Below are positions 1 to 64,000 of a stretch of DNA of 64,000 bases, piece by piece. The translations under genes were made by a program, and so were the position numbers. The notes under the pieces were generated by a model. That model did not search any database, was not told the DNA's origin, and worked only from the letters and a program-made list of their open reading frames with translations. Within the stretch, counting starts at the first letter, position 1, and each line of letters opens with the position of its first letter. Origin of the DNA: Reinekea marina (GTDB taxonomy: Bacteria; Pseudomonadota; Gammaproteobacteria; Pseudomonadales; Natronospirillaceae); the NCBI RefSeq assembly GCF_030409715.1, contig NZ_JAUFQI010000001.1:62001-126000 (forward strand), given 5' to 3'.

Positions 1-102
1 CCCAATGCGAAAGCCACCTTCATTTACAGCGATCATGGTTAAAAACAAGATTAGAACGATCGCAACACTGCTGAAGGTATATAAGAACTCAGTTTGTGCC
101 AT
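1..102 (-). CDS. N-terminus of an unidentified membrane protein (partial)
   Basis: The first 34 codons run off the window edge. The ATG at 102-100 opens a polar stretch (MAQTEFLY) followed by a hydrophobic segment of about 15 residues rich in Val, Ile and Leu, which looks like a first transmembrane helix or uncleaved signal. The residues after it read NEGGFRIG. This could be a DUF4239-like or similar multi-pass protein, but that is a guess from a very short fragment. No clear Shine-Dalgarno is seen. Confidence 0.5.
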   Translation of the reverse strand, partial: MAQTEFLYTFSSVAIVLILFLTMIAVNEGGFRIG

Positions 103-245
103 TTGAATTTGCGCCTTTAGAAATTGAGGTACAGGTAATGGGATTAAAAACTTGCAGTTTTAGTAGCATATAGGGGTATGGGGTTATTCACCAGTTTTTG
201 AGGCGGTTTAGTAGCGAGTTTTGAGGTTCAAGTACATGCGGATGG

Positions 246-269
246 TCGCGTCTTCGCTTTGCTTCGAGC
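246..269. repeat. Dispersed copy of the 27-bp motif, slightly degenerate end
   Basis: This non-coding stretch between the partial membrane gene and the small basic protein gene carries the sequence tcgcgtcttcgctttgct followed by tcgagc. It matches 24 bases of the motif that ends each unit of the tandem array at 14691-15431. After it the match breaks down (acccct instead of gct). The rest of 103-353 shows nothing else I can name. Confidence 0.7.
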
Positions 270-316
270 ACCCCTAGTTAGTTGTAGTTTGTTTAGAATG
301 TTAGAACTTAGGATGG

Positions 317-343
317 TTGCGTTTTTGCTTTGCTTCGAACGCT
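317..343. repeat. Second, more diverged dispersed copy of the 27-bp motif
   Basis: Reads ttgcgtttttgctttgctt then cgaacgct, differing from the 27-bp array motif at a few positions but keeping its length and its cgct end. It lies about 70 bp from the copy at 246-269, in the same orientation, just beyond the stop codon of the small gene on the opposite strand. The two copies show the motif exists outside the tandem array. Confidence 0.6.
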
Positions 344-353
344 CCAACAGCGA

Positions 354-587
354 TTAATAAATGTAGGAGCCTTCGGAACGCAGTGTAGAGGTGATGTTTG
401 ATTTAGAAAAACGCTGTAACTGACGCACAATACTCGCCCAAAAAAAAGACCCACGATTGTGAGCCTCCTTTCTCCATTGCATTTTTTCTTTTTGCCGTTT
501 GGCTTTGTTGGTTTTTTCGTGTACACCGCCCTTTTTCATAATTGGGGCGAATGCATGTGGGTTTCGCTTGTGCTGTTTTTGAGCCAT
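354..587 (-). CDS. Small basic hypothetical protein (77 aa)
   Basis: I do not recognise the family. The protein is strongly basic, with the segment AFAPIMKKGGVHEKTNKAKR near residues 12-31, and has no membrane segment or signal peptide, so binding to RNA, the ribosome or DNA is possible but unproven. The start is supported by GGAG about 6 bases before the ATG; that SD lies inside the last codons of the upstream GIY-YIG gene, whose stop is 3 bases away, so the two are probably translated from one message. The last ~30 residues are less Lys-rich and could be a diverged or read-through tail. A small real gene is more likely than a spurious ORF. Confidence 0.55.
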   Translation of the reverse strand: MAQKQHKRNPHAFAPIMKKGGVHEKTNKAKRQKEKMQWRKEAHNRGSFFWASIVRQLQRFSKSNITSTLRSEGSYIY

Positions 588-590
588 TGG

Positions 591-881
591 TTACTCCTTT
601 TGCTCACGGATATAGGTTTGAATTAACGCCTGTTTTTTTAACTTTGGAAGTTTCCGCAATTGGTACTCCACTGCACTGGCTTTGGATCGGTTTTCACACG
701 GCTCGGCATACACCAGTTCAACGGGGCGTCGAGCTTGAGTATAGCGCGCACCTCCGACCAATTCACCATTATGTTGCCGAACTCGCCGATTTAAATCGGT
801 GGTGATGCCCGTATAGAGCGAATTGTCAGCGCACTTTACAAAATACACCCACCAAGGGCTTTCTTGAGCCATTACTTCCAT
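591..881 (-). CDS. GIY-YIG domain protein, YhbQ/UPF0213-like
   Basis: A single-domain GIY-YIG protein of 96 aa, the usual size of the UPF0213 group. The two signature strands are visible as WVYFVKCADNSLYTGIT (residues 11-27), followed by the conserved Arg of DLNRRVRQHN and a glutamate region EYQLRKLPKLKKQALI (about 72-87). Family members are metal-dependent nuclease folds; cellular roles of YhbQ-type proteins remain loosely defined, so no specific substrate is claimed. Start is either this ATG (MEVMAQ) or the ATG three codons later; the sequence does not settle it. It precedes a small basic protein gene with a 3-base gap. Confidence 0.85.
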   Translation of the reverse strand: MEVMAQESPWWVYFVKCADNSLYTGITTDLNRRVRQHNGELVGGARYTQARRPVELVYAEPCENRSKASAVEYQLRKLPKLKKQALIQTYIREQKE

Positions 882-948
882 CTTTTTTGCACATTGTCGT
901 GTGAAACTTTAACAAACTACCAACGATGCCACCATTTAAAGGGTTGTT

Positions 949-2427
949 ATGCTAAATAAAATATTAATTCCTGCCATTATCATTGCCGCCGCACTGATCG
1001 GTTATCAGCTGATGAACGCCGATGAAGCGCCCAGCGGGGCTCGCCAATCAACACCAGCGGCGACGACTAAAACACCTGAGTCAAGCTCAGGAGAAGCCAA
1101 TCAAACACCGCCTGCTAACCGAGGTAACCGCGAACGCCCGGCGAATGCCAACCGAGAATCAACACCCAATGCTGAAAGTGCAGATAGATCAGGTAGAGCT
1201 AATAGTAATGAAAGCACTGAAAGCGCTAATGGCGAAATATCGGAACAAACGGCGACAAGTAATCAACCACAACGTGGTGGTGGCGGTGGTGGTTTACGCA
1301 GCGGCGTTTTAGCCAGCCAGGGAGCTACCGCGGTTGAAGTTCAACGTGCGGTGTCTTATGAAGGCGCTTCTCAATTAAAAGTCTTTGGGGTGATCGATGC
1401 TCAAGAAAAAGCCATCATCACAGCACAAAGCAACGCCACGGTGACAAAAATTCTCGTTAAAGAAGGCGAGAAGGTCGAGCCGAACCAAGCCATTGCTCAA
1501 CTAACGGATTCGAATATAACCGCGGCACTGGCACAAAAGCAGGCGTCATTAAGTGAGCTCGAAGCGCGTTTACGCAACGAAGCGCTGAAGCATGAAAACG
1601 ATAAAGCTTCACTTGCCATTGAGAAAGAACTATTGGCCATTGCAAAAAACAGCGTAGACCGATTCTCCAATTTAGGCTCTCAACAACTGAGCTCAAGTTC
1701 CGATTATGAGAGCGCGCTAAAAGCATACCAAGCCCAATTAATGTCGGTTCAAAACCGTGAACTGACCATTGCACAATATGCCGATACCTTGGCTCAATCT
1801 AACGCTCAGCGTGCCTCATTACAAAGCCAAATTGAACAAAGCCAACTACTCGTGAATGCGTTATCGCCATCGAGTGAATTTGCCGGCGTTGTGGCTAAAC
1901 TGCCTATCAATCAAGGGCAAATTTTAAAATCTGGCGAAACCCTAGCTGAGTTATACAACCCGAGCTCCTTAGCGGCTTATGTTCGAGTGCCTCTACGCTA
2001 TCGGCTGGATAATTTTGATTTAACGAACATTACCGCAACCGATGCCAGTGGCCGTACTTGGTTAGCCCAAGCCATTCGCCCCATCAGTGAAAGCGGTGCT
2101 CAACGAATTACCTTTACACCAGAGTTTCCGCTCGCCTCTGCACCCTTACCAGGAACCCACCTTGCGTTAACGCTGAATTTCCCTATAGAAAAAAATGCCG
2201 TTGAAGTGCCTATTACCGCCGTGTACGACCAACAACGTGTCTACCTATTTCAGCGTGGCACTATTTCACCTGTCGACATTGAATTGATCGGGCAAACGGA
2301 TCAAGGCTTTTTAATTGCCGCGCCGGAACTTTCAAATGAATCAGCCATGATAGTGACCACTCGCTTGAATAACCCAATTACCGGAATGGCTGTATCATTG
2401 GTTCAGTCTACAGGTGGCCGACCATGA
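949..2427 (+). CDS. RND efflux periplasmic adaptor (HlyD/MFP family)
   Basis: Membrane-fusion protein that would bridge the inner-membrane RND pump encoded next to it and an outer-membrane channel. An N-terminal hydrophobic anchor (residues 3-22) is followed by an unusually long, low-complexity linker (about 25-125) rich in Asn, Ser, Glu, Pro and Arg and ending in a run of six Gly. The biotinyl-lipoyl-like half-motif lies around GVIDAQEKAIITAQSN and KILVKEGEKVEPNQAI, then an alpha-helical hairpin rich in Gln, Ala and Leu, then beta-barrel domains. Typical adaptors are near 370-400 aa, so the extra length is mostly the linker. AAGGG lies about 5 bases before the ATG. Its stop overlaps the pump start (ATGATGA), indicating translational coupling. 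No outer-membrane partner is encoded nearby. Confidence 0.93.
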   Translation: MLNKILIPAIIIAAALIGYQLMNADEAPSGARQSTPAATTKTPESSSGEANQTPPANRGNRERPANANRESTPNAESADRSGRANSNESTESANGEISEQTATSNQPQRGGGGGGLRSGVLASQGATAVEVQRAVSYEGASQLKVFGVIDAQEKAIITAQSNATVTKILVKEGEKVEPNQAIAQLTDSNITAALAQKQASLSELEARLRNEALKHENDKASLAIEKELLAIAKNSVDRFSNLGSQQLSSSSDYESALKAYQAQLMSVQNRELTIAQYADTLAQSNAQRASLQSQIEQSQLLVNALSPSSEFAGVVAKLPINQGQILKSGETLAELYNPSSLAAYVRVPLRYRLDNFDLTNITATDASGRTWLAQAIRPISESGAQRITFTPEFPLASAPLPGTHLALTLNFPIEKNAVEVPITAVYDQQRVYLFQRGTISPVDIELIGQTDQGFLIAAPELSNESAMIVTTRLNNPITGMAVSLVQSTGGRP

Positions 2428-5400
2428 TGAAATGGATCGAAACATTCGCCAACCATAAAATTGCCGCAAACGGTGCCATGATACTCATCATCGCGTTGGG
2501 TTTATGGAGTGTCGGGAAAATCAACAACCAGTTTTTTCCAGACTTCGAAACCTCTCGCATATCTGCCAGCGTTAGCTGGAGTGGCGTAAGCGCTGAAGAT
2601 ATGTACAACACAACCGGAGCGCCGTTACAACAAGCGCTTATCGGTTTACCAGAACTCGATGGCATCACCACCAGCGCCAGTGAAGGCCGAGTGAGTTTGT
2701 CGATCGGTGTCAGTGATCGTGCCGAGAGTGTCGAAGCTGCGGCTGATTTAGTAGAAGAAACGCTGGCAGCGGTTTCTTTGCCTGAAGACGCGGGTGAGGT
2801 AAATGTGTCCATGCCGCAACGCCGTGAGAACGTTGCTGACTTTCTACTGTATGGAGACGTTGGCTTAGATGAACTAGCATCCTATGCCTATAGCGTTCAG
2901 TCTGATCTATTGCAGACGGGGTTTGCACAGGTCAGCCTGCAGGGTATTCCAAGCCAAGAAGTTCAAGTCAGTGTCGCTATGGAGACATTACTCGATACTG
3001 GCCTAACCCTAGCCCAAATATCTCAGAGCATTGAACAAGAATACACACCGTCACCTGCGGGTACGTCGAGTGGTGATTCCATTACCTTGCAGCTGCGCTC
3101 GCAAACACCTGAAATTGAATTAAACAGTTTGTTAAATACCGTCGTGCAATCTTTAGAAGATGGCAGCGTGCTTACCTTGGCCGATGTTGCGACGGTTAAA
3201 CAAATTGAAGCCAAGCAATCGAACCAACTCTACTTCGAAGGCTTACCGGCGATTCGCATTTCGCTGTTAAGAACTTTAGGCGAAGATACGTTAGAAAACG
3301 CCGAGCTGATGAATCAATGGTTGGAAGAATTTATTCCGACACTTCCGCAAAGCGTTCAGCTGCATATTTATAACGAAACGTGGAAGATTGTTGAATCGCA
3401 ATTGTCGTTGCTTATAGACAACGGTTTGTTAGGCATGGCCTTGGTGTTGGTTACGTTATTTATCTTTTTAAATACTCGATTAGCGTTTTGGGTAGCGCTA
3501 GGTATTCCGATTAGTTTTTTCGCAACGTTCATCATTATGGCTCAATTAGGCATATCGATGAACACCATCAGTTTGTTCGGCTTTATGATTGCGCTGGGCA
3601 TCATTGTCGATGACGCAATTGTAGTGGGCGAACAAGCCAGAGCGTATCAACAGCAAGGTTTACCTGCCAACGCAGCGTCTCTAAAAGCCGCTAAAAAAAT
3701 GTGGCCGCCTGTTCTAGCGTCTAGCTTAACCACCATTGCTGCTTTTTTACCCCTAACCTTTATTAGTGGCCCCATTGGTCGTTTATCGGTAGATTTGCCA
3801 GTGATTGTAACGATCGCGATTGTTGCCTCACTGATTGAATGCTTCTTAATTCTTCCGGGGCATTTATCTCACAGCAACCATAAAGAAGATCGGCCCTTCC
3901 GTAAAAAAATGGACGCGGGTTATAACTTTGTACGCGACCAATACTTCCGCCCTATCGTTCGCTGGAGCTTAACGCACCGCGCTATCCTTATTTCGATGAT
4001 TGTGGCGGGTTTTATCATCGCCGTTGGGATGATCACTAGCCGAACCGTACCCTTTCAATTTCAGCCATCGGTGGAAGCGCCTAGTTTATCGGTCAGTGTG
4101 GCTTTTACCGAAGGAGCCGACCAAACCAAAGTGGATAATTTTGTCGATCACTTAGCCGACACATTGCAAGCCGTGGAAGATGAAACAGGCTACGACTTTA
4201 TTAAAACCGCCCTAATTACTCGAAACCAGGGCAACCAAGGGAATCAAGCACGGATCGATGTTGAGCTTATCAGCGATCAAAATCGACCTTACACCAACCA
4301 AGAACTCGTCAATCAGTGGCGTCAAGCCACCAACTTACCCTCAGAGATCGACAGCATTTCATTTGGTCGAGGCCGACGTTGGGGCGGTGAATCAGGTGAT
4401 ATCAGCATTGAACTCAGTGGCAGTAACGTTACCTTGTTAAAGGCTGCTGCGCTTGAGTTACAAAACAGATTAGAAGCGCTCGATGCGTTATCGGATGCAA
4501 CGGATACGCTCGCCTATGGAGATGAACAACTTCAATTTTCCTTGACTCCTCTAGCGATAGACCTAGGGATAACCGAAGCAACCTTGGCAAACTTTTTAAG
4601 ACAACATATTGAAGGTGTTAAAGCGACAACGGTGATTGATGGCAGCCAAACGTTTGATGTGATTGTCATGCTTCCAGAAGCTCAGCGCAGAACCATTAAT
4701 GAAATTATGGCGCTGCCTTATCGACTAGCGGACAATAGCTTGGTGCCAATGCAAGATCTGATCAACAGTTCTTATCAACGTGGTATTGAAACGATTCGAG
4801 CGCAAGACGGTGTCATTTCTGCCAGTGTTTCGGCAACACTCGATACCGATCAGATGACCAGCGACAGTATGTACACTTTACTTGAAGAATCTGTGTTACC
4901 AGCGTTCGCGGCTCAGTATGGCGGCATAGACGTTGAGTTGGCCGGAGATGCTCAAGAGCAAGAACAGTTTTTTGCTGAAACAATGTTAATACTGTTGGCG
5001 GTGCTTGCCCTCATTTATGGCATTCTCGCTTGGGTGTTTGAGAGCTGGATTTGGCCACTGGCCATTCTAGCGACCATTCCGTTTGGTTTAACAGGCGCTA
5101 TTTTTGGGCACTGGATTATCGACTTACCATTATCGTCTTTATCGATCCTTGGTCTGTTTGGTTTATCGGGCATTGTGATTAATGACAGCATTGTATTAAT
5201 CAGCGTGTACCAAGAATTACGCGACGAAGGCTTGGAAATAGTTCACGCACTCGAAGAAGCGGTAGCGCGTAGGTTAAGACCGGTTATTTTAACCACCGTG
5301 ACCACAATGTCAGGGTTGACGCCCTTCTTATTTGAGACCAGTCTCGACGCTGAGTTTTTAAAGCCAATCGCAGCGGGGATCGTATTTGGTCTACTGTTTG

Positions 5401-5486
5401 GTACCACCTTAATCTTGCTGTTTGTGCCTGCTTTATTATTGACGATTGAGCAAATCAAACTAAAGTTAAACTTGATACGACAATAA
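2424..5486 (+). CDS. RND efflux transporter, inner-membrane pump (HAE1-like)
   Basis: A full-length resistance-nodulation-division pump of 1020 aa (AcrB/MexB-type proteins are 1020-1050). The protein shows the expected two-fold plan: TM1 (about 12-32), a large periplasmic loop, TM2-6 (about 335-490) and TM7, loop, TM8-12. The proton-relay Asp pair is visible in TM4 as IALGIIVDDAIVVGE. The second half ends in the typical GLSGIVINDSIVLI and RRLRPVILTT segments. Substrate cannot be told from sequence; the divergent porter loops suggest a branch away from classical AcrB. It is co-translated with the adaptor gene through a 4-base overlap. A hairpin (5499-5526) follows the stop. Confidence 0.95.
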   Translation: MMKWIETFANHKIAANGAMILIIALGLWSVGKINNQFFPDFETSRISASVSWSGVSAEDMYNTTGAPLQQALIGLPELDGITTSASEGRVSLSIGVSDRAESVEAAADLVEETLAAVSLPEDAGEVNVSMPQRRENVADFLLYGDVGLDELASYAYSVQSDLLQTGFAQVSLQGIPSQEVQVSVAMETLLDTGLTLAQISQSIEQEYTPSPAGTSSGDSITLQLRSQTPEIELNSLLNTVVQSLEDGSVLTLADVATVKQIEAKQSNQLYFEGLPAIRISLLRTLGEDTLENAELMNQWLEEFIPTLPQSVQLHIYNETWKIVESQLSLLIDNGLLGMALVLVTLFIFLNTRLAFWVALGIPISFFATFIIMAQLGISMNTISLFGFMIALGIIVDDAIVVGEQARAYQQQGLPANAASLKAAKKMWPPVLASSLTTIAAFLPLTFISGPIGRLSVDLPVIVTIAIVASLIECFLILPGHLSHSNHKEDRPFRKKMDAGYNFVRDQYFRPIVRWSLTHRAILISMIVAGFIIAVGMITSRTVPFQFQPSVEAPSLSVSVAFTEGADQTKVDNFVDHLADTLQAVEDETGYDFIKTALITRNQGNQGNQARIDVELISDQNRPYTNQELVNQWRQATNLPSEIDSISFGRGRRWGGESGDISIELSGSNVTLLKAAALELQNRLEALDALSDATDTLAYGDEQLQFSLTPLAIDLGITEATLANFLRQHIEGVKATTVIDGSQTFDVIVMLPEAQRRTINEIMALPYRLADNSLVPMQDLINSSYQRGIETIRAQDGVISASVSATLDTDQMTSDSMYTLLEESVLPAFAAQYGGIDVELAGDAQEQEQFFAETMLILLAVLALIYGILAWVFESWIWPLAILATIPFGLTGAIFGHWIIDLPLSSLSILGLFGLSGIVINDSIVLISVYQELRDEGLEIVHALEEAVARRLRPVILTTVTTMSGLTPFLFETSLDAEFLKPIAAGIVFGLLFGTTLILLFVPALLLTIEQIKLKLNLIRQ

Positions 5487-5498
5487 GTTGACCGGCCA

Positions 5499-5526
5499 AA
5501 GGGCAATTTTCAATCAAATTGCCCTT
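5499..5526 (+). terminator. Hairpin after the RND pump gene
   Basis: AAGGGCAATTT and AAATTGCCCTT form a perfect 11-bp stem with a 6-base loop, 12 bases after the pump stop codon. No clean T-run follows (aaatacc), so it may be a weak terminator or an mRNA 3' end stabiliser. Confidence 0.55.
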
Positions 5527-5593
5527 AAATACCTTAAAATAGGCGTCAAATTGCACAAATGCGGCGCAAATTAAAGAAATTTGGCTCTTGCCG

Positions 5594-5622
5594 TTCAAAA
5601 ACCGAACGTATGTCGCTATAGT
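5594..5622 (+). promoter_or_regulatory. Candidate sigma-70 promoter of the binding-protein gene
   Basis: TTCAAA (5594-5599), a 17-base spacer and TATAGT (5617-5622) precede the ATG by 34 bases. The -35 sits in a small inverted repeat, CGTTC...GAACG (5592-5608). An A-rich stretch AAAAATAA (5633-5640) lies between promoter and SD and also fits the AAnAAnAA pattern, but in such A-rich sequence that is weak evidence. Confidence 0.4.
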
Positions 5623-5656
5623 CGGGCAACTAAAAAATAATTAGATCGAGAGTTCA

Positions 5657-6445
5657 ATGAAAAAGTCAATCGTCATTACGTCGGTCGCTGTCATCGCAAT
5701 ACTTGGCGCTGCAGCAGGCTGGTGGTACTCAAGTAATCAAATCGCTCCATTGGAATATACCACGGTTAAAATAGGTGTTGATGCACCTTACCCTCCCTAT
5801 GAATTTTTTGATAGCAATGGAGAGCTCACAGGCTTTGAAGTCGAACTTGGAAACTCCATGTGCAGCTACTTAAACATAAAATGTGAGTGGGTGGTAACGC
5901 CTTGGGATTCCATAATTGATGACTTAAATGCAGGTAAGTTCGATATGATCATGTCTTCCATGTCTATCGAATCTGAGCGTAAAAAGCTGGTTGATTTCAG
6001 TGACCCTTATTATTCTACGCCGTCAGTTTATTTTGCTCGAAAGGGGGATTTTTTTGAAGGGACGTCTGTCTCTGATCTAAAAGGCAAAAAAGTAGCCGTT
6101 CAATCGGGCACCCTACAATATAAGCACTTAGTAGAAGAATATGGCGACAATATAACCATCTTAACATTCGATGGTTGGGATGGCGTCAGTGCATCGTTCC
6201 GTTCAGGGGAAGCCGATGTGGTATTGACCGATTACCCACAATGGGAAGGCGAGTTTATGTTAGAAGGCGTCTACGAAGTTATTGGTGAGCCACTTCAAAT
6301 TGGTGATGGCGTTGGCATAGCCTTCCGTAAGTCTGACGAGAACTTAAGAAAAGCGATGAACAAAGCCTTAGATAACGCCAAAACCTATGGCGATTTCCAG
6401 CGCTTCCGTCGTAAGTATTTCTTCTATGACATTATGGTGAAGTAA
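5657..6445 (+). CDS. Periplasmic amino-acid-binding protein (type 3 SBP, HisJ/ArtJ-like)
   Basis: Solute-binding protein of the bacterial extracellular protein 3 family, 262 aa, typical length. An N-terminal hydrophobic segment (5-23) serves as signal or anchor. The mature part opens with the family pattern IGVDAPYPPYEFFDSNGEL and GFEVELGNSMC, followed by MIMSSMSIESERKKLVDFS, the ligand-pocket and Ser/Arg segment that contacts the amino-acid carboxylate in polar amino-acid binders. Basic or polar amino acids are the likely ligands, by family only. No permease or ATPase gene is adjacent, so it is an orphan that would dock on a transporter encoded elsewhere. SD GAGAG lies 4 bases before the ATG. 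Two terminator hairpins follow. Confidence 0.9.
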   Translation: MKKSIVITSVAVIAILGAAAGWWYSSNQIAPLEYTTVKIGVDAPYPPYEFFDSNGELTGFEVELGNSMCSYLNIKCEWVVTPWDSIIDDLNAGKFDMIMSSMSIESERKKLVDFSDPYYSTPSVYFARKGDFFEGTSVSDLKGKKVAVQSGTLQYKHLVEEYGDNITILTFDGWDGVSASFRSGEADVVLTDYPQWEGEFMLEGVYEVIGEPLQIGDGVGIAFRKSDENLRKAMNKALDNAKTYGDFQRFRRKYFFYDIMVK

Positions 6446-6464
6446 TTTGAATCGTTGTTGAAGG

Positions 6465-6488
6465 AGGCCGCTTTTAGCGGCCTTTTTT
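6465..6488 (+). terminator. Rho-independent terminator after the binding-protein gene
   Basis: AGGCCGCT and AGCGGCCT make an 8-bp GC-rich stem with a three-T loop, followed by a T-run. It starts 20 bases after the stop codon. Confidence 0.9.
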
Positions 6489-6498
6489 CATTTGTAAC

Positions 6499-6539
6499 CC
6501 TACTAATTTCCAAATATGGAATCATTTAGTAGGTTTTTT
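6499..6539 (+). terminator. Second, tandem terminator-like hairpin
   Basis: CCTACTAA and TTAGTAGG pair, with an inner TCCA/TGGA helix, and are followed by six T residues on the + strand. It abuts the stop codon of the convergent gene and would back up the terminator at 6465-6488. Confidence 0.55.
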
Positions 6540-7038
6540 AGCTGTGCAAATCGCATAGTTCTAACTGCTTAAACGCCCAAAGCCCATTCGTTCTCTCGAT
6601 CGTAAGGCAATGTGTTTGTACTCGATAAACTTGCTCGCTTGAACTCTTTTCAATCAGTTGCCATTGCTCTTTAACTTTGGGCAAAGCACGTATTCTTTGA
6701 TTCAACCAAGCCACTACGGCTTTGTCATCTTTTAAAAACTCAGTGGCTAAAGGCATCATCAAAGTACTCGCCTCATTTGGTGCTTCTATATTAGAAGCTT
6801 TTAGCTGACTAATGAGCTGCATTTCAATGAGACTTTTATATTGCTCTCGCACGTGCTGGATTGCGGTAGTCGATAACGCAACTTTTTGAGAAGTTCGAAT
6901 GTCATCCACAAGTTGAGCAGGCGCTGAAATATGTGTTGACCGCCAAGAAATTAAAAAGGTAATACTGATCGCTATGATCAAAACTACGATCAAACCAGTA
7001 ATCTGTTTCACTCTTTTTGCTGTGGTTAAGATATACAC
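6538..7038 (-). CDS. Hypothetical single-pass envelope protein (166 aa)
   Basis: Family not recognised. Basic residues (KRVK) precede one hydrophobic segment (about 12-31), so the protein is likely anchored in the inner membrane with a periplasmic domain of about 130 residues. Two Cys near the C-terminus (CLTIERTNG and LELCDLHS) could form a disulphide. The only start that fits is GTG at 7038, because an in-frame stop lies six codons upstream; no SD is evident there. It stands alone, convergent to the binding-protein gene and divergent from comM. Confidence 0.6.
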   Translation of the reverse strand: MYILTTAKRVKQITGLIVVLIIAISITFLISWRSTHISAPAQLVDDIRTSQKVALSTTAIQHVREQYKSLIEMQLISQLKASNIEAPNEASTLMMPLATEFLKDDKAVVAWLNQRIRALPKVKEQWQLIEKSSSEQVYRVQTHCLTIERTNGLWAFKQLELCDLHS

Positions 7039-7151
7039 GGAAGGAGAAAGCCTTTATTGAGAAATTGATCACAAAGAATTCATGGGTGCCTTGTTGATTC
7101 TACCCAAGTTAATTAGGCTGGCCTAGTAATTTTGTCACAGCAAGGATGCCT

Positions 7152-8654
7152 ATGACACTCGCCGTAACTTATAGCCGTGCCCACGTGGGTATGGAGGCTC
7201 CACTCGTCACCATCGAAGTACACATATCTGGAGGCTTGCCTGCCTTTTCAATTGTGGGTTTGGCTGAAACGGCCGTACGTGAAGCCAAAGAACGAGTTCG
7301 CTCAGCTATTTTGAATAGCCAATTTGATTTCCCCAATGGCCGGATCACCGTCAATATGGCGCCGGCCGACCTCCCTAAACAAGGTGGGCAATTTGATCTC
7401 GCCATAGCTTTGGGTATTCTCGCCGCCAGTGAACAGATTGCAATAGAAACGCTCAACACTTACGAATGGTTGGGTGAATTATCGCTTTCAGGGCATTTAA
7501 GCAACGGTCCTGGCGCATTACCTGCTGCCATGGCCTGCCACAAGGCTGGCCGTGCTTTAGTTTGCACAACTCAAAACGCCCAAGAAGCCGTGCTGGTTAA
7601 AGAGGCCAACGTGTACGGTGCCAGCCACCTGCTAGAAGTGTGTCGAATGTTAAAAGATGCCGACTTTACACTGTCCACGCCTACGGCGAGTGTTGAACCC
7701 AATGCACAACACTACCCCTGCATGTCTGATGTAAAAGGGCAAACCAGTGCTCGCAGAGCCTTAGAAATAGCCGCTGCGGGCAAACATAATTTATTGCTTT
7801 TTGGTCCACCGGGAACGGGCAAAACTCTGCTGGCCTCTCGATTACCTGGGCTTCTGCCTTCAATGACAGATTCTCAAGCGCTTGAAGTTGCAGCGGTGCA
7901 ATCCGTCGCAGGGCTTCCTCTTACATGGCAGCAAAGACCATTTCGAAGCCCGCATCACTCGGCTTCAGCGGCCGCTTTAATTGGCGGCGGCAGTATTCCT
8001 AAGCCGGGTGAAGTCACTTTGGCGCACCAAGGCGTGCTATTCTTAGATGAGTTACCAGAGTTCCCTCGCCATGTTCTCGACGTGTTACGCGAACCTCTTG
8101 AAAGCCACGAAGTGTGCATTTCAAGGGCAGCACGCCAATGCACTTTCCCGGCTGGGTTTCAGTTGGTGGCAGCCATGAACCCGACACCCGGCGGCTATGG
8201 TGCCGATGACCCACGTTCAAAACGATATTCACCCGATCAAATTCAACGCTACATTTCGCGATTATCCGGTCCATTTCTCGATCGCATAGACCTCCATATA
8301 GAAGTCCCTACACTCCCTAAAGAGCTGTTATTAACAGACCAACCCGCTGAAAGCAGCAAAGATATCAGAGTAAGAGTTGAACAAGCATGGCAAGCACAGT
8401 TGTCACGTCAGGGTTGTTCAAACAGTGAGTTGTCGGGGAAACAGTTAGAATCTATTTGTAAAGTGTCCGCAGCCGAAAAGGCACTGTTGGATAATGCCAT
8501 TGATCGGCTGGGGTTAAGTGCTCGTGCCTACCATCGAATTTTAAAAGTGGCGCGCACTGTGGCCGATTTAAAAAACCAGCCACTCATTGATAAGCCCGCA
8601 ATCATTGAAGCGTTAAATTGCAGGCAGCTAGAAAAACTACTGGGTAAATGGTAG
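7152..8654 (+). CDS. comM: ComM/YifB family AAA+ ATPase
   Basis: AAA+ helicase-like protein of the Mg-chelatase-like YifB/ComM group, 500 aa. ComM promotes branch migration of the incoming strand during natural transformation in Haemophilus and Vibrio; most gammaproteobacteria keep the gene whether or not they are competent. Visible: the N-terminal ChlI domain (VEVHISGGLPAFSIVGL-like opening, residues 20-36), Walker A GPPGTGKTLLAS (about 218-229), Walker B GVLFLDELPEF (about 295-305), and the C-terminal Mg-chelatase segment with RAYHRILKVARTVADL. I place the start at the second ATG: AAGGA at 7142-7146 sits 5 bases before it but would overlap the first ATG at 7146. Confidence 0.95.
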   Translation: MTLAVTYSRAHVGMEAPLVTIEVHISGGLPAFSIVGLAETAVREAKERVRSAILNSQFDFPNGRITVNMAPADLPKQGGQFDLAIALGILAASEQIAIETLNTYEWLGELSLSGHLSNGPGALPAAMACHKAGRALVCTTQNAQEAVLVKEANVYGASHLLEVCRMLKDADFTLSTPTASVEPNAQHYPCMSDVKGQTSARRALEIAAAGKHNLLLFGPPGTGKTLLASRLPGLLPSMTDSQALEVAAVQSVAGLPLTWQQRPFRSPHHSASAAALIGGGSIPKPGEVTLAHQGVLFLDELPEFPRHVLDVLREPLESHEVCISRAARQCTFPAGFQLVAAMNPTPGGYGADDPRSKRYSPDQIQRYISRLSGPFLDRIDLHIEVPTLPKELLLTDQPAESSKDIRVRVEQAWQAQLSRQGCSNSELSGKQLESICKVSAAEKALLDNAIDRLGLSARAYHRILKVARTVADLKNQPLIDKPAIIEALNCRQLEKLLGKW

Positions 8655-8669
8655 GGGTGGAAACCTCTA

Positions 8670-9431
8670 CTATAAGTCCATATCGTATTCTATTTGCACG
8701 GCACAGTGAGGGCTTAATCGAGGTTCACGAATGATCGTGGCCTCTACGATAAAGTCGGCAATGTTAGGCGTTACAAATTGGTAATCGTATCGCGCGCCGT
8801 TGACTTGAGCTTCATCAAAAGGCCAAAAAGTATGCTGACGATCTTTTTTGTTTACGGATCTAAAGCCATCAACAAAGCCGATCGGTCCGGTCACTTGATC
8901 CATCCAGGCTCGTTCTTCAGGTAAAAATCCGGGTTCACGCTGATGAGATTCCCAATTGCCTAAATCTACTGAACGGTGGGCAATGTGAAATGAACCTGTG
9001 AATATAAACTCGCGGCGTTTGCGACGAGTCTTTTTAAAATGTAATTGCAGCGCTTCTAAGTAGTCGAGCTTATCATCTACATCTTCAATATAATCGGCTT
9101 GTGGCACCCAAATAGAAGCCACACTGACGTTATCGAAATCGGCCTGAATAAAGCCGCCCTGCAAGTCACAATTCATGTTTCCAAAACCACGCATCACCGC
9201 CTTTGGCATAACACGACTGTATATGGCCGTACCGGCATGGCCATCTTCATCGGCATCGAAAAAGAAGGCGTTAAATCCAGGAACATCTAATAGGTTTTCT
9301 GGCAGCTGGTATTCTTTGCTTCGGGTATCCTGAATGCAGACGACGTCGGCATCGACGTGTGTCAACCAGTCGAGGAATCCTCGCTCTGCCGCATTGACCA
9401 GGCCATTCACATTCAAGGTTATTACTTTCAT
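8670..9431 (-). CDS. crc: Catabolite repression control protein Crc (nuclease-dead ExoIII fold)
   Basis: An exonuclease III/EEP-fold protein of 253 aa whose catalytic positions are replaced. The ExoIII metal-binding Glu of QETK is Asp (QDTR, residues 34-37), the GDFN-type motif reads GSFHIAH, and the terminal SDH motif reads SPHCAV. The same replacements mark Pseudomonas Crc, which has no nuclease activity and acts with Hfq to block translation of catabolic mRNAs bearing A-rich target motifs. The divergent neighbour pyrE is also the conserved neighbour of crc in Pseudomonas. GGAAG lies 6-7 bases before the ATG. Other Crc-like features such as KKTRRKRREF around residues 133-142 agree. The alternative is an active ExoIII (xthA); the lost residues argue against it. 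Confidence 0.88.
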   Translation of the reverse strand: MKVITLNVNGLVNAAERGFLDWLTHVDADVVCIQDTRSKEYQLPENLLDVPGFNAFFFDADEDGHAGTAIYSRVMPKAVMRGFGNMNCDLQGGFIQADFDNVSVASIWVPQADYIEDVDDKLDYLEALQLHFKKTRRKRREFIFTGSFHIAHRSVDLGNWESHQREPGFLPEERAWMDQVTGPIGFVDGFRSVNKKDRQHTFWPFDEAQVNGARYDYQFVTPNIADFIVEATIIREPRLSPHCAVQIEYDMDL

Positions 9432-9522
9432 TCGGTTCTTCCAGATATTAAAAAGAAGGCCTCAGTTATGCCCTCAATTATTGAGTCAAATTTCTAACTG
9501 CGTATGTTACTCGATTTTCACG

Positions 9523-9528
9523 TATAAT
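9523..9528 (+). promoter_or_regulatory. Candidate -10 element for pyrE
   Basis: TATAAT lies 67 bases before the pyrE ATG in the crc-pyrE divergent region. No good -35 is seen 16-18 bases upstream, so the promoter may be activator-dependent or the match fortuitous. Confidence 0.35.
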
Positions 9529-9595
9529 GCCGACCTCGGAACGTGTAAAACGCCAATTCCGTCCGAATTTTTATCATTTTTATAAGGTCTACTTA

Positions 9596-10279
9596 ATGAA
9601 TAGTACAGAAACTGCAAAAAGTACAGACACATTACACGATTGGCAACGATCATTTATTGAATTTGCACTGGAAAAACAAGTGCTACAGTTTGGTGAATTT
9701 ACGTTGAAGTCTGGCCGAGTCAGCCCTTACTTTTTTAACGCAGGCAATTTTAACGATGGCGAATCTCAACAACGAATCGGAGAGATATACGCCAAAACGC
9801 TGGTCGAATCTGACATCGACTTCGATCTAGTTTTTGGACCGGCCTACAAAGGTATTCCCTTGGCGGCGTCTACCGTGTTTGCTCTACAAAACAGCCATGG
9901 TCAAAATAAGTTTTTTTCATTCAACCGCAAAGAAGCAAAAGATCACGGTGAAGGTGGCACCATCGTTGGCGCACCATTAGAGGGCAATTTAGTCCTAGTT
10001 GATGACGTTATTACGGCAGGAACAGCCATTAAAGAAACGCTTTCCTTATTAGAAGCATTCCCAAGTGCCTCTTTGACGGCTGCAGTGATCTTGATTGATC
10101 GCCAAGAAAAGCTGGCCGACTCTGATTTATCGGCGATTCAAGCGCTAGAGCAAAACTTTGGCTTACGCATTTTGCCGGCTATTCGCTTGGATCAGATTAT
10201 GAAGTACTTAGAAGACAACGGAAATCACAAAGAAGCCCTAATTGCCATGAAGAATTACCGTGAGCAATACGGTGTTTAA
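9596..10279 (+). CDS. pyrE: Orotate phosphoribosyltransferase
   Basis: Catalyses orotate plus PRPP to orotidine monophosphate in de novo UMP synthesis; cytosolic dimer. The 227-aa protein shows FTLKSGRVSPYFFNAGNF near residues 29-46 (orotate site), the catalytic-loop segment FNRKEAKDHGEGG (about 106-118, Lys and His conserved) and the PRPP signature VLVDDVITAGTAI (about 131-143). The reading frame extends 23 codons further upstream, but AAGG at 9584-9587 is 8 bases before this ATG and the family normally starts here. Divergent from crc. Confidence 0.97.
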   Translation: MNSTETAKSTDTLHDWQRSFIEFALEKQVLQFGEFTLKSGRVSPYFFNAGNFNDGESQQRIGEIYAKTLVESDIDFDLVFGPAYKGIPLAASTVFALQNSHGQNKFFSFNRKEAKDHGEGGTIVGAPLEGNLVLVDDVITAGTAIKETLSLLEAFPSASLTAAVILIDRQEKLADSDLSAIQALEQNFGLRILPAIRLDQIMKYLEDNGNHKEALIAMKNYREQYGV

Positions 10280-10396
10280 ACGAGCTCATTCAGTCTGGGT
10301 TCACCGACCAATGGGTATAAAGAACGAGACCCACATCACTTGTGGTTTGGCAATTTAACGATATAGTAATAACAGTATCAATTTAGGCAGTTATTC

Positions 10397-11044
10397 ATGA
10401 AACGCATTATCAGCGCTACTATTTTAGTATCTTTTATTGGGTTGGCCACCAGTGTCAGCGCCGCCCAGTTTTATCGTTGGAAAGATGAACAAGGCAACCT
10501 ATTTGTTCAAAGCTATATACCGCCAGAATATGTCGCCAATGGCTATGAAATCGTTGATGAGGCTGGGAATTTAATTAAATCGGTTGCGCCTCAAATCAGC
10601 GAAGCAGAAAAGCAAGCCAAAGAACTCTCACGAATTAATGGCGAAATGCAGCGCGCACGCGATGAAGAGCTACTTAAGTTTTATCGCTCGCCTTCCGATG
10701 TTGATCGTGCCATGAGTACTTGGTTGAGCCGAATGGACATGGAAATTCGCGTAAAGCAAAACCGGATACGGATCAAAGAAAATGAGTTTGCAAAACTGCA
10801 GGAGCAGGCAGCAAATTTAGAGCGTAGCGGTCAAACGGTCGATCCAGAGATTGAAGAAAAGATGAAATCCATTCGTTTAGAAATCGAGCAATTTAAATTA
10901 GAGATACGTGAAGTTCAACTTCGGCAAGATGAATCACGTGGACAATTTGAGCTAGACCGAGAACGCATGGTCGAACTGTGGAAGATTATCACGGGTGAAG
11001 AATGGGTAGATAAAGAAGAATCCACAGATTCGAGTGCCGAGTAG
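10397..11044 (+). CDS. DUF4124-domain exported coiled-coil protein
   Basis: An N-terminal signal peptide ends near SVSAAQFY (about residue 22). The next 45 residues match the DUF4124 pattern (FYRWKDEQGNLFVQSYIPPE), a small domain of unknown function common in gammaproteobacterial envelope proteins. The rest (about 70-200) is charged and heptad-like with many Glu, Lys, Arg and Gln, predicting a long coiled coil. The C-terminus is acidic (EESTDSSAE). It is followed after 49 bases by the DUF547 gene, whose SD is in a hairpin, so expression may be coupled. Function unknown. Confidence 0.8.
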   Translation: MKRIISATILVSFIGLATSVSAAQFYRWKDEQGNLFVQSYIPPEYVANGYEIVDEAGNLIKSVAPQISEAEKQAKELSRINGEMQRARDEELLKFYRSPSDVDRAMSTWLSRMDMEIRVKQNRIRIKENEFAKLQEQAANLERSGQTVDPEIEEKMKSIRLEIEQFKLEIREVQLRQDESRGQFELDRERMVELWKIITGEEWVDKEESTDSSAE

Positions 11045-11051
11045 AACTTTT

Positions 11052-11091
11052 TGACCTCCTCGCGGTCTAAACCACATTCCACAGGAGGTCA
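11052..11091 (+). promoter_or_regulatory. Hairpin that sequesters the DUF547 Shine-Dalgarno
   Basis: TGACCTCCT (11052-11060) and AGGAGGTCA (11083-11091) are perfect 9-bp complements. The right arm contains a near-consensus SD, AGGAGGT, 4 bases before the ATG at 11094. A nested GGT/ACC helix (11064-11073) could stack inside the loop. The structure lies between the DUF4124 stop and the DUF547 start and should occlude ribosome entry unless opened. Confidence 0.65.
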
Positions 11092-11093
11092 CC

Positions 11094-11912
11094 ATGTTCA
11101 AGTATATTTTAATGGCGGTTAGTTTATTCGCCTTTACCGCAACAGCCCACGCCAACACGCCGATATCAGCTTTTAGCACCAACCAGCCGAATTCAACCAC
11201 CGCGCTTGATCATTCCGATTGGCAGTACTTCTTAGACACCCATTTAAACTACGATGAATTTGGGCAATCTTACTTTTCATATCAGCAAGTCACACCGCAA
11301 GAACTTGCCATGTTAAACAACTATATACAGCGCATGGAAAAGGTAAAACCACACCAACTCAGTGCCATCGAAGAAAAAGCATTTTGGATTAATCTGTATA
11401 ACGCACTGACTGTAAAAGTTGTTTTAGACGCCTACCCTGTAGATTCCATCAAGGATATTGATGGCAAGTTTGGTGGTTTATTTGCCACTGGCCCGTGGGA
11501 GAAAGAACGCATCATGGTCAGTGGCGTTGGGTTAAGCTTAAACAATATAGAACACGATATTGTTCGCCCAAAATACAATGACTACCGCATTCACTTTGCA
11601 CTCAACTGCGCCGCGAAAGGCTGCCCTAACCTTTCTAACCAGGTGTTTACGGCGTCTAATATCGAACAACAGCTAAACGAAGCCGAAGCTACTTTTGTCA
11701 ATCACCAACGCGGTGTTCGGTTTGATGGCCGACAGTTGGTGTTATCTAAAATTTTTGACTGGTATTTAGAAGATTTTGCACAAAATGAAACCGCCTTGAT
11801 TCAGCTTATCGCCCCGAAAGTCAACGCTACAACGCGAGCTCGCTTGAATGGCTACAAAGGTAAAATTAAATACGAATACGATTGGTCACTTAACGAGGTC
11901 GCACAGCCGTGA
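11094..11912 (+). CDS. DUF547-domain exported protein
   Basis: A secreted protein of 272 aa with a signal peptide ending near TAHANTPI (about 20-22). The DUF547 core is recognisable: KAFWINLYNALTVKVVLDAY (about 98-117), FSLNNIEH-like LSLNNIEHDIVRPKY (about 152-166) and the hallmark IHFALNCAAKGCPNLS (about 171-186) with two Cys. The domain is structurally transglutaminase/papain-like, but its activity is not established. Translation should depend on unfolding of the hairpin at 11052-11091. It overlaps the next gene by four bases (GTGA), so the two form a coupled pair. Confidence 0.9.
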   Translation: MFKYILMAVSLFAFTATAHANTPISAFSTNQPNSTTALDHSDWQYFLDTHLNYDEFGQSYFSYQQVTPQELAMLNNYIQRMEKVKPHQLSAIEEKAFWINLYNALTVKVVLDAYPVDSIKDIDGKFGGLFATGPWEKERIMVSGVGLSLNNIEHDIVRPKYNDYRIHFALNCAAKGCPNLSNQVFTASNIEQQLNEAEATFVNHQRGVRFDGRQLVLSKIFDWYLEDFAQNETALIQLIAPKVNATTRARLNGYKGKIKYEYDWSLNEVAQP

Positions 11913-12610
11913 AAAAAATCATCATACTAACCGCTGCTTTACTAGTGATTGGGTCTTATTTCTATTTCGATTTAGGTCAATGGCTAACGCTTGAGCAACT
12001 AAAAAGCCAACAAGCCGCGCTCGAAGGGTATCGAGCCAACAACCCAATATTGGTTGCTCTCATTTATATGTTGACCTACATCGTCATTGCCGCACTTTCT
12101 TTACCGGGTTCGGCCATAATGACGCTTAGTGGCGGCGCGATTTTTGGATTAACACTAGGAACAGGGCTTGCTTTAGTCTCCGCAACTATTGGGGCTACAT
12201 TTGCGTTTTTAATCGCCCGATTCTTATTAAAAGATTGGGTACAGACCAAGTTTGGTGATCGTATCGGTGCTATAAACCAAGGCATCAACAAAGATGGCGC
12301 CTTTTACTTATTCAGCCTTCGGCTCGTACCTGTGTTTCCCTTTTTCGTGATCAACGTAGTGATGGGCATCACCACCTTAAAGGTTTGGACTTTTTTCTGG
12401 GTATCTCTCATCGGGATGTTGGCAGGCGCAGCGGTTTACGCAAATGCTGGAACCCAGTTGGCTAAAATAGACAGCTTAGGAGATATTGCCTCGCCCGCTA
12501 TTTTACTATCGTTCGTTTTATTAGGTATCTTCCCGATTCTCGCGAAGAAAATCATCGAGTTTATTCGTCAACGAATGGTTGTTAATACCAATAGCGAACA
12601 ACAAAGTTAA
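11909..12610 (+). CDS. TVP38/TMEM64 (VTT/DedA superfamily) membrane protein
   Basis: Multi-pass inner-membrane protein of 233 aa with 5-6 hydrophobic segments. The VTT signature is visible as SLPGSAIMTLSGGAIFG (about 64-80) and the re-entrant ISxRLVPVFPFFVIN-like FSLRLVPVFPFFVINVVMG (about 134-152). The superfamily includes DedA/YqjA proteins and eukaryotic scramblases; lipid or ion flux roles are proposed for relatives, none specific to this one. Start is GTG overlapping the TGA of DUF547. The 3' end overlaps the convergent PagL-like gene by 29 bases. Confidence 0.9.
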   Translation: MKKIIILTAALLVIGSYFYFDLGQWLTLEQLKSQQAALEGYRANNPILVALIYMLTYIVIAALSLPGSAIMTLSGGAIFGLTLGTGLALVSATIGATFAFLIARFLLKDWVQTKFGDRIGAINQGINKDGAFYLFSLRLVPVFPFFVINVVMGITTLKVWTFFWVSLIGMLAGAAVYANAGTQLAKIDSLGDIASPAILLSFVLLGIFPILAKKIIEFIRQRMVVNTNSEQQS

Positions 12611-13157
12611 AAAAGTTGTATCCATTATTAGGCTTCTTGATATCACCGTTGGATAAATGCTGATATCGAGTGCCTAACTCCCAGTCCCCTAGAGAAACAG
12701 CTAAGCCTAGGACTTCACCAAATTGGAAATGAGTGCTAATTTCACGATCTTGATGTTCTGTTAAACTGAGCCAATTCGCACTCAAACCCGTTTCAAGCGC
12801 AGGCGAACCAGGCAAATTTGCAAACCTCCAAGACAGAACAGGCATAAACCCTAGCTGAACATTTTGGGGCGAAGGGGTTATTTGACCAAATGAAAACTCA
12901 TAATGCCCCGTTAACGAAATGGGTCCAATGGCAGTAATCGTTTCATCCATAGACCACAGCCAAAGCAAGCGGGAACGATCAAAATCACCGTCCGAACCTT
13001 GATCAAACCCAATGCCATCTAACTTCATTGGATTCCAAACTAACAAAGAAGCCACACTCACACCAATCGCACTTTCTCGCCAAGGAAGATCTTGAGCGTA
13101 AATCGATTGCTGCGCAGACGTAAGCAACAAAACAAGCACCAACAAAATTTTTGGCAT
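12582..13157 (-). CDS. PagL-like lipid A 3-O-deacylase (acyloxyacyl hydrolase family)
   Basis: An outer-membrane beta-barrel enzyme of 191 aa that in its family removes the 3-position acyl chain from lipid A. A signal peptide (1-21, cut near IYAQDLP) and alternating hydrophobic strands fit a small barrel. The catalytic segment near the C-terminus reads TRYQHLSNGDIKKPNNGYNF: the His and Ser of the H-x-S pair are present, but the position occupied by the catalytic Glu in Pseudomonas PagL, 14 residues after the His, is Asn here. The protein ends with an aromatic residue (VVRYWY), usual for barrels. Activity is likely but that substitution leaves doubt. Convergent overlap with the VTT gene. Confidence 0.8.
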   Translation of the reverse strand: MPKILLVLVLLLTSAQQSIYAQDLPWRESAIGVSVASLLVWNPMKLDGIGFDQGSDGDFDRSRLLWLWSMDETITAIGPISLTGHYEFSFGQITPSPQNVQLGFMPVLSWRFANLPGSPALETGLSANWLSLTEHQDREISTHFQFGEVLGLAVSLGDWELGTRYQHLSNGDIKKPNNGYNFFNFVVRYWY

Positions 13158-13246
13158 GTCATTCTCAACGTGATGGAATGTAGGTAAGTTTAGGGAGAAG
13201 GGAGTGCTGCTGCAAGTTGGGGTGGGTTATTGGCTTCGGGCTTCGG

Positions 13247-13303
13247 GCTGCGAGTAAAGTCACAACACTAGAACAATCGCGTCTTCGCTTTGCTTCGAGC
13301 GCT
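13247..13303. repeat. Truncated tail of a repeat unit left of the insertion sequence
   Basis: These 57 bases align with the last part of the array units: gctgcgagtaaagtcacaac, actagaacaa and the complete 27-bp motif (13277-13303) ending in gcgct. They are joined directly to the left end of the insertion element, so before insertion they continued into the unit now starting at 14691. Confidence 0.85.
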
Positions 13304-13306
13304 TAT

Positions 13307-13318
13307 ATGGACCCGTCC
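13307..13318. repeat. Subterminal inverted repeat, transposase-downstream end
   Basis: ATGGACCCGTCC, 3 bp inside the element edge. It is the exact reverse complement of 14672-14683. Confidence 0.9.
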
Positions 13319-13586
13319 GTTGTTGCAAGCCACTTATTTTACATTAGATTGAGATTGCACGCTTATATTCGGCTTCTTATTTAGGACGGCCGTCGCCTTC
13401 TGTCCTGAGCCATTATGAGTTGTGCTCTTACTGTCCTGATCTCCTACGCGGCTTCTTTGAGCCAAAGCGCTCTCAAGGGTTCAGTAAGTCGATCTTATCT
13501 TTTGTGTCTTAAGGGTCTGCGCAACCTCTAGGTTAATCTGATTTATAACTTCTAACTTACCTTGCTGGTTCTTTTTCTCTTTTGAC
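13319..13586 (-). ncRNA. Candidate guide RNA region (bridge/seek RNA) of the IS element
   Basis: In IS1111-group elements a structured RNA encoded between the transposase stop and the element end guides target choice. This stretch is that region. It holds two short matches to the target junction gagcgct|cttactttg: GCTCTTACT at 13424-13432 (nine bases spanning the junction into the right half) and AGCGCTCT at 13466-13473 (eight bases spanning it from the left). AGCGCT is itself palindromic, so the second match works on either strand. Structure elements are present: the palindrome GACGGCCGTC (13385-13394) inside an AGGAC/GTCCT helix, and a repeated CTGTCCTGA at 13400-13408 and 13431-13439. Boundaries and strand of the RNA are not determinable by eye. 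Confidence 0.5.
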
Positions 13587-14606
13587 TTAAGAGTGGTATA
13601 CCGAACCATTTTTCATCAGTGCCCAACTGATTCTGGCGAGCTTATTCGCGAGTGCCACGATGATGACATTGGGATGCTTGTTCCCTTCGTGCTTCATCAC
13701 CCATTGCTTTAGAGCACTGTCTTTTTCCTGCCGCTGCAAGGATTTATAAGCCGACCTCGCGCCATGCACCAGCATCTTACGGATCTGTTTATTGCCTTGT
13801 TTACTAATGCCAAGCAAGACATCTTTCCCTCCGCTGGAGTGCTGTCTGGGAACCAACCCCAGTGAAGCACTGACATGACGACCACTGGCAAACGATGCAG
13901 CCTTGCCAATGTGACTGTAGAGAAGCGTTGAGATGATTGGACCGATACCCGGTATGCTTTGAAGACGCTTACAGGTTTCATTTGAGTTGGCGATCTGCGC
14001 GATTTCTTTGGCGTATTGCTGCTCTTGCTGTTCGCGTTGCAACCACTGCTGCCTGAGGTCGGCTATCATTCGCCGACCTCGAACGCTGAGCTCATTCGTT
14101 CCATCCTCTAACACCAATAACACCTGCTCACGGATAGCTTTTGCACCCTTAGGAAGAATGACTCCATATTCAGCCAACAGACCTCGGAGCTCATTGCCTA
14201 CGGCAACACGCTCTTTCACTATACGCTCCCGAACACGATGCAACGCCTGAAGATCTTGTTGCTCAACATTTTTTACAGCAACGGTCGGCATGGTTGGTCG
14301 ACTCGCTGCTTCAGCGATGCCAAGAGCATCCCTGGTGTCATTTTTGTTCACCTGAACGAAGGGTTTAACGTAACGAGGGTGTATAACTTTAACGGTGTGA
14401 CCGAGCTTAGCCAACTGCCTAGCCCAGTAATGGGATCCGCTGCAAGCTTCCATAGCGACGACAGATGTTGGCTGCTTCGCAAGAAAAGGCAACACTTGAG
14501 CACGCTTGAGCTGCTTCTTTTTAATCTCATTGCCGCGATGATCTAACACAGACAATTGAAAAACAGACTTCGCCAAATCAAGACCGATAATGTTAGTATT
14601 TTGCAT
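13587..14606 (-). CDS. IS110-family transposase (DEDD recombinase, IS1111 group)
   Basis: A 339-aa transposase. The N-terminal RuvC-like DEDD domain shows IIGLDLAKSVFQL (Asp 9), VVAMEACSGSHYWAR (Glu), and NDTRDALGIAEAA with the last two Asp. The C-terminal Tnp_20 domain has the helix-hairpin SIPGIGPIISTLL and the segment ASLGLVPRQHSSGGK with the nearby conserved Ser residues, followed by LLGISKQGNKQIRKML. Length is normal for the group. The frame stays open 27 codons upstream, into the element end, but GGAGG lies 7 bases before this ATG. No internal stop or shift is seen. Confidence 0.95.
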   Translation of the reverse strand: MQNTNIIGLDLAKSVFQLSVLDHRGNEIKKKQLKRAQVLPFLAKQPTSVVAMEACSGSHYWARQLAKLGHTVKVIHPRYVKPFVQVNKNDTRDALGIAEAASRPTMPTVAVKNVEQQDLQALHRVRERIVKERVAVGNELRGLLAEYGVILPKGAKAIREQVLLVLEDGTNELSVRGRRMIADLRQQWLQREQQEQQYAKEIAQIANSNETCKRLQSIPGIGPIISTLLYSHIGKAASFASGRHVSASLGLVPRQHSSGGKDVLLGISKQGNKQIRKMLVHGARSAYKSLQRQEKDSALKQWVMKHEGNKHPNVIIVALANKLARISWALMKNGSVYHS

Positions 14607-14671
14607 GATGGATCCTCCTGCTGGATGCCGTACCTGATTAGAGTTTTGCAACTTAATCATGGCACAAGTGG

Positions 14672-14683
14672 GACGGGTCCATC
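14672..14683. repeat. Subterminal inverted repeat, transposase-upstream end
   Basis: GGACGGGTCCAT, 7 bp inside the right edge of the element; exact reverse complement of 13307-13318. Confidence 0.9.
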
Positions 14684-14690
14684 TCATTTC

Positions 14691-15431
14691 TTACTTTGTC
14701 TTGGCGCTGATGATTAGCTTTGGTGGTGGGTTTCGCTGGAATGGACATCTGAGTCATGGATGGCGAAGTTGAGCGGCGCAGGATGCGCGAACAGCGACCC
14801 ATGTAAGTGGAACACACTGCCGATGCGGGTTAAGCCGGTTTTAGGCCGCGGGGGTTTTAGCTGCAAGTTTCAAGCTGCAAGCTGCAAGCTGCAAGTAAAT
14901 TCACAACATTAGAACAATCGCGTCTTCGCTTTGCTTCGAGCGCTCTTACTTTGTCTTGGCGCTGATGATTAGCTTTGGTGGTGGGTTTCGCTGGAATGGG
15001 CATCTGAGCCATGGGTGGCGAAGTTGAGCGGCGCAGGATGCGCGAACAGCGACCCATGTAAGTGGAACACACTGCCGATGCGGGTTAAGCCGGTTTTAGG
15101 CCGCGGGGGGTTTAGCTGCAAGTTTCAAGCTGCAAGCTGCAAGTAAATTCACAACATTAGAACAATCGCGTCTTCGCTTTGCTTCGAGCGCTCTTACTTT
15201 GTCTTGGCGCTGATGATTAGCTTTGGTGGTGGGTTTCGCTGGAATGGGCATCTGAGTCATGGATGGCGAAGTTGAGCGGCGCAGGATGCGCGAACAGCGA
15301 CCCATGTAAGTGGAACACACTGCCGATGCGGGTTAAGCCGGTTTTAGGCCGCGGGGGTTTTAGCTGCAAGTTTCAAGCTGCAAGCTGCAAGTAAAGTCAA
15401 AACATTTAAGCTATCGCGTCTTCGCTTTGCT
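14691..15431. repeat. Tandem array of three ~250-bp units
   Basis: Units occupy 14691-14944 (254 bp), 14945-15192 (248 bp) and 15193-15431 (239 bp, cut inside its final motif). They are nearly identical: the length change comes from one extra GCTGCAA heptamer in unit 1 and one extra G in unit 2, plus a few A/G and T/C changes. Each unit has a core with a small GCGCA-GGA-TGCGC hairpin, a GCTGCAAG microsatellite, and ends with the 27-bp motif tcgcgtcttcgctttgct + tcgagcgct. A unit tail also precedes the IS at 13247-13303. Short minus-strand reading frames recur in each unit, but they are cut by the array and look like by-products. I see no protein gene here; function unknown. Confidence 0.9.
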
Positions 15432-15521
15432 TTTTATTGCAATACTAAGTTGAAGGTTTCGGGGTTCGCGCGACCTTGAAACTTAGGTATACTCACTTTA
15501 GATTTTTTGTAGAGAAGCACC

Positions 15522-15638
15522 GTGAGAAGAGCCCTAGTATTCAGCTTACTCGCCTTATTATTGGTGGCGTGTGGCAATAAAGGTCCGTTGGTACTGCCTA
15601 TAGATGCAACTTCACCTGTAACCATCGTGGTTCAATAA
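15522..15638 (+). CDS. lptM: LptM (YifL/LppL)-type small lipoprotein, 38 aa
   Basis: A short gene with GTG start whose product is a signal peptide with lipobox LLVACG (Cys 17), followed directly by NKGPLVLPI. The C-G-x-K-G-P-L sequence after the lipidated Cys is the hallmark of LptM (YifL in E. coli, LppL in Pseudomonas), an outer-membrane lipoprotein that assists oxidative maturation of the LPS translocon protein LptD. Position immediately upstream of lysA-dapF is its conserved location. The protein is at the short end of the family, ending about 20 residues after the Cys. No strong SD is visible (agagaag about 5 bases before the GTG). Confidence 0.88.
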   Translation: MRRALVFSLLALLLVACGNKGPLVLPIDATSPVTIVVQ

Positions 15639-15658
15639 CGTAAAGGTTCCCCCGCTTG

Positions 15659-16909
15659 ATGTCCGCATTTACTTATCAGCAAGATCAATTGTATGTCGAA
15701 AACGTATCTTTAACAGAGCTCGCCGAAACTCACGGTACACCGCTTTATGTTTACTCTAAAAGCGCAATCGAGCAACAATTCGATGCCTATCAACAAGGTC
15801 TTGGCGGCCATGATGGGTTAATTTGTTTTGCCGTGAAAGCCAACTCCAATTTAGCGGTTTTAAACTGTTTAGCAAAACGCGGAGCCGGCTTTGATATTGT
15901 TTCTCAGGGCGAACTTGAGCGAGTAATTGCAGCCGGCGGTGATGCAAGCAAAATTGTATTTTCTGGTGTTGCTAAGCAAGCAAAAGAAATGGAACGGGCA
16001 CTCGAACTTGGCATTCACTGCTTTAATGTCGAATCGGATGAAGAGCTCGATCGGCTAAATGATGTTGCGGCCAAGTTAAATGTGAAAGCACCCGTCTCAT
16101 TTCGCGTCAACCCCGATGTTGATGCCCAAACGCACCCTTATATATCGACAGGACTGCGTGAAAACAAATTTGGTATTGATATTCGCACCGTAAAAGCAAC
16201 TTATCAGCGCGCCGCTCAAATGAGCCATATTAATGTGGTTGGAATGGATTGCCATATAGGCTCACAATTACTAGAAGCCCAGCCCTTTGAAGACGCTATC
16301 GACCGGTTATTAACGCTGGTCGACGAGTTATCGGCCATCGGTATTAACCTCAAGCACATTGATATGGGTGGTGGAATCGGCGTTAAGTACTCAGAAGACG
16401 ACATTGAACCTAATGTGACTCAATATATTCAAAAACTGGTCAACCATCTTAAATCTCGCAATTTAGCCTTAGTTTTAGAACCAGGAAGAAGCATCGTAGC
16501 GAACGCAGGTGTATTAGTAAGCCGAGTTGAATACTTAAAAGACAATGGCGAACATCATTTCGCAATCATAGATGGCGGCATGAATGACCTAATACGCCCC
16601 GCCCTGTACCAAGCTTGGATGGAAATTAAACCTGTTCAACCGCGTAGCGATGGCAAAGAAGCGTATTGGGATTTTGTCGGACCTATTTGCGAAACAGGTG
16701 ATTTTTTAGGCAAAAATCGTAAAATGTCTTTAAAATCAGGTGATTTGATTGCGGTGATGTCGGCAGGCGCCTATAGTTTTGTAATGGCATCGAACTATAA
16801 TACCCGTGGTCGCCCTGCTGAAATATTAGTCAGCGACCGTGAAGCTAAAGTAGTACGTCAACGTGAACAGTTGTCCGATTTATGGGCGTTAGAATCTCTT
16901 GGGGAATAA
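15659..16909 (+). CDS. lysA: Diaminopimelate decarboxylase
   Basis: PLP enzyme converting meso-diaminopimelate to L-lysine, the last step of lysine synthesis. The 416-aa fold type III protein has the PLP-lysine segment [13 protein letters not shown] (Lys near 58), HIGSQL (near 199), the glycine loop [21 protein letters not shown], and the C-terminal [10 protein letters not shown] containing the active-site Cys of the partner subunit. An in-frame TTG lies directly before the ATG; AAGG at 15643-15646 is 9 bases from the TTG and 12 from the ATG, so the start is uncertain by one codon. In operon with lptM (20-base gap) and dapF (7-base gap). Confidence 0.97.
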
Positions 16910-16916
16910 GCATTTC

Positions 16917-17741
16917 ATGCGCTTAAAATTTACGAAAATGCACGGACTCGGCAATGATTTCATGGTCGTTGATGGCGTATCCCAAGAGGTTGAACTTTCT
17001 CCTGAATTAATTGAGCAGTGGGCTGATCGGCATTTTGGCGTTGGCTTCGACCAACTGCTCTTAGTAGAACCTCCTACACGGCCAGACCGAGACTTTAAAT
17101 ACCGCATTTTCAACGCCGATGGTACCGAGGTCGAAAACTGCGGTAATGGCGCACGTTGTTTTGCTCGATTTGTTTTAGACGCCAAATTAATCAAAGCAAC
17201 AACGATTCGTGTAGAAACCGCGGGCGGCGATTTAGAACTTCATGTTCAAGAAGACGGCCAAGTAACCGTCGATATGGGTCGTCCTCGATTAAATCCAAGT
17301 AAAATACCTTTCAATGCCGATGAAAAAGCACCGCTTTACCCCATTGAAGTGAATGGTGAAACGCTGCATATCAGTGCTGTTGGCATGGGTAACCCTCATT
17401 GTGTCATTCGCACCGAAGATGTAGACACCGCAGAAGTAGAAGCTCTGGGTACCGCAGTGGAAAGTCACTCTGATTTCCCACAACGCGTCAATGTTGGCTT
17501 TATGCAAATAGTTTCCCCTACGCACATAAAATTGCGTGTATTTGAGCGCGGCGTTGGAGAGACCATGGCCTGTGGCACAGGAGCATGTGCAGCGGTTGTA
17601 GCGGGTATCATAAATAACTGGCTTGAACACAAGGTGACTGTTACCTTACCAGGTGGCGATTTAACAATTGAATGGTCCGGTGAAGGGAACGTTAGAATGA
17701 CAGGACCCGTGGCAACCGTATATCAAGGAGTGTTGGTTTGA
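16917..17741 (+). CDS. dapF: Diaminopimelate epimerase
   Basis: Interconverts LL- and meso-diaminopimelate, supplying peptidoglycan and the LysA substrate. 274 aa, the normal size. The opening [13 protein letters not shown] is typical; the two catalytic Cys are in ENCGNGARC (about 73) and [10 protein letters not shown] (about 218). The frame could begin six codons earlier inside lysA, but the ATG at 16917 gives the standard N-terminus and has GGGGA 11 bases upstream. The stop overlaps the start of the next gene. Confidence 0.97.
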
Positions 17742-18415
17742 CCGAAGTGATCAATAATGATGAATTTAGCGAAGAAGATATTGTTCGTTATTTAAAGCAA
17801 CACCCTTCATTTTTTGAACATCATCCTATGTTGTTGAAGCGCTTGCATTTACAGCATGATAGCGGCCAAGCGATCTCCTTAATTGAACGCCAAAATCATA
17901 TTTTTCGCCAAGAAAATCGAGATTTGATCGACCGATTAAATAAATTCATCAATGTTGCGCAAAGAAACGATCGCCTATTTTTAAAGCTGCAAGCCTTAGT
18001 ATTAAAATTAATCGAATGCGAGCAACTGAATGAAATGGCGGCTATTTTACAAAAAGGCTTAATTGAAAACTTTGATGTAGACGATGTGCAGCTAGTGCTT
18101 AGCCACCAAGTCAGCCGTGATGGAGACCTATGGTTACATTGCGATAAGCACACCTTATTGAAACAGTTTCCTTCGGTTATCAAAGATCAAAAAAGTAGTT
18201 GTGGCATCTTTGATGAAGAAACTCGAAGCTTATTATTTGGCCAAACCCCAATGGGCTCCCTTGCACTAGGAGCCATCAAATGTAAATCTGGGCAAGTGGG
18301 GATTTTAGCACTCGGCAGCAAGAGTGATGCTCATTTTCGATCGGGGACTGATACCCTATTTTTAAGCCATCTCGCGAATGTGATCAGTCGTTTGCTGGAT
18401 CGTTTTTCAGACTGA
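17738..18415 (+). CDS. DUF484 family protein (GAF-like)
   Basis: A 225-aa cytosolic protein of the DUF484 family, which almost always sits between dapF and xerC in gammaproteobacteria; its function is not established. The typical N-terminus [19 protein letters not shown] is followed by a helical stretch and a GAF-like domain (about 85-220). Start is TTG: AAGGAG lies 7 bases before it, and it overlaps the dapF stop. Unusually, xerC and the HAD hydrolase that often follow are absent here; instead the gene collides with a convergent aspartoacylase gene, overlapping it by 32 bases. Confidence 0.92.
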
Positions 18416-19289
18416 CCTCTACTTTTTCCATAAAGCTTAATCCAACATGTGCGTCATAATAAGCGGCTTCGTTTATAAAAGCGCCATACACTTTGTCTTT
18501 GCCTTGGTAAGGGATGGTTGTTCCATCAAGCTTCATAAACAAGGGATCGCCAGGGTTAATGGGCTGGTAATCTTGATCTTGTAAATTTGGATGCACCATT
18601 GCGGTGATCTCACCCTGCTCGTTTTCAGGCAGTTTAACTTTTTCAATAAACCGATAACCTTCGCGAACTTGAGGCTTAACAGGGCTTTCGCCTTGGTTTA
18701 TTAATTCCAGATAATCCAAGCAATGTTTGGTTGCTTCACGAGTAGACTGATAAACATCGGCTCTCAGCAAACCTTGAGGCACTGCGCCTACCTCTATCAA
18801 AAAGCCATTAAAGCGAGCAGTAGACGTTAAGAAGCTATCTTCCAGGCGCTCAACGGGATCAAAAAACAACGTTGCTTCGGGCATTTTATCTTGAACATAA
18901 AACGCCATTCCTACCACTAAAGGATCATCGGTGTTAAAAATTAGCGTCATGCCCATGTTAGCGGTGGTAGTATGTAGGTCGATAATAAAATCGACGCGCG
19001 GGTTTTCTTTAGGCCCCAGCAACGTATTAATAACTTTTGCACGGCTATGTTCGTAGCCACTTAAACAGGGGTTATTGAGATCTTGAATTTTGAATTGGCG
19101 GTTGAGATCTTGATCGATGTACCGCCGATTGGCTTTGTTGGCTTGCGGATTGGCTAAGTGAAGTTCTGTTGCGAAATTTGTTCTAGAAACTTCTTCAGGT
19201 GCTTCGCGCCAATGTTTTAGCAGATGCACGCCAGTCAGTTCATTACCATGCGTACCACCTGTGATGGCGACTTTTTTAATTCGTGACAT
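18384..19289 (-). CDS. Aspartoacylase (AstE/AspA family zinc hydrolase)
   Basis: Zinc carboxypeptidase-fold amidohydrolase of 301 aa, the size of mammalian-type aspartoacylases that cleave N-acetyl-aspartate to aspartate and acetate. Zinc ligands His and Glu are in ITGGTHGNELTGVHL (residues 9-23), the third His in IIDLHTTTANMGM (about 112-124). DLNRQF and the catalytic Glu region FLIEVGAVPQGLL (about 168-180) also match. The neighbours do not reveal its physiological substrate. Preceded by no co-directional gene within 60 bases except DUF1631, which ends upstream on its own strand side (separate, lies at 19350-21491 and could share a transcript). Confidence 0.9.
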   Translation of the reverse strand: MSRIKKVAITGGTHGNELTGVHLLKHWREAPEEVSRTNFATELHLANPQANKANRRYIDQDLNRQFKIQDLNNPCLSGYEHSRAKVINTLLGPKENPRVDFIIDLHTTTANMGMTLIFNTDDPLVVGMAFYVQDKMPEATLFFDPVERLEDSFLTSTARFNGFLIEVGAVPQGLLRADVYQSTREATKHCLDYLELINQGESPVKPQVREGYRFIEKVKLPENEQGEITAMVHPNLQDQDYQPINPGDPLFMKLDGTTIPYQGKDKVYGAFINEAAYYDAHVGLSFMEKVEVSLKNDPAND

Positions 19290-19349
19290 GCCGCAAACCT
19301 TTTAACCTATTTATTTACGGCATAGCTTAGCAGATGTTGAATAGCTCGG

Positions 19350-21491
19350 TCAGCCAATATCATCCACAATGGAGTCAATCATTCGATCAAACAATGGGTC
19401 TTCAGCTATGGGCGTAAAGACTTCATCACGCATTCCCATCGCTAATCCAATCGCTGATCTTTCGACAATTTTTTCTCCTTGGCTGTCGGTAAAAATGTAT
19501 TTCGCTCCTTCTCCGACAATTAGACTGAGTTCACCTCGCTTAACTTCGCCTGGCTGTAATTCAATATCGAACCATTGCTGCAGAGCTAAAGATTCAACTT
19601 GATCTAAATAATAACTTAAATCAGCCTGGCGAAGCTCTTGAACAGGTTCGTCGACCGGCAAGGGTATTTCGGCCTCAATAACTCTTTCGGCCTCTTCTGC
19701 GGCTTCTTCAAAGTTATCTAATTTGGCTTGTGCATCCCAAATATTCTCATCCAATGCGCCGCTATTAATGGCGTGCTGATCTTGAATAGACGTAATGATG
19801 GACTGCCGCTCAGCATCTGATAATCCAATACTTTTAAGACCGTCTTGAAGGCCCGAAAGCATTTTGGGCACGATCGTTGTAAAGCGTTTGCCGTGCGTCA
19901 TTTGCACACTGGGTTGAAAACTCCAAACCAGTTCACGGGCAATTCTGGCACTGGTCTTCCAAGCCTGACATTCGCCCTGCTTTTTAAAAATAGCCGCCAT
20001 TAAACGATACCATTTTTCTCCCAACAACAACTCTATGTCTTCTGGCAAACCTTGATCGGCCATTAGAGTGTCAATAAACACTCGCGTACGGTCTAAGGCT
20101 ACGTGAGCTTCTACGGTGGCAATTTCGACTTGCTCAAGCTCACGTACTTTCGTTTCTGAATTAGCGCGATAGCTCTCATGCAATTCAGTAAATTGCTCTA
20201 ACAAGGTCGAGAATATTTCGATGTTATCGTCTAAATCATGGTTCAGTTGATCAACAATGTGTTCCATTCCGGTAAGCAATGCATCGCCTTCGACATTGTC
20301 TTGCTTATGCCAACCGTTGGCCGCTTTGGCCATTTTATTCAGTAACTGTCGCGCGGCATGTTCAGATTGTTGGAAAAATGATTTATCCAGCAACGCTACC
20401 TTAATTATGGGTATTTGCATGCGTGCTAATAATTGCTTCATGTATGGAGAAAGCTGATCATCATCAAGAATGTATTCGAACAGCATGGCAACTAAGGAAA
20501 TCGTGCCGCTTTCTTGCGTGCCTTGCACCGATTGTGAAACTTGTTGAACCTGAGCACTGGTCCACTGCTTCAACTCATCCATATTGGTTGCGGCCGGGGC
20601 TGCATTTTGCTGTAGCAATGTGAATGAACTTAATAAATTAGTTAGCAATGCAGGGTCTATGGTAACCCCGCCGGCGTTGGCCATGGGTCCTGGCGTAAAA
20701 CCACCTTGGCCTGTTGTTAAGTTAGGCTGGCCCGACACTTGTTGCTCCGACAACAGAGCCGCGACTTTAGATAAATCCGATGTATCAATGGAGCTGGGTG
20801 TTTCGCGCCTCGCATTTTCTAATTTTAAGTTGGGTAAGATGCCTTCTTCAATTAACCAATGGTTGCTGCTTTGGTAAAAATCGGTCAATTCGTTTACGGC
20901 TTTATCATCGAACAGGCGAAACAGCATCAGAGTGGTTTTTGTCGGGAATTCAAGTGACTCAAGTTGCTTAAAAACGATATCGCCAAAAACATAGGGCGTG
21001 AAAGGCGTTTCTTTATTGTGTAGTTTTTTTGCGCACGTTACCGCTAACATGCGTTCATGCCAAGCCAGCCATTCATTACCCGCCCGTTCATAAACTCGAT
21101 TGGCAAAACTTGAAATAGCAAGATCTCGCTCAAGCTCTTGGTCTTCCATTAAGGATAAATCGTCTAACGCTTCGGCTTTTTCTTCATGCTTAGGCGCCCC
21201 TTCAGTCACCCACTTTCGAACATCATGAAGCATCAGTTGCTGTAAATTATCTTTTTGCTTGCGCAATTGACGAAGCTGATCAAAATATTTATTAGCGGCG
21301 AAGCCATCGACCGATTTTTCAGCTGTGTTAAAAAGAAACTCATCGGCGTGATTAAAAAATGCCGTCATTAGATTGGGCATGCGTTCGCAAAAACGGTCTG
21401 ATAGCTTCGTAAGACGCTGATGATCAGGCGCTCGATTGAAGCGGCGATGCTGGTCCAACGACGTCACTGTCGCTGCGTTATTAGATGACAT
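19350..21491 (-). CDS. DUF1631 family protein (713 aa)
   Basis: A large, mostly helical cytosolic protein of the DUF1631 family found in Pseudomonas and relatives; function unknown to me. The N-terminal third has charged helices with repeated Leu, a central Gly/Pro/Gln-rich linker lies around residues 255-300, and the conserved central-to-C-terminal part includes LRELE-like heptads, FIDTLMADQGLPEDIELLL and WRLVAAIF-like LMAAIFKKQGE. The last ~100 residues (QWFDIELQPGEVKRGELSL, YIFTDSQGEKIV) resemble a small beta domain, possibly PilZ-like, but I see no PilZ c-di-GMP signature. It may be transcribed into the aspartoacylase gene 60 bases downstream. Confidence 0.8.
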   Translation of the reverse strand: MSSNNAATVTSLDQHRRFNRAPDHQRLTKLSDRFCERMPNLMTAFFNHADEFLFNTAEKSVDGFAANKYFDQLRQLRKQKDNLQQLMLHDVRKWVTEGAPKHEEKAEALDDLSLMEDQELERDLAISSFANRVYERAGNEWLAWHERMLAVTCAKKLHNKETPFTPYVFGDIVFKQLESLEFPTKTTLMLFRLFDDKAVNELTDFYQSSNHWLIEEGILPNLKLENARRETPSSIDTSDLSKVAALLSEQQVSGQPNLTTGQGGFTPGPMANAGGVTIDPALLTNLLSSFTLLQQNAAPAATNMDELKQWTSAQVQQVSQSVQGTQESGTISLVAMLFEYILDDDQLSPYMKQLLARMQIPIIKVALLDKSFFQQSEHAARQLLNKMAKAANGWHKQDNVEGDALLTGMEHIVDQLNHDLDDNIEIFSTLLEQFTELHESYRANSETKVRELEQVEIATVEAHVALDRTRVFIDTLMADQGLPEDIELLLGEKWYRLMAAIFKKQGECQAWKTSARIARELVWSFQPSVQMTHGKRFTTIVPKMLSGLQDGLKSIGLSDAERQSIITSIQDQHAINSGALDENIWDAQAKLDNFEEAAEEAERVIEAEIPLPVDEPVQELRQADLSYYLDQVESLALQQWFDIELQPGEVKRGELSLIVGEGAKYIFTDSQGEKIVERSAIGLAMGMRDEVFTPIAEDPLFDRMIDSIVDDIG

Positions 21492-21737
21492 AATTTAAGA
21501 GCTCTCTATTACAACTGGGCTTAGTTTAGCTGATTGGTTGTTTTTAAACCGTAAGTTTGCCAAACAAATCACAGATCTGTGCACTCCCTAGCAATTTGAT
21601 CAGTGTTCAACTATTTCAATATACTCATTTTCGATGACCTCGCCAACTTTTTGACTCTCTTTTACACATCACTCAGTTCTACTTAATTTGACGCCCATCT
21701 TTTGCCGAAGATCTAGATCATTAGACACCGTTCAACC

Positions 21738-21743
21738 TATAAT
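21738..21743 (+). promoter_or_regulatory. Candidate -10 element of folA
   Basis: TATAAT stands 27 bases before the folA ATG. No convincing -35 precedes it. The rest of the 278-bp gap 21492-21769 holds a 12-bp palindrome CACAGATCTGTG (21570-21581), which could be an operator or chance, and nothing else I can name. Confidence 0.4.
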
Positions 21744-21769
21744 ACGGCTGAACCTGCAAAGAGCGTACT

Positions 21770-22279
21770 ATGAAAATTTCACTCATCTGGGCTATGTCTG
21801 AAAACAACGTCATCGGTAGAGACAATAAGCTTCCGTGGCATTTACCAAACGACTTAAAGTATTTTAAACGGCTTACCACAGGAAAGCCGGTGATCATGGG
21901 CCGTAAGACCTATGAAAGCATCGGGCGTCCATTGCCAAACAGAACCAATATCGTTATTACTCGGGATCAGAGCTACCAAGCTGATGGCGTAAAGGTGGTA
22001 AACACTCTTGAAGCGGCGATTGAATTAGCCGAGGCTAATTGCTTAGTTAACGCGCAAGACGAGGTGATTGTAATGGGCGGGGCTGAAATATATAAGTTAG
22101 CTTTACCAAGCGCAGACCGGCTCTATGTTACGTTGGTACATGCTCAGGTTGAAGGCGATGCTTATTTTCCAGATATCGATTTAACTCAATACAACGAAGT
22201 CACGCGGGAGTTCTTCGAAAAAGACGGACCAAACCCTTATGACTATTCGTTTTGTGTGTTTGAAAAGCAAACGCACTGA
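21770..22279 (+). CDS. folA: Dihydrofolate reductase
   Basis: Reduces dihydrofolate to tetrahydrofolate with NADPH; target of trimethoprim. The 169-aa chromosomal type shows ENNVIGRDNKLPWHLPNDLK with the catalytic Asp at residue 28, VIMGRKTYESIGRPLPNR (NADPH site), and VIVMGGAEIYKLALP. No SD is obvious. Ends at a long hairpin shared with the convergent MFS gene. Confidence 0.97.
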   Translation: MKISLIWAMSENNVIGRDNKLPWHLPNDLKYFKRLTTGKPVIMGRKTYESIGRPLPNRTNIVITRDQSYQADGVKVVNTLEAAIELAEANCLVNAQDEVIVMGGAEIYKLALPSADRLYVTLVHAQVEGDAYFPDIDLTQYNEVTREFFEKDGPNPYDYSFCVFEKQTH

Positions 22280-22290
22280 GTAAAATTATG

Positions 22291-22326
22291 GGCCATTTAA
22301 AGTTTAGCAGCTGCCTTTAAATGGCC
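22291..22326. terminator. Hairpin between convergent folA and MFS gene
   Basis: GGCCATTTAAAG and CTTTAAATGGCC are perfect 12-bp complements around a 12-base loop that contains the palindrome GCAGCTGC. Its place between two convergent stops suggests a bidirectional transcription end, though no T-run follows on either side. Confidence 0.6.
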
Positions 22327-22332
22327 AAGGTA

Positions 22333-23550
22333 TTAGCCTATTTGGTCTTCTGATTTATCTTTTACGAGTAAGACTAAGCCTAAAGCAAGTACTGCGGAAA
22401 CAAAGAAACCAGCAACAACGGGCAATAACGTACCGTTAAAGAACCAGCCAATTGAGACCGAGACCACAACAGAGACAATGTTTTGCAACGTCCCCACAAC
22501 GGCGGCACCGACACCGGCTAATTTCCCTAGGGGTACCATCGCTAAAGAGCTGAGATTGCCGAACAAAATCCCCACGCAAAACATGAGCATGAAACCAAGC
22601 AGCATGAATTGCCATAAGGTGGGGGAGCCTCCCTGTAGCATGGCTAACACCACTAAGATAAGCGCTAAGAGCATTTTGCCAATAAGAGCGTAAATGGCTA
22701 AGTTCAGTGCACCGATGCGCATCACAAGCCGGCCATTTACGTAACTCGCCGAACCGATGCCAAAGGCTAAGGCTGCAAAAAAGAATGGAAACTTATCGCC
22801 CAATCCATAAATGCCTTCAAAAATGGCTTGCGCGGAACCGACATAGGTTAGGAGCCCACCAAATATTACCCCTGACGCCATCGAGAACCCAAGTGTTCTT
22901 GGGTGGGAAACAACAATTTTGATGCCAAATCCTATCGACTTAGCATTCATCGGTCTACGATTTTCCGGCTGTAACGTTTCGGGTTGACGTATTGCCAGCC
23001 AGATCCCTGCAATCACCGACAGCACGACAAATAAACCAAAGATGGCACGCCAGCTGAATGCCAGCAAAATCGCCTGACCTACTAGTGGTGCAAGCATTGG
23101 CACCATAACAAAGGCAACCATCACGAATGACATAATTCGAGCCATCGCATTGCCAACAAACTTATCACGGACTAACGCCATGGTTGCAATTCGAGGGCCA
23201 GAAACACCGATGCCTTGAATAAATCGTCCAATCAACAAGGCCTCAAAAGACTGCGCTGTCATCGATAAAACCGCACCGAAACAAAACAACCCTATGCCCA
23301 ATAATATGGAACCCTTTCGACCATAAGCATCTGAAAGAGGTCCAAAAAACAGCTGGCCAAACGCCATGCCTACAATAATGGCCGTAATGATCCATTGGGT
23401 CTGGCGAATATCTTGGATATTAAGATCAGCGGCGATCGTATTAAAGGCCGGTAGCATAATATCTAAGCTTAACGCGACCAAGGAAGACAGCAGCGCGATA
23501 AGCATGATGAACTCAGCAATGTGAGGTTGTTTTTGAGATTGAGACGGCAT
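22333..23550 (-). CDS. MFS drug-resistance transporter, Bcr/CflA family
   Basis: Twelve-segment major facilitator of about 405 aa. Motifs: first helix with SLDIMLPAF, the loop 2-3 signature GPLSDAYGRKGSILLG, and motif C-like GIGVSGPRIATMALVRDKF in helix 5 region, all typical of Bcr/CflA proteton-drug antiporters (bicyclomycin, chloramphenicol in relatives). Substrate is not inferable. The frame can start 14 codons upstream at a GTG, but the ATG used here gives a normal short hydrophilic N-terminus before helix 1; no clear SD supports either. Transcribed away from leucine dehydrogenase. Confidence 0.9.
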   Translation of the reverse strand: MPSQSQKQPHIAEFIMLIALLSSLVALSLDIMLPAFNTIAADLNIQDIRQTQWIITAIIVGMAFGQLFFGPLSDAYGRKGSILLGIGLFCFGAVLSMTAQSFEALLIGRFIQGIGVSGPRIATMALVRDKFVGNAMARIMSFVMVAFVMVPMLAPLVGQAILLAFSWRAIFGLFVVLSVIAGIWLAIRQPETLQPENRRPMNAKSIGFGIKIVVSHPRTLGFSMASGVIFGGLLTYVGSAQAIFEGIYGLGDKFPFFFAALAFGIGSASYVNGRLVMRIGALNLAIYALIGKMLLALILVVLAMLQGGSPTLWQFMLLGFMLMFCVGILFGNLSSLAMVPLGKLAGVGAAVVGTLQNIVSVVVSVSIGWFFNGTLLPVVAGFFVSAVLALGLVLLVKDKSEDQIG

Positions 23551-23660
23551 GGCCAAGGGGGACCCTAGAAAAATAGCGGCGCAGTTTACCACGCCAAAAA
23601 AAATAAACGAATGGTCAACTTAAAATCAATTGGAAACTTCACTGTACAGCGAGATGTTTG

Positions 23661-23679
23661 TGAAAATGCGTCATTTTCA
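23661..23679. promoter_or_regulatory. Inverted repeat upstream of leucine dehydrogenase
   Basis: TGAAAATG-CGT-CATTTTCA, perfect 8-bp arms with a 3-base spacer, 122 bases before the dehydrogenase ATG and 111 bases upstream of the divergent MFS ATG. Size and symmetry fit a dimeric regulator site; the regulator is unknown. Confidence 0.5.
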
Positions 23680-23800
23680 GGCGCACGACTAGATTGTTTT
23701 GCCAGTTCGATTACCTTTGACCCTGAGTTGCGCCCACAAGGCTTTCAAACTACAACAAAAAACGCTACGGCCCATAACCTGAGCCGTCACAGGAGCAAAA

Positions 23801-24874
23801 ATGAGCTTTTTTACCCATAAAGACTTCGATAACCACGAACAAGTCTGTTATTTCTCTGACCAAGACTCAGGACTCAAGGCCATTATCGCCGTTCATAACA
23901 CCCAACTAGGTCCATCCCTAGGCGGTACACGATTTTTTGATTACGCCAGTGATGAAGATGCGCTGACCGACGCGCTTCGGTTATCTCGCGGAATGACCTA
24001 TAAAAGTGCCATGGCTCGATTACCTTTAGGTGGTGGAAAATCTGTCATTATCGGGAACCCCAAGACATTAAAAAGCGAAGCATTACTGAAAGCATTCGGA
24101 AATGCGTTAGAACGTTTGAATGGCATTTATGTGGCCGCAGAAGACTCAGGCACCTCCGTACCAGACATGAAAGTTATTCATCAGCAAACTGAACATGTTA
24201 CCGGTTACCATGAAAAAGTTGCTTCCGATGGCGGCAGCAAATCGGGTGATCCTTCTCCAGCCACCGCCTATGGTTGTTACCTTGGCATAAAAGCGGCCGT
24301 AAAACATAAGTTTAAGCGTGACGATATTGCGGGCCTTCGAATCGGAGTACAGGGCCTTGGTAATGTGGGTTACCGACTCGCCGAGTTTTTACATCAAGAC
24401 GGGGCTCACATTATCGCTTGTGATCTAAATGAAGCGGCGCTAGAAAAAGCCAAACAAGAGCTGAACGCTGAAATAGTAGGCTTGAATGACATCTACAGCC
24501 AGCCGATGGATATTTTTGCCCCATGTGCAATGGGCGCAACGGTGAATCCAGAAACCTTAAAGCAACTCAACGTTACGATTATTGCCGGGAGCGCAAATAA
24601 CCAACTCGATACACTGAAAACAGGTGAAGAGCTGCACACAAGCGGTACGCTTTACGCTCCCGATTACGTTATCAATGCTGGCGGCATAATTGATGTTTGT
24701 TACGAACACTTAGGTTTGTATGAAGCGGAAAAAGTAAATAAACACATCGAGGGGATTTACGACACCCTAATTGAAATTTTTGAACGCTCAGAAAAAGACA
24801 ACATACCTACGGCTCTACTTGCCGATACCATTGCTCGCGAACGTCTTAATCAAGGCGTGCCAACGTTGGCATAA
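23801..24874 (+). CDS. Leucine dehydrogenase (Glu/Leu/Phe/Val dehydrogenase family)
   Basis: NAD-dependent oxidative deamination of leucine and other branched-chain amino acids to 2-keto acids. 357 aa, near the 350-365 of characterised leucine dehydrogenases. The substrate-binding GPSLGGTRF (about 37-45), catalytic Lys of ARLPLGGGKSVIIGNP (about 68-83), the Asp of YVAAEDSGTSVPDM (about 109-122) and the Rossmann motif GVQGLGNVGYRLAEFL (about 184-199) are all seen. AGGAG lies 6 bases before the ATG. It is about 4 kb from the isovaleryl-CoA operon and could supply it with ketoisocaproate via a keto-acid dehydrogenase encoded elsewhere. Phe or Val preference cannot be excluded. Confidence 0.92.
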   Translation: MSFFTHKDFDNHEQVCYFSDQDSGLKAIIAVHNTQLGPSLGGTRFFDYASDEDALTDALRLSRGMTYKSAMARLPLGGGKSVIIGNPKTLKSEALLKAFGNALERLNGIYVAAEDSGTSVPDMKVIHQQTEHVTGYHEKVASDGGSKSGDPSPATAYGCYLGIKAAVKHKFKRDDIAGLRIGVQGLGNVGYRLAEFLHQDGAHIIACDLNEAALEKAKQELNAEIVGLNDIYSQPMDIFAPCAMGATVNPETLKQLNVTIIAGSANNQLDTLKTGEELHTSGTLYAPDYVINAGGIIDVCYEHLGLYEAEKVNKHIEGIYDTLIEIFERSEKDNIPTALLADTIARERLNQGVPTLA

Positions 24875-24878
24875 ATCA

Positions 24879-24906
24879 ATTGGGGAGCACACTCGTGCTT
24901 CCCAAT
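24879..24906. terminator. Hairpin between convergent leucine dehydrogenase and MalT-like gene
   Basis: ATTGGGGAGCAC and GTGCTTCCCAAT pair over 12 positions with one G-T, loop ACTC, just after the dehydrogenase stop. T-rich flanks are short; likely a bidirectional terminator. Confidence 0.65.
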
Positions 24907-24912
24907 TTAACG

Positions 24913-27612
24913 CTAAGTTACCAGTTCCTTTCCTAACGCTATCGCTTCTTTGCGATTTGCCACACTCAATTTTTTGTACAGATTATTAATGTGCGTTTTA
25001 ACAGTACTTACGGCAATAAACATTGCATTTGCGATGTCGTCGTTGCTTTTTCCATCGATAATATACTGCAACACACGCCACTCCTTTTTCGAAATGCCTA
25101 AGGCCAACAATCCATCCGGAACCTCTTCTTCACCTCGTCGACTGCTGGTGTTGCGTTGCTTGTATAAAATTAACAACTGCTCAACAAACTTCGATTGATC
25201 TTCTGGCAAGGTTTCTAATGCCATGTCTTCAAACAATGGCATGATCCAGTTTCGTAAATACAAAATGCTGGCGACAATTGAATTCTGTTGAATGAGCGGT
25301 AGAAGCAGCAGCAACTCGTTTTCAGCGTCTTCTTTTCGACCTTGAATGTTTAATAATGCCACCAATAAAATACCGAGCCTTATAAATTCAAACTGAAACG
25401 GTCGCCCTTCGTATTCTCGCAGCGGTTCGTAGATCTGCTCAATACGCTGCAATGCTTCTTCATATCGATGGCAAGCTATATGCCCGTATAGTTGAGCTCG
25501 CATCATCGAGTAATCTCGAGCACTGACTGGCTTTTTAATAACCGGTGACGTCTTTAACCAAGTTTCAATCTTCTTGGTTTCTTCATTTTGCCACCAATAC
25601 ATCAGCTGCACTTCCATCGAATAGGAAATAAGATGTTCGGCCACATCTTCGCGAGCCAAAATGCGCTCGTGCTTAGCAGACAGCTCTCGTGCAACGGTTG
25701 GCTTTCCTTTGAGCATTTCCATTTTTAACAGCCAGCCATACGAATGCTGCTGCCAAAATTCATCCCAGTTTTGCACGTAACTGTTTACATCATTAATAAT
25801 TAAACGAGCTTCGCGCAAGTGGTAAGCCTCTAAGGCAAGCTCAGCTTGGCAGTATAATGAGAAGCATGCGTTATAGCCGCTGCTTACATTATGCGCCGCT
25901 GCATATTCTTGAACTTCTTTTGCTAACTGCAACGCATGGCTAAAATCACAACGTTGCTTCCAAATTTGTGCTTGTTGATTCAGGCTCCATAAAACCGCAT
26001 CGTGGTTTCCCTCTTGCCGACTTAGCACTTCACTCTCTTCATAAATAGACAGAGCTCTGTCTAACTCGCCTTGTTCGAATTTCACATTGGCGTAAGTTAA
26101 CAAGGCCGATTGTCTGCGAGTGTTTTTATCTGGGAATAGCTCAAGCGCAGCCTTAGCCGATTCTTCGGCCTGGCGATACAAACCCAGCCCATAAAATGCT
26201 TGAGATTGAACCGTTTCGTATTCGGCCTTAAGAATTTCAGCGTCCATCGATTGATCGTGGATATGAGAAACCGCCATGTCTAACATCGGTTGCACCCGCT
26301 TTGGGTCTCCGGAAATAGCTTCAACCCAGCAATAAACCAGCGTCAACTGACTGTTACTGGCAATAACCGAATCAGGCAGCGCCACTAAACAGGATTTAAC
26401 CAATTCATAATGGGCTTTATGGATCAGGTCATCGCCGTAGTTCACTAATATACTGACGATCTGATCTTGATCTTGGGAGCGAATGGCATGGTCTACAGCA
26501 CCCACAATATAGCCCATCGTTAAAAAGGCATTACTGGCTTTAAAGTGCAACGCTTTTACATCGTCTCCGAGTGCGGTGTTCAACTTATGTTGCAGGAATT
26601 CACGCAAAAGATGGTGGTAGCGGAACCATTGTTGAGGCTCATTGAATTGCACAATAAATAGATTTTGGCGCTGTAAAAATTCTAACACTTCATGCACGTT
26701 AATGTTTTGCGTCAGTGCTTCACCTATGTCGACATTAAATCGTTTTACGATACTGGTCGACAGCATAAATTGCTTTACGTCTTCAGGCAGTGCATCGAAC
26801 ACTTCTGACTCAAAATAATCGATAGCGTTTAAGTCTTTCTGATCTAACCGAGCTTTGAGTTCGTCGAACGATGGCTTAGTTTTTAGGCCAAGTACAATTA
26901 ACTGTAAACCAACAGCCCACCCTTCGACGTGCTCTAGCAACTGCTTTACATCATTTTCAGCGAGCTGAAAGCCACCGCCTAGGTGTTGGAAAAAACTCTG
27001 CGTTTCTGGAATCGTAAAGCCCAGTGTCTCAGCATTTATATCGGCGACCAACCCTTGCAGCCTTAAAGTCATGATACTGGCCGGCGGATCTGAACGAGTG
27101 GTCAATACTAATGTAACACTAGTTGGGATATGTTTTGTGAAGTAAGCAATCGCCTGATGCACTTCTTCATTATCAATGAGGTGATAGTCATCCAACACAA
27201 TTATAAGGGGCTGTTTTGATCGATCTAGCTCGAAAAGTAGTTGCCCAAAAAGTGATTTCAATTGCGCTTGCTTTTCGTGAACACCGGAGTGGGTGAGTTG
27301 CTCGGATAACCGAATTTGTTTTGCAATGGCCGAGATAAAATAGGCGGCAAATAAGTTGGGATCGGTATCTTCAGGATCTAACGACACCCACGCCAGCCGT
27401 GTGTCTGGCTGTTGTTCTTTCAACGCTTTAGCACCGTGCAGCACAGCGGTTGTTTTACCAAACCCAGCAGGCGCGCTAAGCACCACCAAAGATTTTTGAC
27501 ACGCTCGTATAAACTCTTCGTCTAAACGAGACCGATGAATCGCGTTAGGCGGTAAATACGGCACCGATAATTTCGATGGAACTAAATATTGAGAAGAAAT
27601 CGATTCACTCAT
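24913..27612 (-). CDS. MalT-like LuxR-family transcriptional activator (LAL/STAND ATPase)
   Basis: Large signal-sensing ATPase regulator of 899 aa (MalT is 901). It has an N-terminal STAND NTPase domain with Walker A APAGFGKT (47-54) and Walker B-type LIIVLDDYHLID (about 136-147), a winged-helix region, a long TPR-like helical sensor part (about 360-800), and a C-terminal LuxR helix-turn-helix (LQYIIDGKSNDDIANAMFI then VSTVKTHINNLYKKL, about 845-885). In MalT an inducer binds the helical part, ATP drives multimerisation and DNA binding. Its ligand here is unknown; it sits between leucine dehydrogenase and hemL/leucine catabolic genes, so a catabolic role is plausible but inferred. No SD is clear. 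Confidence 0.92.
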   Translation of the reverse strand: MSESISSQYLVPSKLSVPYLPPNAIHRSRLDEEFIRACQKSLVVLSAPAGFGKTTAVLHGAKALKEQQPDTRLAWVSLDPEDTDPNLFAAYFISAIAKQIRLSEQLTHSGVHEKQAQLKSLFGQLLFELDRSKQPLIIVLDDYHLIDNEEVHQAIAYFTKHIPTSVTLVLTTRSDPPASIMTLRLQGLVADINAETLGFTIPETQSFFQHLGGGFQLAENDVKQLLEHVEGWAVGLQLIVLGLKTKPSFDELKARLDQKDLNAIDYFESEVFDALPEDVKQFMLSTSIVKRFNVDIGEALTQNINVHEVLEFLQRQNLFIVQFNEPQQWFRYHHLLREFLQHKLNTALGDDVKALHFKASNAFLTMGYIVGAVDHAIRSQDQDQIVSILVNYGDDLIHKAHYELVKSCLVALPDSVIASNSQLTLVYCWVEAISGDPKRVQPMLDMAVSHIHDQSMDAEILKAEYETVQSQAFYGLGLYRQAEESAKAALELFPDKNTRRQSALLTYANVKFEQGELDRALSIYEESEVLSRQEGNHDAVLWSLNQQAQIWKQRCDFSHALQLAKEVQEYAAAHNVSSGYNACFSLYCQAELALEAYHLREARLIINDVNSYVQNWDEFWQQHSYGWLLKMEMLKGKPTVARELSAKHERILAREDVAEHLISYSMEVQLMYWWQNEETKKIETWLKTSPVIKKPVSARDYSMMRAQLYGHIACHRYEEALQRIEQIYEPLREYEGRPFQFEFIRLGILLVALLNIQGRKEDAENELLLLLPLIQQNSIVASILYLRNWIMPLFEDMALETLPEDQSKFVEQLLILYKQRNTSSRRGEEEVPDGLLALGISKKEWRVLQYIIDGKSNDDIANAMFIAVSTVKTHINNLYKKLSVANRKEAIALGKELVT

Positions 27613-27833
27613 GAATCACACACGGCCTAATTAGAATAACAGAATGATACATAATACAGACCTGAATAGGTGAGTTTCAAACAATCTCGATCAATGTTTA
27701 AGCATTTAATCACTTGAATCAGTAAAAAATTGATAATAAATGGCTATTTAACTCGAAAAGGACTCAATAGTTCGCCTACATATTTGCGCAATGGGTCGAA
27801 CATCGCCAAAATAGCCGCCATCTATTTTCTGGC

Positions 27834-27848
27834 TTAGGAGAGTCCTAA
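27834..27848 (+). promoter_or_regulatory. Hairpin enclosing the hemL Shine-Dalgarno
   Basis: TTAGGA (27834-27839), loop GAG, TCCTAA (27843-27848). The SD AGGAG (27836-27840) and the A of the ATG lie inside the perfect 6-bp stem-loop, which could limit translation initiation. Confidence 0.5.
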
Positions 27849-29143
27849 TGACTCAACCAACATCTGAACAGCTTTTTGAACGCGCCCAACAGCACATTCC
27901 TGGTGGCGTAAACTCGCCCGTTCGTGCTTTTAAGGGCGTCGGCGGTACACCGGTCTTTTTTGACCACGCCAAAGGCGCATACATGTTTGATACGCAAGGT
28001 AAACGGTATATCGATTACGTTTTATCTTGGGGGCCAATGATTTTAGGTCATAACGCGGAACCGGTGACTCAAGCGGTTCACGCACAAATAGACAAGGCGA
28101 TGTCTTTTGGTGCTCCAACCCTACTTGAAGTCGAAATGGCTGAGAAAGTATGCGAGATTATCCCGACCATCGAGAAAGTGCGTATGGTTAACTCAGGGAC
28201 CGAAGCCACCATGTCGGCAATTCGTTTAGCTCGCGGCCACACTGGCCGTGATTTACTGGTTAAGTTTGAAGGTTGCTACCATGGCCATGCGGACAGCTTA
28301 CTTATTAAAGCCGGCTCTGGCGCATTAACGCTAGGGGTCCCTACCTCTCCTGGCGTTCCGGCCAGTGTTGCGAAGCACACCATTACATTGGAATACAATA
28401 ACATTGACGATGTGAAAAAATGCTTTGCCGAGTTGGGCGACCAAATAGCCGCCGTCATAGTAGAGCCGGTTGCTGGCAACATGAACTGTATTCCTCCACG
28501 CGAAGGTTTTTTAGAAGCACTTAGAAGTGTGTGCGATGAATCCGGTGCAATTTTAATTTTTGATGAAGTCATGTGTGGGTTTCGTGTCGCTTTAGGCGGC
28601 GCTCAAGCTCATTACGGTGTGAAGGCTGATTTAACAACCTTAGGTAAAGTTATAGGTGGTGGTATGCCAGTGGCCGCATTTGGTGGACGCGCAGACATTA
28701 TGGACAGCCTAGCACCCACCGGTCCTGTCTATCAAGCAGGCACATTATCGGGCAACCCTGTTGCCATGGCGGCGGGTTTGGCGGTGTTAGATGAAATTTC
28801 TAAACCTGGCGTATACGAGCAATTAACCGAACGGACCACGGCGTTAGTATCGGGCATTACAAATGCGGCTAAGGATGCGGGCATTGCGATGACATCGAAT
28901 CAAGTCGGCAGTATGTTCGGGTTATTCTTTACCGATCAAACGTCGGTTTCAAGTTTTGCCGAAACCTCTAAATGTGATTCAAACGCCTTTAATACGTTTT
29001 TCCACGGCATGTTAGAAGAAGGGGTTTACTTAGCACCTTCAAGCTACGAAGCAGGCTTTATGTCTTTGTCACATAGTGAGCAAGATATCGATGACACTGT
29101 AGCGGCGGCTACTCGCGTACTGTCTAAAATGGCGGCTCAATAA
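27848..29143 (+). CDS. hemL: Glutamate-1-semialdehyde 2,1-aminomutase
   Basis: PLP enzyme making 5-aminolevulinate, the committed tetrapyrrole precursor, in the C5 pathway. 431 aa with the family start [37 protein letters not shown] (PLP phosphate site), [13 protein letters not shown], the Asp of [13 protein letters not shown] and the PLP Lys of [18 protein letters not shown] (about 265). The gene stands alone with its own terminator. The SD is inside a small hairpin. hemH, the last haem step, lies elsewhere in the window at 57462. Confidence 0.97.
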
Positions 29144-29153
29144 GCGATAACTA

Positions 29154-29190
29154 AAGCCGCTTAGTACAATCACTAGGCGGCTTATTTTTA
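29154..29190 (+). terminator. Rho-independent terminator of hemL
   Basis: AAGCCGCTTAGT pairs with ACTAGGCGGCTT over 12 positions (one T-G), followed by attttta. It starts 10 bases after the stop codon and also separates hemL from the convergent HMG-CoA lyase gene. Confidence 0.8.
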
Positions 29191-29198
29191 CCAGGCCA

Positions 29199-30095
29199 TT
29201 AACCTTGGCAAGCAATAGCTACTTTAGAACCACTGCTGCGACCTAAATGTTGGCATATAGACGTTCCGGCTTGTATTAGCTTGTCTAAATCAATGCCGTG
29301 ATCGATGCCTAAACCATTGAGCATATAAACCACATCTTCTGTGGCGACATTACCCGATGCCCCTTGCGCATATGGGCACCCACCTAATCCTGCAACTGAA
29401 CTATCTATCACCGAAACACCTAACTCCAAAGCTGCATATATATTTGCTAAGGCTTGGCCATAAGTATCGTGAAAATGAACGGCCAGTTTCTCAATCGGTA
29501 CCTGTTGTTGCGTGGCCGCTATAATACGCCTTATCACTGCGGGTGTTCCTACTCCAATGGTGTCGCCCAAGGAAATTTCATAGCAACCCATGTCGAATAA
29601 AGTATGTGCTACTTCAGCTACTTTATCGATAGAAATATCGCCCTCGTATGGGCAACCTGCTATGCAAGATACATAGCCTCTCACAGGGATATTTGCTTTC
29701 TGCGCAGCTTCCATGACCGGTTTAAAGCGCACTATACTCTCTGCGATACTGCAATTAATATTTTTTTGACTGAAGCTTTCGGATGCCGCACCAAAAATGG
29801 CCACTTCAGATGCCCCTGCGGCTAATGCGGCTTCAAAGCCTTTCATGTTGGGCGTCAGTGCCGAATAAGTGACACCACGTTGTCGCTGCAAGCCATTAAA
29901 CACATCGGCACTGCCGGCCATCTGCGGCACCCATTTCGGATTCACAAAACTGCCGGCTTCTATGTGAACAATACCGGCATCGACTAATTGATGAATCAAC
30001 GAAAGTTTAGTAGCGACATTAATGGGTTGTTTTTCGTTTTGCAATCCATCGCGTGCACCAACCTCAACGATTCTCACTTTTTGCGGGTAACTCAT
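29199..30095 (-). CDS. liuE: Hydroxymethylglutaryl-CoA lyase
   Basis: Cleaves HMG-CoA to acetoacetate and acetyl-CoA, the last step of leucine catabolism. TIM-barrel HMGL-like protein, 298 aa from the ATG at 30095 (AAAGGA lies about 11 bases upstream; the frame extends 20 more codons into the preceding gene but the standard N-terminus [19 protein letters not shown] starts here). Metal/active-site features: RDGLQNE, the His pair of [16 protein letters not shown] (about 200-215) and the signature [18 protein letters not shown] (about 245-262) with its Cys. Last gene of the IVD-MccB-MccA-HMGL operon; 16-base gap to the previous gene. Confidence 0.95.
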
Positions 30096-30111
30096 CGAGT
30101 AAATGTCCTTT

Positions 30112-32133
30112 CTATTCTGAAACATTAAAGGCCAGTAATTCTGAGCCACCTTCAACTAATTCTCCGGCTTTATAAAAGAAGGTGTCCACTTGACCATCGG
30201 CCGGCGCTTTCACAGTATGCTCCATCTTCATGGCTTCCATGACCAACAAAGCATCTCCTTTCTTAACCGATTGACCGGGTTCGACCAACAAGGCCACCAT
30301 GGTGCCATTCATAGGGGCGGTTAAACTCCCTGCAGCGCCGTGTGCATCGTCGATGCCTAAATCGGGCGTTGCAACTTTAAACTGCATCGTGCTATCTGCA
30401 TGAACTTGGTTTGAACGATATACACTGTAAAACTCATCGTGTTGTGCCACATGCGCGGTTAACTGAACACCATCAATGTTAACGGCCATCTCATGATTGT
30501 TGAGCTGACCTTGGGCTTTCAGCACCTGATCATTAACAAGCAATTGATAAAAACCACTTTCACTGGAATCGTGAATAACGACCACACGATGCTCAGTTTC
30601 TTCAACCTGCAGATGAAAACTTTGCTGATTTGGTTCGCCAGAGCGCCAGGCACTCGTATCATGCCAAGGAGAAGTTGCATCACCACGGTTTAATCTGTGT
30701 TGTTCATTTTGTTGTTGCTGGCTGAGTACCAAATACAATCCCGCTAACGCCAAATCAAATGTGCTCAACTCGGGCATTGGTCTGAAAATTAGCGCATGAT
30801 GCTTTTCAATGAACCCGGTATCGAGTTCAGCCGCTCTAAATGGCTTACACGCAGCAAGATCGTGCAAAAAACCTATGTTGGTGGTCATACCAGCCAATTG
30901 ATACTCACGCAATGCTTTGGTTAAACGGCTTAACGCGCGATCTCGATCTTCATCCCACACCACCAATTTAGCGATCATTGGATCGTAAAACACACTGACT
31001 TCATCGCCTGCCACGACACCCGTATCAATACGGACATACTCAGATTCTTTCGGCGGGTTTAAATAGGCAATACGACCGGATACTGGTAGAAAATCGTTGC
31101 TAGGGTCTTCGGCGTAAATTCTAGCTTCGAAGGCATGACCGTTAATTGTGAGATCTTTTTGTTGACAAGGCAAAGGCTCACCTGACGCCACACGTAACTG
31201 CCACTCAACTAAATCTTGCCCCGAGATCATTTCGGTAACTGGGTGCTCCACCTGAAGACGAGTATTCATCTCCATAAAATAAAACGACCCATCTTCATCG
31301 AGCAGAAACTCAACAGTGCCTGCACCTTCGTAGTCAATTGCTTGCGCTGCTTGAATAGCGGCTTCACCCATCGCGCTTCGCAATGCTTCAGTCATGCCAG
31401 GTGCAGGTGCTTCTTCAATAATTTTTTGATGTCGACGCTGAACAGAACAGTCACGCTCAAAAAGATAAACGGCGTTTTTATGTTGATCACAAAATACTTG
31501 AATTTCGACATGGCGAGGCTGGGTTAAATACTTTTCAACCAACATGGTGTCATCACCAAAAGCGTTTAAAGATTCACGCTTCGCTGCGGCCAAGGCTTCA
31601 TCAAATTCCGATTCCGACCATACTTGGCGCATGCCTTTGCCACCACCACCGGCGGTGGCTTTTAACAGCACGGGGTAACCCATGTCATTAGAAGCGTTTC
31701 GTAACACTTGCGGGTCTTGATCTTCACCATGATAACCTGGCACTAACGGAACACCGGCATCACCCATAATTTGTTTGGCCGCCGACTTAGACCCCATGGC
31801 TTCAATTGCGGATTTTGGTGGTCCGATAAAGGTTATATTGTGCTGAGCACAGGCATCACAAAAGGCGGCGTTTTCAGATAAAAATCCATAACCTGGGTGA
31901 ATGGCTTGTGCACCGGTTTTAAGCGCTGCGTTAATTACTTTATCAACACACAGATAGGAATCGCGAGAGGCAGAACCGCCAATGTGCACAGCTTCGTCGG
32001 CGAGCGATACATGCAAAGCATTTTGGTCGGCATCGCTGTAAACAGCCACGGTGCGAACACCCATTTTTCGAGCGGTGCGAATCACTCGGCACGCAATTTC
32101 GCCTCGATTCGCTATTAGAATTTTATCAAACAT
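30112..32133 (-). CDS. liuD: 3-Methylcrotonyl-CoA carboxylase, biotin-containing alpha subunit
   Basis: Carries biotin carboxylase, BT and biotin-carrier domains and carboxylates its biotin for transfer to 3-methylcrotonyl-CoA. 673 aa, as in Pseudomonas LiuD/MccA. Visible: [21 protein letters not shown]-grasp [20 protein letters not shown] (about 158-177), [18 protein letters not shown], and the biotinylation motif EAMKMEHT with Lys at 636. A related acetyl-, propionyl- or geranyl-CoA carboxylase subunit is the alternative; the neighbours (IVD, MccB, HMGL) support methylcrotonyl-CoA. SD AAGGA lies upstream, and an A-rich AATAAGAA directly abuts it (minus strand, 32143-32150), matching the AAnAAnAA pattern bound by Hfq/Crc. 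Confidence 0.94.
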
Positions 32134-32275
32134 CGCCTTTCCTTCTTATTTTTAACGACCAGTTGAAAGCACTTTGTTTAAGTTCATATCGTTATACTAA
32201 GCGATATAGTGCTCTTTCCAACCCATCTAAAATCTGTAGCTAAAACTTAAATTATTCCCACGTTAAAACGTTCAA
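32134..32275 (-). other. 142-bp gap where a hydratase gene would be expected
   Basis: In the classical liu order a methylglutaconyl-CoA hydratase gene (liuC) lies between liuB and liuD. Here only 142 bp separate them, with no reading frame of note. The gap holds an inverted repeat ATATCG (32186-32191)/CGATAT (32202-32207) and A/T-rich sequence that could host a secondary promoter. The motif AATAAGAA (32143-32150, minus strand) lies at the downstream SD. Confidence 0.6.
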
Positions 32276-33883
32276 CTACATTCGGAACAATCCAAACTTG
32301 GTGTCTTTAATTTCTTGATTAAGGCTGGCTGAAATGCTCAGACCCAAAACACGTCGTGTGTCTGCAGGGTCTATTACGCCGTCATCCCACAGTCGAGCCG
32401 AGGCATAGTATGGGTGTCCCTGCTTTTCGTAGGTATCTATAATTGGCTGCTTAAATTCAGCTTCTTCTTCTGCGCTCCAGGTTTCACCCAGTTTAGATTT
32501 TTGATCGCGCTTCACTTGGGCAAGGACACCTGCGGCTTGCTCCCCTCCCATGACAGATATTCGAGCATTGGGCCACATAAATAAGAATCGAGGGTCGTAA
32601 GCACGACCACACATACCGTAGTTACCTGCGCCAAAAGAACCGCCAATGAGCACGGTAAATTTAGGTACTTGTGCTGTTGCAACAGCGGTCACCATTTTTG
32701 CACCATGCTTTGCAATACCATTATTTTCATATTGCTTGCCGACCATAAAGCCGGTGATGTTTTGTAAAAATACTAATGGGATTTTTCGTTGCGCGCACAG
32801 CTCAATAAAATGCGCGCCCTTTTGTGCTGACTCACTGAATAAAATTCCGTTATTCGCAATGATGCCCACTGGGTAGCCGTATATATTGGCAAAGCCACAC
32901 ACTAAGGTGGTGCCATAAAGCGCTTTAAATTCATCAAATACCGAGCCATCAACAATGCGCGCAATGACTTCACGGACGTCGTATGGCTGCCGCGAATCTT
33001 TCGGAATTATGCCGTAGATTTCTTTACTGTCGTAAAGTGGCTCTTTAGGTTCCCTGATCGCTAAATCTACTTTCTTAACACGGTTTAATCGTGCAATGGC
33101 ATCGCGTGCTAACTGCAGGGCGTGATGATCGTTTTGTGCAATGTGATCAACGACGCCAGATGTCCGCGCATGAACATCGGCACCACCTAACTCTTCAGCA
33201 CTGACGACTTCGCCAGTAGCAGCTTGAACCAATGGTGGACCGGCCAGAAAAATAGTGCCTTGCTCTTTAACAATGATTGATTCATCGGCCATGGCGGGCA
33301 CATAAGCACCACCAGCAGTACAAGAACCCATAACAACAGCGATCTGAGGAATATTTTGCGCCGACATATTGGCTTGATTAAAGAATATTCGACCAAAGTG
33401 ATCGCGATCCGGAAACACTTCGTCTTGGCGTGGTAAGTTAGCACCTCCAGAATCGACCAAATAAATGCACGGTAAGTTGTTTTCCTGAGCAATTGATTGC
33501 GCACGCAAATGCTTTTTCGCGGTCAGCGGATAATAAGTACCCCCTTTCACCGTCGCATCATTAGCGACGATCATACATTCTTGGCCATTAACTCGACCAA
33601 TACCACTGATGACACCTGCTGCATGAACATTTTCACCGTACACTTCCCAAGCGGCGAGTTGCGATAACTCTAGAAATGGTGAGCCTTCGTCTATCAGGGC
33701 ATATATTCGCTCACGAGGAAGTAATTTACCACGCGATAAATGCCGCGCATTGGCTTTTTCACCGCCGCCTTGCTTGATGATTTCAATAGTCGCTTCCAAG
33801 TCTTTAACTTGCGCTGTCATATGTTCAGCGTTAGCGGCAAACTCGTCTGTTCGAGTATTTATTTGGCTTTTAAAAATGCCCAT
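32276..33883 (-). CDS. liuB: 3-Methylcrotonyl-CoA carboxylase, carboxyltransferase beta subunit
   Basis: Transfers CO2 from carboxybiotin to 3-methylcrotonyl-CoA, forming 3-methylglutaconyl-CoA. 535 aa, crotonase-like two-lobed carboxyltransferase. It shows the acyl-CoA/biotin site glycine pairs in [17 protein letters not shown] (about 187-203) and [20 protein letters not shown] (about 413-432), plus [18 protein letters not shown] lies 7 bases before the ATG. It follows the isovaleryl-CoA dehydrogenase gene by 34 bases and precedes the alpha-subunit gene by 142. Confidence 0.95.
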
Positions 33884-33917
33884 AGCGATACCTTTAGTTT
33901 GTGCCCGACTTCAATGA

Positions 33918-35087
33918 TTACTTGGTTTCGTTAAATAATTCTCGACCTATTAACATTCGGCGGATCTCACTGGTTCCCGCACCAATTTCATATAACTTAG
34001 CGTCACGCAATAAACGACCGGCAGGGAATTCATTGATGTAGCCATTGCCACCTAACAACTGAATCGCATCGAGTGCTTTTTGCGTGGCTCGTTCTGCGGT
34101 ATACAAAATAACGGCGGCGGCATCTTTTCGACTCGATTCACCTCGGTCGCATGCCTTGGCAACGGCGTATAGGTAGGCTCGTGACGCGTTCAGTTCAGCG
34201 TACATATCAGCCACTTTGCCCTGCACTAACTGAAACTCGCCTATCGATTGATCAAATTGCTTGCGATCATGAATATAAGGTACAACAATATCTAAGCAAG
34301 CTTGCATAATACCTACCGGCCCACCGGATAAGATGGTTCGCTCATAGTCAAGACCACTCATCAACACTTTGACGCCTTTGCCTTCTTCGCCCAAAATATT
34401 TTCAACGGGGACTTCACAGTCTTGGAACACTAACTCACAGGTATTCGAACCACGCATGCCGAGCTTGTCGAGCTTCTGCGCTTGGCTGAACCCTTTAAAT
34501 CCACGTTCAATAATAAAAGCAGTAATGCCTTTAGAGCCGGCGTTTATATCGGTTTTAGCGTAAACCACATAGGTGTCAGCATCTGGACCATTGGTGATCC
34601 ACATTTTGTTACCATTGAGAATGAACTTATCGCCTTGTTTTTCGGCTTTGAGTTTCATGCTCACAACATCGCTGCCGGCACCAGGCTCAGACATCGCCAA
34701 AGCACCCACGTGTTCACCGGAACATAATTTAGGCAGGTATTTTAACTTTTGCTCGTGCGAACCGTTTTTATGGATCTGATTCACACATAGATTCGAATGG
34801 GCACCATAAGAGAGCGCTACCGAAGCCGACGCTCGTGAAATTTCTTCCATTGCGACCGTATGCGCTAAGTAGCCCATATCCGAACCGCCATACTCTTCCT
34901 TAACGGTGATGCCCAATAAGCCCATATCACCAAACTTACGCCACATGTCGGCCGGAAATTCATTTTCTATGTCTATTTGCTCGGCGCGCGGTGCTATCTC
35001 TGCTTGAGCAAACCGATATACGGTATCTCGCAGCATGTCGATATCGGAACCTAGGTCAAAGTTTAAGGTGGCGTAATGGGTATTCAT
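33918..35087 (-). CDS. liuA: Isovaleryl-CoA dehydrogenase
   Basis: FAD enzyme oxidising isovaleryl-CoA to 3-methylcrotonyl-CoA. 389 aa, normal for IVD. Acyl-CoA dehydrogenase signatures [20 protein letters not shown] (about 130-149) and the C-terminal [20 protein letters not shown] (about 341-360) are seen. The catalytic Glu is at the IVD-type position in [13 protein letters not shown] (about 250-262) rather than at the medium-chain position near the C-terminus, which together with the operon supports isovaleryl-CoA as substrate. GGAG lies 8 bases before the ATG. First gene of the operon, with an operator-like palindrome 70 bases upstream. Confidence 0.95.
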
Positions 35088-35145
35088 GTGTGTTCTCCAG
35101 CCAAATATCGAAAAAACTCGATGGATTGTTTTTTATTTGGTTTGG

Positions 35146-35175
35146 ATAGTACTTAACCTTTACGTTAACGTAAAG
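35146..35175 (-). promoter_or_regulatory. Promoter of the leucine catabolic operon overlapped by an 18-bp palindrome
   Basis: CTTTACGTTAACGTAAAG at 35158-35175 is a perfect 18-bp palindrome. On the minus strand TTTACG (35174-35169), a 17-base spacer and TACTAT (35151-35146) make a plausible sigma-70 promoter running toward liuA, so a bound protein would cover the -35 and spacer. The likeliest protein is a MerR-type LiuR regulator, known for this pathway in proteobacteria, but no liuR gene is in the window. The divergent kinase gene begins 88 bases to the right. Confidence 0.65.
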
Positions 35176-35262
35176 TGATGCTTTGATAAATATTAATGAT
35201 AGTATCTTGCGCTGGAGCGACTATACTGGACAGATATTCAAAATGATTCGTTATTGCATACT

Positions 35263-37263
35263 ATGAATGGAATCTTGCTCGCTATCGCTATTATCTCCTC
35301 TATTGGGTGGTTGGCGTCCTATATAAAACAGCGTCGCATCGCTAAAGATCATCGTCGCATTGAAGACGAGATAGAACTGATCCAAAACTCCATTCGCACA
35401 ATCGGTGCGGGCACCTTTTACTACAACATTCAAAAAGACGCGTCGTATTGGGATGCACGGTCGAAAGAGATTTTTGGCTTTCCTGATCTGCCTGACCCCA
35501 TTCCACCAGGGTTTTGGGAATCACGGGTATTTGAAGAAGATCGCGAACGCGTCATAGATGGCGCCATTCAATTACTCAGTGATAAAGACACCCAAATCAT
35601 GTCTCATGAATATCGAATTTGCTTACCTTCAGGTGAGATTCGTTGGGTAGGCGGTACTGGCTATTTAAGAAGGGATCACGAAGGAAGCATCATTGAATCT
35701 TTTGGCTTTCACTTCGACCTCACCAATCAAAAGCGCTATGAGCAAGCATTGCTACGTGAACGTCAACGTGCAGTTTCGGGCATGCTGGCCAAAACACAAT
35801 TTTTAGCCAATATGAGCCATGAAATACGCACACCGATGAACGCTATTATAGGGCTTATCGAATTACTTGATGAGCAATCGCTCAACTCTGTCCAACGAAG
35901 CTACTTAAGTACGCTTAAAAACAGCGGCAATGTCCTAATGCGCATTGTGAATGATATTTTAGACTTAAGTAAAATGGAGGCTGGCAAGCTACACCTAGAG
36001 ATGAAACCGTTTGATTTGAAAGAAGCGGTCACTCAGTGCTTGTCTGTATATACCCAAGAAAGCGACAGCAAAAATATTTTCTTAGCAGCGCACTTAGATT
36101 CAAGGCTTCCCAACACATTAACGGGCGATTCAATTCGCCTACAACAAGCCCTGTTAAATTTACTTGGCAATGCGTTCAAATTTACGCAAGAAGGATCCAT
36201 TTTACTAACCATCAGCTTGGCCGATCAACAAACCATGCGAGTGGAAGTGAAAGATACAGGAAGCGGTATCCAAGAGAAGCACCTTACAAAGTTATTTGAA
36301 CGATTCGAGCAAGGCGCAGAAGACATCAGCAATCGATTTGGAGGCTCAGGTTTAGGGCTTACGATTATCAAAAACATCGTTGAGTTATGGCAAGGTAAGG
36401 TTGGCGTAGACAGCGTATATGGCCAAGGCTCTACATTTTGGTTTGAACTGCCAATTAAAGAGCCATCAAAAGCAATAAAGACAAGCAACAAAGGCAATAT
36501 ATTAGTTTGCAGTCGGTTCGATGAACTCGCGCAACTATGGACTCTAGACCCAAATGCGCCCAACGTTACTTTTGCGCGTGATGCCGAAGCATTCAAACAA
36601 TTGTTTGCTCAACAACAGTTCGACCAAGTTATTGTCGAGCAGCGAGCACGAAATGGTCATGGCCCGGATTTATTAAAGTGGGTAAAAGAGCAGTCTGAAT
36701 CTGCCTTCACAACGTTAATCGGCTATGAAAAATACGTCGGCGATTGCAGCGACTTACCCTTTATCGACCGTTACTGCTCTAAGCCCTATATTTTACAAGA
36801 TCTATGGTCTAAGTCGCCAAAATCTACAGCGCTTGCAGCAGCTTCAACGCATGACCAGATACCGAATGAGTTCCGAGAATTATCTGTTTTGGTGGTCGAT
36901 GACGTAGAAACCAACTTGATGGTTATCAAGGGTCTATTGAAACGATTGGGAATCAAAGCCGACAGCTGTATTGACGGGTCTGAAAGCATTGCTCAATGTA
37001 AATCAAAAGCCTATGACTTGATTCTAATGGATTACGAAATGCCTGTGTTAAGCGGACCAGAAGCCGCGATTGAAATTCTCAAAATACAGCCAACCATCAT
37101 CGTCGGGTTATCAGCTCATGTTGGCACAGAGTTTGTGAACGCCTGCTTCGAGGCGGGCATGGTCGATTACTTATCCAAGCCCGTAAACAGTCAACGTTTA
37201 ACTGCACTTCTGAGCAAACATTTTCCAAGCAAGCAAGAACAACCTTTAGTCAAAGAAGGTTAA
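35263..37263 (+). CDS. Hybrid sensor histidine kinase with two receiver-like domains
   Basis: Membrane-tethered hybrid kinase of 666 aa: one N-terminal transmembrane segment (3-20), PAS domain (about 45-160, DASYWDARSKEIFGFP), HisKA with the phospho-His in ANMSHEIRTPMNAIIGL (His near 186), HATPase with GSGIQEKHLTKLFERFEQG and GGSGLGLTIIKNIVELW, a degenerate receiver (about 410-530, no obvious phospho-Asp) and a good receiver (about 537-650, LVVDDVETN, phospho-Asp in LILMDYEMP near 588, SKPV). No Hpt or DNA-binding output is attached, so phosphate is passed elsewhere. A TTG three codons upstream is in frame; the ATG seems better. Divergent from liuA. Confidence 0.93.
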   Translation: MNGILLAIAIISSIGWLASYIKQRRIAKDHRRIEDEIELIQNSIRTIGAGTFYYNIQKDASYWDARSKEIFGFPDLPDPIPPGFWESRVFEEDRERVIDGAIQLLSDKDTQIMSHEYRICLPSGEIRWVGGTGYLRRDHEGSIIESFGFHFDLTNQKRYEQALLRERQRAVSGMLAKTQFLANMSHEIRTPMNAIIGLIELLDEQSLNSVQRSYLSTLKNSGNVLMRIVNDILDLSKMEAGKLHLEMKPFDLKEAVTQCLSVYTQESDSKNIFLAAHLDSRLPNTLTGDSIRLQQALLNLLGNAFKFTQEGSILLTISLADQQTMRVEVKDTGSGIQEKHLTKLFERFEQGAEDISNRFGGSGLGLTIIKNIVELWQGKVGVDSVYGQGSTFWFELPIKEPSKAIKTSNKGNILVCSRFDELAQLWTLDPNAPNVTFARDAEAFKQLFAQQQFDQVIVEQRARNGHGPDLLKWVKEQSESAFTTLIGYEKYVGDCSDLPFIDRYCSKPYILQDLWSKSPKSTALAAASTHDQIPNEFRELSVLVVDDVETNLMVIKGLLKRLGIKADSCIDGSESIAQCKSKAYDLILMDYEMPVLSGPEAAIEILKIQPTIIVGLSAHVGTEFVNACFEAGMVDYLSKPVNSQRLTALLSKHFPSKQEQPLVKEG

Positions 37264-37791
37264 TTAAAAAGCCAGTGCAAGTTTAAAGTGCCAACCATCT
37301 TGGCTCGGCATAAGGCCAACTTCTAAATCTAAGCGTTCAGAAACGAACCACTCGTTCATGCCAATTGCCAACAAAGCACCCGCACTGACGTCTACCCAAT
37401 CGTGCTTTTGCGCGTGCACTCGACTATAGCCGACAAAACCAGCGGCTAAATAAGCCGGCAAGCCAACATCCCAGCCATAGCGCTTTTGCAAAAATGCCGC
37501 GCCAGACATAGCCGAACTGGTGTGCCCACTAGGAAAACTTAACGTATTTGATCCATCGGGGCGCTCTTTATTCACGGTCCTTTTTAAAATATGAGTAACC
37601 GCAAATGTACTGCCAAAAGACCATAAGAATTGCTTGCGACCTTCAGGGTCATCGAGCGTATAAGTTGCCACTAAGGCCGTTAAAGGAAGTGCGAGCTGAA
37701 CAATGTCACCGGCTGTTTCTATTTCATCGGCGTGAGCCTGTGAATGCAACAACACCATACTGGCCATTAAAATTGATACTATTTTTTTCAT
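37264..37791 (-). CDS. PAP2-superfamily phosphatase
   Basis: Exported or membrane-bound acid phosphatase-like protein, 175 aa, with signal peptide (about 1-21). The three PAP2 motifs are present: KRTVNKERPDG (K-x6-RP), FPSGHTSS, and SRVHAQKHDWVDV (SR-x5-H-x3-D). Members dephosphorylate lipid pyrophosphates such as undecaprenyl-PP, phosphatidic acid or small molecules; which one is unknown. AAGG is 8 bases before the ATG (an in-frame TTG directly precedes it). Its stop abuts the stop of the convergent kinase gene. The Smr gene lies 10 bases upstream on the same strand, so they may be co-transcribed. Confidence 0.9.
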   Translation of the reverse strand: MKKIVSILMASMVLLHSQAHADEIETAGDIVQLALPLTALVATYTLDDPEGRKQFLWSFGSTFAVTHILKRTVNKERPDGSNTLSFPSGHTSSAMSGAAFLQKRYGWDVGLPAYLAAGFVGYSRVHAQKHDWVDVSAGALLAIGMNEWFVSERLDLEVGLMPSQDGWHFKLALAF

Positions 37792-37801
37792 CAAATTAAC
37801 C

Positions 37802-38398
37802 TTATTTAGGGTCTACACGACCTTTACTGTAGACCAACTTGTTTTCTAGTTTTTTATGCTCGCTCTTTTTAATCAGCACGTAAAGCGCACCAACACTGCC
37901 ATGTTTTTTTTGAGCGGAATGAAAAGCTAAGACCTCAGGAATTTGCTTTAACCAAGTATTCACACACGACTTCAAAAAAGCCTTGGGTTCGCCGAGCTCA
38001 CCTTTACCATGCAAAATAATCGCGCTGCGAATGTCGTACTTTTGACAATCCTTAATAAACTGAAAAACTTCAGTACGGGCTTGGTGCATTTTTTTCTGAT
38101 GCAAATCTAATCGAGCATCAATGGAGTATACGCCACGCTTAAGGTTTCTATACACGCCATGCGCCACACCATCACTGCGGTATTCAATAATATCGAGTGG
38201 GTGCACTAAATCGATGATTTCTTCCGTTAACGGATTACCCGCGGCCGTTTCTTTCAACGTAATGGCCATTTGTCTGCGCGCAATTAACGACGGCTCAGCA
38301 ACCGTCGTTTTTCGCAGATCAACTTTTTTCTTCGCCTTGAGTGGGGCGACTCCTTGCATTTCTTTTGCAAAGGATTCAAATTCTGAGTCGTCTATCAT
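37802..38398 (-). CDS. Smr-domain endonuclease (SmrA-like)
   Basis: A 198-aa protein with an N-terminal DUF-like region rich in charged residues and a C-terminal Smr (MutS2-related) domain, about 95-190. The signature LDLHQKKMHQARTEVFQFI contains the LDLH motif, followed by IILHGKGELGEPKAFLKS (HGKGE-type active segment) and a final beta strand GALYVLIKKSE. Family members nick DNA or cleave RNA; SmrA/SmrB act in DNA or in ribosome-collision mRNA cleavage. Which of these applies is unclear; length and N-terminal layout resemble SmrA. Divergent from the CpxRA-like operon. Confidence 0.88.
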   Translation of the reverse strand: MIDDSEFESFAKEMQGVAPLKAKKKVDLRKTTVAEPSLIARRQMAITLKETAAGNPLTEEIIDLVHPLDIIEYRSDGVAHGVYRNLKRGVYSIDARLDLHQKKMHQARTEVFQFIKDCQKYDIRSAIILHGKGELGEPKAFLKSCVNTWLKQIPEVLAFHSAQKKHGSVGALYVLIKKSEHKKLENKLVYSKGRVDPK

Positions 38399-38565
38399 AG
38401 ATCACCTATTACAATTGGCTCAGTTTACCTTAAAATACGCAGGCTCGCATGGTGTAAACGTGCAGTAAATGGCATTGCCAATAGCTTTAGATTTGTCGAT
38501 TTTGGCACCATAAAGTGCCTAACGCCCGTTATATTTCGCCCGTACAGAATTTTGGAGCACAGACA

Positions 38566-39264
38566 ATGAGTACACACAGTATATTACTGATCGATGACGA
38601 TAAAGATTTAGCCGAACTGCTTGGCGAATACCTTGAAGTTGAAGGCTATCGTCTTGTTGCCGCCCATTCGGGTGAAGCGGGTATCGACCAACTTAAAGAA
38701 CACCACTACGATTTAGTTCTGCTCGATGTGATGATGCCAGGCATAGATGGCTTTGAAACGTTGAAACGCATTCGTGAATTTTCGATTATCCCAGTGCTCA
38801 TGCTTACGGCTAAAGGCGAGGAAACAGATCGCGTGTTGGGTTTAGAGCTCGGTGCAGATGATTATTTAGCCAAACCCTACAGTCACCGCGAATTGTTAGC
38901 ACGCATTAAAGCTTTAATTCGTCGCATTGAACTGGATAAGAATGAAAAAGCCTCCGATCGCGGAATTTTAGCGATTCAAGGTGTAGAACTTAACTTTGAT
39001 ACCTACCGGGTGCATTGCAATGGTCAACACCTACCAATGACCACCAGCGAATTCAAAGTATTACGTGTATTAATGACCAATGTTGGTAAAGCTGTGCCGA
39101 AGGAAGACCTCTATTTAGAAGTGCTTGGCCGAGAAATCATGGCTTATGACCGATCCATTGATATGCATGTCAGTAATGTTCGCCGCAAGTTAGCCAGTGC
39201 TGGGAACGAAAACTCAATCCAAACCATTCGTGGTGTCGGCTATATGTTTGCCGAGGCCGAGTAA
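38566..39264 (+). CDS. cpxR: OmpR-family response regulator, CpxR-like
   Basis: Two-domain DNA-binding regulator of 232 aa. Receiver: acidic pair IDDDKDL, phospho-Asp in LVLLDVMMPGIDG (about 53), Thr in VLMLTAKG, Lys in LAKPYSHRELLAR. The C-terminal winged helix has the CpxR-like EVLGREIMAYDRSIDMHVSN and RRKL. CpxR responds to envelope stress through CpxA. GGAG lies about 9 bases before this ATG; the longer frame upstream is not supported. The kinase gene follows after 3 bases. Symbol given by similarity; no CpxP is seen nearby. Confidence 0.85.
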   Translation: MSTHSILLIDDDKDLAELLGEYLEVEGYRLVAAHSGEAGIDQLKEHHYDLVLLDVMMPGIDGFETLKRIREFSIIPVLMLTAKGEETDRVLGLELGADDYLAKPYSHRELLARIKALIRRIELDKNEKASDRGILAIQGVELNFDTYRVHCNGQHLPMTTSEFKVLRVLMTNVGKAVPKEDLYLEVLGREIMAYDRSIDMHVSNVRRKLASAGNENSIQTIRGVGYMFAEAE

Positions 39265-39267
39265 CTC

Positions 39268-40644
39268 GTGCAGTGGCGCAAACTTAACCCTCTGGGCTCA
39301 GTCTTAGGAAAAATTTGGCTGAGCTTTTGGTTAACACTTATTTTTATTGTGCTCGCGGTGTATTTCGTGTCGTTCCAAGTCGCGCAAACCTACCAAATCG
39401 CACCACCCGCTCCTCGCCACATTGATATTTTGACCAATATTGTCTTGCCCGATTTCACCTATGTTGGCAACGACTACAACCTCATTGCCAACGAATTGGC
39501 GGCTTACAATGCCCAATCTCGTTTACAGTGGTACCTCGTTGATAGCGCTTATCAAATGCTCGGCACGCCTAAACCGCCTAACCGGATTTTGGTCATGCTG
39601 TCCGAAATGATCGAAAAAGAAGGCATGCAAGTGGGTCAATGGCGCAGTGAAGCCTGGTTAGGCCCTATGGACATTCCAATTAACGGGCAAAATTTCCAAC
39701 TATTTTTAAGAGGCGTTCCTAATTTGCCGCCAGCAAACCTCCCCTTTTGGATGGAAAGCCAGTGGGTTCGCGTTGTCTTTGCCTTAGTGGTTTCTGGCCT
39801 GATGAGTTTGGTGTTGAGCTGGTCTATTGTAAGGCCGTTAGAAAAGTTAAGAACCACCACCAAAGCTCTGGCCAGTGGTACCTTAGACGCACGTGCTGGT
39901 TCTAGCGTAAGCCGGCGTAGTGATGAAATCGGTGAATTAGGCCGTGACTTCGACGACATGGCCAGCCGCATAGAAAAACTGGTCGCCGCCCAAAAACGAT
40001 TGCTTGGCAACGTATCTCATGAGTTGCGCTCTCCTTTAACCCGTTTGCAAGTGGCTATGGGTATTGTTCGTCAAAAGTCCCCGCCCGAGCTCGATAAAGC
40101 GTTAAATCGAATTGAGCGTGAGAGCGATCGTTTAGAAAACCTTATCGCACAAATTTTAAAGTTAAGCCGGTTTGAAAACGACATGTTGAAAGTAGAGTTG
40201 CAACAGGTCAATTTTAGCGAACTCGTTACCAAGGTTGTAGAGGATGCTCGGTTTGAATCCTCCACTCGAGCGGTCACCATCCATGAAGAACTTTTGGAAG
40301 AGTGCATCTTAGTCGGCGACCCTCAACTATTGCACTCAATCGTAGACAATGTGCTGCGTAATGCCTTGCGCTTTTCACCGGAACACGGCGAGCTAAGTGT
40401 GACCATGACGCTGAAAAAGAAACAGGTTCAACTTTCCATTACCGATCAAGGCCCTGGCGTGCCCGAAGACAAACTCGAGCGATTGTTTGATCCTTTTTAT
40501 CGTTTAGATCAAGCCAATACTGGCGCTGGATTAGGTTTAAACATTGCGTTGCAGGCTGTTCAATTGCACCACGGTAAAATATCGGCTCACAACAACTCCC
40601 CTAATGGCTTAACCGTAGACATTCGCCTACCGGTGGCAAAATAA
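39268..40644 (+). CDS. cpxA: Sensor histidine kinase, CpxA-like
   Basis: Inner-membrane sensor kinase of 458 aa: TM1 (about 18-38), a periplasmic domain of about 125 residues, TM2 (about 168-188), HAMP (about 188-240), HisKA with phospho-His in LLGNVSHELRSPLTRLQ (about 251), and HATPase with N-box DNVLRNALRFSPE, ITDQGPGVPEDKLERLF and GAGLGLNIAL. Length and order match CpxA (457 aa in E. coli). GTG start, 3 bases after the regulator stop, so translation is coupled. The Cpx system monitors envelope protein folding; specific targets are not visible here. Confidence 0.87.
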   Translation: MQWRKLNPLGSVLGKIWLSFWLTLIFIVLAVYFVSFQVAQTYQIAPPAPRHIDILTNIVLPDFTYVGNDYNLIANELAAYNAQSRLQWYLVDSAYQMLGTPKPPNRILVMLSEMIEKEGMQVGQWRSEAWLGPMDIPINGQNFQLFLRGVPNLPPANLPFWMESQWVRVVFALVVSGLMSLVLSWSIVRPLEKLRTTTKALASGTLDARAGSSVSRRSDEIGELGRDFDDMASRIEKLVAAQKRLLGNVSHELRSPLTRLQVAMGIVRQKSPPELDKALNRIERESDRLENLIAQILKLSRFENDMLKVELQQVNFSELVTKVVEDARFESSTRAVTIHEELLEECILVGDPQLLHSIVDNVLRNALRFSPEHGELSVTMTLKKKQVQLSITDQGPGVPEDKLERLFDPFYRLDQANTGAGLGLNIALQAVQLHHGKISAHNNSPNGLTVDIRLPVAK

Positions 40645-40658
40645 AAGGTTTAGCGATT

Positions 40659-41138
40659 GTGACACCCGCCATAAACAGCCTAAAAAAACACGGAATAGAC
40701 TTTCAAGTTCATAAGTATGAAGTCGATATTCACAACGCCGACAACTATGGTCAGGCCGTTGCCGATGCCTTAAACGTGCCACATGACCACCTTTTTAAAA
40801 CTCTATTGGTCAGTCTTAATGGAGACGACAAACAACTCGCTGTATGCATTGTCCCTGTGTCGAGTACGCTAAATTTAAAAAAAGCCGCAAAGGCACATCA
40901 AGCAAAATCTGTGAATATGGCAAAAACGGCCTTTGCAGAAAGAGCAACGGGCTATGTTGTCGGAGGAATTAGCCCCTTTGGCCAAAAAAATCGTCTACAC
41001 TTTGCTGTAGATGAGTCGGCGTTAAATCTAGATCGAATGTTTGTCAGTGCTGGCAAGCGTGGAATTCAGCTAGAATTAAGCCCAAACCATTTATTATCAT
41101 TACTCAATGCCACCCGCTATGAGCTCACTAATGATTAA
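40659..41138 (+). CDS. ybaK: Cys-tRNA(Pro)/Cys-tRNA deacylase YbaK
   Basis: YbaK/EbsC family editing protein, 159 aa exactly as in E. coli. It hydrolyses Cys-tRNA(Pro) formed by prolyl-tRNA synthetase. The catalytic Lys is in HDHLFKTLLVSLN-like PHDHLFKTLLVSLNG (about 43-57); GYVVGGISPFGQKNRLHFAV (about 106-125) is the conserved substrate-pocket segment. GTG start, 14 bases after the kinase stop, so it may be read through from the CpxRA-like operon. Confidence 0.93.
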   Translation: MTPAINSLKKHGIDFQVHKYEVDIHNADNYGQAVADALNVPHDHLFKTLLVSLNGDDKQLAVCIVPVSSTLNLKKAAKAHQAKSVNMAKTAFAERATGYVVGGISPFGQKNRLHFAVDESALNLDRMFVSAGKRGIQLELSPNHLLSLLNATRYELTND

Positions 41139-41240
41139 ACCATCTTCATTAGTGAAGGAAATTCACAAAAACTTAAGCGGTATTTGAGGTGACCTATTCA
41201 TCTGGTAAGGTGGCCACACAACAAAGGAGTTTACATAACA

Positions 41241-41675
41241 ATGAAAAAAATATTACTCACATTACTGTCCGTTTTCACCCTGTCCTTAGCCAGCGCAGAT
41301 AACTCTTCGCCAGAAGGCACTTGGAAAACCATTGACGATGAAACAGGAAAAGCCAAAAGCCTTGTCAAAATCTGGATCGACAAAGGTGAACTTAAAGGCC
41401 AAATTATCGAACTACTAAACCCAAGCGAACCAAATCCTGTGTGCAAAGAATGCAAAGGTTCTCGTAAAAACAAACCTATTGAAGGCATGGTGTTTGTTTG
41501 GGGGCTCGAAAAAGACGGTGACGAATGGACCGGCGGTAAAATTTTGGATCCAAACAACGGCAAAGAATACAAAGCCAACTTAGAGCTCATTGAAAACGGC
41601 AAAAAACTTTCAGTGCGCGGCTTTATCGGATTTGCGTTGATCGGCCGTACCCAAGTATGGGAACGTGTAAACTAA
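41241..41675 (+). CDS. DUF2147 family secreted protein
   Basis: A 144-aa exported protein: signal peptide about 1-19 (LSLASADNSS), then the DUF2147 domain beginning SPEGTWKTIDDETGKAKSLV and including a CKECKG Cys pair and GGKILDPNNGKEYKANLEL. The fold is a small beta barrel of lipocalin-like type; biological role unknown. Start ATG has AAAGGAG about 9 bases upstream. It ends at a strong bidirectional terminator. Confidence 0.9.
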   Translation: MKKILLTLLSVFTLSLASADNSSPEGTWKTIDDETGKAKSLVKIWIDKGELKGQIIELLNPSEPNPVCKECKGSRKNKPIEGMVFVWGLEKDGDEWTGGKILDPNNGKEYKANLELIENGKKLSVRGFIGFALIGRTQVWERVN

Positions 41676-41697
41676 ACATTGCTGTTATTTAAAGCCT

Positions 41698-41726
41698 AAA
41701 AAAGCCCTCGGTTGAGGGCTTTTTTG
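41698..41726. terminator. Bidirectional terminator between DUF2147 and rpiA
   Basis: AAAGCCCTC and GAGGGCTTT form a 9-bp stem (41701-41709/41714-41722) with an A-run before and T-run after, placed between two convergent stops. Confidence 0.92.
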
Positions 41727-41733
41727 TTAGCGA

Positions 41734-42438
41734 TTAATAAAACTCGCCTGAAGCTGACATGGTGTTTATCACCGTCAGAGTTTTAACACCCTCTTCGGTG
41801 CCCAGCATGAGTACATCGGCAGGACGATGCGCAAACAAGCCGTTTGTGACCACACCCACGATATTATTCAGCGTTTTCTCTAGATCTTTCGCATCGGTTA
41901 TCGATAAGCCGTGTACATCTAAAATAACATTTCCATTATCGGTAACAACCCCTTCGCGGTACACAGGCTGACCACCTAGCTTTTGAATTTCACGGGCAAC
42001 ATAGCTTCGAGCCATAGGAATAACTTCTACCGGCAAGGGAAAGCTGCCTAACGTTTCAACGGCTTTAGAGGCATCTGCAATACAAATAAATGTTTCCGCC
42101 ACTGCGGCTACAATTTTTTCACGAGTTAACGCTGCGCCACCACCTTTTACCACTTCCAACTTGGCGTTGGCTTCATCTGCACCATCTACGTACACTGACA
42201 ATTGATCAACATCGTTTAAATCGAATACTTCAATACCATGCCCTTTTAGTCTTTCGGCTGTCGCATCACTGCTGGCAACAGCGCCTTTAAATTGACCAAC
42301 AAGTTTGCCCAAAGCATCGATAAAGAAATTTGCGGTTGAGCCAGTGCCGACGCCTATAATCGCATCGTCGCGCAGATCGGGTTTAATGTAGTCGAGTGCG
42401 GCTTGAGCTACTTTTTGCTTCAATTCGTCTTGAGTCAT
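41734..42438 (-). CDS. rpiA: Ribose-5-phosphate isomerase A
   Basis: Interconverts ribose-5-P and ribulose-5-P in the pentose phosphate pathway. 234 aa. Motifs: [17 protein letters not shown] (phosphate loop, about 25-41), [34 protein letters not shown] (about 81-100, catalytic Asp and Glu region) and [20 protein letters not shown] use the second ATG: AGGA is 8 bases upstream, whereas it would overlap the first ATG at 42447. Divergent from ilvA, an arrangement also known in Pseudomonas. Confidence 0.97.
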
Positions 42439-42662
42439 GGCGAACATCCTAAGGTTATGTAGAGCCTTATTATAGAGGGTAACGCTCTATTTCTCACCTA
42501 CTGTGCCTAAAAAAGCCACACCGAAAATTTAGACTAGGGGTAAACCCCAATATACGCAGTTCACGCAACGTAATATCGCAGTTTTAGCGCCATTTTTTGC
42601 TAGGGTTCATGCGTTATAATCCGTACACTGTGTGTTCCATTCACCCTGTAAGGCAAGATTGC

Positions 42663-44177
42663 ATGTTAGAGTCGTACGTTAAACAAATACTGAATGCCAA
42701 AGTTTATGAAGCGGCCATTGAAACTCCGCTCGACGAAGCGAGTTCACTCAGCGCACGCATTGGCAATCGTATTTTGATTAAACGTGAAGACTTGCAGCCG
42801 GTATTTTCATTTAAGCTTCGTGGCGCTTACAACAAGATGGCACATTTGACTGAAGCTCAGAAAAAAGCAGGGGTCATATGCGCCTCTGCAGGCAACCACG
42901 CCCAAGGAATTGCCGAAGCCGCGCGACTTATGAAAGTCAAAGCCACCATCGTGATGCCCGTGACCACACCCGACATTAAAGTGAATTCGGTCAGAGCACG
43001 TGGTGGTAAAGTTGTATTGTTTGGTGATTCATTTGATGTGGCTTTTGCGCACGCCATTAAATTACAAGAAGAGCAAGGCCTAACCTTTGTTCACCCATAC
43101 GATGATGAACTGGTTATAGCCGGGCAAGGCACAGTTGCTCGCGAAATCATTCATCAAATTGGTTCAAATAACCTCGATGCAATTTTTGTCCCCGTAGGCG
43201 GAGGCGGTCTGGCCGCTGGCATAGCTGCGTACGTAAAGTACCTAAGACCAGATATCAAAGTGATTGGAGTCGAATACGAAGAAAGTGCGTGCCTGGCCGC
43301 CGCATTGAAATCGGGCAAACGCTCAACGCTCAAAGAAGTGGGGTTATTTGCAGATGGCATTGCCGTGGCACAGATTGGCAAAGAAACGTTTAAAATACTG
43401 AAGTACCACATTGATGAAGTCATCACCGTGTCTGCGGATCAAATATGTGCCAGCATTAAAGACATTTTTGATGACACTCGCTCCGTTGCTGAACCAGCCG
43501 GAGCAACCGCGCTTGCGGGCATGAAAAAGTACATTGATCGTGAATCCGCGCAAGGCCAAACCTTCATCAGCATCTGCTCTGGCGCCAACATGAACTTTGA
43601 TCGCCTCAGATATGTTGCCGAGCGAGCACAAGTGGGCGAACATCATGAGGCCATCTTCGCGGTCACTATTAATGAGAAGCCAGGTAGCTTTAAACGATTT
43701 ATCTCTCATTTAGGCAAACGATCTGTAACGGAATTTAATTATCGCTACAACGACAGTAAAGATGCACAAATTTTTGTCGGCATAAAAATCAGCAGCGACG
43801 AAGAGCGCTCCGATTTACTGCAACGTCTTACCGACGATGGCTATGCGGTTCTTGATCTGACTCACAATGAGGCCGCAAAAACGCACGTACGGCACATGGT
43901 TGGAGGGCATGCGCCTCAGGCGCAAGATGAACGGCTGTATCGATTTGAATTTCCAGAACGCCCAGGAGCTTTGTTGAAATTCTTAAACGCCTTAGGTGGG
44001 CATTGGAACATCAGCTTGTTTCATTATCGAAACCATGGTGCGGCCTACGGTAAAGTGCTCAGCGGCGTTCAAGTACCAAAGTCCGATCTAAAAGCCTTTA
44101 AAAAAGAGCTCGATAATCTTGGGTATCGGTACTGGGATGAAACAGACAACCCTGTTTACAGCGCGTTTTTGGGATAA
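42663..44177 (+). CDS. ilvA: Threonine ammonia-lyase, biosynthetic
   Basis: Deaminates threonine to 2-oxobutyrate, the first committed step to isoleucine. 504 aa; a PLP catalytic domain (PLP Lys in PVFSFKLRGAYNKM, about 36-49; SAGNHAQGIAEAA; glycine loop VPVGGGGLAAGIAAY) is followed by two ACT-like regulatory domains (about 325-500) that bind isoleucine and valine, as in the biosynthetic, feedback-controlled enzyme. The frame is open 22 codons upstream, but AAGG lies 9 bases before this ATG and the N-terminus is standard. Possible -10 TATAAT at 42615-42620. The aldolase gene follows after 14 bases. Confidence 0.97.
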   Translation: MLESYVKQILNAKVYEAAIETPLDEASSLSARIGNRILIKREDLQPVFSFKLRGAYNKMAHLTEAQKKAGVICASAGNHAQGIAEAARLMKVKATIVMPVTTPDIKVNSVRARGGKVVLFGDSFDVAFAHAIKLQEEQGLTFVHPYDDELVIAGQGTVAREIIHQIGSNNLDAIFVPVGGGGLAAGIAAYVKYLRPDIKVIGVEYEESACLAAALKSGKRSTLKEVGLFADGIAVAQIGKETFKILKYHIDEVITVSADQICASIKDIFDDTRSVAEPAGATALAGMKKYIDRESAQGQTFISICSGANMNFDRLRYVAERAQVGEHHEAIFAVTINEKPGSFKRFISHLGKRSVTEFNYRYNDSKDAQIFVGIKISSDEERSDLLQRLTDDGYAVLDLTHNEAAKTHVRHMVGGHAPQAQDERLYRFEFPERPGALLKFLNALGGHWNISLFHYRNHGAAYGKVLSGVQVPKSDLKAFKKELDNLGYRYWDETDNPVYSAFLG

Positions 44178-44191
44178 CAAAAAGGAAGTTC

Positions 44192-45298
44192 ATGAACAAC
44201 ATTCAACCCGCTATCCAACACTACCGATCGCTCTTTAACCAAAGTGAGCATGTCATGGTTAGGCATGCTAAGCGCAGCATGAAACAACGCCTGCAATCAC
44301 TGGCAGACAACTTAAGTACTGATGATGAACCTGACCTCTATGGTTCTGGAAAACTGATCGAATCGTTTGAACAAGACGTCGCTCAATTACTGGGCAAAGA
44401 GGCGGCGCTGTTTTTACCTTCTGGCACGCAAGCGCAACCCATCGCTCTACGTATTTGGGCCGACCAAGCACGCACACCCTATGTTGCACTGCCGGCAACC
44501 AGCCACGTGCACATTCACGAAGAAAACGCATACCAAGTTCTGTATCAGCTAAAAGGTTGTACATTAGGCGATGCTGATCAGATTCCGCAATTAGACGATT
44601 TAAAACACGCCGCAAATGACCCGTTAGCCGCCATCCTATTAGAGCTGCCAATGCGTGAAATTGGAGGTCAACTGCCCAGCTGGGAAGCTTTGCAAGAACA
44701 ATCCGATTGGGCGCGTGAACAAGGCATCAAGTTACACATGGACGGCGCACGCTTATGGCAATGCCCCAGCTATTACGGTAAATCTTTGGCTGAAATATCA
44801 GCATTATTCGATTCAGTTTATGTCAGTTTTTACAAAGATTTAGGCGGGATTGCTGGCGCGGTATTAGCGGGCGATGCCGATTTCATTAGCAAAGCGAAAA
44901 TCTGGCAACGCCGCGTTGGAGGAAACCTATACGCGCTGTATCCTTATATTTTAGCGGCAAAACAAGGTTTAGAGCATTATCTACCTAAAATGCCCGTCTA
45001 TTTAAAGCACTGCCACTCTTTTGCGCCGGTCCTAAACGCGACACAAGGCGTCTCAACTTGGCCCAAAACGCCTCAAACGAATATGTTTAGATTACGCATT
45101 GAAGCCGACCCTGAGCGTTTTTTAGCCAAAGCCAGCCAATGGGTTGAGCAAAATAAGATTGCGATATTGCCGCCCCCTTATAAAGTGACCAATGGTCAAC
45201 TTTGGTTCGAGCTTAGCTTTGGCGAAGGTTACGAAACCTTGATGCCAGAGCAGTGGCGTGAGCATTGGCGCGATTTTTCGACCTTTGTTTTAAGTTAA
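44192..45298 (+). CDS. Threonine aldolase/beta-eliminating lyase family PLP enzyme
   Basis: Fold type I PLP enzyme of 368 aa. The family features are EAALFLPSGTQAQPIALRIW (about 70-89), the Asp of GIKLHMDGARLWQCP (about 178-192) that contacts the PLP ring, and the Schiff-base Lys of VYVSFYKDLGGIAGAVLAG (about 210-228). Low-specificity L-threonine aldolases cleave threonine to glycine and acetaldehyde; this branch, with a slightly longer protein, has not been assigned with certainty. AAGGA before the ATG and a 14-base gap to ilvA suggest co-expression with threonine deaminase. Confidence 0.88.
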   Translation: MNNIQPAIQHYRSLFNQSEHVMVRHAKRSMKQRLQSLADNLSTDDEPDLYGSGKLIESFEQDVAQLLGKEAALFLPSGTQAQPIALRIWADQARTPYVALPATSHVHIHEENAYQVLYQLKGCTLGDADQIPQLDDLKHAANDPLAAILLELPMREIGGQLPSWEALQEQSDWAREQGIKLHMDGARLWQCPSYYGKSLAEISALFDSVYVSFYKDLGGIAGAVLAGDADFISKAKIWQRRVGGNLYALYPYILAAKQGLEHYLPKMPVYLKHCHSFAPVLNATQGVSTWPKTPQTNMFRLRIEADPERFLAKASQWVEQNKIAILPPPYKVTNGQLWFELSFGEGYETLMPEQWREHWRDFSTFVLS

Positions 45299-45323
45299 AG
45301 ATTTCTTCCGATTCTGCTTAAAA

Positions 45324-45354
45324 TTGTATCTTTTTCGCTCACTAAAGGTATAAT
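45324..45354 (+). promoter_or_regulatory. Candidate typA promoter
   Basis: TTGTAT (45324-45329), 19-base spacer, TATAAT (45349-45354) preceded by GG; 37 bases before the GTG start of typA. Confidence 0.45.
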
Positions 45355-45391
45355 CCGCGCCCTTGAATTTTAATACCGGATAATCAAAACA

Positions 45392-47209
45392 GTGATCGAT
45401 AACTTACGCAACATTGCCATTATTGCCCACGTTGACCATGGTAAAACTACCCTAGTCGACCAACTATTAAGCCAGTCGGGCACACTTGGCCGTAAAGACC
45501 AAGGCAGTGAACGTGTCATGGACAGCAACGACCAAGAAAAAGAACGTGGTATCACGATCTTGGCAAAAAACACCGCGATTAAGTGGAACGATTACCGTAT
45601 TAACATCGTAGATACCCCTGGCCACGCCGACTTCGGTGGCGAAGTTGAACGTGTATTGTCGATGGTAGATTCCGTATTATTGTTGGTAGACGCAGTAGAT
45701 GGCCCAATGCCACAAACTCGCTTCGTTACCTCTAAAGCATTCGCTCAAGGCTTAAAGCCAATTGTTGTTATTAACAAGATTGACCGCCCAGGCGCACGCC
45801 CTGACTGGGTAATGGATCAAGTTTTTGATTTGTTTGATCGTCTTGGTGCTACCGATGAGCAATTAGATTTCCCTGTTATTTATGCTTCTGCTCTAAATGG
45901 TATTGCGGGCTTAGACCCAGAAGAGATGGCAGAAGATATGGAACCGTTGTTCCAAATGATTACTGAACGCGTACCTTCGCCAGAAGTTGATTCTGACGGT
46001 GCGTTCCAAATGCAAATTTCTGCATTAGACTACAACAGCTATGTTGGCGTTATTGGTGTTGGCCGAATTACTCGCGGCAGCGTTAAGCCTAACGACCAAG
46101 TCGTTATTGTAGATAACGAAGGCAAATCGCGTAAAGGTAAAATCTTACAAGTCATGGGTTATCATGGCCTAGAACGTGTTGAAGTAGACACTGCAAATGC
46201 CGGTGACATTGTTTGTATTACGGGTATCGAAGGCTTGTCTATTTCAGACACTTTATGCCACCCTCAAACAGTTGAAGCATTACCTGCTTTAACGGTTGAT
46301 GAACCAACAGTAAGCATGACATTCCAAGTAAACGACTCTCCATTTGCGGGTAAAGAAGGTAAGTTCATTACCACTCGTAATATTAAAGAGCGTTTAGACC
46401 AAGAACTTATCCACAATGTTGCTCTACGTGTAGAGCCAGGCGATACACCGGATAAATTCCGTGTTTCTGGTCGTGGAGAGCTTCACCTTTCTGTATTGAT
46501 TGAGACAATGCGTCGTGAAGGCTTCGAGCTGGGTGTGTCCCGTCCTGAAGTAATTCAACGCGTTGTAGACGGCAAAATTGAAGAGCCGTTTGAAACCGTT
46601 GTTATTGACGTTGAAGAAGAGCACCAAGGTTCTATCATGGAAGAACTAGGCTTGCGTAAAGCCGAGTTAACGAACATGGAACCCGATGGTAAAGGCCGTA
46701 TTAAGTTAGAATTCATGGCACCTTCACGTGGTTTGATTGGCTTCCGTGGCTTGTTTTTAACCTTAACCAGCGGTTCTGGCATCATGACCAGCATCTTCGA
46801 CCACTATGGTCCGGTTAAAGAAGGTGATGTAGTCAGCCGTCAAAACGGCGTATTGGTTTCTATGGTTAAAGGTAAAACACTGGCTTACGGTCTGTACCCA
46901 CTGCAAGATCGTGGTCGCTTATTCTTAGGTCATGGTATTGATGTTTATGAAGGCCAGATTGTGGGCATTCACTCACGCGCAAATGACCTCGTTGTTAACC
47001 CAACGAAAGGAAAGCAGCTAACTAACGTTCGTGCCAGCGGTACCGATGAAGCTTTAACATTGTCACCACCAATTAAGCACACATTAGAGCAGGCGCTTGA
47101 ATTCATCGAAGACGATGAGCTCGTAGAAGTTACGCCTGAAAGCATACGTTTGCGTAAGAAGCTGTTGACTGAAAACGAACGTAAGCGCGCAAGCCGCTCT
47201 TCTAAGTAG
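45392..47209 (+). CDS. typA: Ribosome-associated translational GTPase TypA/BipA
   Basis: EF-G-like GTPase that aids 50S assembly, especially under cold or stress. 605 aa, standard. Motifs: P-loop [15 protein letters not shown] (about 11-25), switch [25 protein letters not shown] (G3), [12 protein letters not shown] (G4), SALNGIAG (G5), then domains III and V and the BipA-specific C-terminal domain. GTG start; no strong SD. Compared with neighbours the codon use is visibly biased to a few preferred codons, as expected for a well-expressed gene. Terminator follows. Confidence 0.98.
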
Positions 47210-47223
47210 TTTTTAATCCGCAT

Positions 47224-47254
47224 AAAAAAATCCTGCTTAGCAGGATTTTTTTTG
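47224..47254. terminator. Bidirectional terminator after typA
   Basis: TCCTGC and GCAGGA flank loop TTA, with seven A residues before and a T-run after. Extended by A-T pairs. It lies between convergent typA and the binding-protein gene. Confidence 0.92.
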
Positions 47255-47269
47255 CCTTCTAGAAAGCGT

Positions 47270-48247
47270 TTATTCTACGAATACAGCCTGAGAGCGAGTT
47301 AAGGTGGTGAGTTTTACACCCCACTTTTCTAAACCTTGTTTACTGTAAACGTACTGCCCTGAGATTGACGTAATTGGCGGCACTTTATTGATAGAGACCC
47401 CTCTTAAGATAAGCTGAGCCATACGGGCCGCGGCCTTGCCTTCTTCATAGGCGGTAATTGAATAACCACCAATGGCTTTGTCAGCGCCGATAAATATGTT
47501 CCAAAATGAGAAGACCGGAATAACAGAGGTCTCACGTAAGAAAGCTATCGCGTCAGCTGGCGGGAAGTAAGTATCATCTGCATAACGCAAGGTATGGTAG
47601 GTTCCAATAATGATCGCGTCATAGCCATCATCTTTTGCGGTTCTAGCGCGTTCTTTCCATTGCTCGGCACTGTTCGATAAAAAGAAGTCTACCTGGGTAT
47701 TTTGCACAGTGGCGGTACGTTGATCTCCGTAGGTTTCGCTTACGGCGTTTCGCATCGTTATGGAATCGTCCATTAACACCAAAAAACGACTGTTATTGTC
47801 GGTCACTTTACGTAAGTGGCGCACACTTTGTTCAAAAAACGGCCGCTCCAAAACACCTGTAATATTTGCACTGCCTTGTACGCCATAGTCTTGCAAGGTG
47901 CCATTAACACCAAGAAAGACTACGGGAATAGTAGAACCATTCAAGGCGACCGCAACTGAGCTCATGGCGTTATCGTCACCTACAATGACGATATCGGGTT
48001 GAACCTGCTTTATTTCTTCAACGACTTGGCGCGCCGTTTCTTTCCATTGCTCTGGCTGCTTACGCTTGCTGTCTAATTCTCGAATGGTGTAGTTGTGCTC
48101 TGCACCTAGAACACGTTGAACCGATTCCACGTACTCGGCATCCCATTCATATTCGATGTTATAGCTTTGCACTATAAAAACATCACTGGCAAATACCGGC
48201 AACGACAACATTAAACTTACAATGAATAACCCGAATTTTAACTTCAT
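47270..48247 (-). CDS. Orphan ABC-transporter-type substrate-binding protein
   Basis: Periplasmic protein of 325 aa with a cleavable signal (about 1-20, LPVFASDVF). The two-lobed type I periplasmic-binding fold is suggested by alternating strands such as VQPDIVIVGDDNAMSSVAV, STIPVVFLGVNG and DGYDAIIIGTYH, and by overall similarity to the uncharacterised ABC_sub_bind group. No permease or ATPase is adjacent. The ligand is unknown; related proteins bind amino acids or feed signals to sensor kinases. A purely sensory role is possible. It follows ptsP on the same strand after about 150 bases containing a hairpin. Confidence 0.75.
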   Translation of the reverse strand: MKLKFGLFIVSLMLSLPVFASDVFIVQSYNIEYEWDAEYVESVQRVLGAEHNYTIRELDSKRKQPEQWKETARQVVEEIKQVQPDIVIVGDDNAMSSVAVALNGSTIPVVFLGVNGTLQDYGVQGSANITGVLERPFFEQSVRHLRKVTDNNSRFLVLMDDSITMRNAVSETYGDQRTATVQNTQVDFFLSNSAEQWKERARTAKDDGYDAIIIGTYHTLRYADDTYFPPADAIAFLRETSVIPVFSFWNIFIGADKAIGGYSITAYEEGKAAARMAQLILRGVSINKVPPITSISGQYVYSKQGLEKWGVKLTTLTRSQAVFVE

Positions 48248-48315
48248 TTTTGCATCTCTTTTTATTATTTCTTTTTGTTGTATTGGTTAAAAATAGAGCA
48301 AAAGCGAGCGGATAG

Positions 48316-48337
48316 CCTCCTACATTGTAAGGAGGCA
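48316..48337. terminator. Weak hairpin between ptsP and binding-protein gene
   Basis: GCCTCCT and AGGAGGC pair (7 bp) around an 8-base loop. No T-run follows in the minus direction, so its role as terminator for ptsP is uncertain. The rest of 48248-48395 shows nothing specific. Confidence 0.4.
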
Positions 48338-48395
48338 ATACTATTTAATGAGAGTCAATTTGATAAACGTGCACAAAACCGCTGAAGGGAGAGAA

Positions 48396-50681
48396 CTAAT
48401 GAGTAGGCAATACACCTAACGAAGTAAGCGGAACGCCCGCTTTTTGCAACGCCAACTGCAAGGTAGAACGAATAACTTTAGGATCATCTAAATTAAGCAA
48501 ACCGCTCGACACCGTTTGCGCCCAACCCGAATCAATCTGCATTAAAACGGCCTTCACTCGCAGTAGGTTTGCACTGCTCATGGATAAATTACGGTAACCT
48601 AGGCCTAGCAAAGTAACAGCCCCTAACGGATCACCGGCTAACTCTCCACACAAACTTAACGGAACGTTTGCCGCATCGCATTCATCGACTATAGATTTTA
48701 GCGCCTTTAGAACGGCCGGGTGCATACTGTCGTAGATGTCGGCCACTCGTGGGTTGTTGCGGTCGACGGCAAGCAAATACTGGGTTAAATCGTTACTGCC
48801 TACCGACATGAAATCGACCAAATTCGCAAAATCTTTGATCAAATAAACCGCCGATGGCACTTCAATCATCACACCTACATCAGGCGACTCTACGGGCACG
48901 CCCTCTTCATTCAGCTCGTACACGGCACGATGAATTATTTGCAAGGAATCTTCAACTTCACTAATGCTAGTGACCATGGGCAGCATGATTTTTAAATTAT
49001 TCAGACCTACGCTGGCACGCAACATGGCTCGAACTTGAACAATAAAAATCTCAGGATGATCTAAAGTCACCCTTAACCCACGCCACCCCAAAAACGGGTT
49101 GTCTTCAACAATCGGGAAGTAATCTAAGCTTTTATCCCCACCGATATCCAAGGTACGCATGGTCACCGGTCGTGGATGAAATGTTTGTAACTGGGAGCGA
49201 TAAATTTTAGCTTGCTCTTCTTCACTGGGGAACCGCCCTAGCATCATAAAGGGCACTTCGGTACGAAACAGCCCTACACCATCGGCGCCGGAATCTTTTG
49301 AGCGCAATATGTCAGTTTGTAAGCCGGTATTCACCATCAGGTTAATGTTTAACCCATTGGCGGTTTCTGCGCGCATATCGATCAGCGCATCTAACCCAGA
49401 TACCCTAGCTTTTTCGTCGGCCACCAACTCTTCAAAGTGAGCTCGTCGTTCTTCCGATAATTGATAGTAAACATGCCCACGATAACCATCGACCACCAGC
49501 TCTTTGCCTTCGAGCTCGGTCCAGGGAATATCTTGCGCACCTAAAACTGTAGGAATGTTTAAAGCTCTAGCCAAAATAGCTAAATGCGAATTAGCGGAGC
49601 CCCGTGCGCACACGATACCGGCAATGTGTTCTGGATTAATATCGCCAAACACCGTCGCGGATAACTCTTCACCCAACAGGATTGCGCCTTTTGGAATAAC
49701 ACGCTCCGATTCATCGGCCAGTAAACAATTGAGTAAACGTTGGCCGAGATCGCGCATGTCAGCGGCGCGTTCTCTTAAATAGGTGTCTTCCATTTCTTCA
49801 AAGTGCTGAATATAGCCACGCATGACAGTCGCTAAAGCACTCGGCGCGCTTTCACCGTCTTCAATTTTTTCTATGACGGAGCCACCCACGGCCTGATCAT
49901 TTAATATGCCAGCATACACATCAAACAACGCGAGTTCTTCAGGTCTAAGCTCATTCTCTAACCGCTCTCGAGTCTGCGATAAATCTTGGCGAACATCGTC
50001 GAGTGCGGTTTTAAAACGCTCGATCTCACCGTTGATGTCTTCTGTGGAGTGAAAACGAACGCTGTCGAGCTCGACTTCGGCCGCGATCACATGGCCTTGC
50101 CCAATGGCTACGCCAGTAGAGCACGCAACGCCAGAAAACCGGATATCGTCTTGGCTTTGCTCGCCAATTAAGTTCATACCACTCAGTGCGCCCGTGGCCT
50201 CAGCATTGGCAATGATTCCCGCCATTTGAGCCGACAAAGTCACCAAAAAGGCTTCTGCTTCATCGCTAAAACGGTCATCTTTAAACCGTTGAACCGTCAG
50301 TACGCCTAACAGTTTGCGATTGTGAATGATGGGGACTGCCAATAAGGCACGAAATTTTTCTTCACCGGCCGACGGCACAGAATGGAAATTGGGATGTAAT
50401 GTAGAGTTTGCAATATTCAGAGGCTCTTCGCGCTTACCCACCAGACCAATCATGCCTTCATTTTTGGTCAAGGTTATTTTACCTGCTAAGCCATCTTTGA
50501 GCCCGTCGGTCGCCATTAAGACATAGCGTTCAATGTTCCCATCCCATAAAAATACCGAACAGGCATCTACTTCCATGCCTTCGCGCACCATTTTGGTTAA
50601 GCGCTCTAATGACGGCTGTAAGTTGCGCGACCCAGTGACGGCTTCGACAACTTTACGCAACAGGTGCAGTAAATCAGGCAT
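48396..50681 (-). CDS. ptsP: Phosphoenolpyruvate-protein phosphotransferase, EI-Ntr
   Basis: First enzyme of the nitrogen PTS: takes phosphate from PEP and passes it to NPr, affecting potassium transport, nitrogen and virulence control. 761 aa: an N-terminal GAF domain (about 1-150, [18 protein letters not shown]) that senses glutamine in relatives, then PTS enzyme I domains with the phospho-His in [17 protein letters not shown] (about 355), PEP-binding [15 protein letters not shown] and active Cys in [11 protein letters not shown]. The ATG at 50681 has AAGGTGG 9 bases upstream; its start overlaps the rppH stop by 8 bases. The gene pair rppH-ptsP is conserved in gammaproteobacteria. Confidence 0.96.
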
Positions 50682-51165
50682 AGGCATCAGCCACCTTGTG
50701 CACACGAGGACTAAGCTCCGTCAAGGCTTTGCGGTAGACATCCCGCTTAAAGGAAACGACTTTAGACAGCGGGTACCAGTATGACACCCATTGCCAGCCA
50801 TCAAATTCAGGGTCTTCGCAGGCATCAAAGTTTACGCAATGGTCTTCACTGAGCATTCGCAATAAAAACCATTTTTGTTTTTGTCCAACACAGATAGGCA
50901 ACGTGTTTTGGCGAATCATGCGTTTAGGGAGCCGATATTTTAGCCAACCACGCGTGCAGGCTAAAATATCGACATCTTTAGGGTCGAGGCCAACTTCTTC
51001 TTTGAGTTCACGATACAGAGCTTGCACAGGCGTCTCATGCTGACGAATTCCACCTTGTGGAAATTGCCAAGCATCTTGACCAATACGGCGTGCCCACAGT
51101 ACCTGCCCTTCATTATTGGTTAATATAATGCCAACATTTGGGCGAAACCCATCTGAATCGATCAT
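50674..51165 (-). CDS. rppH: RNA pyrophosphohydrolase
   Basis: Nudix hydrolase that converts 5'-triphosphate mRNA ends to monophosphate and so opens them to RNase E decay. 163 aa; the Nudix box reads [17 protein letters not shown] followed by KEEVGL (about 38-60). The rest, including [13 protein letters not shown] and [10 protein letters not shown], is typical RppH. Start ATG follows GAGAAGG closely. Overlaps ptsP by 8 bases. Confidence 0.96.
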
Positions 51166-51350
51166 ACCCTTCTCATCTCATGTCCTATCGTTTGAACGCC
51201 CGTTTTATTCAAGCGACGAATATCCATTGTTTCACAAGCGCTTAAAAAGCGCCATTCCTGTTAACCTCACACTCTGAGCCTAAAAGAGCTGCAGCGCGCC
51301 AATAAAACACATAAAATAGCCATCAAACCCAATTTAAACAAGGACTTACC

Positions 51351-52013
51351 GTGGCGCTTGCTATATTTGATCTCGATAACACCCTCATCCATGGCGACTC
51401 CGACCATGCTTGGGGCGAATTCTTAGTAAAGCACAAATTGGTCGATCCTGACGTCGTACAAGAAGCAAATGACAAATTTTTAGTTCAATATCAGCAAGGC
51501 AGCTTAGATATTAACGAATACCTTCAGTTTGCATTGCAGTTTTTAAGTGGCAAAACTCCAGAAGAGCTCGCCCCGCTGCATCGGCAATTTATGGCTGAGT
51601 ACATTGAACCTATGTTGCTTTCACAAGCCAGTGCGCTCATCGATCAACACCAAAAAGCCGGTGATACTTTGTTGATCATCACGGCGACGAATCGCTTTGT
51701 AACCGAGCCCATTGCACACCGTTTAGGCATACACAACCTTATCGCCTGCGAACCTGAAATTGTCGATGGCAAATATACGGGGAACGCGACTGGCACGCCG
51801 AGCTTTGCTCATGGTAAAGTAGTGAGGTTACAGCAATGGCTCGATGATTCTGATGAAAGCCTCACCGGCAGCTATTTTTACTCAGACTCTCACAATGATT
51901 TACCCTTGTTAGAACAAGTAGACCATCCGGTAGCTGTTAATCCTGATGATCGTTTGCGTGATATTGCGCAACAACACTCATGGACAATAATGGACTTACG
52001 AGGCAACGCGTGA
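51351..52013 (+). CDS. HAD-IB family hydrolase (SerB-like)
   Basis: Haloacid-dehalogenase phosphatase of 220 aa, subfamily IB. Motif I IFDLDNTLIHGDSDHAW (nucleophile Asp in DLDNT), motif II LLIITATNRF, motif III Lys HGKVVRLQQW and motif IV YFYSDSHNDLPLLE. Size and motifs resemble phosphoserine phosphatase-like proteins that stand next to rppH in Pseudomonas; the substrate is not known. GTG start with AAGGA 6 bases upstream. The stop overlaps the start of the next gene (GTGA). Divergent from rppH-ptsP. Confidence 0.92.
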   Translation: MALAIFDLDNTLIHGDSDHAWGEFLVKHKLVDPDVVQEANDKFLVQYQQGSLDINEYLQFALQFLSGKTPEELAPLHRQFMAEYIEPMLLSQASALIDQHQKAGDTLLIITATNRFVTEPIAHRLGIHNLIACEPEIVDGKYTGNATGTPSFAHGKVVRLQQWLDDSDESLTGSYFYSDSHNDLPLLEQVDHPVAVNPDDRLRDIAQQHSWTIMDLRGNA

Positions 52014-53176
52014 AGCGACTGACCACCTTGACTTGCACGTTACTGCTGCTGCTTTCGAGTTGCGGTGACAAGGACGACGATATTTCAATCACGCCTTCTG
52101 AAGGCGCAAATACCAATGCTGGAGAATCGGAATTACCCGCAACCAGTGAACGCCTGACCGATTTAGCCCCTGTAGCGGCGGCATTTCAACAAGCGGCTCA
52201 ATCCGCTATGGCCGAAACCGTGGCGCTATGCCGTCAACTCGAAGTTGGTGTTCAAAGTTTCTTGAACGATCCAAATGAAGAAACCCAAGCCAACGCCCAG
52301 CAGCGTTTTATTGAATGCCACCAACGCTGGACTGCCAGCGCGTTGTACTTTACGGAGCCCTTTAATTTAAACGAAGCGAAAGGCCTAAAACGTACACTCG
52401 ACCTGATTGATACGCGCCCATTTTTACCAGGCTATATCGATGGCATTCCTCTTTACCCTTATAGTGGCTTAGTGCACGAGCTCGAACTGGCGATCACTGA
52501 AGACACGCTTTTGGGCCAGCACAGGTTGATGGATGAAGAGTCTGCATCTCTCGGCTTTCCCGTTGTAGAATTCTTTCTTTGGAAAACGCCTTTAGCCGAT
52601 TTTTGGCAAACCAAAACCGATGAAGATGCGCAAACGCTGGTGAATCGACGATTAAGTTATTTAAAAATTGCCAACGCTCACCTAAGCAAACAACTTGATA
52701 AAGCGCAGGCTCGTTGGAGTGATTCTGGTGAATTCAGCGAACTGCCCGATCGGGCAAAGTTCAATGTTTTAGTAAAAACCTTGCAGCGTTTTACAATGGT
52801 TAAACTGTTAAATCACACCTTTGCTGAAACTTCGCTAGAAGAACCAGAGTGGATCCACCCAGCACAATTTGCCGGCAACGGTCGTGCTTACTTGTTAAAA
52901 CAAGTCGATGAGATTTCGCGGCTATTAGGCACTGAGGCTGAGCCGTCGGTGTTTAGCCAATGGCTAACCAAAGAAACCAGTATAGAAATAACCGGCAAAA
53001 ACTTACAAGCGGCTGTGGCTAAAGTACAAGCAAGCTTAGCCGAGTTACCTGAAAGCTTTCCATTTGAATCGGAAACGAATGAACAATGGCTCGCCGCTCG
53101 ACAAGCCGTTGCTGCGATGGCGCTTGAATTCACCAAGCTCTCACAAAACCTAAATTTAACCGTCGTAACGCAATAG
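52010..53176 (+). CDS. Imelysin-like (M75/IrpA-type) lipoprotein
   Basis: Envelope lipoprotein of 388 aa: signal peptide ending with lipobox LLSSC (Cys 15), then the all-helical imelysin domain. The conserved QRWTAS-like CHQRWTASALY and LYPYSGLVH segments fit. At the family GxHxxE motif the sequence is GFPVVEFFLW (about 182-191), so the His is Pro. Imelysins are linked to iron or haem uptake in several bacteria; the changed motif may mean a different or lost metal site, or a subgroup. I use GTG at 52010: GAGG lies 6 bases upstream, it overlaps the HAD stop, and it gives a clean lipoprotein signal; an ATG ten codons upstream does not. Confidence 0.82.
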   Translation: MKRLTTLTCTLLLLLSSCGDKDDDISITPSEGANTNAGESELPATSERLTDLAPVAAAFQQAAQSAMAETVALCRQLEVGVQSFLNDPNEETQANAQQRFIECHQRWTASALYFTEPFNLNEAKGLKRTLDLIDTRPFLPGYIDGIPLYPYSGLVHELELAITEDTLLGQHRLMDEESASLGFPVVEFFLWKTPLADFWQTKTDEDAQTLVNRRLSYLKIANAHLSKQLDKAQARWSDSGEFSELPDRAKFNVLVKTLQRFTMVKLLNHTFAETSLEEPEWIHPAQFAGNGRAYLLKQVDEISRLLGTEAEPSVFSQWLTKETSIEITGKNLQAAVAKVQASLAELPESFPFESETNEQWLAARQAVAAMALEFTKLSQNLNLTVVTQ

Positions 53177-53181
53177 CCCAA

Positions 53182-54375
53182 CTATAAGCTTGGGCTAATT
53201 TGCGCAAAGATCGATTTGATATAGCGCGTCTCAGGGACAGCCGGCAACACTGGATGATCGGCCCCCTGATACCCTTCTGAAAGTATCATGGCATGCCGTT
53301 CAAGTTTTATCGCACTGGCTCGAATCATATCGCGCAGGCGATCACTTTCTAAATGCATTGAGCAACTGGCACTGACAAGAATTCCGCCATGGCTCACCAG
53401 CTTCATTGCGGCATCATTGAGCTTTTGATAAGCACGCTCACCTGCGGCAATGTCTTTGCGGCGGGTAATAAAAGCAGGCGGATCAACAATGACAATATCG
53501 AATCGTCGTTTTTCTTTTTGGAATTGAGCTAGTACCTCAAACGCATCGCCATGAGCGGTTTCTACTTTACCTTGCAAGTTGTTTAAAGCAGCGCTTTCAA
53601 GTACGCCTTCTAACGCTAACGCTGAGGCATCCACACACGTCACCTGCTCAGCACCTGCATTTGCTGCGGTTAGTCCCCAGCCCCCTAGATAACTGAAAAC
53701 ATCTAAGACGGTTTTACCTTTCGCATAGGAAGCGGCTAATGCTCGATTCGGTCGATGATCGTAGAACCAACCGGTTTTTTGGCCCGTCATTAACGGCGCT
53801 AAAAACTTAGTGCCATTTTCGACCAACTCTACTAAATCGGGCACTTCGCCATAAGCAACGCGCACATAGGAGTCTAGCCCTTCAACGGCGCGCATTTTGC
53901 CATCATTTTTGAGCAAAACACCCTTAGGCTGAACCAGCCGAATCACGTGTTCTAGAATGACATCAAGCTGCGCTTCCATACCCGCCGTAGAAACTTGCAC
54001 CGTGAGAATATCGAAAAAGCGATCAATCACTAACCCGGAGAGGCCGTCACTGTCACCAAAAACCCATCGGTAGCAGGGTTGATCAAAACACTGTTCACGA
54101 ATGGCTAACGCTTGCTTTAAGCGGTTTTTTAACAACGAACTGCTGAGTTGGCGATCCGCTTTTCGACTTACCAAACGGCCACAAATGAGCGCATTTGGGT
54201 TAACCATAAAGCTGCCTAAGTTTTTACCTTGAGCATCAACAATGTTAATCACTGAGCCAGGCTGAACTTCTTTTAACGGCGCAAAACTATTGTCTATTTC
54301 ATTGCTGTACACCCAATGATGCCCAGCTCGAATACGCCGCTCTGCGCCTTTATTTAATTTCAGTACATTAATCAT
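53182..54375 (-). CDS. rlmI: 23S rRNA (cytosine-1962-C5) methyltransferase
   Basis: SAM-dependent m5C methyltransferase of 397 aa (RlmI is 396). N-terminal PUA domain (GAERRIRAGHHWVYSNEI, about 8-25), then a Rossmann domain with the SAM loop VLDVFSYLGGWGLTAANAGA (about 223-242), VDASALALEGV, and the catalytic DIVIVDPPAFITRRKD with the later VSASCSMHLE containing the nucleophilic Cys. Adjacent genes do not suggest other function. Ends 5 bases after the convergent imelysin gene. Confidence 0.95.
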   Translation of the reverse strand: MINVLKLNKGAERRIRAGHHWVYSNEIDNSFAPLKEVQPGSVINIVDAQGKNLGSFMVNPNALICGRLVSRKADRQLSSSLLKNRLKQALAIREQCFDQPCYRWVFGDSDGLSGLVIDRFFDILTVQVSTAGMEAQLDVILEHVIRLVQPKGVLLKNDGKMRAVEGLDSYVRVAYGEVPDLVELVENGTKFLAPLMTGQKTGWFYDHRPNRALAASYAKGKTVLDVFSYLGGWGLTAANAGAEQVTCVDASALALEGVLESAALNNLQGKVETAHGDAFEVLAQFQKEKRRFDIVIVDPPAFITRRKDIAAGERAYQKLNDAAMKLVSHGGILVSASCSMHLESDRLRDMIRASAIKLERHAMILSEGYQGADHPVLPAVPETRYIKSIFAQISPSL

Positions 54376-54479
54376 AATTAAACTCTAAACTCGTTTTTTT
54401 GCATAAGAAGTAAGTGCTCACTGCAGCTTAGTGCACAAGTTACATTGGTGCGACCAAGCGGTAACGGAGCGTTTTTTAT

Positions 54480-55289
54480 TTACGGGTTCACTAGCATCGC
54501 TAATAAGCTTTTATCTTTAACCGCGACAAAGTGAGGGTTCAGGGTGTTTTCTTTTCCATAGCGTAGGGGCGAACCATCCCATTGCACGATAGCGCCGCCC
54601 GTTTGCTCTAAAATCGCTTGAGGCGCCGCAGTGTCCCATTCACTGGTCGGGCCCAAACGGGGGTATAGATCGGCATCCCCTTGCGCAAGTTGCATAAACT
54701 TGAGCGCGCTGCCGAGAGATTTTTTTTCGACCTGAAAATCGGCTTGTTCTAATGCACTTAACCAAGCGCCCTGCCATTTAGAACGGCGAGACCCCAGCGC
54801 AACTAAAGACTGTGAGCTTTTGCTCGGCCGCATCGATGAGTGGCTTTCAGGCGTCCCCATAAATGCCCCTAGCGATTGCCCACCCCACCAGGCAAATCTC
54901 GTTTGCGGTTGGTAAAGCATGCCAAACACAGGTTGGTGCTGATGCATAAGCGCGATGTTAATAACAAACTCGCCCGTTTTATGAATAAACTCTCGCGTGC
55001 CATCCATCGGGTCGACTAACCAATAAATTGGCCATTGTTGCCGCTGTGTGTAGTCAGGTAAGGCTTCTTCAGACACCACCGGCGCATGAACAATATGAGG
55101 CAACCCTTCAATTAGAATATCTGAAGAGGCTATATCAGCATGAGTGACGGGCGTTGCGTCAGACTTTTGTTCGGTATGCCACAGCGATTCATCTTCGTAT
55201 ATTTTTAAGATGGCATCGCCGGCTCGTTCGGCCAGTTGATACAACAAAGGGATATGTTGAAGGCCTAGTAAGGGTAAAATTGAGTTCAT
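54480..55289 (-). CDS. cysQ: 3'(2'),5'-bisphosphate nucleotidase
   Basis: Hydrolyses PAP (3'-phosphoadenosine 5'-phosphate) to AMP, relieving inhibition of sulfate assimilation and RNases. Inositol-monophosphatase-like fold, 269 aa. Metal sites: SDATPVTHADIASSDILI (about 43-60), WLVDPMDGTREFIHKTGEF (DPxDGT, about 89-107) and the C-terminal SEWDTAAPQAILEQTGG (WDxAA, about 214-230). The frame extends six codons upstream to a TTG; the ATG seems the better start but neither has a good SD. Divergent from hslR. Confidence 0.93.
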   Translation of the reverse strand: MNSILPLLGLQHIPLLYQLAERAGDAILKIYEDESLWHTEQKSDATPVTHADIASSDILIEGLPHIVHAPVVSEEALPDYTQRQQWPIYWLVDPMDGTREFIHKTGEFVINIALMHQHQPVFGMLYQPQTRFAWWGGQSLGAFMGTPESHSSMRPSKSSQSLVALGSRRSKWQGAWLSALEQADFQVEKKSLGSALKFMQLAQGDADLYPRLGPTSEWDTAAPQAILEQTGGAIVQWDGSPLRYGKENTLNPHFVAVKDKSLLAMLVNP

Positions 55290-55429
55290 GCCGATTCGAA
55301 TACGCAAAATTGGTCGTCTATATTACCATGTGCAGATTAATCCCACGACTCATGGTTGCAAATGGCAATTTTGCCCTTACCTTGAGACGCTTAGTTCCAA
55401 TGGTTTAAAACACGTATAAGCGACCTAAC

Positions 55430-55828
55430 ATGTCTGATGCTAAACCCAATGTTCGTCTCGATAAATGGCTCTGGGCGGCTCGTTTCTATAAAACACGAGC
55501 ACTGGCCAAAGCTGCCATAGAAGGTGGCAAAGTTCATTACGATGGCGCTAAATCAAAACCCAGCCGTGTCGTAGAGCTAGGCAAGGAAGTACGCCTTAAA
55601 CTGGGTTGGGATGAAAAAACCGTCATTGTTGATGCAATTTCAGAACAACGTCGCGGAGCACCTGAGGCTCAACTACTCTATACCGAAACACCAGAGTCTA
55701 TTACCAAGCGAGAAGCGCTTGCGGTGCAACGCAAAGCCATGAACGTGGGTAAAGTATTAAGTGACCACCGACCCAATAAAAAGGAACGACGACAAATTCA
55801 TCGTTTCAAAACCAAATCTACTGAATAA
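55430..55828 (+). CDS. hslR: Ribosome-associated heat shock protein Hsp15
   Basis: S4-domain RNA-binding protein of 132 aa that binds free 50S subunits carrying nascent chains and helps recycle them. The S4 motif is RLDKWLWAARFYKTRALAKA (about 9-28) with the following GGKVHYDGAKSKPSR; the C-terminus is strongly basic (HRPNKKERRQIHRF). It precedes hslO, the classic heat shock pair, by 13 bases. Confidence 0.95.
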   Translation: MSDAKPNVRLDKWLWAARFYKTRALAKAAIEGGKVHYDGAKSKPSRVVELGKEVRLKLGWDEKTVIVDAISEQRRGAPEAQLLYTETPESITKREALAVQRKAMNVGKVLSDHRPNKKERRQIHRFKTKSTE

Positions 55829-55841
55829 GCCAAGGCCAGTT

Positions 55842-56723
55842 ATGACATTACACGATGCCACACAACGATTTTTATTCGAAGATACGCCCATTCGTGGTGA
55901 GTTAACCCAGTTAGAAACCACCCTAAACGACGTATTCAGCAAGCATAATTACCCCGATACAATTAAATCTTTGTTGGGCCAATTCATGGCAGCCGCGGCC
56001 ATGCTCAGCGATACAATAAAGTTTGAAGGCACCTTATCATTGCAAGTACGCGGCGCGGGACAAGTACGTACGATTATGGCCGAGTGTCGCGACAACAGCG
56101 CGATTCGTGCAATTGCTCAGTACAATGATGATTTTGACGAACAAGGCGAATTGCTAGGCCATGGGCAAATGGCGATCACCATTGAGCCCAAGAAAGGACA
56201 GCGCTACCAAGGTGTGGTGCCCATAAATGACAGCGAACTCTCTTTAGCGGCCGTTTTAGAAGACTATTTCCAGCAATCTGAACAAATTCGCACTCGAATT
56301 TGGCTATTTTCCAATCAACATCAATCAGCGGGCCTGATGATTCAAGCAATGCCGAGCTCGGCAAGCGAAAGCAGTTTAAGCAGCGATGCCGACTTAGAAA
56401 CCTGGGAAAGAGTTATTCATTTGGCCAGCACCACTTCCGAAGAAGAAATTTTGTCGCTTGAGCCCGATGTCATGCTAAATCGCTTGTTCCACGAGGAGAC
56501 TGTGCGTGTTTTCGAACCCAGAAGCCTAAAATTTGAATGCACGTGCAGTAAAGAAAAAACCGCGAACGCTGTAAGAACATTAGGTGAAGATGAAGCGTTA
56601 GATATTGTTCGTGAAATGGGCCACATTGACCTAGATTGCCAGTTTTGCCGTGAAAAGTACGCCTTCAGCGCAGAAGATGTGGTTGAGCTGTTTAAAGAAC
56701 CTGGTGACTCAACCCTAAATTAA
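55842..56723 (+). CDS. hslO: Redox-regulated chaperone Hsp33
   Basis: Holdase activated by oxidation and unfolding. 293 aa. The zinc-binding redox switch is at the C-terminus: CTCSKEKTANAV (two Cys) and DCQFCREKYAF (two Cys), the CxC-x27-32-CxxC pattern. The N-terminal domain begins RFLFEDTPIRGELTQLETTL. AAGG lies 6 bases before this ATG; the frame is open upstream inside hslR but is not needed. Operon with hslR. Confidence 0.96.
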   Translation: MTLHDATQRFLFEDTPIRGELTQLETTLNDVFSKHNYPDTIKSLLGQFMAAAAMLSDTIKFEGTLSLQVRGAGQVRTIMAECRDNSAIRAIAQYNDDFDEQGELLGHGQMAITIEPKKGQRYQGVVPINDSELSLAAVLEDYFQQSEQIRTRIWLFSNQHQSAGLMIQAMPSSASESSLSSDADLETWERVIHLASTTSEEEILSLEPDVMLNRLFHEETVRVFEPRSLKFECTCSKEKTANAVRTLGEDEALDIVREMGHIDLDCQFCREKYAFSAEDVVELFKEPGDSTLN

Positions 56724-56759
56724 ACAATATCGTTTTAGCGCAGTTGATTGACTGCGCCG

Positions 56760-57041
56760 TTATTCTTCAAATAAACGTTCACCCATCTGATCGACCATCA
56801 TACGGGCTTTCAGCTGGGTGATACGAACGGCTTCTTCCTCATTAGGAATCAAATCAGCGCGCACAAAACGGTGCTGTTTAGTTGTTTCACCTTCTGCTGC
56901 AAGCTCGATTACACCTGAAACACGAAACTGTCCACCCTCATTGATTGGGGTCGCTGCTATTTGAAACCCCTTATATTCTTCAAAGTCTAACTTTGGCACT
57001 GACGCCTTACCTGACTTATCCTTTTTAAACCAACCAAACAT
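56760..57041 (-). CDS. HlyU-family protein
   Basis: A 93-aa protein of the HlyU family (PF10115-like): FEEYKGFQIAATPINEGGQF (about 20-39), GETTKQHRFVRADLIPNEEE (about 53-72) and MMVDQMGERLFEE at the end. HlyU in Vibrio regulates haemolysin genes, but most family members outside Vibrio lack a demonstrated DNA-binding role; I treat it as a small cytosolic protein of unclear function. GAGGTG lies about 3 bases before the ATG at 57041; the frame extends upstream but the N-terminus MFGWFKKD fits the family. Downstream is hslO in convergent orientation. Confidence 0.88.
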   Translation of the reverse strand: MFGWFKKDKSGKASVPKLDFEEYKGFQIAATPINEGGQFRVSGVIELAAEGETTKQHRFVRADLIPNEEEAVRITQLKARMMVDQMGERLFEE

Positions 57042-57461
57042 ACACACCTCATTGACACTAAATAATGACTGAAGCCTATTATTAAACGGCAAATTTTTGG
57101 TTGCTAGCCAAATATTTAACTATTTTTGCAACATAACATTACATACTTGAGACGTTTTGATGCAAAACGTTACCCTGACTTAAAAAGTGTTACCTCAGTT
57201 CCCAAACGTTACCTTCAGATTCGGTAACAAACTTGCTTTCATTGCTCAAAAAACAACCATTGAGCCGTAACCCATTGATATATAAGGGTTTTTCAAAACT
57301 GGCACACCAAGTGCTATTACTAGGTCACAACGATTAAAAGACACTCGAAAACAAAAACAATAAAAGAGTGGAGTTAAGAACATCGGCGCCCACCTAAAAA
57401 CAAGAATAAGGGCGCTGTTTTTATTTCTAGCCACTAAAAATAAAAATAGCTAGAAACGTTG
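57042..57461. other. 420-bp gene-free region with GTTACC repeats
   Basis: Between hemH (stop at 57462) and the HlyU-like start (57041). GTTACC occurs at 57169, 57189 and 57208 in direct orientation and as GGTAAC at 57223, so copies are 19-20 bases apart, about two helical turns. A TCTAGC/GCTAGA hairpin lies at 57427-57454, and a GCGCCC/GGGCGC hairpin (57386-57391 with 57411-57416) has a T-rich sequence after it on the + strand. No reading frame looks like a gene. Confidence 0.5.
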
Positions 57462-58478
57462 TTAAAGTTCCCACCCGCTCAACTCTGCTTTTACCAATTG
57501 CTCAATCATATCCATTGCTTCACCGCTGTCGTTTAAGCACGGTAATACATCATAATGTGTGCCCCCAGCTTCTTCGAAGACCTCTTTGCCTTCCATCGCA
57601 ATTTCTTCAAGTGTTTCTAAGCAGTCCACCACAAATCCTGGCGTCAGCACTAATATGTCTTTTACGCCTTCCTCTGCCAACGATGTTAGCGTTGCATTGG
57701 TATAGGGCTCTATCCACTTGGCTTTACCGAAACGGCTTTGGAATGTCACCAAAACATCATCTAATGACCAGCCGATTGCTTCAGCGATCAGCCGACGGGT
57801 AACAAAGCAATGACATTGGTATGGATCGCCTTGATTAATAAATCGCTCGGGTAAACCATGAAAAGACATGATGATTTTTTCAGGTGCTGATTCACGCTCG
57901 TTTAGGCGCGCCTTCAGTAGAGCGGCGATGGCATTAATATAGGCTTCTTGGCGGTACCAAGGGTGTGCAATGCGCACAGTAGGCTGCCAGCGAAGCGTTT
58001 TAAGGTGATCGAACACCGCATCTGATACTGTGGCATTCGTTGTCGCTGAATATTGAGGATACATAGGAAACACAACAATACGATCACAACCCTTTGCCTG
58101 TAACTGAGTGAGCGCTGTACTAATACTAGGTTGCCCATACCGCATCGCCCAAACCACATCGACTTCTGGCATTTGGTGGGCCAGCTTTTCGGCTTGCTGT
58201 TGTGTGTAATGACGTAACGGTGATTCATTAATATCGTGCAGCCAAATTTTACGGTAAGCCTGCGCCGACTTTTTAGGCCGTGTGTTTAAAATGATGCCAT
58301 TCAACAGTGGCCACCAAAGAAGTTTAGGTATTTCAACCACACGAGAATCAGATAAAAACTCTTTTAAATAACGTCGAACACTTTTAGGTGAGAGATCATC
58401 AGGCGTGCCTAAATTCACTAAAACTACGCCAATGCGTCCAAATTTAACGTCAGGATGCCCAACTGGGAAATGCTTCAT
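57462..58478 (-). CDS. hemH: Ferrochelatase
   Basis: Inserts ferrous iron into protoporphyrin IX to make haem; peripheral on the inner membrane. 338 aa, typical. It shows the start IGVVLVNLGTPDDLSPKSVRRYLKEFL, cut here as IGVVLVNLGTPDDLSPKSVR; the catalytic His region IIMSFHGLPERFINQGDPY (His about 211, family SFHG), and CHCFVTRRL. C-terminal VLTPGFVVDCLETLEEIA has the conserved Glu. AAAGG precedes the ATG. Divergent from the symporter-kinase gene. Confidence 0.97.
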   Translation of the reverse strand: MKHFPVGHPDVKFGRIGVVLVNLGTPDDLSPKSVRRYLKEFLSDSRVVEIPKLLWWPLLNGIILNTRPKKSAQAYRKIWLHDINESPLRHYTQQQAEKLAHQMPEVDVVWAMRYGQPSISTALTQLQAKGCDRIVVFPMYPQYSATTNATVSDAVFDHLKTLRWQPTVRIAHPWYRQEAYINAIAALLKARLNERESAPEKIIMSFHGLPERFINQGDPYQCHCFVTRRLIAEAIGWSLDDVLVTFQSRFGKAKWIEPYTNATLTSLAEEGVKDILVLTPGFVVDCLETLEEIAMEGKEVFEEAGGTHYDVLPCLNDSGEAMDMIEQLVKAELSGWEL

Positions 58479-58556
58479 TCAACGGCCTTTTAAAAAATAA
58501 CTTGTTTGCAAAGTCTAACTCTGATTCATTATCGCTTAAGTATCATAAACGAATAC

Positions 58557-58564
58557 AATAATAA
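58557..58564 (+). promoter_or_regulatory. AAnAAnAA motif at the start of the symporter-kinase gene
   Basis: AATAATAA ends at the A of the ATG; no Shine-Dalgarno precedes the start. AAnAAnAA is the A-rich motif bound by Hfq with Crc in Pseudomonas to block translation, and crc is in this window. The match is exact but short and in AT-rich sequence. Confidence 0.35.
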
Positions 58565-61500
58565 TGACTTCTTGGATTATTTTAGTTTGTGCTTTTTTAT
58601 ACGTCGCCATCTTATTCGCGATTGCTATCTATGGTGATTCTGAACGCGGCATCAGCAAAACAAAAGCAATATCGCCTTATATTTACGCTTTATCTTTAGC
58701 TGTTTATTGTTCTAGCTGGACATTTTATGGCGCGGTAGGCACAGCAGCCAGCTCCGGTTGGAGCTTTTTACCCATCTATTTAGGTCCATTTTTAGTCTTT
58801 GTGTTTGCAGGCCGCTTACTGAATAAGCTAGTGCGCGTTGGCAAACGCCAAAACACCACCTCCATTGCCGACTTTCTTGCTTCACGCTACAGCAAAAAAC
58901 GCGGCGTAGCCTTTTTAGCCACGTTAATTTGTACGGTGGCGGGTATTCCATATATAGGCTTGCAGCTCAAGGCAGTAACCAACAGCCTAACGATTGTCAG
59001 CCAAACCTCGGCCATGCCATTTAACTCTTCGAATACAGCTTTGTTTGTGGCCATTGCGATGATTATATTTGCCATTTTATTTGGCACTCGGCAAGTCGAT
59101 GCTTCAAGACACCATCATGGCATCATGTTAACCATTGCTTTTGAATCGCTGATTAAACTAGGGGCATTAATAGCGTTGGCGGCCTATGTCATTTTTTATT
59201 TCTATTCCGGCTACGGAGAGTTTAAAGGTGAGTTACAAGCAACCGGCCGATTTACATGGAATGGTTTAAACTTAAGTTTTTTAACACAGCTACTATTGGC
59301 GGCGAGCGCCGTTTTAGTACTTCCCAGACAATTCCACGTGATGGTTGTGGAAAATACCCACCGATCACACTTACAAACCGCCCGCTGGGTTTTTCCTTTG
59401 TACTTAGTCATCATTTGCATTGTGATTTTGCCAATCACTGCAGCCGGGTTACGGCTCTTTCAACACGCAAACATGAATGCCGATACCTACGTATTGTTGT
59501 TACCTCAAGTCGCTGAACAAACTTGGTTAGTCGCGTTAGTATTTATCGGTGGTTTTTCTGCTTCTGTGGCCATGATTGTTATAACCACTCTAGCGCTTTC
59601 TACCATGCTCAGTAACGATGCACTGTTCCCTGTACTGATCCGAAATAAATTAGCGCAAGATTCTACTCAAGTGGCCACTTGGCTCATTTTAATGCGGCGC
59701 TTAATCATTGTTGCCGTTATTTTATCGGCCTGGTTTTACTCCGTGATGTTTGGACAAAGTGAAGCCTTATCAAAAATTGGTTTGCTCGCTTTTTCACTGG
59801 TGGTACAACTTACGCCCGCACTGTTGCTCGGTCTGTACTGGCGTAAAGCACACTACCGAGGCGCTTACGCTGGCATGATAGCGGGCGGCATTACCTGGGT
59901 ATGGACACTGATGATCCCCATGTTAAATGACGCCGGATATGTTCCTTCGTCACTCATCGAGAACGGTCCTTGGGGCATTAGCTGGCTTCGCCCAGAACAA
60001 ATGCTAGGGTTTCAATTCAGTGACAGTTTATCGCATGGTGTTTTCTTCAGCTTACTGTTTAACATCACCTGCTTAATTTGGTTTTCAGCACGAGCCGAGC
60101 ATTCATTGGCCGACCGGCTCCAAGCCTCAGCTTTTGTGCAACTCGATAAACACTTACTCCCAAGCGAAGCAAAACAATCTGAACGGCAAGTACGATCCGG
60201 CGATTTAGTGTCAATGTTAGAGCGCTTTGCAGGGAGTACTCAAACGCGCCGCTGGATCTCCGATTTTGAGCGCGTAAACCATTTAAGAATTATCGACAAC
60301 GAGCCCCCTTCGTCTGAATTTATTCGCTACATTGAACGTATCTTGTCAGGTGTCATTGGCGCAAGCTCAGCACGCGCTATGATACATTCAGCGGTAGCAG
60401 GCAGCGTCCTTCACCTTGAAGACGTCGTAACTTTTTTCGATGAAACCACCCAAGCCATTCAGTTTAATCAAAAGGTTTTATCTTCAACTCTTGAAAACCT
60501 CGACCACGGCGTTTCGGTTATAGACCGAGATCTAAGATTAGTTGCTTGGAATCGTAAGTACGTTGAGATGTATCCCTACCCTACTGATCTGCTCAGAGTA
60601 GGCACGCCCATTGCAGATTTAGTTCGTTACAATGCTGAGCGAGGGGAATGCGGTCCTGGCGAAGTAGAAGACCATGTCATTAAACGGGTCGAGCATTTGC
60701 ACTCTGCCGCACCGCATCGTTTCATCCGAGTGCGACAAGATGGCAGTGTGATTGAAATCAAAGGCAACCCGCTCCCGGGCGGCGGCTTTGTTACCACCTT
60801 CAATGACATTTCAGAATACGTCAAAGTGCAAAACGATTTAAAAGAAGCCAAAGATAATTTAGAGAAGCGTGTCCAAGAACGCACCTTAGAGTTGCGAAAT
60901 GAAATTAACGAACGTGAACGCGCTGAAGAATTATTATTTGAAGCGAAAAACGAAGCCGAGTTGGCGAATGAAAGTAAGACCCGATTTTTAGCCTTAGCCA
61001 GCCACGATATTTTGCAACCACTCAACGCGGCACGTTTATATAACACGGCCTTGCTCGAACGATACCGCGATGACGATGTGGTCATAAAACTAGAACATTC
61101 ATTAAAAACAACCGAAGAGCTGTTATCGACCTTGCTCGAAATTGCCAAGTTAGACGGCAACCCAAGAAAACCCGAGTTAGAACCGGTAGATTTAAATGGA
61201 CTATTCCATTCCATCGCCAATGAATTTTACTCACTGGCCGAAGAAAAAGGCCTGCGTTTAATTGTGCGGCCTAACGCTTACTTTGTTCTATCTGAATCGA
61301 GACAACTGCGCCGTATCATTCAAAATTTAGTCTCTAATGCGGTCAAGTACACTCAACAAGGCTCCATTTTATTAGCCGCCCGAAAACGCGGTGATGCAAT
61401 TTTAATTCAGGTGTGGGACTCCGGCCTAGGCATAGCCGAGGCCGACCACGAGCGTATTTTTCACGATTTTAATCGGCTAGATCAGCATGCCCAGTATGCG

Positions 61501-62037
61501 CATGGCGTTGGTTTAGGTTTAAGTGTTGTGTGGCGCATGAGTGCGCATTTAGGGCACAAAATCAGTGTCAAATCTCGCGAAGGCAAAGGCTCTTGTTTTG
61601 AAATTCTCACGCCGCTGAGCAACATTGAGCACCCAATTGCCGTGCAAAAGCCAAGCTATAAAACGCGCAGTGCTTTAGGGCTAACGATCGCCGTTATCGA
61701 TAACGACCAAGACAATGTGGATGCGTTAACAACCCTTCTGGCCAGTTGGGGGTGCCGTGTGGTATCTGCAACCGATGCTCAGAGCGCTCAGAACATTCTT
61801 AAGCCCGATGCCTTGATCATCGATTATCAATTGGGCGAAAAACTCACGGGATTTTCGCTTTATGATACTCTTTTAGAGCAATGGCAAGCGGCTGTCCCAA
61901 CCATTCTAGTTACGGCACATACCGACAGTGACTTGCGTGGCCAAGCGCTAAAAAAAGGCTTATCGTTTTTAGCCAAACCGGTAAAACCAGCGGCACTAAG
62001 AGCGCTATTAAAGCCCATTGCCGCAGAGAAAATTTGA
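58564..62037 (+). CDS. Na+/solute symporter-like histidine kinase with receiver domain (CbrA/ErcS'-like)
   Basis: A fusion protein of 1157 aa. The first ~500 residues form about 13 transmembrane helices of sodium:solute symporter type (ALSLAVYCSSWTFYGAVGTA, IADFLASRY, GLLYWR-like LLGLYWRKAHYRGA). Then come a linker, PAS (about 640-750), a coiled coil, HisKA with phospho-His in LALASHDILQPLNAARLY (about 813), HATPase (VSNAVKYTQQGSILL, GLGLSVVWRMSAHLG) and a C-terminal receiver (about 1037-1155, phospho-Asp in LIIDYQLGEKLTG near 1085, Lys in LAKPVKP). CbrA has the same symporter-kinase plan but lacks the receiver; ErcS'-type kinases have it. CbrA-type kinases sense or transport histidine and control carbon/nitrogen balance. 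The nearby LuxR-type regulator (62883) is a candidate partner. Confidence 0.92.
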   Translation: MTSWIILVCAFLYVAILFAIAIYGDSERGISKTKAISPYIYALSLAVYCSSWTFYGAVGTAASSGWSFLPIYLGPFLVFVFAGRLLNKLVRVGKRQNTTSIADFLASRYSKKRGVAFLATLICTVAGIPYIGLQLKAVTNSLTIVSQTSAMPFNSSNTALFVAIAMIIFAILFGTRQVDASRHHHGIMLTIAFESLIKLGALIALAAYVIFYFYSGYGEFKGELQATGRFTWNGLNLSFLTQLLLAASAVLVLPRQFHVMVVENTHRSHLQTARWVFPLYLVIICIVILPITAAGLRLFQHANMNADTYVLLLPQVAEQTWLVALVFIGGFSASVAMIVITTLALSTMLSNDALFPVLIRNKLAQDSTQVATWLILMRRLIIVAVILSAWFYSVMFGQSEALSKIGLLAFSLVVQLTPALLLGLYWRKAHYRGAYAGMIAGGITWVWTLMIPMLNDAGYVPSSLIENGPWGISWLRPEQMLGFQFSDSLSHGVFFSLLFNITCLIWFSARAEHSLADRLQASAFVQLDKHLLPSEAKQSERQVRSGDLVSMLERFAGSTQTRRWISDFERVNHLRIIDNEPPSSEFIRYIERILSGVIGASSARAMIHSAVAGSVLHLEDVVTFFDETTQAIQFNQKVLSSTLENLDHGVSVIDRDLRLVAWNRKYVEMYPYPTDLLRVGTPIADLVRYNAERGECGPGEVEDHVIKRVEHLHSAAPHRFIRVRQDGSVIEIKGNPLPGGGFVTTFNDISEYVKVQNDLKEAKDNLEKRVQERTLELRNEINERERAEELLFEAKNEAELANESKTRFLALASHDILQPLNAARLYNTALLERYRDDDVVIKLEHSLKTTEELLSTLLEIAKLDGNPRKPELEPVDLNGLFHSIANEFYSLAEEKGLRLIVRPNAYFVLSESRQLRRIIQNLVSNAVKYTQQGSILLAARKRGDAILIQVWDSGLGIAEADHERIFHDFNRLDQHAQYAHGVGLGLSVVWRMSAHLGHKISVKSREGKGSCFEILTPLSNIEHPIAVQKPSYKTRSALGLTIAVIDNDQDNVDALTTLLASWGCRVVSATDAQSAQNILKPDALIIDYQLGEKLTGFSLYDTLLEQWQAAVPTILVTAHTDSDLRGQALKKGLSFLAKPVKPAALRALLKPIAAEKI

Positions 62038-62101
62038 GATCTAATGCACGGTATTTTGTAAAAACCTAGGTTATTGTCACAAATCGAGGAAGGAAAACAG
62101 A

Positions 62102-62479
62102 ATGCCACTATTAAAATTAACGGATGTTCCAGAGCATATTCTGGACAAGCCGGCCGGCATAAAGACCGGCACAACATGGCAATCTGAGTACAATGTCGCC
62201 GCGTGGATACGCTTTGATCAATCTCACAGTGATCTTTGCAAGTTGTATCTGGTGTGGGTCGATGAGTTAGGGGAGCATCGACACTGTGTCGATCAATGCA
62301 CCACCTCATCGGTATCGTCATTGTTATCAGGTATTGCTAAATTAAAGTTGGTTGGCCAATTACGCTCTATGAGCGTTGCATTAGCCACCGCTCAATCAAC
62401 GTATCATGTCGATGAGCTCTACGTACAACCGGTAAAAAAAGAAACCAAAAAACCGCCAGCAAAGCGCTTTTTTAATTAA
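62102..62479 (+). CDS. Hypothetical protein (125 aa), unknown family
   Basis: I do not recognise it. No signal peptide or membrane segment; a soluble alpha/beta composition with three Cys (DLCKLYLV, HRHCVDQCTTSS) and a basic C-terminal tail (KKETKKPPAKRF). The strong SD GAGGAAGG lies about 7 bases before the ATG, so it is a real gene. It follows the symporter-kinase gene by 64 bases in the same direction and could be part of its transcript. The next gene is convergent, 3 bases away. Confidence 0.75.
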   Translation: MPLLKLTDVPEHILDKPAGIKTGTTWQSEYNVAAWIRFDQSHSDLCKLYLVWVDELGEHRHCVDQCTTSSVSSLLSGIAKLKLVGQLRSMSVALATAQSTYHVDELYVQPVKKETKKPPAKRFFN

Positions 62480-62482
62480 CCA

Positions 62483-62713
62483 TTAATCGGCTAACTTTGC
62501 CCATACAGGCCCTTCAACAACCTCTGTAAGTACAGGGGCCTGTTCCGATTCTACCTGCTCTAAGTGCGACGACAGTTCTTGCTCTGCTAAGTTAACCAAG
62601 CTTTGTGGTGCAGCATCAAAATCCAGTCCGGTTGCGCGCTTTAATCTTTCTAAAGCCAGTTCTGGGCGTTTTTGTGATAGGCGAATGACATTATCCTTTA
62701 CTGCTTGAGTCAT
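62483..62713 (-). CDS. Hypothetical small acidic protein (76 aa)
   Basis: Family unknown to me. Hydrophilic, acidic overall, mainly helical: the N-terminal MTQAVKDNVIRLSQKRPELA and a Leu-rich ALERLKRATGLDFDAAPQSL helix, then a Glu-rich region and the C-terminal VEGPVWAKLAD. No membrane segment. GGAG lies 6 bases before this ATG, which is better placed than the ATG immediately upstream. The gene sits between the kinase-associated 125-aa protein and the response regulator. Confidence 0.7.
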   Translation of the reverse strand: MTQAVKDNVIRLSQKRPELALERLKRATGLDFDAAPQSLVNLAEQELSSHLEQVESEQAPVLTEVVEGPVWAKLAD

Positions 62714-62882
62714 CATCGGCTCCGATAAGATTATTTAAACAGTAATAAAGCGATAACTATGCCAATTAAGCACAGCCTATTTATAGCGTTAAACGGGGAA
62801 GTTGGTCACAGGCAAAATGCCAATTACGACTGTAAGTGACCTAAAGCGTCACCTAGTCATTGAGGAAGGCTAGCAGAAGCAA

Positions 62883-63539
62883 TTAGCTCGCGATGGGCGT
62901 ATCTAGCTGGAGTTTATTCGCTAAAATCACCGCTTGCGTGCGATTTACTACCCCAAGTTTGCGAAATATGGCCGTAACATGGGCTTTTACCGTGGCTTCG
63001 GAAATATCAAGATCGAACGCAATCTGTTTATTCAGCCGGCCTTCTTGCAAATGCTTGAGCACCACCATTTGCTGATCAGTGAGTTCATGAACTTTGGCGG
63101 CTATATTGGCAACTTCCGAATCGGGATCATCACGCCCTGCTGGCCAAAATTCTTCGCCGTGAAGCACGGCTTGTACGCCTTCGACAATGACACTCGACAT
63201 CGCCGATTTAGATATAAAGCCCGAAGCCCCACATGCCTTGGCTTTTGCTACGGTTGCGCCGTCGTCATTGCCAGAGATAACAACCACGGCAACCGCAGGA
63301 TACAGCTTACGTATTTCAACCAAGCCCCAAAAGCCATCGTGGCCGGGCAAATGTAAATCGAGCATAATCAAATCTATGTTCGACGTACGCTGTAACTGGC
63401 CAAAGGCATCTTCTAAGGAGGCTGAATATAAGATCGGGCTTTCTTGTGAGAGCTGTAAAACGCTGGCTGCTTGGTTCAGAGATAAGCTTAACGCATCTCT
63501 AAAAAGCGGATGGTCATCGACAATTAGCAGTTTATGCAT
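62883..63539 (-). CDS. LuxR/FixJ-type response regulator
   Basis: Two-domain NarL/FixJ-type regulator of 218 aa. Receiver: IVDDHPLFRDAL with the acidic pair, phospho-Asp in LIMLDLHLPGHDGFWGL (about 61), Ser/Thr in VVVISGNDDGA, Lys in GFISKSAMS. C-terminal LuxR HTH: LTDQQMVVLKHLQEGRLNKQ and SEATVKAHVTAIFRKLGVVN (about 150-205). It resembles ErdR/AgmR-type regulators that pair with symporter-kinases in Pseudomonas. It is transcribed toward the small gene at 62483; about 170 bases separate them, and I see no notable element there. No SD is clear. Confidence 0.9.
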   Translation of the reverse strand: MHKLLIVDDHPLFRDALSLSLNQAASVLQLSQESPILYSASLEDAFGQLQRTSNIDLIMLDLHLPGHDGFWGLVEIRKLYPAVAVVVISGNDDGATVAKAKACGASGFISKSAMSSVIVEGVQAVLHGEEFWPAGRDDPDSEVANIAAKVHELTDQQMVVLKHLQEGRLNKQIAFDLDISEATVKAHVTAIFRKLGVVNRTQAVILANKLQLDTPIAS

Positions 63540-63686
63540 ACACAGATACTCTTAGTTGACGACTACTCTTCTAAAGCATTAGAAGGGCAGCACAGCCGTC
63601 TTGGCAACAAAAGGCGACTTTATAATTTTGTATTTATTATGCGCCAATTGTTACTTGTTTTTCGCCGCTTGTCACTGCCTTAATTT

Positions 63687-64000
63687 TTACAGTGTTTTAG
63701 CCAATGTATCGAGCCCATGTTGAAAGCCATTCACTAAATCATCTGCATCTTCAATACCAATTGAACAGCGAATCATTTGCTCACTGATGCCAGCCGCAGC
63801 ACGATTTTGTGGACCCATTTCATAAAAAATAGTGCTGGCCATAGGCAAAGCTAAGGTTCGGTTGTCACCTAGGTGCGTCGCATTGATCACGATATCGATA
63901 CTGTCGAGCAAGGTTGCGCAATCGTAACCTGGTTTTAGATCGAAACTTAAAATAGCACCAAAGCGCTTAAACCATTTCTCAGCTTTTTGGTGCTGCGGAT
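63687..64000 (-). CDS. Cys/Met-metabolism PLP-dependent enzyme, C-terminal part (partial)
   Basis: About 104 codons of the C-terminus of a fold type I PLP enzyme of the cystathionine gamma-synthase/O-acyl-homoserine sulfhydrylase family; the rest lies beyond the window edge. Features: FGAILSFDLKPGYDCATLLD, NATHLGDNRTLALPMAST (usual NATSLGGVESL-type position) and the signature SEQMIRCSIGIEDADDLV near the end. The GDNRTLALPMAST variant is typical of O-succinylhomoserine or O-acetylhomoserine sulfhydrylases, so methionine synthesis is likely, but the exact enzyme cannot be fixed from the fragment. Confidence 0.85.
   Translation of the reverse strand, partial: PQHQKAEKWFKRFGAILSFDLKPGYDCATLLDSIDIVINATHLGDNRTLALPMASTIFYEMGPQNRAAAGISEQMIRCSIGIEDADDLVNGFQHGLDTLAKTL

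Follow-up and report, generated by a model that had tools for sequence, protein, structure and literature searches.

A probable two-loop bridge RNA encoded 3' of the transposase gene in an IS1111 insertion sequence of Reinekea marina

Results

The insertion sequence, its ends and its transposase

The window analysed here, 64,000 nucleotides of Reinekea marina contig NZ_JAUFQI010000001.1 (positions 62,001 to 126,000, forward strand), was found to contain an insertion sequence of 1386 bp at 13304–14689 on the minus strand, which belongs to the IS1111 group of the IS110 family. The genome carries four near-identical 1386-bp copies with identical ends. The transposase gene (13587–14606, minus strand) encodes a protein of 339 aa with a RuvC-like DEDD and a Tnp domain; the open reading frame listed by the program begins at an ATG upstream of this start. 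Pfam matches to PF01548 (E = 5.7e-20) and PF02371 (E = 9.9e-21) showed that the DEDD RuvC and Transposase_20 domains of the IS110 family were both present. They confirmed the first-pass annotation: the region under study is non-coding DNA that lies 3' of a transposase gene of the IS110/IS1111 type, encoded on the minus strand. Among 23 relatives, D10, E53, D90 and D93 were invariant and S258 was nearly invariant. The protein also matched an IS621/ISCro4 profile, in which the DEDD residues of the IS621 and ISCro4 chains aligned with the four invariant residues (with a two-residue chain offset) and the catalytic serine S241 of IS621 aligned with S258; the RuvC part of this alignment was weak alone (domain E of 0.014 and 0.079). 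The catalytic serine of IS621 is described in PMC11208158.

The IS1111 layout described in PMC11187229 consists of subterminal inverted repeats with extensions of 7 bp on the left and 3 bp on the right. The corresponding parts of the window element, all read on the minus strand, were the left terminal extension AAATGAG (14683–14689), the left subterminal inverted repeat ATGGACCCGTCC (14671–14682), the right subterminal inverted repeat GGACGGGTCCAT (13307–13318) and the right terminal extension ATA (13304–13306). The two repeats were located by repeat search and copy comparison and were perfect, with 12/12 bp paired; subterminal inverted repeats of 11–13 bp with these extensions are a mark of the IS1111 group. 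The ends at 14689 and 13304 were set by applying the published 7/3-bp rule to these repeats, and they agreed with the flanks of the four copies. Among the delineated relatives, ATA was the commonest right extension. A further IS1111 feature was the long non-coding region 3' of the transposase gene, 283 bp compared with 83 bp on the 5' side (14607–14689).

The left target half (LF) GTAAG at 14690–14694 and the right target half (RF) AGCGCTC at 13297–13303, both on the minus strand, were obtained from the four copies and, for the right half, also from comparison with the conspecific genome G162. This genome has the same locus without the element; the collinear match ended where the right flank begins, at 13303, and the repeat array at that locus differed in detail from the array of the window. 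The insertion sites of the four copies were GTAAG^AGCGCTC (window), GTAGG^AGCGCTC, GTAGG^AGCGATC and GTAGG^AGTGATT. Thus, all four copies lay at GTARG^AG in a single orientation relative to the site, and together with the empty locus of G162 they indicated site- and orientation-specific insertion with no target duplication, as expected for IS1111. The element is adjoined by a gene (12582–13157, minus strand) that encodes a PagL lipid A 3-O-deacylase domain (PF09411) and whose 3' end overlaps the 3' end of a convergent VTT-domain gene by 29 bp.

Relatives used for comparison

Relatives were collected from the same genome, from searches at the order, class and family levels, from viral contigs and from Marinobacterium mangrovicola, which gave the only relative (63%) in a single-protein scan of genome contigs; plasmid tblastn matches were left out of the element set. 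Of the loci with transposase hits, nine had flanks too short for use and 117 were kept, several of which were repeated fetches of one place. Of these, 94 were delineated, giving 80 distinct insertions and 53 element clusters. Because the delineation pattern took the 7/3-bp rule as given and demanded a left extension with (A/T)TG, it lost elements of any other build, and the 7/3 layout is not an independent result of this step; a free repeat search showed the layout without the (A/T)TG requirement. In the aligned covariation and control tests the window element was represented by copy L002 (at GTAGG^AGCGCTC) and the second IS1111 element of this genome (described below) by L083. The unconstrained and spacing-constrained searches used the less favourable L001 and L074, and the shared-word statistics used L001 and L083.

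A conserved RNA structure in the 3' non-coding region

The 3' non-coding region encodes a predicted, conserved two-domain bridge RNA (long seekRNA). A covariance model, the training set of which left out the window element and L037, gave one match in the window at E up to 1, located at 13351–13496 on the minus strand with 77 bits and E = 1.3e-21. The same model matched 43 of 46 further IS-bearing loci, missing L058, L062 and L065, and none of the six loci that held the repeat without a transposase hit. Of these 46 loci, L068 is a copy of one element used for training, and the rest show various degrees of relatedness to the training elements. Alignment to the model placed 52 of the 53 elements, L065 not being found. 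A search of Rfam gave no match above the gathering score within the window.

The consensus structure contained 22 pairs, and 96.4% of its cells were paired. Stem 1 is formed by a 5' arm CUUACUG (13482–13488) and a 3' arm CAGUAAG (13427–13433), and changes on both sides were observed at all eight pairs of this helix in 24 elements, which were chosen by us for having the RNA at the usual distance from the element end. An inner hairpin GGC...GCC (13450–13463; helix 3, two consensus pairs) closes the putative target-binding loop. In the second domain, GGCU (13408–13411) pairs with AGCC (13371–13374) to form the stem of the putative donor loop (helix 5), which encloses a hairpin within 13371–13411. 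All these features are on the minus strand. The first-pass annotation had called for covariance folding across homologues, and a conserved structure was indeed obtained: there were 93 double-changed cells, compared with 24.6 in shuffles and 10–20 when the partners were slid. When folded alone, the RNA of the window element was barely better than shuffled sequences (z of -1.44, with 19 of 200 shuffles as good). This single-sequence fold was unremarkable, and the evidence for the structure is comparative.

Two guides for the target

The target-binding loop was predicted to contain two guides on the minus strand. The T guide GAGCGCU (13466–13472) is complementary to the right target half, RF+1 to RF+7, on the top strand; the B guide GUAGGAG (GTAGGAG as DNA, 13447–13441) represents the left target half plus the core, LF-5 to RF+2, and addresses the bottom strand. 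The top-strand complement lies 5' of the bottom-strand complement and the two overlap at the core, which is the arrangement of seekRNAs. A guide search was made for a 7-letter T complementary to RF+1..+7 located 22–30 nt 5' of a B equal to LF-5..RF+2. The mean score of elements against their own targets was 12.11 out of 14; shuffled targets gave 9.59 (sd 0.12) and did not exceed 10.08 in any of 20,000 shuffles. When the 53 targets were ranked for each element, its own came first in 39 of the 53 elements if ties were allowed, and in only 26 if they were not.

In position-by-position maps of the aligned elements, positions 13447 to 13441 followed LF-5 to RF+2, with 36–49 of 52 elements matched against 12.7–33.7 expected, and positions 13472 to 13466 followed RF+7 to RF+1, with 28–43 of 52 matched against 13.0–29.5 expected; none of 2000 shuffles reached the observed value at any of these positions. 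The weakest T position was RF+7, which was reached in 34 of 1000 map-wide null maps. Summed over 52 elements, the B guide matched at 322 of 364 positions (mean of 300 shuffles 132, maximum 155), and the T guide (RF+1..+6) at 239 of 312 (mean of 300 shuffles 112, maximum 131). Relatedness was controlled for by comparing each element with its nearest relative that has a different target. The own target was the better fit in 50 of 52 elements, which fell into 35 target classes, with means of 10.79 and 5.85 out of 13; L067 and L046 were the two elements against the guide–target match.

Among the four insertion sites of the element, the B guide was exact at three. The one mismatch at the site in the window was a wobble of a guide G with a target T. 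The T guide was matched at only 4/7 in copy L003/L018. Wobble pairs made up 0.29 of the non-Watson–Crick guide positions for B (compared with 0.18) and 0.18 for T (compared with 0.19), and a general enrichment of wobble pairs is not claimed because T showed none. It was also observed that L126, which is in the same cluster of non-coding regions as L123 (with L129–L131), had a different T guide and a different target; L126 and L123 are a possible natural reprogramming pair.

As to the first-pass annotation, it had proposed a guide RNA matching both target halves, with AGCGCTCT (13466–13473) and GCTCTTACT (13424–13432) as its segments. Both strings were located as claimed. The general idea and the first segment were borne out, since AGCGCTCT contains the T guide, which covaries with the target; GCTCTTACT did not behave as a guide, as discussed below. 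We conclude that the target half of the explanation, in which T and B guides lie in a target-binding loop held by a covarying stem, is almost certainly correct as a reading of the compared sequences.

Two strands that follow the ends of the element

In the 3' half of the RNA, two further variable strands flank the second stem (GGCU with AGCC). Donor guide 1, CUCAU (13415–13419, minus strand), is complementary to LE+3..+7 of the left end (ATGAG), and donor guide 2, AUAUAAG (13362–13368, minus strand), matches the right end ATATA plus the core AG. For donor guide 1, the map gave 44 of 52 elements matched at LE+6 (24.6 expected) and 38 of 52 at LE+7 (21.2 expected). For donor guide 2, matches were found in 50 of 52 elements at RE-2 (22.5 expected), 48 at RF+1 (28.3 expected) and 48 at RF+2 (34.1 expected). 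The summed matches were 186 of 208 for LE+4..+7 of donor guide 1 (maximum of 300 shuffles 163) and 349 of 364 for donor guide 2 (maximum of 300 shuffles 291).

The summed donor columns were picked from the same data; hence, three controls were added. The map-wide null comprised 10,608 comparisons; the value at LE+6 was reached in 9 of 1000 maps, that at LE+7 in 10 of 1000 and that at RE-2 in none. With no columns selected, the region around the left-end strand scored 5.48 out of 7 against the element's own end, compared with at most 5.19 in 1000 shuffles, and that around the right-end strand scored 6.79 out of 7, compared with at most 5.67. Relative to the end of the nearest different-end relative, the own end was the better fit to the left-end strand in 41 of 52 elements, with 1 tie and 10 worse, and to the right-end strand in 50 of 52, with 1 tie and 1 worse. 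In an earlier and cruder alignment, the left-end z values were 5.4 and 4.7, below the largest null value of 7.14 (mean 4.79). The left-end donor covariation is the weakest part of the explanation. By comparative evidence, then, the RNA has the right-end complementarity expected of the donor loop of a bridge RNA and, less strongly, the left-end complementarity.

The core letters of the two loops agreed in 45 of 52 elements, where 17.4 were expected, and in the window element they were AG in both. The donor-loop core fitted the target core at 96 of 104 positions and the left-end bases at 67 of 104 (with 24 more G–T wobbles). The left end equalled the target at the first core base in 49 of 52 elements and at the second in only 19, differing in 33. 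The donor core guide therefore fitted the integrated right-end/target junction better than the right-end/left-end bases of the circle. It was also noted in the first-pass annotation that CGCTTATAT at 13360–13368 repeats the junction of flank and element at 13300–13308. Both positions were correct and the repeat is real, being the donor guide for right end and core except for its last two letters: RF+3 was weakly supported (25 of 52 elements, 12.9 expected) and RF+4 was not among the 48 best positions. The role of this third repeat in a donor-binding loop is what that annotation missed.

The host repeat and a second IS1111 element

Both flanks of all four copies matched a repeat family with a unit of 225–250 bp, some of the matches being short. 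This tandem and dispersed repeat was observed at 14690–15460 of the window and at dozens of places in genomes G000 and G162. With at most one mismatch, GTARGAGCGMTCGAAG had 30 occurrences in this genome and 31 in G162, all unfilled, and reversed GTARGAGCGMTCGAAG occurred in neither genome at the same threshold. By its diaminopimelate decarboxylase (86% to Reinekea sp.), this host is placed near Reinekea.

Two different IS1111 elements have their targets in this repeat family. The second element in the same genome has a transposase with 46% identity and five copies (L074 and L083–L086), four of which lie in another part of the same repeats, at GCATGGA^TGCGCG or, in one case, GCATGGA^TGCACG. For the site it occupies, its guides matched at T 6/7 and B 7/7; they did not fit the site of the first element (T 4/7, B 2–3/7). 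The fifth copy, L074, lies outside the repeat family and scored 10/14, elsewhere in the RNA; on visual inspection, its site agrees with the B guide in the left half (ATGGA) only. The sites occupied by the related elements L034, L042, L043 and L045 were ACAAA^TGTTA- or TAAAA^TGTTA-like and may resemble one end of attC sites.

Discussion

The insertion sequence in the window is very probably an IS1111 element with a two-loop bridge RNA (long seekRNA) that contains both a target-binding and a donor-binding loop. In the former, the T guide GAGCGCU would lie 5' of the B guide GUAGGAG, held by the covarying stem; in the latter, the two strands would read, respectively, the left end and the right end together with the core dinucleotide. 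Experiments on related elements suggest how these parts may work. In these relatives, a promoter arises where the ends are joined in the circle, and the transposase binds the RNA, which is required for movement and sets the target (PMC11187229). For IS621, two loops, a shared core and serine-linked strand exchange were demonstrated (PMC11208160, PMC11208158). By analogy, a circle with joined ends would create a promoter from which transposase and RNA are transcribed, the two would hold the circle and a GTARG^AGCG site together, and the RuvC and serine active sites would exchange strands at the core. Because strand exchange would take place at the core, the element would enter in one orientation with no target duplication. 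Expression, RNA binding and movement of the window element itself are what we infer from these relatives. A promoter-like sequence is present: TTGCAA (13323–13328, minus strand) resembles a -35 box and lies 17 bp from the -10-like TAAAAT that would be formed across the circle junction. Of 53 elements, 38 had TTG at 17 bp and 13 more had it at 15, 16 or 18 bp.

Which segments serve as target guides had been answered differently in the first-pass annotation, namely by GCTCTTACT together with AGCGCTCT. The matches of nine and eight bases to the target of the window element are exact, and our unconstrained best-match search likewise picked AGTAAGAGC, taking the same wrong B segment, which was overturned by the alignment, the spacing test and the column test. 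The lengths of the matches had been offered as joint evidence. To gauge chance, 53 element regions were compared on either strand with the 20-bp targets of other elements (2756 foreign pairs). An exact shared word of at least 9 was found in 2.2% of the pairs and of at least 8 in 8.7%, so that each match alone is weak; these rates are somewhat high, as some pairs have similar targets. As RNA, GCTCTTACT reads AGUAAGAGC, and its AGUAAG lies within the 3' arm of stem 1, so that most of the segment is scaffold with compensatory changes. Its nine columns did not covary with the target, matching their own targets 148 times, compared with 144.3 expected (sd 7.7). It fits the single copy at GTAAG, whereas three of four copies sit at GTAGG, and it starts 40 nt from T, compared with 20–31 nt in the same order in 28 of 53 elements (unconstrained search, counted by hand). 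The true B guide GTAGGAG begins 15 nt upstream of it. The nine-base match is coincidental, and a pair of guides that includes it is hardly credible. A stem arm may resemble the target by chance, and even an exact nine-base match can mislead.

The two-loop reading with T and B guides has then to be set against views that dispense with the donor loop or with the RNA altogether. It might be supposed that the RNA picks only the target, that recognition of the ends is left to the transposase protein alone, and that the 3' domain is not needed. An 82-nt seekRNA of ISEc11 supported transposition (PMC11187229), a form which, from its length alone, would be without the 3' loop, and the long inverted repeats of IS1111 could be bound by protein. 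This supposition does not account for a conserved second loop whose strands follow the right and left ends in 52 elements, nor for the agreement of its core with that of the target loop far above chance, and we consider it unlikely. Alternatively, the region might be conserved as DNA, as repeated transposase binding sites. The donor matches repeat end sequences that a DNA-binding protein could use, and they could in principle arise from such protein-bound repeats. However, the compensatory base-pair changes of stem 1 are a prediction of RNA pairing, and guides for both strands of many targets at similar spacing are hard to obtain from protein-bound DNA repeats; a role without RNA is therefore very improbable. 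As for the donor loop itself, the proposal that the 3' half of the IS1111 long seekRNA is a true donor-binding loop, with the left terminal extension read by one strand and the right end plus target core by the other, seems to us evenly balanced on the present comparison. If it is true, the asymmetry at the second core base might bias insertion against excision.

Judged by its features, guide order and ends, which agree, the element belongs to the IS1111 seekRNA/bridge RNA family. Like ISEc11, ISKpn4, ISPst6 and ISPa11 (PMC11187229), it has its non-coding region 3' of the transposase gene, 7/3-bp extensions and subterminal inverted repeats, makes no target duplication, and places the top-strand complement 5' of the bottom-strand complement with overlapping target matches. 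It differs from them in its targets and in that the 3' part of its RNA would, by covariation, read the element ends. As with ISPa11 and ISKpn4, which enter REP or attC sites (PMC11187229), the target lies within a repeated chromosomal sequence, in this case a unit of 225–250 bp. Similarities to the IS621 bridge RNA of the IS110 group (PMC11208160, PMC11208158) were two loops with two guides each, a shared core dinucleotide and a related recombinase with RuvC-DEDD and Tnp-serine parts. In contrast to IS621, the RNA is at the other element end, the order of the target guides is reversed, the inverted repeats are long, and the second core base of the left end often differs from that of the target.

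Two 2024 papers differ on the donor-binding loop of IS1111 elements. PMC11187229 states that the short seekRNA is sufficient for ISEc11 and that the function of the long form has still to be determined. PMC11208160 predicts a bridge RNA in 93.0% of the IS1111 elements of ISfinder, mostly at the right end, and describes potential donor-binding nucleotides, noted when six IS110 and IS1111 elements were inspected by hand; the donor guides here were instead tested by covariation in 52 elements. Among published, mostly open-access papers searched by title and opening abstract lines, no systematic study of donor-loop covariation in IS1111 was found. The covariation supports a donor loop in the elements compared here, and the experimental result for ISEc11 (PMC11187229) still stands. 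The main value of the present analysis lies in this comparative evidence for an IS1111 donor-binding loop. The map of 52 elements assigns putative guide positions for the target and for both ends down to exact bases, in a family of RNA-guided IS110/IS1111 recombinases that are candidates for programmable DNA insertion.
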